In this document: one piece after another, positions 1 to 13,971 of the stretch
Numbering within the stretch: position 1 is the first letter of the stretch
Layout: each line of letters begins with the position of its first letter
Assembly (NCBI GenBank): GCA_021731215.1
Contig: JAKFXU010000199.1
Span: 1 to 13,971 of the forward strand
Origin: Rhodoferax sp.
GTDB taxonomy: Bacteria; Pseudomonadota; Gammaproteobacteria; Burkholderiales; Burkholderiaceae_C
Length of the DNA: 13,971 bases
Direction: 5' to 3'
Notes under the pieces: generated by a model
Seen by the model: the letters and a program-made list of their open reading frames with translations, nothing else
The model's database searches: none
What the model was told of the DNA's origin: nothing
Translations under genes and position numbers: made by a program

Positions 1-241
1 GAGGAGCAACGCCGCCAGAGCGCGCCAGGGCGGCTCAACGAGAAGCGTAGCGCTGTCACCCAAAAGGTAAACTCGTTCGTGAGTACAGAAGTGAGTGTCC
101 ATGCGGCCTTGCAAGCGGAAGTGAGCGGTCAACTGCGGTTTCTAGGTTCAAACTGGTGTGGGGTTAAATTAAGCTCGGGCTGGCGCATCTGGGCCGACTT
201 CGCCGCTGTTTTGATCACCAGGGGAATGTGTGGATTTCTTG
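1..241. other. Non-coding or unassigned left edge; possible end of unrelated or mobile DNA
   Basis: No convincing gene is seen here. One plus-strand frame is open from base 1 through about 309, but it has no recognisable domain and its second half runs antisense into the cytochrome stop region, so I do not call it. The stretch holds several short similar units (GTGAGT at 79 and 91, GTGAGC at 121; the last two are inside AAGTGAG contexts) and a small AGCG-TAG-CGCT hairpin at 44-54. Repeated short units next to a gene end can mark the terminus of an insertion sequence, but no transposase or inverted terminal repeat is visible, so that is only a guess. No clear rho-independent terminator for the cytochrome gene ending at 242 is seen. 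Confidence 0.3.
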
Positions 242-1150
242 TTACTTACTGTGGCAGGTCAAGCACAGCGCGCTACCGCTATTGGCCACCCGCAAGAAAG
301 CTGGCTTGAAAGTGCTGCCGGCGCCGCCTGACGGTACACCATGCGGGTCATGACAGGAGGCGCACTCGACCTTGCCATCGTACACGCGCACCTCGCCTTT
401 GCCCATGTTGGTGTCACTGTCCACGTCAAAAAAGGTGGCGCTGCCTTTGGTCCTGCCTGGCTGCTTGTAATCCGCCGTGGCGCCACTCAGGGCCGGATAA
501 GTGATCCCTACCGGATGGTCATTTCTCAAGTCGGTACCGATGGCAAAAACGGTGAAGTCGGTGGCGCCCGCGCCGACAAAACCGGCGCCTGCGGAATGAC
601 ACGCCAAACAACCTTGCCCGGGCACAGGATTCAAACCGAGATGAACGGTCGCATCCGGGCCACGCGAGTTATCCCAAGTATTGAGAAATGTATTGTTCTG
701 CGTCGTGGCCTGGGCCGGGTCATAGCGGCCAGAGCCGGGCATGTTGATAATGGAATCTACTGCCGTCTGCCCATCGTGGCAGGACAAGCAGGCCAGCGAA
801 TTGGGGCCCGGTTGCCCCACCACCTGGGTCAGGGACGAGGTGCCCAGCAGATCATAGGTGGCGTAAGTGGTGGTCTTCAAGGTCCGATTCCACAAGGGCA
901 GCGTTACATTCGAATTGGCGCCATGGGGGGTATGGCAATAAACGCAGACCTCCTGATAGTCATTGCGATAGGGATCCATAGATACACCGCTAGGGCCACC
1001 GCCGGAAGCTTGCCGTTGCGTCATGTTGTGCCGCGTATTGCCAATACTGCCTTGATTGCTGAATTTTGTCGGCAGATCGACGTCAGCCCAAGCCAAACCA
1101 GCCCAGATTCCAAGCACAGCGAATCCGATAATTATCTTCTTGATAACCAT
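242..1150 (-). CDS. Secreted pentaheme c-type cytochrome (cytochrome c3-like), downstream paralog
   Basis: A 302-residue exported electron-transfer protein. An N-terminal signal peptide (KK, then a hydrophobic stretch to about residue 22, AWA before DVDLP) directs it to the periplasm or beyond. Five CXXCH haem sites are visible: CVYCH at 69-73, CLSCH at 121-125, CLACH at 181-185, CASCH at 263-267 and CLTCH at 296-300, two residues from the C terminus. Besides the five motif histidines there are exactly five others (41, 76, 170, 212, 270), so all five haems could be bis-His ligated. A D-rich loop at about 242-255 (DVDSDTN) resembles a calcium-binding loop. The ATG at 1150 is preceded by AGGAG with 7-base spacing. 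It lies 51 bases after a close paralog and shares its operon. The family is clear; the specific function is not. An OmcE-like extracellular conductor is one possibility, unproven. Confidence 0.9.
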   Translation of the reverse strand: MVIKKIIIGFAVLGIWAGLAWADVDLPTKFSNQGSIGNTRHNMTQRQASGGGPSGVSMDPYRNDYQEVCVYCHTPHGANSNVTLPLWNRTLKTTTYATYDLLGTSSLTQVVGQPGPNSLACLSCHDGQTAVDSIINMPGSGRYDPAQATTQNNTFLNTWDNSRGPDATVHLGLNPVPGQGCLACHSAGAGFVGAGATDFTVFAIGTDLRNDHPVGITYPALSGATADYKQPGRTKGSATFFDVDSDTNMGKGEVRVYDGKVECASCHDPHGVPSGGAGSTFKPAFLRVANSGSALCLTCHSK

Positions 1151-1157
1151 GGCTCTA

Positions 1158-1162
1158 CTCCT
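1158..1162 (-). promoter_or_regulatory. Ribosome binding site AGGAG of the downstream pentaheme cytochrome
   Basis: AGGAG on the minus strand, seven bases before the ATG at 1150. It is the strongest Shine-Dalgarno in the NHL-cytochrome unit and fixes the start of the downstream copy. The upstream paralog has a weaker site and a probable GTG start, so the downstream copy may be translated more efficiently (inference). Confidence 0.7.
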
Positions 1163-1201
1163 AGATTTTATTCAGCACAAATTGTCGATCACTTACCCAA
1201 G

Positions 1202-2110
1202 CTACTTGTCATGGCAGGTCAGGCACAGCGCGCTATTGGTATTGACCGCACGCAAAAAAGTGGGCTTAAAGACACTTCCGGGCCCTTCTGACTCAACCCC
1301 GTGCGGGTCGTGACAGGACCCGCACTCAACCTGAACTGTCCCGTCCGAAGCATACAAACGAATGTCCACTTTATCGATAGTGCCATTCCCGTTAACATCA
1401 AAAAAGGGAGTGACACCGGGCAGAGCCAATGGCTTCTTGAAATCCGTCCCCCAACCATTGATGATCGGATAAACGACGCCCACCGGATGGTCGTTTCTCA
1501 GATCGGTGCCTATGACCGCAGCGGTGAAGTCGGCCGCCCCGGCACCAAGCACACCAGCACCAGACGAATGGCAGACCAGACAACCCACCACATTCAGGCC
1601 GAGGTGAACTGTGGCATCCATACCACTGGCATGGTTCCAGGTATCGAGAAAGGCGTTGTCCTGAACCGTTGCCTGGGACAACTGATAGCGATCGACGCCG
1701 GGCATGTAGATCACCGAATCGACAGCCGTCTGTCCATCGTGGCAGGACAAGCACGCCAATGAATTAGCCCCCGGTTGTGAGACCGTCTGCGTCAACGATG
1801 AAGTGCCCAATCGGTCGTAGGTGAAATAAGACGTCGGCTTCATGGTTCGATTCCATTCAGGTTGCATGCCCGGCGTACTGGTGCTGGCCGGCGTGTGGCA
1901 ATAGACGCAGACATCCTGGTAGTCATTGCGATAGCGATCCATCAGAATCCCGTGAGGACCGCCTGACTCTTGACGCTGAGTCATGTTGTGCCGGGTGTTG
2001 GCAATACTGTCTCGATTGGAAAATTGGGTCGGCAAATCTCCCGCAGCCCTGACCATGCCAGCGCCGATTAGCAATAACGCGACCATCGAAATTATCTTTG
2101 TTCGCCTCAC
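1202..2110 (-). CDS. Secreted pentaheme c-type cytochrome (cytochrome c3-like), upstream paralog
   Basis: Paralog of the cytochrome that follows it, about 60 percent identical by eye and also 302 residues if started at the GTG at 2110. The open frame extends to a TTG at 2158. The GTG gives a normal signal peptide (MRRTK, hydrophobic core, VRA before AGDLP), the same 24-residue distance to the shared DLPT motif as in the paralog, and AAGAG eight bases upstream. Haem sites are CVYCH 68-72, CLSCH 120-124, CLVCH 177-181, CGSCH 263-267 and CLTCH 296-300. The TPH histidine just after haem 1 in the paralog is TPA here. Extra histidines occur at 53 and 160, and 11 His are present in all. A loop at about 238-249 (DVNGNGTIDKVD) matches the DxNxNGxIDxxD pattern of EF-hand or dockerin calcium sites. 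It lies 89 bases after the NHL lipoprotein gene, in the same operon. Confidence 0.88.
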   Translation of the reverse strand: MRRTKIISMVALLLIGAGMVRAAGDLPTQFSNRDSIANTRHNMTQRQESGGPHGILMDRYRNDYQDVCVYCHTPASTSTPGMQPEWNRTMKPTSYFTYDRLGTSSLTQTVSQPGANSLACLSCHDGQTAVDSVIYMPGVDRYQLSQATVQDNAFLDTWNHASGMDATVHLGLNVVGCLVCHSSGAGVLGAGAADFTAAVIGTDLRNDHPVGVVYPIINGWGTDFKKPLALPGVTPFFDVNGNGTIDKVDIRLYASDGTVQVECGSCHDPHGVESEGPGSVFKPTFLRAVNTNSALCLTCHDK

Positions 2111-2199
2111 CTGTCCGACTCTTTCGAAACATTGCCCGGCAAGCTCAACCGTCACCAAGAGTTCCTCAATTCAAGAAAACGGCTACTCCGAACTAGTAG

Positions 2200-3300
2200 T
2201 CACTGCGACAACATTTGCCGCCCTTCCTTCTCGCTCAGCCGCCGAAAAACCTCGACTTTGTTGAATAACTGATCAACGGCGTAGATGCGCCCAGTCTCAT
2301 CGACCGCAATGCCACTCAGCATTCCAAATTTTCCGGGATTGTTGACGCCTCCACCTTGACCTACCGCAAGCAACAGTTGACCCGCTTGATTGAATACCTG
2401 AAAGTTGTTAAAGCTGGCATCGGTCACGTAGACGTTTCCGTCATCATCAACCGCAATGCCGCGTGGGCGGGCGAAATTGCCAGGATTGACGCCGAGCTGC
2501 CCGAAAGTGCGCAGAAAGTTGCCATCGCGGTCAAAGGCCTGCACCCTGAAATTGCCTGAATCGAGCACATACAAGGTGCCATCGGGTCCGGTTGCTGCCT
2601 GCAATGGAACGTTAAATTGACCCTCGCCACTGCCCCGTGTGCCGATGATCTTGAGTTTTGTTCCATCCTTGGCGTAAATGACCACCCGGTGGTTGTTGCT
2701 TTCGTTGTAAGAACGATCAACGGCATAAATCCGCTCGCCATCGCGACTGACCGCCACCCCGGTGGGTCGATCCAGATCAGCCGGACCGCCGATGGCACGC
2801 AGGAACAGGCCGAGGCTGTCAAACACCAACACCTGACGCCGCTTGGAATCCGCCACATATACATTGGATTGGTGATCCAACGCCAGCCCGGCCGGTTTTC
2901 CCAAGGCATTGGGTGCGCGCTGGCCGAACCGGAACAGTCTGCGCCGCGGCACATCAAACACAATAATCGATTCAGTCCGCAGATCGGCCACATAAATTCG
3001 CCCCTGGCGCGCAACGATGGCAGCCGCTTTTTCAAAAACTGGACGTTCCGACAAGGCGGACGCACCCGACAGCGCACGCATCAATTTGTCTTTGTCGAGC
3101 TCGGGCGGCGCAATATCGGCTGCTGAACGCAGCACTGTTTCATAGGCAAGGCGCGGCTGATCGGGCAACTGCGGCCAGACCAAGGGACTCTTGTCAGCCG
3201 TGCTGGATGGCTCAGGCGGCGCAGCGCAGGCCACCAGCAACACCGCGCACGCCAGACTGAGCAAACGCGAGGTCTGCAAGTTACGAAAGGGAAACTTCAT
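2200..3300 (-). CDS. Six-bladed NHL-repeat beta-propeller lipoprotein
   Basis: A 366-residue protein with a lipoprotein signal: a basic, then hydrophobic N terminus ending in LVAC, with Cys25 as the probable lipidated residue. It is followed by a Pro/Ser-rich linker (26-50). Residues from about 92 to 353 form about six NHL-type blades of the pattern GxAVDxxGxIYVxDxxxxxVxVF; the blade cores are near 100-116, 136-161, 179-210, 231-258, 278-305 and 328-352. Propellers of this kind bind protein or small ligands or serve as scaffolds; no catalytic residues are recognised. It begins the operon that continues into the two pentaheme cytochromes, so a role in docking, stabilising or assembling those cytochromes at the outer membrane is a reasonable inference. 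The ATG at 3300 has no good Shine-Dalgarno close to it. It could also be a binding protein unrelated to electron transfer. Confidence 0.88.
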   Translation of the reverse strand: MKFPFRNLQTSRLLSLACAVLLVACAAPPEPSSTADKSPLVWPQLPDQPRLAYETVLRSAADIAPPELDKDKLMRALSGASALSERPVFEKAAAIVARQGRIYVADLRTESIIVFDVPRRRLFRFGQRAPNALGKPAGLALDHQSNVYVADSKRRQVLVFDSLGLFLRAIGGPADLDRPTGVAVSRDGERIYAVDRSYNESNNHRVVIYAKDGTKLKIIGTRGSGEGQFNVPLQAATGPDGTLYVLDSGNFRVQAFDRDGNFLRTFGQLGVNPGNFARPRGIAVDDDGNVYVTDASFNNFQVFNQAGQLLLAVGQGGGVNNPGKFGMLSGIAVDETGRIYAVDQLFNKVEVFRRLSEKEGRQMLSQ

Positions 3301-3425
3301 ATGACTATGAAAGCCGGGTAACTACTCACTTCGCTCCCCCTTCCTGAACCTTGAAATTTTAGTGCTTGTTCAAATTCATGCCAGTTATCAAGAGACAACA
3401 ACGGCAAGCGGCATGGAAACGAAGA

Positions 3426-3454
3426 ACCTTAGCCGGATTCTTTTTTCTTGACAA
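3426..3454 (-). promoter_or_regulatory. Candidate sigma70-type promoter for the NHL-cytochrome operon
   Basis: On the minus strand TTGTCA (3454-3449, five of six matches to TTGACA) is followed by a 17-base spacer that starts A-rich, then TAAGGT (3431-3426, about half-matching TATAAT). This would give a 5' leader of roughly 120 bases before the ATG at 3300. The -35 and spacing are good; the -10 is poor, so the call is tentative and an activator may be needed. Confidence 0.3.
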
Positions 3455-3581
3455 GCACCCATCTCAAGGAAAGCGATATCTGTGCTGCGCGCTCCATTGA
3501 GATCGGCGCCAAACCCCAGGTAGCGACGCATTATGCTGCGGCGAGACAGGCGACCCAAAACTCAAACCGAGGGCCAAGCTA

Positions 3582-3615
3582 CCCTGCGCTTACATTACTG
3601 TCAGGCAACGCAGGG
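3582..3615. repeat. Inverted repeat downstream of ccmI
   Basis: Seven-base perfect arms CCCTGCG (3582-3588) and CGCAGGG (3609-3615) enclose 20 bases, about 30-60 bases past the ccmI stop in the direction of transcription. There is no T-run after it on the minus strand, so it is not a standard rho-independent terminator. It could be a weak RNA hairpin or chance. Confidence 0.25.
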
Positions 3616-3644
3616 GTGCCGCAATTGGATACCGAAAGGCGTGT

Positions 3645-4925
3645 TTATGGCCGCTGGACATTGATCCTGATCTTCAGGTCTTTGGTGCCGGTGCGCACCG
3701 GCGCGGTCAAACCCTCGAAGTCCCCGGCGCTCGGGCTGGCGTTACCCGACTTCGAGATGCGCGCACCCACCACCACCATCGGAACACTCGACAGCTTGAC
3801 ATCGGGCGCCATGCTCATGCTGTCGTCGAGAACAAAGCGAGTGGGCAGATCTTTCACCTGTTTGCGCAGCACTGCCAACGGGATAGGCGAGCCCTGCGCG
3901 GCGCGGGCGAAGATGAAGACGGTGTCGGTATCGGCCACTTTGGCACGCAGCGCGGGGTCGAGTTCGACGCTACCGGCGACCTCGGCGCCGGCCACCGCCA
4001 CTGCCGCCGCCGGCGGTGGCGCCGGTGGCCTTAACGCAGCGCCAGCCCCTGCAGTTTGGGCCGGAGGCCGAGCTCCGGCCTGGCTTTGCGCCTCGCTGAT
4101 ACTGCTTGCGGTCGAGCGCGCGATGTCCGATTCAGGTGGCACCAGCAGCAATATTTTTTGCCACTGCGTCACCGCGCCTTGATAGTCACGCCGTTCGAAG
4201 GCGGCACTGCCGGACAAGGCCAGTGCCTTGATATTTTTCGGGTCGGCCGCCAGGGCCTGGACAATCAGTTGCTCTGGCGCGCCCTGCAGGCTCCGGTTCG
4301 AAGCCATGGCCAGGGTGTCGGCGTAGTCAGCCAGCAGCGTTGCGTTGGCGGGCACCAGTTTGACCAGTTGACCATAGGCCTGTGCAGCTTCGCCGAAGCG
4401 GCCCAGCGCATTGTAGGAACGCGCCAGCATGTTCCACCCTTCGGCATTGCCGGGTTCCTTCTGGAGGCGCTGCGCAAGCGCCGCAACCATCTCCTGAATT
4501 TGCGCCTCGGTCACCGCGTGCGCCTGGTTCTGCGGTGGTACGGCGGCCGCCTGTTTCGGATCGAGTCCGGCGGGTGAGCCCAGCAAGCCATACAGGGCAA
4601 GAGCGAGCATCGGCACGCTTATGCCAACCGCGATCGCAGCCCAGCGCTTGTCGGCGACGGCATCGGTGGCGGGCGCGCCCGGCTGCACGTCTTCGACCAC
4701 GCGCCGCTCCAGTTCCTGCTTTGCTTTCTCATAGGCTGGCACATTGATGATGCCATTGGCCAGATCGGCATCGAGCTCGCGCAACTGGTCGCGCAGCACC
4801 GTCAGATTGACCTCATCGCGCAGCGCATGGGGGTTCACAACCGCCGTCTTGCGCAGCAGCGGGGGCAAAACAAACAGCAGGGCAGCGGCCAGCAACAAAG
4901 CCGCGGCAATTAAAAATACGGTCAT
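3645..4925 (-). CDS. ccmI: Cytochrome c maturation protein CcmI (TPR apocytochrome chaperone)
   Basis: A 426-residue membrane protein that in System I binds apocytochrome c and presents it to the CcmF-CcmH haem ligation complex. TM1 (about 3-24) and TM2 (about 95-116) flank a cytoplasmic loop with the CcmI-type LRDQLRELD and LERRVVEDV segments. A periplasmic TPR region covers about 145-265. A long Ala/Pro-rich linker (about 283-318) joins it to a C-terminal CycH-like domain (about 319-426, with SVELDP and VFIFARA). The ATG overlaps the ccmH stop as ATGA, so the two are translationally coupled; in some bacteria CcmH and CcmI are fused. It is the last gene of the ccm series here. Confidence 0.93.
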   Translation of the reverse strand: MTVFLIAAALLLAAALLFVLPPLLRKTAVVNPHALRDEVNLTVLRDQLRELDADLANGIINVPAYEKAKQELERRVVEDVQPGAPATDAVADKRWAAIAVGISVPMLALALYGLLGSPAGLDPKQAAAVPPQNQAHAVTEAQIQEMVAALAQRLQKEPGNAEGWNMLARSYNALGRFGEAAQAYGQLVKLVPANATLLADYADTLAMASNRSLQGAPEQLIVQALAADPKNIKALALSGSAAFERRDYQGAVTQWQKILLLVPPESDIARSTASSISEAQSQAGARPPAQTAGAGAALRPPAPPPAAAVAVAGAEVAGSVELDPALRAKVADTDTVFIFARAAQGSPIPLAVLRKQVKDLPTRFVLDDSMSMAPDVKLSSVPMVVVGARISKSGNASPSAGDFEGLTAPVRTGTKDLKIRINVQRP

Positions 4926-5392
4926 TTTTTTTCTTTCACGTCGGGGGTCGCGCGCAGCAGCTCCGAGGCGCGCTGCATTTCGGCTTGCGGCAAGTCGTCA
5001 ACCGGAGAACGGCCCCGGCGCAACTTCAGACCGAGCAAAACAATGCCACCGATCAGCAGCACAAATGGTCCGAACCAGAGCAGCCAGGTGGTCGCCTTGA
5101 GCGGGGGGCGGAACAGAATGAAATCACCGTAGCGCTGCACCATGTAGTCCAGGATGTCTTTGTCCGACATGCCTTGTCCGAGCATTTCGCGCACCTGATT
5201 TTTCAGGTCGACCGCCAGCGGGGCGGTCGAGGCGGCAATCGTCTCGTTCTGACACACCAGGCAGCGCAGTTCTTCGGAAATCGCCATCACATGCTGTTCC
5301 AGCGCCGGGTTGGCGGCCACCGGCTTGGCTTCATTGGCAAGAGCTGACACCATCAACAGCGCCAGCCAACAGCCGAAAAATAATTTACGCAC
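4922..5392 (-). CDS. ccmH: Cytochrome c maturation thiol oxidoreductase CcmH (CcmL type)
   Basis: A 156-residue thioredox-type protein that helps reduce the CXXCH cysteines of apocytochrome c, working with CcmG and CcmF. It has a cleavable signal peptide (1-19, SALA before NEA), a three-helix periplasmic domain with the family motif LRCLVCQN (Cys44 and Cys47), the LDYMVQRYGDFIL segment, and one C-terminal TM (about 103-122) followed by a charged cytoplasmic tail. It lacks the TPR half found in long E. coli CcmH; that part is the separate CcmI downstream. The start is a GTG at 5392, overlapping the ccmG stop by eight bases. Confidence 0.95.
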   Translation of the reverse strand: MRKLFFGCWLALLMVSALANEAKPVAANPALEQHVMAISEELRCLVCQNETIAASTAPLAVDLKNQVREMLGQGMSDKDILDYMVQRYGDFILFRPPLKATTWLLWFGPFVLLIGGIVLLGLKLRRGRSPVDDLPQAEMQRASELLRATPDVKEKK

Positions 5393-5912
5393 GGTTGAGC
5401 TCTTTAATCAAGGGTAGGATTTTGCTGTTGATGTCTTCGGTGCTGACCGGGCCAATATGCTTCATCCGGATCACGCCCAGCTTGTCAATGACAAAGGTTT
5501 CGGGCACGCCATAGACGCCGTAGTCAATGCCAACGCGGCCGTTTGCATCGAAGGCAGACACGGCGTAGGGGTTGCCGAACTGGCGCAACCAGCCGATCCC
5601 CGCTTCCCGCCCGTCCTTGTAGTTGAGCCCCAGAATCGGCACCACGCCCTGGCGCGCCAAGTCCATCAGCACCGGATGCTCGACCCGGCACGACACGCAC
5701 CACGAGGCCCAGACATTGAGCAACCAGACTTGTCCGACCATGTCCTGCGGCGAGATGGTTTTGCCGGGCTCGTGCAGTTGGGTCAATTGGAACGCAGGCG
5801 CCGGTTTGCCAATGAAGGGCGATGGAACTTCGCGTGGGTTCAAGCGCAGCCCGATACCGAGAAACACGATCAGTGCAATGAACAGGCCGAGCGGCAAAAG
5901 AAATCGTTTCAT
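5385..5912 (-). CDS. ccmG: Thiol:disulfide interchange protein CcmG (DsbE)
   Basis: A 175-residue membrane-anchored periplasmic thioredoxin that keeps apocytochrome cysteines reduced before haem attachment. An N-terminal TM (about 4-22) is followed by a thioredoxin fold with NVWASWCVSC (active-site Cys72 and Cys75) and the cis-proline segment GVYGVPETFVID typical of CcmG. Its length is normal for the family. Nine bases separate it from the ccmF stop, and it overlaps ccmH. The active-site dipeptide is VS rather than the more familiar EP or PT; this is probably a lineage variant. Confidence 0.95.
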   Translation of the reverse strand: MKRFLLPLGLFIALIVFLGIGLRLNPREVPSPFIGKPAPAFQLTQLHEPGKTISPQDMVGQVWLLNVWASWCVSCRVEHPVLMDLARQGVVPILGLNYKDGREAGIGWLRQFGNPYAVSAFDANGRVGIDYGVYGVPETFVIDKLGVIRMKHIGPVSTEDINSKILPLIKELNRA

Positions 5913-5921
5913 GCGTCGGCC

Positions 5922-7916
5922 TTAAACTGCAACTTTGCTTGGCTCAACGCCAACTGCTGGCGCTGTCGCCGCTTGCCGCTTGCGCGAAGCCACGCGATAG
6001 CGACGATCCGATGCCGCCAAAATACCGCCCAAAGCCATGATCAGGCAACCAAACCAGATCCAACTGACAAAGGGCTTGTGCTGCACGCGCACGACCCAGG
6101 CGTCCTGACTGGCAGCCTCACCCATCGATATATAGAGGTCGCGTGTGAAACCCCGATTGATGGCAGCTTCGGTCATCGGCATGTTTTGCACCGTGTAGAG
6201 CCGTTTTTGCGCCGCCATGGTGGCAATTTTTTTATCGCCGTAGGTGACGTCGAAAGTCCCTTGCTCGGCAATGTAGTTGGGGCCCTTGATTTCCCTCAGA
6301 TCGGTCATGCGGAAGGTATAACCACCGGCGTTGGTGGTGTCGCCCACGCGCATGACGACCTCGTTGCTGGTCTCCAGGCCATTGACCAGCGTCACGCCGA
6401 TCACGAACACGCCAATACCGGCATGCCCCACCAGCATGCCCCAGTAGCTGCGCGTCTGGCTGCTCATGCGCTGCCACAGCGAGGTGCCGACCGGCGCGTT
6501 GCGCAAGCGCTGCAGCAGGTGGGACGCCGTGGCCAGCAAGATCCAGACGGCGAACGCGAGCCCCAGCATAACCATCGGAGACAGCGTAAACAGCAAGGCG
6601 GCCGCCAGCGTGAACAGCAAGGTGCCCAATCCGATCCAGCGCACGCGGGACAACACCTCATTGAAGGCCGCATCCTTCCAGCGCACAAACGGCGCCACCG
6701 CCATCAGCAGCAAAACCGGGATCATCAAGGGCACGAATACCGTATCGAAATAGGGCGGGCCAACCGAAATTTTGCCAAGCCCAAGTGCATCGAGAAACAG
6801 CGGATACAGCGTACCCAGCAAGATCGCGCCGGTTGCCGCCAGCAACAGCACATTGTTGAGCAGCAGCATGGATTCACGCGAAAACAGGCTGAATTTGCCG
6901 CCCACGCCGATTTTGGGTGCGCGCCAGGCATACAGCGTCAGCGAGCCGCCGATCACAACCGCCAGGAACACCAACAGGTAAAGGCCGCGCCGCGGATCGG
7001 TGGCGAAGGCATGGACCGAGGTCAGCACGCCCGAACGCACCAGAAAGGCGCCCAGCAGCGACAGCGAGAAAGTAACAATGGCGAGCAGCACGGTCCAGTT
7101 CTTGAAGCTGCCGCGTTTTTCGGTGACGGCCAGCGAATGGATCAGCGCGGTGCCAACCAGCCACGGCATGAAGGATGCATTTTCAACCGCATCCCAAAAC
7201 CACCAGCCCCCCCAGCCGAGTTCATAGTAGGCCCAGAAGCTGCCCAGGAAAATGCCGAGTGTCAGAAACACCCACGCGACCAACGTCCAGGGCCGCGACC
7301 AGCGTGCCCACGTGGCATCGAGTTGGCCACCCATGAGGGCCGCGATGGCAAAAGAAAAGGCCACCGAGAAGCCGACGTAACCCATGTACAGCAGCGGCGG
7401 GTGAATGATCATGCCGAAATCCTGTAGCAAGGGATTGAGGTCGCGCCCATCCACGGCACCCGGCAACAGCCGGTCAAGCGGATTGGAGGTGAACAACATG
7501 AAGCTCAGGAAGCCGATGCTGATCAATCCCATCACGCCCAGCACGCGGGCGACGGTTTCGTCCGGCAACTGGTGACTAAAGCGGGCAACCGCGAACGTCC
7601 ACAGCATCAGCATCCAGGTCCACAGCAGCAAGGAGCCTTCGTGGCTGCCCCAGGAGGCGGCAAAGCGGTAATAGACCGGCAGCGTCGAATTCGAATTGCT
7701 GGCAACGTTGGTCACCGAAAAATCGTTGATGATAAACGAATAGATCAGGGCTAAAAGCGCGATGGACGTGAACACGAACTGCCCGCTGGCCACCGGTCGC
7801 GCCAGCGCCATCCAGCGCTGATTGCCGCGAAAGGATCCGATAATTGGAAGGGTACCTAGCACCAGCCCCAGGCACAGCGCCAGAATCAACGAGAAATTAC
7901 CGAGTTCAGGAATCAT
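5922..7916 (-). CDS. ccmF: Haem lyase subunit CcmF
   Basis: A 664-residue polytopic inner-membrane protein that takes haem from CcmE and joins it to apocytochrome c. The WWD haem-handling motif WGGWWFWD is at 235-242. Conserved histidines are visible at 172 (IHPPLLYMG), 260 (ALIHS), 302 (SVHAFA) and 498 (VGHAG), matching the periplasmic and transmembrane haem ligands of the family. A periplasmic domain at about 515-610 precedes the last TM (about 617-636) and a short basic tail. The length is normal. The ATG overlaps the ccmE stop as ATGA. The family identity is secure. Confidence 0.97.
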
Positions 7917-8407
7917 TTGGCGTCCTTGGTTTGATTGCCGCCGCTGACGGCGGCGGCTGCTGCGGCATCGCTGGCCTGCTTGGCCTGTTTGCCTTTTTCC
8001 AGTGCATAGGCGGCTTCCGGCGGCATGTAGTTTTCATCATGCTTGGCTAGCACTTCTTCAGCCATGAACAACTTGTCGTCGCCCAGCTTGCCCTGTGTCA
8101 CCACGCCTTTTCCTTCCTTGAACAAGTCGGGCAGAATGCCGCGGTACTGGGCATGGATGCGCTGCGCATTGTCGGTCACGGTGAAGTTCACGGTCATGCC
8201 GTCGGCCTGGCGTTTTATGCTGCCCATCTCGACCATGCCGCCCATCCGAAAGCTGCGGCCCTGCGGCGCTTCGCCAGCCAATATCTGGGTCGGCGTGAAG
8301 AAGAACACCATGTTCTGCTGGAACGCCGACAGCACCAGCCAGGTGGCCAGGCCGAGCGTGGCCAGTCCGCTGGTGATCAGAATCAGGCGTTTATGCCTTG
8401 GTTTCAT
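7913..8407 (-). CDS. ccmE: Periplasmic haem chaperone CcmE
   Basis: A 164-residue haem chaperone that binds haem covalently through a histidine, receives it from CcmABCD and passes it to CcmF. An N-terminal TM anchor (about 8-28) precedes the OB-fold domain with FRMGGMVE and VTQGKL-type segments. The haem-binding site LAKHDENY carries His123 and Tyr127. The C-terminal tail (about 140-164) is Ala/Lys-rich and disordered-looking, which is usual. GGGAG lies six bases before the ATG, and the start overlaps the ccmD stop as ATGA. Confidence 0.96.
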
Positions 8408-8595
8408 GGTTTGCTCCCGGTGCGCGGCGCTTTGGAAGCACGCGCGTTGACAAGTTGTGCGCGGATCGACTTGCCGCGTTGCTTCAGTAACAGCACTTCA
8501 CCCGCCATGCAGCCGAACACGACGACAAACGAACCCCACACGTAAAGCGCGTAACCGCCCATCGCAAAAAAATTGCTCCAGCTTCCCCAAGTCAT
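8404..8595 (-). CDS. ccmD: Haem exporter subunit CcmD
   Basis: A 63-residue single-TM protein of the CcmABCD complex, needed for release of holo-CcmE. It has the typical short form: [20 protein letters not shown], then TM (about 15-36), then a basic cytoplasmic tail ([10 protein letters not shown]). The frame is open upstream into ccmC, but the ATG at 8595 is chosen because it overlaps the ccmC stop as ATGA and gives the family's usual N terminus. Position between ccmC and ccmE confirms the assignment. Confidence 0.92.
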
Positions 8596-9374
8596 TTGGC
8601 AGTCTCCATGGTTTGCTTGACCCAATCGGTGTGCCGTTCACGCTCGAGCACGATGCAGCGCACGCGCAGCAGCGTCACGGCAATGGTGTAGGCCCAAAAC
8701 GCCAGCGCCATGATCAGCATGCCCAGCAGCATGGTCATGGCCATGGTCGGCGCGCTCGTGAAATTGATCGACGAGCCCTGGTGCAGCGTGTTCCACCATT
8801 GCACCGAAAAATAAATGATCGGCACATTGACGACCCCGACCAGGGCCAGTACGGCGCCGGCCTTGTCGGCGCGCCGGGGTTCGTCAATGGCGGCCTGCAG
8901 CGCCATGAAGCCGACGTACAGGAACAGCAGGATCAAGGTGGACGTCAGGCGCGCGTCCCACACCCACCAGGTGCCCCAGGTCGGCTTGCCCCACAAGGCG
9001 CCGGTCCACAGCGAAAGGAAGGCGAACATGGCGCCGGTGGGCGCCAGCGCGCTGGCCATCATGGACGACATGCGGGTGTTGAAGGCCAGGCCGATGGCGG
9101 CCCAGAATGCCATCACCAGATAGATGAACATCGCCATCCAGGCCGCCGGAACATGCACGAAAATGATGCGGTACGACTCGCCCTGCTGGTGATCGGTCGG
9201 TGCGACAAAAAAGCCGATGTAGAGACCAATGACGCCAAGGATCACGGCAATGGCGGCAAACCAGGGAATCAATTTTCCTGAAATCGAGTAGAAATTCTGC
9301 GGCGCGGCGAATTTAAACCAGTGAATACGGCTTGATTCGCGGGTATCTGACAGGGCGTTATTGAAGATGGACAC
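8592..9374 (-). CDS. ccmC: Haem exporter/handling protein CcmC
   Basis: A polytopic membrane protein that presents haem to CcmE. The WWD motif WGTWWVWD is at 133-140, and haem-ligand histidines are His74 (VHVP) and His198 (LHQG), numbered from the GTG start. Six TM segments are visible. There is no good ATG: the frame extends to a TTG at 9422. I prefer the GTG at 9374 (260 residues) because GGAAG lies about 11 bases upstream and the extra residues (MRQAAARTLF) are not typical; the true start is uncertain. It follows a 120-base gap after ccmB, the largest in the operon, so a secondary promoter is possible, though none was recognised. Confidence 0.93.
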   Translation of the reverse strand: MSIFNNALSDTRESSRIHWFKFAAPQNFYSISGKLIPWFAAIAVILGVIGLYIGFFVAPTDHQQGESYRIIFVHVPAAWMAMFIYLVMAFWAAIGLAFNTRMSSMMASALAPTGAMFAFLSLWTGALWGKPTWGTWWVWDARLTSTLILLFLYVGFMALQAAIDEPRRADKAGAVLALVGVVNVPIIYFSVQWWNTLHQGSSINFTSAPTMAMTMLLGMLIMALAFWAYTIAVTLLRVRCIVLERERHTDWVKQTMETAK

Positions 9375-9494
9375 CTGTGAAAATGCTTCCAAAAATAGGG
9401 TTCGGGCGGCTGCTTGGCGCAATATAGTCGTTCATCAACCCAGGCGCGAAGGATGGCGGATATTGCCCCTTAACGAAACAAGTATTTTACCACG

Positions 9495-10163
9495 TCACTC
9501 CAGGGAAATACGCAGCGCAGCGGCGGTCGCCCAGGGCGCCAGCGCCACCGCGCCGGCCAGCACGCCGCCCAGCAACAGCAGGTGCGCGCTGCTGCCCAGG
9601 CCACTGGCCTGGGCCCCCACCGCGCCGGCACCGAAAATCAAGACCGGAATGTAGAGCGGCAGCACCAACAGCGATACCAGCACGCCGCCGCCGCGCACGC
9701 CCAGCGTCAAGGCCGCGCCAATCGAGCCGACCAGGCTCAACACCGGCGTGCCGATCAGCAGGCTGAAGAACAGCACCGCCACCGAGTCGCGCGGTAGGTC
9801 GAACTGCACCGCCAGCAGGGGCGCCAGCAACACCAGCGGCAGGCCGGAAACCAGCCAATGGGCGATCAGCTTGCCGATCACGATCACCGTCAGCGGCTCG
9901 GCCGACAGCAGCATTTGCTCCAGCGTGCCATCGGCATGATCGAGCGCAAACAAGCGCCCGAGCGCCAGCATCGAGGCCAGCAAGGCGGCCACCCACAAAA
10001 TACCCGGCGCCATGGTGCGCAGCAGCGCCGCCTCCGGCCCGACACCGAGCGGAAACAGGGTCGCCACGATGACAAAAAAGAACAGGGTGGTGAGCACGTC
10101 CGAGCGGCGCCGAAACGCCAGCAGCAGGTCGCGCCGGATGACACAGTTGAGCGCCTTCAGCAT
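9495..10163 (-). CDS. ccmB: Haem exporter ABC permease CcmB
   Basis: A 222-residue permease with about six TM helices, partner of the CcmA ATPase in the CcmABCD complex that releases holo-CcmE. Recognisable family features are the N-terminal RRDLLLAFRRR segment, the FALDHADGTLEQM loop (about 72-84) and the alternating hydrophobic helices. The frame continues far upstream through ccmA, but the ATG at 10163 gives the family's normal length and overlaps the ccmA stop by seven bases. Confidence 0.95.
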   Translation of the reverse strand: MLKALNCVIRRDLLLAFRRRSDVLTTLFFFVIVATLFPLGVGPEAALLRTMAPGILWVAALLASMLALGRLFALDHADGTLEQMLLSAEPLTVIVIGKLIAHWLVSGLPLVLLAPLLAVQFDLPRDSVAVLFFSLLIGTPVLSLVGSIGAALTLGVRGGGVLVSLLVLPLYIPVLIFGAGAVGAQASGLGSSAHLLLLGGVLAGAVALAPWATAAALRISLE

Positions 10164-10792
10164 GCCGGCTCCCGGCTCAGGTCCAGGCACAGCGAGTGTT
10201 GCGCGTTGAGCTCGATTTCCTGGTGCGTGGTGTAAATCACCATGCCGCCCTGCGCCAGGTGCTGGTTCAAGGTGCCGCACAGTTCCAGCACCGCGCGCTG
10301 ATCGAGTGCGGTGAACGGCTCGTCCAGAATCCACAACGGCTTGTGCATGCCCAGGCGCAGCCGCGCCAGCGCCACCCGTTTGCGTTGACCTTGCGACAAG
10401 GCGCGCGTCGGCAGATCGGCGGCGCGCGCCAGACCCAGCGCCTCCAGCGCGTCGCAAGCCTGGTCGCGGCTGACCGCATGACCCGCCAGAGTGGCCGCAA
10501 TGACGACGTTTTCCCACGCCAGCAGATCATCCTTCACGCCGTTGGCATGGCCGAGATAGATCAGTTGGCTGGCGAACTCCTCGCGCACGGCGCGGATGTT
10601 GCGCGCCTGCCAGCGCACTTCGCCCGCGGCCGGAAACGCCAGGCCGCACAGCATGCGCAGCAGACTGGTTTTGCCACTGCCATTGGTGCCCGCGACCCGC
10701 ATGGCGTCGCCCGCTGTAATATCGAAATTGATGTCATTGAACAGCTCTCGCTCGCCGCGTGTGCAAGCAAGCTGATACGCCTGCAAAGTCAT
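10157..10792 (-). CDS. ccmA: Haem exporter ABC ATPase CcmA
   Basis: A 211-residue ATP-binding subunit whose ATP hydrolysis drives release of haem-loaded CcmE from CcmC. Walker A GTNGSGKTS is at 35-43, the ABC signature LSQGQ at 132-136, Walker B LWILDEP at 153-159 and the H-loop His at 190. The length is normal for CcmA. The ATG at 10792 overlaps the stop of the CcoG-like gene as ATGA, which couples haem maturation to that upstream block. Confidence 0.96.
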   Translation of the reverse strand: MTLQAYQLACTRGERELFNDINFDITAGDAMRVAGTNGSGKTSLLRMLCGLAFPAAGEVRWQARNIRAVREEFASQLIYLGHANGVKDDLLAWENVVIAATLAGHAVSRDQACDALEALGLARAADLPTRALSQGQRKRVALARLRLGMHKPLWILDEPFTALDQRAVLELCGTLNQHLAQGGMVIYTTHQEIELNAQHSLCLDLSREPAC

Positions 10793-11784
10793 TTACCGCC
10801 TCCGTTGGCGCTGGATGGTACAGCAAGCGCCCTATGCTGACGCTCAATCGCACGCTGGCTGGCGTAGCGAATCAAGCCACCGGGTGCGCCAATCTTGTCC
10901 ATCACCAGATTGCAGGCATCGATGCAGGCGGCGCAACCCACACAGTCATGGTCAAAGCCCTGGCGGATGTCGTTGCCGCCGGGGCAGACCTGAATGCACA
11001 GGGTGCAGTCAACACAGTCCATTGATTGCGGGTGGTGCGCCCGGCTTTTGGCGTTGCGCAGGCCGCGCGGCTCGCCGCGCCAGCGGTCGTAGGTCACCAC
11101 CAGCGTGTCGCGGCAAGTCAAAACACGCTGCAAGCGCGAAGACGGGCACAGATGGCGGCAGACCCGCTCGCGCAGCCAGCCCGCATTGGCGTAAGCCAGC
11201 GCGCCATAGGCGAGCAGCCCAAACCATTGCCACGGACCCAGCGCCAGGGTCAGAAAGTCATGCAGCACCGTCTTGATCGGCGTGAAATAACCGACAAACG
11301 TCAGCCCGGTCCAAGCCGACAACAGCACCCAGGCGCCGTGTTTGAGCGCTTTTTTTCTGAACTTTGGTGCAGACCAAGGCGCTTGATCGAGCCGCATGCG
11401 GGCGCTGCGTCCGCCCTCGATGCGGCGCTCGATCCACATGAAAATTTCAGTGTAAACCGTGTGCGGACAGGCAAAGCCGCACCAGACCCGGCTCACCACA
11501 ACCGTCGCCAAGCCGCCCACCAAGACCGCCATGATCAACCACGCGGCCAGGTAGATGGAATCCTGGGGCCCCAGCAGCAGGCCGAAGACGTGGAATTTTG
11601 ACGCCGCCAAATCGAACAGCAGCAGCGGGTAGCCGTTCCAGTTCAGCCAGGGCAGGCCAAAGAAGACCAGTTGCGTCAGCCAGACACTGGCCCAACGCCA
11701 GTTGCTGTACCAACCGGTCGTTTCGCGCACGTAGATTTTTTCACGGGCTGCGAGCAGCTTCATGAGCGGCCCCGGCTCAGTCAT
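10789..11784 (-). CDS. CcoG/RdxA/FixG-type membrane 4Fe-4S protein, short form
   Basis: A 331-residue inner-membrane iron-sulfur protein. It follows the CcoG layout: KIYVRE near the N terminus, TM helices at about 33-48, 78-98, 150-168 and 184-200, WCGFACP (Cys102, Cys106), VCRHLCP (Cys209, Cys213), then two ferredoxin sites (Cys257, 260, 263, 267 and Cys281, 284, 287, 291) and GLIRY. Full CcoG proteins are about 470 residues and continue with a periplasmic Ig-like domain; here the protein ends about 25 residues after GLIRY. CcoG is known as a cupric reductase for cbb3 oxidase assembly, but no ccoNOPQ genes lie nearby. It may instead move electrons to or from the cytochromes or the maturation system. 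The ATG at 11784 overlaps the previous gene; the ATG at 11763 is an alternative. Confidence 0.88.
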   Translation of the reverse strand: MTEPGPLMKLLAAREKIYVRETTGWYSNWRWASVWLTQLVFFGLPWLNWNGYPLLLFDLAASKFHVFGLLLGPQDSIYLAAWLIMAVLVGGLATVVVSRVWCGFACPHTVYTEIFMWIERRIEGGRSARMRLDQAPWSAPKFRKKALKHGAWVLLSAWTGLTFVGYFTPIKTVLHDFLTLALGPWQWFGLLAYGALAYANAGWLRERVCRHLCPSSRLQRVLTCRDTLVVTYDRWRGEPRGLRNAKSRAHHPQSMDCVDCTLCIQVCPGGNDIRQGFDHDCVGCAACIDACNLVMDKIGAPGGLIRYASQRAIERQHRALAVPSSANGGGK

Positions 11785-12316
11785 CTTGCAAAGCCGCGAG
11801 TGCCTGCGCGAGCGCGTCCCGCTCCGGTTGCCGCGCAGGCAGATGGGCCGGCAACTGCCGGATGCGAGCGCGCACCTGGACTAAATGCGCGGACTCGGCC
11901 GCGCGCCAGGCCAGCGCTTGATCCAGCACCGCGTGCTGGAAAGAGACCGGGCCCTGCGCGGAGAAATCGAGCTGATTGGAGGCGCGCATCAGGCCTGCGA
12001 GCTGACGCACAATGCCGTCGACGTAATAGGCCCAGATCCGGTCGGCAACAATCAAGGCCAGCAAATTCACCAGCAAAATGCCGCCCAGTACGCGCAGGCC
12101 TTCGCGCATCATCAGCGACAACATGTTGGCGTCGCCCGAAAAATGGATCCGATACATGTTCTCGTCCACGATCTCACCCAAGGCTTGGTACAAAGCCCAG
12201 ATCGCCAGCGCGGCCACCCCGATTTCCATGATGACCAGCGCCCCCAGCAAGTATTTCTGGAGCACGTGATCGACCAGGTGGATGCGGCGGCGGTTGGGTT
12301 GCGGCGTGCGAGTCAT
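11777..12316 (-). CDS. Small two-TM membrane protein, HAMP-like layout, unknown function
   Basis: I do not recognise a named family. The 179-residue product has a basic N terminus, TM1 (about 22-46), a short periplasmic stretch with YRIHFSGD, TM2 (about 73-93) and a cytoplasmic Arg/Ala-rich helical tail (about 94-179) that could form a coiled coil. The layout is like a sensor or chemoreceptor stub with a linker and no output domain. The frame extends upstream to 12409, but the ATG at 12316 overlaps the heptaheme cytochrome stop as ATGA and removes an unlikely Cys/Pro-rich extension. It is shaped like the other two-TM protein in this operon, so the pair may act together around the heptaheme cytochrome (inference). 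Confidence 0.75.
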   Translation of the reverse strand: MTRTPQPNRRRIHLVDHVLQKYLLGALVIMEIGVAALAIWALYQALGEIVDENMYRIHFSGDANMLSLMMREGLRVLGGILLVNLLALIVADRIWAYYVDGIVRQLAGLMRASNQLDFSAQGPVSFQHAVLDQALAWRAAESAHLVQVRARIRQLPAHLPARQPERDALAQALAALQDD

Positions 12317-13119
12317 AGGTCGTGGCATTCGTAACAGAGGGCAGATCGGGCATTGGCGACCACCAGCTTGCCATGCTCCTTCTGGTAGCCGGAGTGGCAG
12401 GAGACACAACTAACCTTGCCCTCCGGCAGCAGGAGCCGGCGCTCCACGGTGCGCAACGGGCGATAGCCGCCGAATGAAGTGGCTTTCTGGTAACTCATGC
12501 CAATCGGATGATTGCCCTTTTGACCGGCGTGCCGGACCACGCCGCCCTGATCGACGCTGGTCGCCAGCCTGGGCGTCGCGTTGGCGCCGTGGCAATCCAT
12601 GCACATGTTGGAGTAAGCGTCAAGGGTCGGCGCGTTGCTGTCAATGCCCTTGTTGACCAGGTGCCCGGCCAGCAGCGATGCACCGCCATCGCGCATCTTC
12701 TTGAAAAAGTCAGCCTCATGGCACGCAAAACAAAGTTCCTTGCCGGTCTTGGCACCGCGCAGGAGACCGCGGCTGCGGCCATGGACATCGTGACAGGTGC
12801 TGCAGGTCAGATCGTTCTTCCAGTCCAGCGGATAGATCGGCGGCGGGGTGGTTTTGGGTCGAAAACCACTGGGGTGACTCAGTTGGATAGCAGTCGGATG
12901 ACACCTTGCGCACAGCGTCTCCTGACTCGCCGTCAGCAAGCCGGCCTGCTGCGCCGTGACGTTCTTGCCCCCCAGGTGGCAGACGATACAGTCCACCTCG
13001 CTCATATGCGCAGGCGTACCGGGGCTGAACATGGCATACAGCGCACTCACTGCCACCAAGCCGGCCAGCAGCCCGAACCGGGCCAGCCATTTAAAGCTGG
13101 ACTTTTTCATCGAGCCCAT
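12313..13119 (-). CDS. Membrane-anchored heptaheme c-type cytochrome
   Basis: A 268-residue multihaem electron carrier. A basic N terminus and hydrophobic stretch (about 11-30) act as a signal anchor or signal peptide. Seven CXXCH sites follow: 44-48 (CIVCH), 70-74 (CARCH), 106-110 (CSTCH), 130-134 (CFACH), 173-177 (CMDCH), 238-242 (CVSCH) and 262-266 (CYECH). Exactly seven further histidines (38, 82, 113, 153, 197, 204, 249) are present, enough for bis-His ligation of every haem. It belongs to the broad doubled-CXXCH or cytochrome c3-like group, probably on the periplasmic face of the inner membrane. The first ATG (13119) overlaps the previous gene by 29 bases; an ATG at 13110 is equally possible, and neither has a strong Shine-Dalgarno. 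The stop is ATGA-coupled to the next gene. Confidence 0.88.
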   Translation of the reverse strand: MGSMKKSSFKWLARFGLLAGLVAVSALYAMFSPGTPAHMSEVDCIVCHLGGKNVTAQQAGLLTASQETLCARCHPTAIQLSHPSGFRPKTTPPPIYPLDWKNDLTCSTCHDVHGRSRGLLRGAKTGKELCFACHEADFFKKMRDGGASLLAGHLVNKGIDSNAPTLDAYSNMCMDCHGANATPRLATSVDQGGVVRHAGQKGNHPIGMSYQKATSFGGYRPLRTVERRLLLPEGKVSCVSCHSGYQKEHGKLVVANARSALCYECHDL

Positions 13120-13618
13120 TCAGGCGCGCGATCGCATCGGCGTAGTCTGCGCCATGGCCTGCCGCCAGCGCGCACGCTGCCTCCGCGGCGGCCATTTTGA
13201 GGGCCGCACGATGCTGGCGCAAAGTGGCGACGGCCTGCTTGATGTGGACGGCCTGCGTCGCCAGCGCGTCGCCTTGGCGCAGATCGATCAGCGCGCTGGT
13301 GTCACTCGCCCCTGCCAGTTTCAGGTTTTGCGAAAACCGATAGAGTGGACCAGCCACGCGAAAACTGCTGTACAGCACAATCAGCCAGGTAATGACTCCG
13401 GTAATGGCGACCAGCAGCAAACCGGCCACCAGCATGGCAACGCCCAACTCCTGACGCGTCAGGCTGTGCGAGCGAATGACTTCGCCGTAGGTTTCTCCGC
13501 CGTCACCCGTGATCAGGGTCAGCACCGCCAGCAGCACCAGCACCGCCACGGCCCCCACCGCCAGACTGATTTTGGCCACCAGCTTCAGATGAAAGAAAAC
13601 CATCGGTTCATGGACCAA
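13091..13618 (-). CDS. Two-TM membrane protein with HAMP-like linker, no output domain
   Basis: A 175-residue membrane protein: TM1 (about 16-37), a roughly 20-residue periplasmic loop (GDGGETYGEVIRSH), TM2 (about 58-83), then a cytoplasmic HAMP-like linker with RVAGPLYRF (87-95) and LRQGDAL (113-119) and a helical Ala-rich tail. The RxAGPLYR motif and LRxGD pattern are those of HAMP-type linkers in sensors and chemoreceptors, but no kinase, cyclase or methyl-accepting domain follows. The start is uncertain: TTG codons at 13624 and 13618 are in frame; the latter is six bases from AAGGAG and is preferred. It lies 27 bases after the Reg_prop gene and overlaps the heptaheme cytochrome gene. A sensing or scaffolding role for the cytochrome is inference. 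Confidence 0.78.
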   Translation of the reverse strand: MVHEPMVFFHLKLVAKISLAVGAVAVLVLLAVLTLITGDGGETYGEVIRSHSLTRQELGVAMLVAGLLLVAITGVITWLIVLYSSFRVAGPLYRFSQNLKLAGASDTSALIDLRQGDALATQAVHIKQAVATLRQHRAALKMAAAEAACALAAGHGADYADAIARLNGLDEKVQL

Positions 13619-13624
13619 GATCAA

Positions 13625-13630
13625 CTCCTT
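13625..13630 (-). promoter_or_regulatory. Ribosome binding site AAGGAG of the HAMP-like protein
   Basis: AAGGAG on the minus strand. It touches the TTG at 13624, lies six bases from the TTG at 13618, and is 21 bases from the first in-frame ATG at 13603. The spacing therefore favours the TTG at 13618 as the start. Confidence 0.55.
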
Positions 13631-13645
13631 GAGGCATATTTGTAT

Positions 13646-13971
13646 TTATTTGCTCGCCTTTAAATGCGCAACACCGCCAAAACTGCCGATCCATTGATCG
13701 CCGCCGGCACCGGTCACCATCGAAAACACATGGTTCGAAAATAGACCGTGTTCGGTCGTCGTGACCACAAACTTGTCGCCGTCGCGACGCGCCAGGCCAT
13801 TGTTGGTGCCGATCCACATCACGCCATCGGCATCCTGATGCAGCATGAACACATGATTGCCGGGCAAGCCGTCGGCCACCGTGTAGTTGCGCCTTGAACT
13901 GCCTGGCAACCGGCCACTGCAGCGCGGCTCCCTGCGATTTGGGCGCCTGTTTCAGACCAACGTAGTAGGAG
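13646..13971 (-). CDS. C-terminal part of a Reg_prop beta-propeller protein, cut by the window edge, apparent frameshift
   Basis: The readable C terminus has two propeller repeats of the two-component-regulator propeller (Reg_prop) type: ADGLPGNHVF...DGVMWIGTNNGLARRDG and HGLFSNHVFSM...DQWIGSFGGVAHL, ending at 13646. In this frame a stop lies upstream (TGA near 13954), and the first usable start is a TTG at 13909 with no Shine-Dalgarno. The neighbouring frame is open to the window edge and reads YYVGLKQAPKSQG...QWPVARQFK with good high-GC third positions. Removing one base near 13889-13893 joins it smoothly to RNYTVADGLPGNH. It is therefore probably one longer gene with a one-base frameshift, either a sequencing error or a real lesion. 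Propellers of this type usually sense ligands in the periplasm. It leads the block of membrane and cytochrome genes. Confidence 0.65.

Follow-up and report, generated by a model that had tools for sequence, protein, structure and literature searches.

The window analysed here, a 13,971-nucleotide stretch of DNA from Rhodoferax sp., carries three adjacent genes at positions 242 to 3300, where the original prediction placed them, all on the minus strand. cytA (242..1150, minus strand) codes for a secreted pentahaem cytochrome of the OmcE family, 302 amino acids long, with five CxxCH haem motifs and five other histidines (H41, H76, H170, H212 and H270). cytB (1202..2110, minus strand) codes for a secreted pentahaem cytochrome of the same family and of a second type, in which the distal histidine equivalent to H76 is replaced by an alanine. 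The listed open reading frame of cytB is longer (1202..2158, minus strand, 318 amino acids); as judged by eye, the GTG near position 2110 is more likely to be the start than the TTG at 2158. The third gene (2200..3300, minus strand) codes for a lipoprotein with an LLVAC lipobox and a predicted six-bladed NHL propeller. Upstream of it lies a run of genes for cytochrome c maturation, from ccmI to ccmA (3645..10792, minus strand). The products of ccmI, ccmF, ccmC and ccmA match NCBIfam models above their cut-offs, and position, together with a colinear set of tblastn counterparts in L047, gives the names of ccmH, ccmG, ccmE, ccmD and ccmB, the match for ccmB being partial. Maturation genes are found in the window and at seven of the 34 named loci of close relatives, in three different arrangements. 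The propeller gene, cytA and cytB share one strand with short gaps between them, and the distance from the propeller gene to ccmI is 344 bp. The claimed layout is thus correct, and it makes plausible the further claim that the genes form one unit. A single weak promoter-like site, which does not by itself indicate a function, is located upstream of the propeller gene.

Two pentahaem cytochromes with an OmcE-type core

cytA and cytB each contain five CxxCH motifs, in agreement with their description as two secreted pentahaem cytochromes; among 20,000 shuffles of each protein, the number of motifs averages about 0.01 and never exceeds 1. Both proteins finish with CLTCH and two more residues before the stop, so that the last haem motif does sit at the extreme C terminus. 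We aligned cytA and cytB with all of the 35 intact open reading frames that score above 200 bits in the named loci. Each of these 37 sequences has five CxxCH motifs, with the fifth, preceded by its own upstream histidine, always added between the second and the third core haem. H41, H170, H212 and H270 are present in 37/37 sequences and H76 in 34/37. In a more distant class sample (n = 21), H41, H76, H212 and H270 are again found in every sequence, and H170 in 19. A strict rule of five CxxCH motifs had to be rejected, as it fits only 17/21 of this sample: three sequences (L096 twice and L101) show CxxxCH as the motif of the inserted haem, and two of these three lack H170, while in the remaining exception, L098, the sequence is cut at the end of the region. 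The inserted haem is therefore the variable one, as might suit a side haem.

The original prediction offered OmcE as an analogy, which turns out to be sequence homology. The OmcE filament subunit of Geobacter sulfurreducens (PDB entry 7TFS; PMC12954529) is matched by cytA (E = 2.1e-17), by cytB (5e-13) and by the 37-row family profile (2.4e-25). The corresponding values for PDB entry 9YUQ, a 16-chain ‘Putative multiheme cytochrome c’, are 3.8e-21 (the best single-sequence match to cytA), 3.2e-16 and 6.8e-24. Like OmcE, cytA has a four-haem core with the last haem at the C terminus. OmcE and 9YUQ have four distal histidines in common, of which cytA has all four, as in 9YUQ with the N-terminal one included, and cytB three. 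However, OmcE has four haems per subunit and 9YUQ has four haem motifs in 218 amino acids, whereas cytA and cytB have five. The segment of cytA that runs from H170 to the added motif CLACH (residues 181–185; 596..643, minus strand) has neither its histidine nor its motif in OmcE or 9YUQ. Because of this fifth haem, cytA and cytB are not ordinary OmcE proteins. An extra haem has been added to a core of the OmcE filament type; no five-haem OmcE relative appears among the titles and abstract beginnings listed by the literature searches, and one may have been published elsewhere. An AlphaFold2 model of the cytA monomer, made from the 37 sequences, is of low confidence (mean pLDDT 49.4, pTM 0.29), and a Foldseek search of the PDB with this model gave 0 matches.

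The haem pairs of OmcE, OmcS and two archaeal wires are reported to follow a strictly alternating (TS)n geometry, and those of OmcZ a (TSSTSTS)n pattern with a branch haem (PMC11936953). Five haems in line cannot alternate strictly between T and S, so we predict that one haem lies to the side or that one pair is doubled. A histidine from the adjacent subunit has also been reported to ligate a haem in OmcE (PMC9473688); if this subunit-crossing histidine is among the four shared distal ones, then cytA has it.

Conduit genes and the choice between filament and soluble carrier

As the original prediction stated, no porin gene is recognised in the window; an MtrB/PioB barrel (267 bits, cut-off 240) is located on other contigs of the genome. 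A decahaem cytochrome (TIGR03508) is also present (280 bits, cut-off 192). A conduit of the MtoAB type is thus encoded in the same, incomplete genome, although on other contigs and by protein families separate from those of cytA, cytB and the propeller. Two matches to OmcA/MtrC in this genome, which fall in the decahaem gene and in cytA respectively, are both below the cut-off. In a class draw of 370 genomes, MtrB at 200 bits or more is found in 8/14 pentahaem genomes compared with 23/356 others (p = 2e-6); when a Uet-like long frame (among the matches listed, with haems uncounted) is accepted as an alternative to MtrB, the figures are 12/14 compared with 59/356 (p = 7e-8), the p-values being from Fisher tests that ignore shared ancestry. 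PF11854 is found in 24 of the 33 named pentahaem genomes, two of them by short or weak matches alone (85.6 and 28.1 bits), and none was found in the other nine.

The Uet complex is described as comprising the tetrahaem UetA, the isomerase UetB, the porin UetC, the trihaem UetDEG, the NHL proteins UetHI and the undecahaem UetJ (PMC10734462). The locus resembles it in associating a small extracellular cytochrome with an NHL protein, but the window shows no recognisable gene for an isomerase, a porin, a trihaem or an undecahaem cytochrome. There is no further OmcE-type match beyond cytA and cytB in this genome, which is 84.7% complete and could have an unassembled cluster.

We give a probability of about 0.5 to the reading that the locus encodes a module for extracellular electron transfer with an OmcE-type filament cytochrome as its basis. 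It is possible, but somewhat doubtful, that cytA and cytB are instead soluble pentahaem monomers in which the inserted haem has ended polymerisation, and which feed MtoAB from the periplasm or from a position at or outside the outer membrane. The conduit to be fed does exist in the genome, and with five histidines outside CxxCH for five haems all ligation in cytA could take place within one chain; this count is indecisive, however, since OmcE also has enough (five such histidines for four haems). A pentahaem cytochrome c552 is soluble. The pentahaem PHC/ExtKL family and the c552 of Thermochromatium tepidum are reported to be related to the tetrahaem wire AvECN (PMC11976967), and they share with our proteins both the five haems and a kinship to a four-haem wire. 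We made the comparison with PHC/ExtKL through its solved relatives c552 and AvECN, neither of which is among the eight PDB sequences matched by the family profile at E values up to 1. Against a soluble carrier stands the retention by cytA of every distal histidine common to OmcE and 9YUQ, that of the N-terminal segment among them.

A second cytochrome type short of one distal histidine

The two cytochromes were predicted to be paralogous, which is true (65% identity) but incomplete: in the tree cytB groups with genes of other genomes to the exclusion of cytA (support 97/93), besides being short of one distal histidine. Two other genomes have second copies without this same histidine, which group with cytB with a support of 95/71, the latter value being below the tool's mark of 80. 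Neither a histidine column specific to the three cytB-type proteins (by column count) nor a methionine common to them yet absent elsewhere (by eye, on nine rows) was found as a replacement ligand. In the extracellular module, cytB would be a subunit specialised for ends or branches, or would carry a haem with open coordination. That it is only a decaying duplicate, with no function of its own and its histidine lost by drift, seems unlikely to us. Its longer branch (0.47 compared with 0.24 for cytA) would fit such a decay, as would the different residues at the position of the lost histidine (alanine in cytB, asparagine in both other proteins), yet the second copies of the two other genomes, which share the loss and the grouping, are open frames that keep all of the remaining haem ligands.

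The propeller lipoprotein and its linkage to the cytochromes

The description of the third protein as a lipid-anchored propeller is borne out by its lipobox-like LLVAC motif, identified by eye, and by a match to NHL repeats (PF01436, 104.6 bits). Its AlphaFold2 model has a mean pLDDT of 90.2 and a pTM of 0.87, and the predicted strands, read by eye, would form the six blades that had been proposed, with the last one closed by an N-terminal strand. The three NHL matches found in the 84.7% complete genome all fall within this gene. Among solved structures, the nearest folds belong to NHL domains of animal regulators and to designed propellers, which points to binding rather than to an enzyme.

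A propeller next to a small multihaem cytochrome, as noted in the original prediction, is a recurrent arrangement. An NHL match is present at 33/34 named loci, and at 29 of them the propeller gene is on the same strand as the cytochrome gene and within about 400 bp of it. In the Uet-like clusters of relatives, an NHL gene also adjoins an OmcE-type tetrahaem gene. A universal rule of NHL linkage was nevertheless rejected with the 20 regions of the class sample: seven end too early upstream and L089, a duplicate of L052, was left out, and among the 12 evaluable regions the NHL gene is adjacent in only four, with one further region in which it is 3.2 kb away. The propeller gene is thus not essential to this cytochrome type. 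The pairing at the named loci, together with the suggestion that NHL proteins of a Geoalkalibacter multihaem locus bind mineral nanocrystals (PMC12016550), could mean that the main function lies with the propeller lipoprotein, which would bind a substrate, a polymer or a mineral, with the cytochromes as its electron partners and filaments incidental or absent, but we hold this to be improbable given the eight distant regions without an adjacent NHL gene and solved folds that argue against an enzyme.

Proposed extracellular module and its distribution

A bacterial wire of a new kind may be encoded here; polymerisation of the cytochromes, their location at the surface and the role of the propeller are what we infer. 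cytA and cytB would be exported and matured by the Ccm system before passing through the outer membrane. They would then stack head to tail, with one conserved histidine crossing to the neighbouring subunit, a feature reported of OmcE. The inserted haem would lie off the main chain or double one pair, and could offer side access to electrons, comparable with the exposed haem of OmcZ. The lipoprotein, probably at the outer membrane, would serve as an anchor or assembly platform, and electrons would cross this membrane through the MtoAB-type porin–decahaem complex encoded elsewhere in the genome. A fully specified version, which we regard as speculative and quite unlikely to hold in all its parts, is an odd-haem wire in which each subunit adds a side haem to the OmcE core (a wire ‘leaky’ like OmcZ, by a separate route), the cytB type, short of one axial ligand, caps, branches or catalyses at the wire end, and the propeller lipoprotein fixes the wire to the outer membrane atop MtoAB.

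Several observations count against the extracellular module: propeller adjacency in a minority of the distant regions, the pentahaem genomes where PF11854 is missing, the kinship of the pentahaem c552 to AvECN, and the patchy occurrence of the cytochrome gene. This last appears among 120 near relatives, where only two other genomes have an intact close copy and a third has a broken one. The pentahaem gene is also present in four records without the metagenome-assembled mark (Aromatoleum evansii KB740, Aromatoleum diolicum 22Lin, Rubrivivax sp. A210 and Herbaspirillum sp. ST 5-3), so that work in culture could be feasible. These four are outside the usual metal reducers.

The locus bears on how cytochrome wires acquire haems, terminate, branch and are fixed to the outer membrane; a review lists wire anchoring, the entry and exit points of electrons, secretion and biogenesis as unresolved (PMC12307469). 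A five-haem relative of OmcE is a natural test of whether a wire needs strict alternation of haem pairs, and the cytB type, with one distal histidine missing, is a candidate end subunit.

OmcE homologues with an inserted haem

In the window, which is the entire contig C23 of a 3.18 Mb assembly (507 contigs, 84.7% completeness), the genes cytA (242–1150), cytB (1202 to about 2110) and that of a lipoprotein with NHL repeats (2200–3300) all lie on the minus strand, with ccm genes upstream of the lipoprotein gene. Directly upstream of ccmA, 10789–11784 encodes a CcoG-like iron–sulphur membrane protein (TIGR02745, 341.7 bits for a cut-off of 316.7). cytA and cytB each contain five CxxCH motifs, whereas 20 000 shuffles gave about 0.01 on average and never more than 1. 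In phmmer searches, cytA hits the subunit of the OmcE filament (PDB entry 7TFS; E = 2.1e-17) and a second four-haem relative (PDB entry 9YUQ, recorded as ‘Putative multiheme cytochrome c’ with 16 chains; E = 3.8e-21); the corresponding values for cytB are 5e-13 and 3.2e-16.

We aligned cytA and cytB with 35 intact ORFs scoring above 200 bits from the named loci, 34 pentahaem loci that are close relatives because the search patterns came solely from cytA. The resulting 37-sequence profile matches 7TFS with E = 2.4e-25 and 9YUQ with E = 6.8e-24, and OmcS only with 0.058. Every one of the 35 ORFs has five CxxCH motifs; His41, His170, His212 and His270 are present in all 37 sequences and His76 in 34, while cytA has exactly five histidines in its motifs and five elsewhere. 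His41, His76, His212 and His270 of cytA have counterparts in both OmcE and 9YUQ, but His170 and the third CxxCH of the pentahaem family are missing from both. This column comparison thus describes the family as the four-haem core of OmcE plus one inserted haem with, by position, its own ligand. The homology to OmcE, a resemblance raised in the original prediction, and the fifth haem motif are near certain.

Among 21 more distant sequences of the class (selected at ≥280 bits), the four core distal histidines are always present, His170 is found in 19 and five strict CxxCH motifs in 17; the inserted haem has a CxxxCH motif in three, and one more sequence ends at the edge of its region. Since the nonstrict motifs and the absences of His170 fall there, the inserted haem is the variable one in this sample. 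One family with CxxxCH at this haem (L096, 4768–7099; L101, 2583–3476) lacks the upstream histidine in two of three cases.

PMC11936953 describes T-stacked and slip-stacked haem pairs as alternating in four of the five known wires, and OmcZ as having one pair doubled along with a haem that branches off. Strict alternation is impossible for a single periodic line with an odd number of haems; we predict that the inserted haem either forms a branch or doubles a pair.

A ligand-poor second copy

His76 is replaced by alanine in cytB and by asparagine in the second copies of loci L036 and L038, each of which adjoins a complete copy. The latter two have four non-motif histidines for five haems, if counting starts some eight residues ahead of the N-terminal histidine, and cytB has two further histidines elsewhere. 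The three sequences group together in the tree (95/71), and the clade that holds them (97/93) excludes cytA, which itself has no firmly supported position. In each subunit of this type, one haem lacks a conserved distal histidine. No OmcE-type protein with five haems, accompanied by a second type that is short of a ligand, appears among the titles and abstract openings that our literature searches listed.

The propeller lipoprotein and the gene neighbourhood

The predicted structure of the lipoprotein is confident (mean pLDDT of 90.2), and we read it as a propeller of six blades in which a strand from the N terminus completes the ring. Among solved folds it comes closest to Drosophila Thin in its NHL region (PDB entry 6XG7; TM score of 0.70 on the query). 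An NHL match occurs in 33 of the 34 named loci, L056 being the sole exception, and by hand count 29 have the gene no more than about 400 bp away and in the same orientation. It is nearby on the opposite strand in L034 and L041, and some 3.5 to 3.8 kb distant in L052 and L067. Four of the 12 evaluable regions of the class sample have an adjacent NHL gene. The propeller is a plausible candidate anchor or assembly factor. In Magnetococcales genomes (L058, L060, L061 and L062) the same pentahaem gene closely follows an NHL gene of the same orientation.

Maturation genes (E ≤ 1e-10 and coverage of half the query) were found in seven of the 34 named loci: upstream on the same strand (L047 and L067), downstream (L040, L042, L045 and L048) or upstream on the opposite strand (L057). 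There were none in the 26 other named loci compared, many of which are short.

At the other end of the window, a minus-strand block (11777–13624) encodes a membrane-type protein, a cytochrome (12313–13119; seven CxxCH counted by eye) and a second membrane-type protein; all three recur together in L044 and L083, adjoining OmcE-type genes. A short frame near the contig end (13646–13909) has a two-component regulator propeller repeat (PF07494).

Association with conduits across the outer membrane

The genome of the window has genes for a decahaem protein of the DmsE/MtrA type and for an MtrB/PioB barrel, split over two contigs (107 20-mers common to their ends). Alongside is a b561-like membrane protein, whose sequence contains eight CxxCH motifs and a single CxxxCH. 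Within this 84.7% complete genome, OmcA/MtrC gave no match above the cut-off and no Uet-like cluster was found. Such clusters are present in five relatives (L082–L086) and combine NHL genes with a four-haem gene of the OmcE type and a long cytochrome that resembles OmcE at its start and contains 10 or 11 CxxCH. Trihaem genes accompany them in L082, L084 and L085. In L084 an isomerase was recognized among the neighbours, and a 668-residue frame at the expected place of the porin has no Pfam or NCBIfam match. The eleven-haem proteins of L082 (6494–11650) and L084 (14989–17598) have an OmcE-like segment at their start; this might serve an OmcE-type wire as its base or its cap.

Any match to cytA was found in 17 of 120 near relatives (counting the window's own genome); close matches over the full length are confined to G082 and G116, and G008 has a broken copy. 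We then drew 370 genomes from the class, of which 14, including that of the window, are pentahaem-positive (full-length match of at least 280 bits, our own cut). MtrB at ≥200 bits occurs in eight of these 14 versus 23 of the 356 others (p = 2e-6, shared ancestry ignored). Either MtrB or a Uet-like long frame, tallied without a haem check, occurs among the matches listed in 12 of 14 versus 59 of 356 (p = 7e-8, shared ancestry ignored). These counts become 9/17 and, among the matches listed, 15/17 when three split matches are added, and 7/13 and, again among the matches listed, 11/13 when the window's genome is left out. PF11854, the MtrB/PioB barrel, is present in 24 of 33 named pentahaem genomes, in 22 of them above 300 bits.

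Soluble carriers are a real alternative for the pentahaem cytochromes, since another four-haem wire has a known pentahaem relative (PMC11976967). From the co-occurrence, and from the lack of an MtrC match in an incomplete genome, we infer a partnership of the cytochromes with the porin–decahaem conduit MtoAB. That they act outside the cell and polymerize there has, in our estimate, about even odds.
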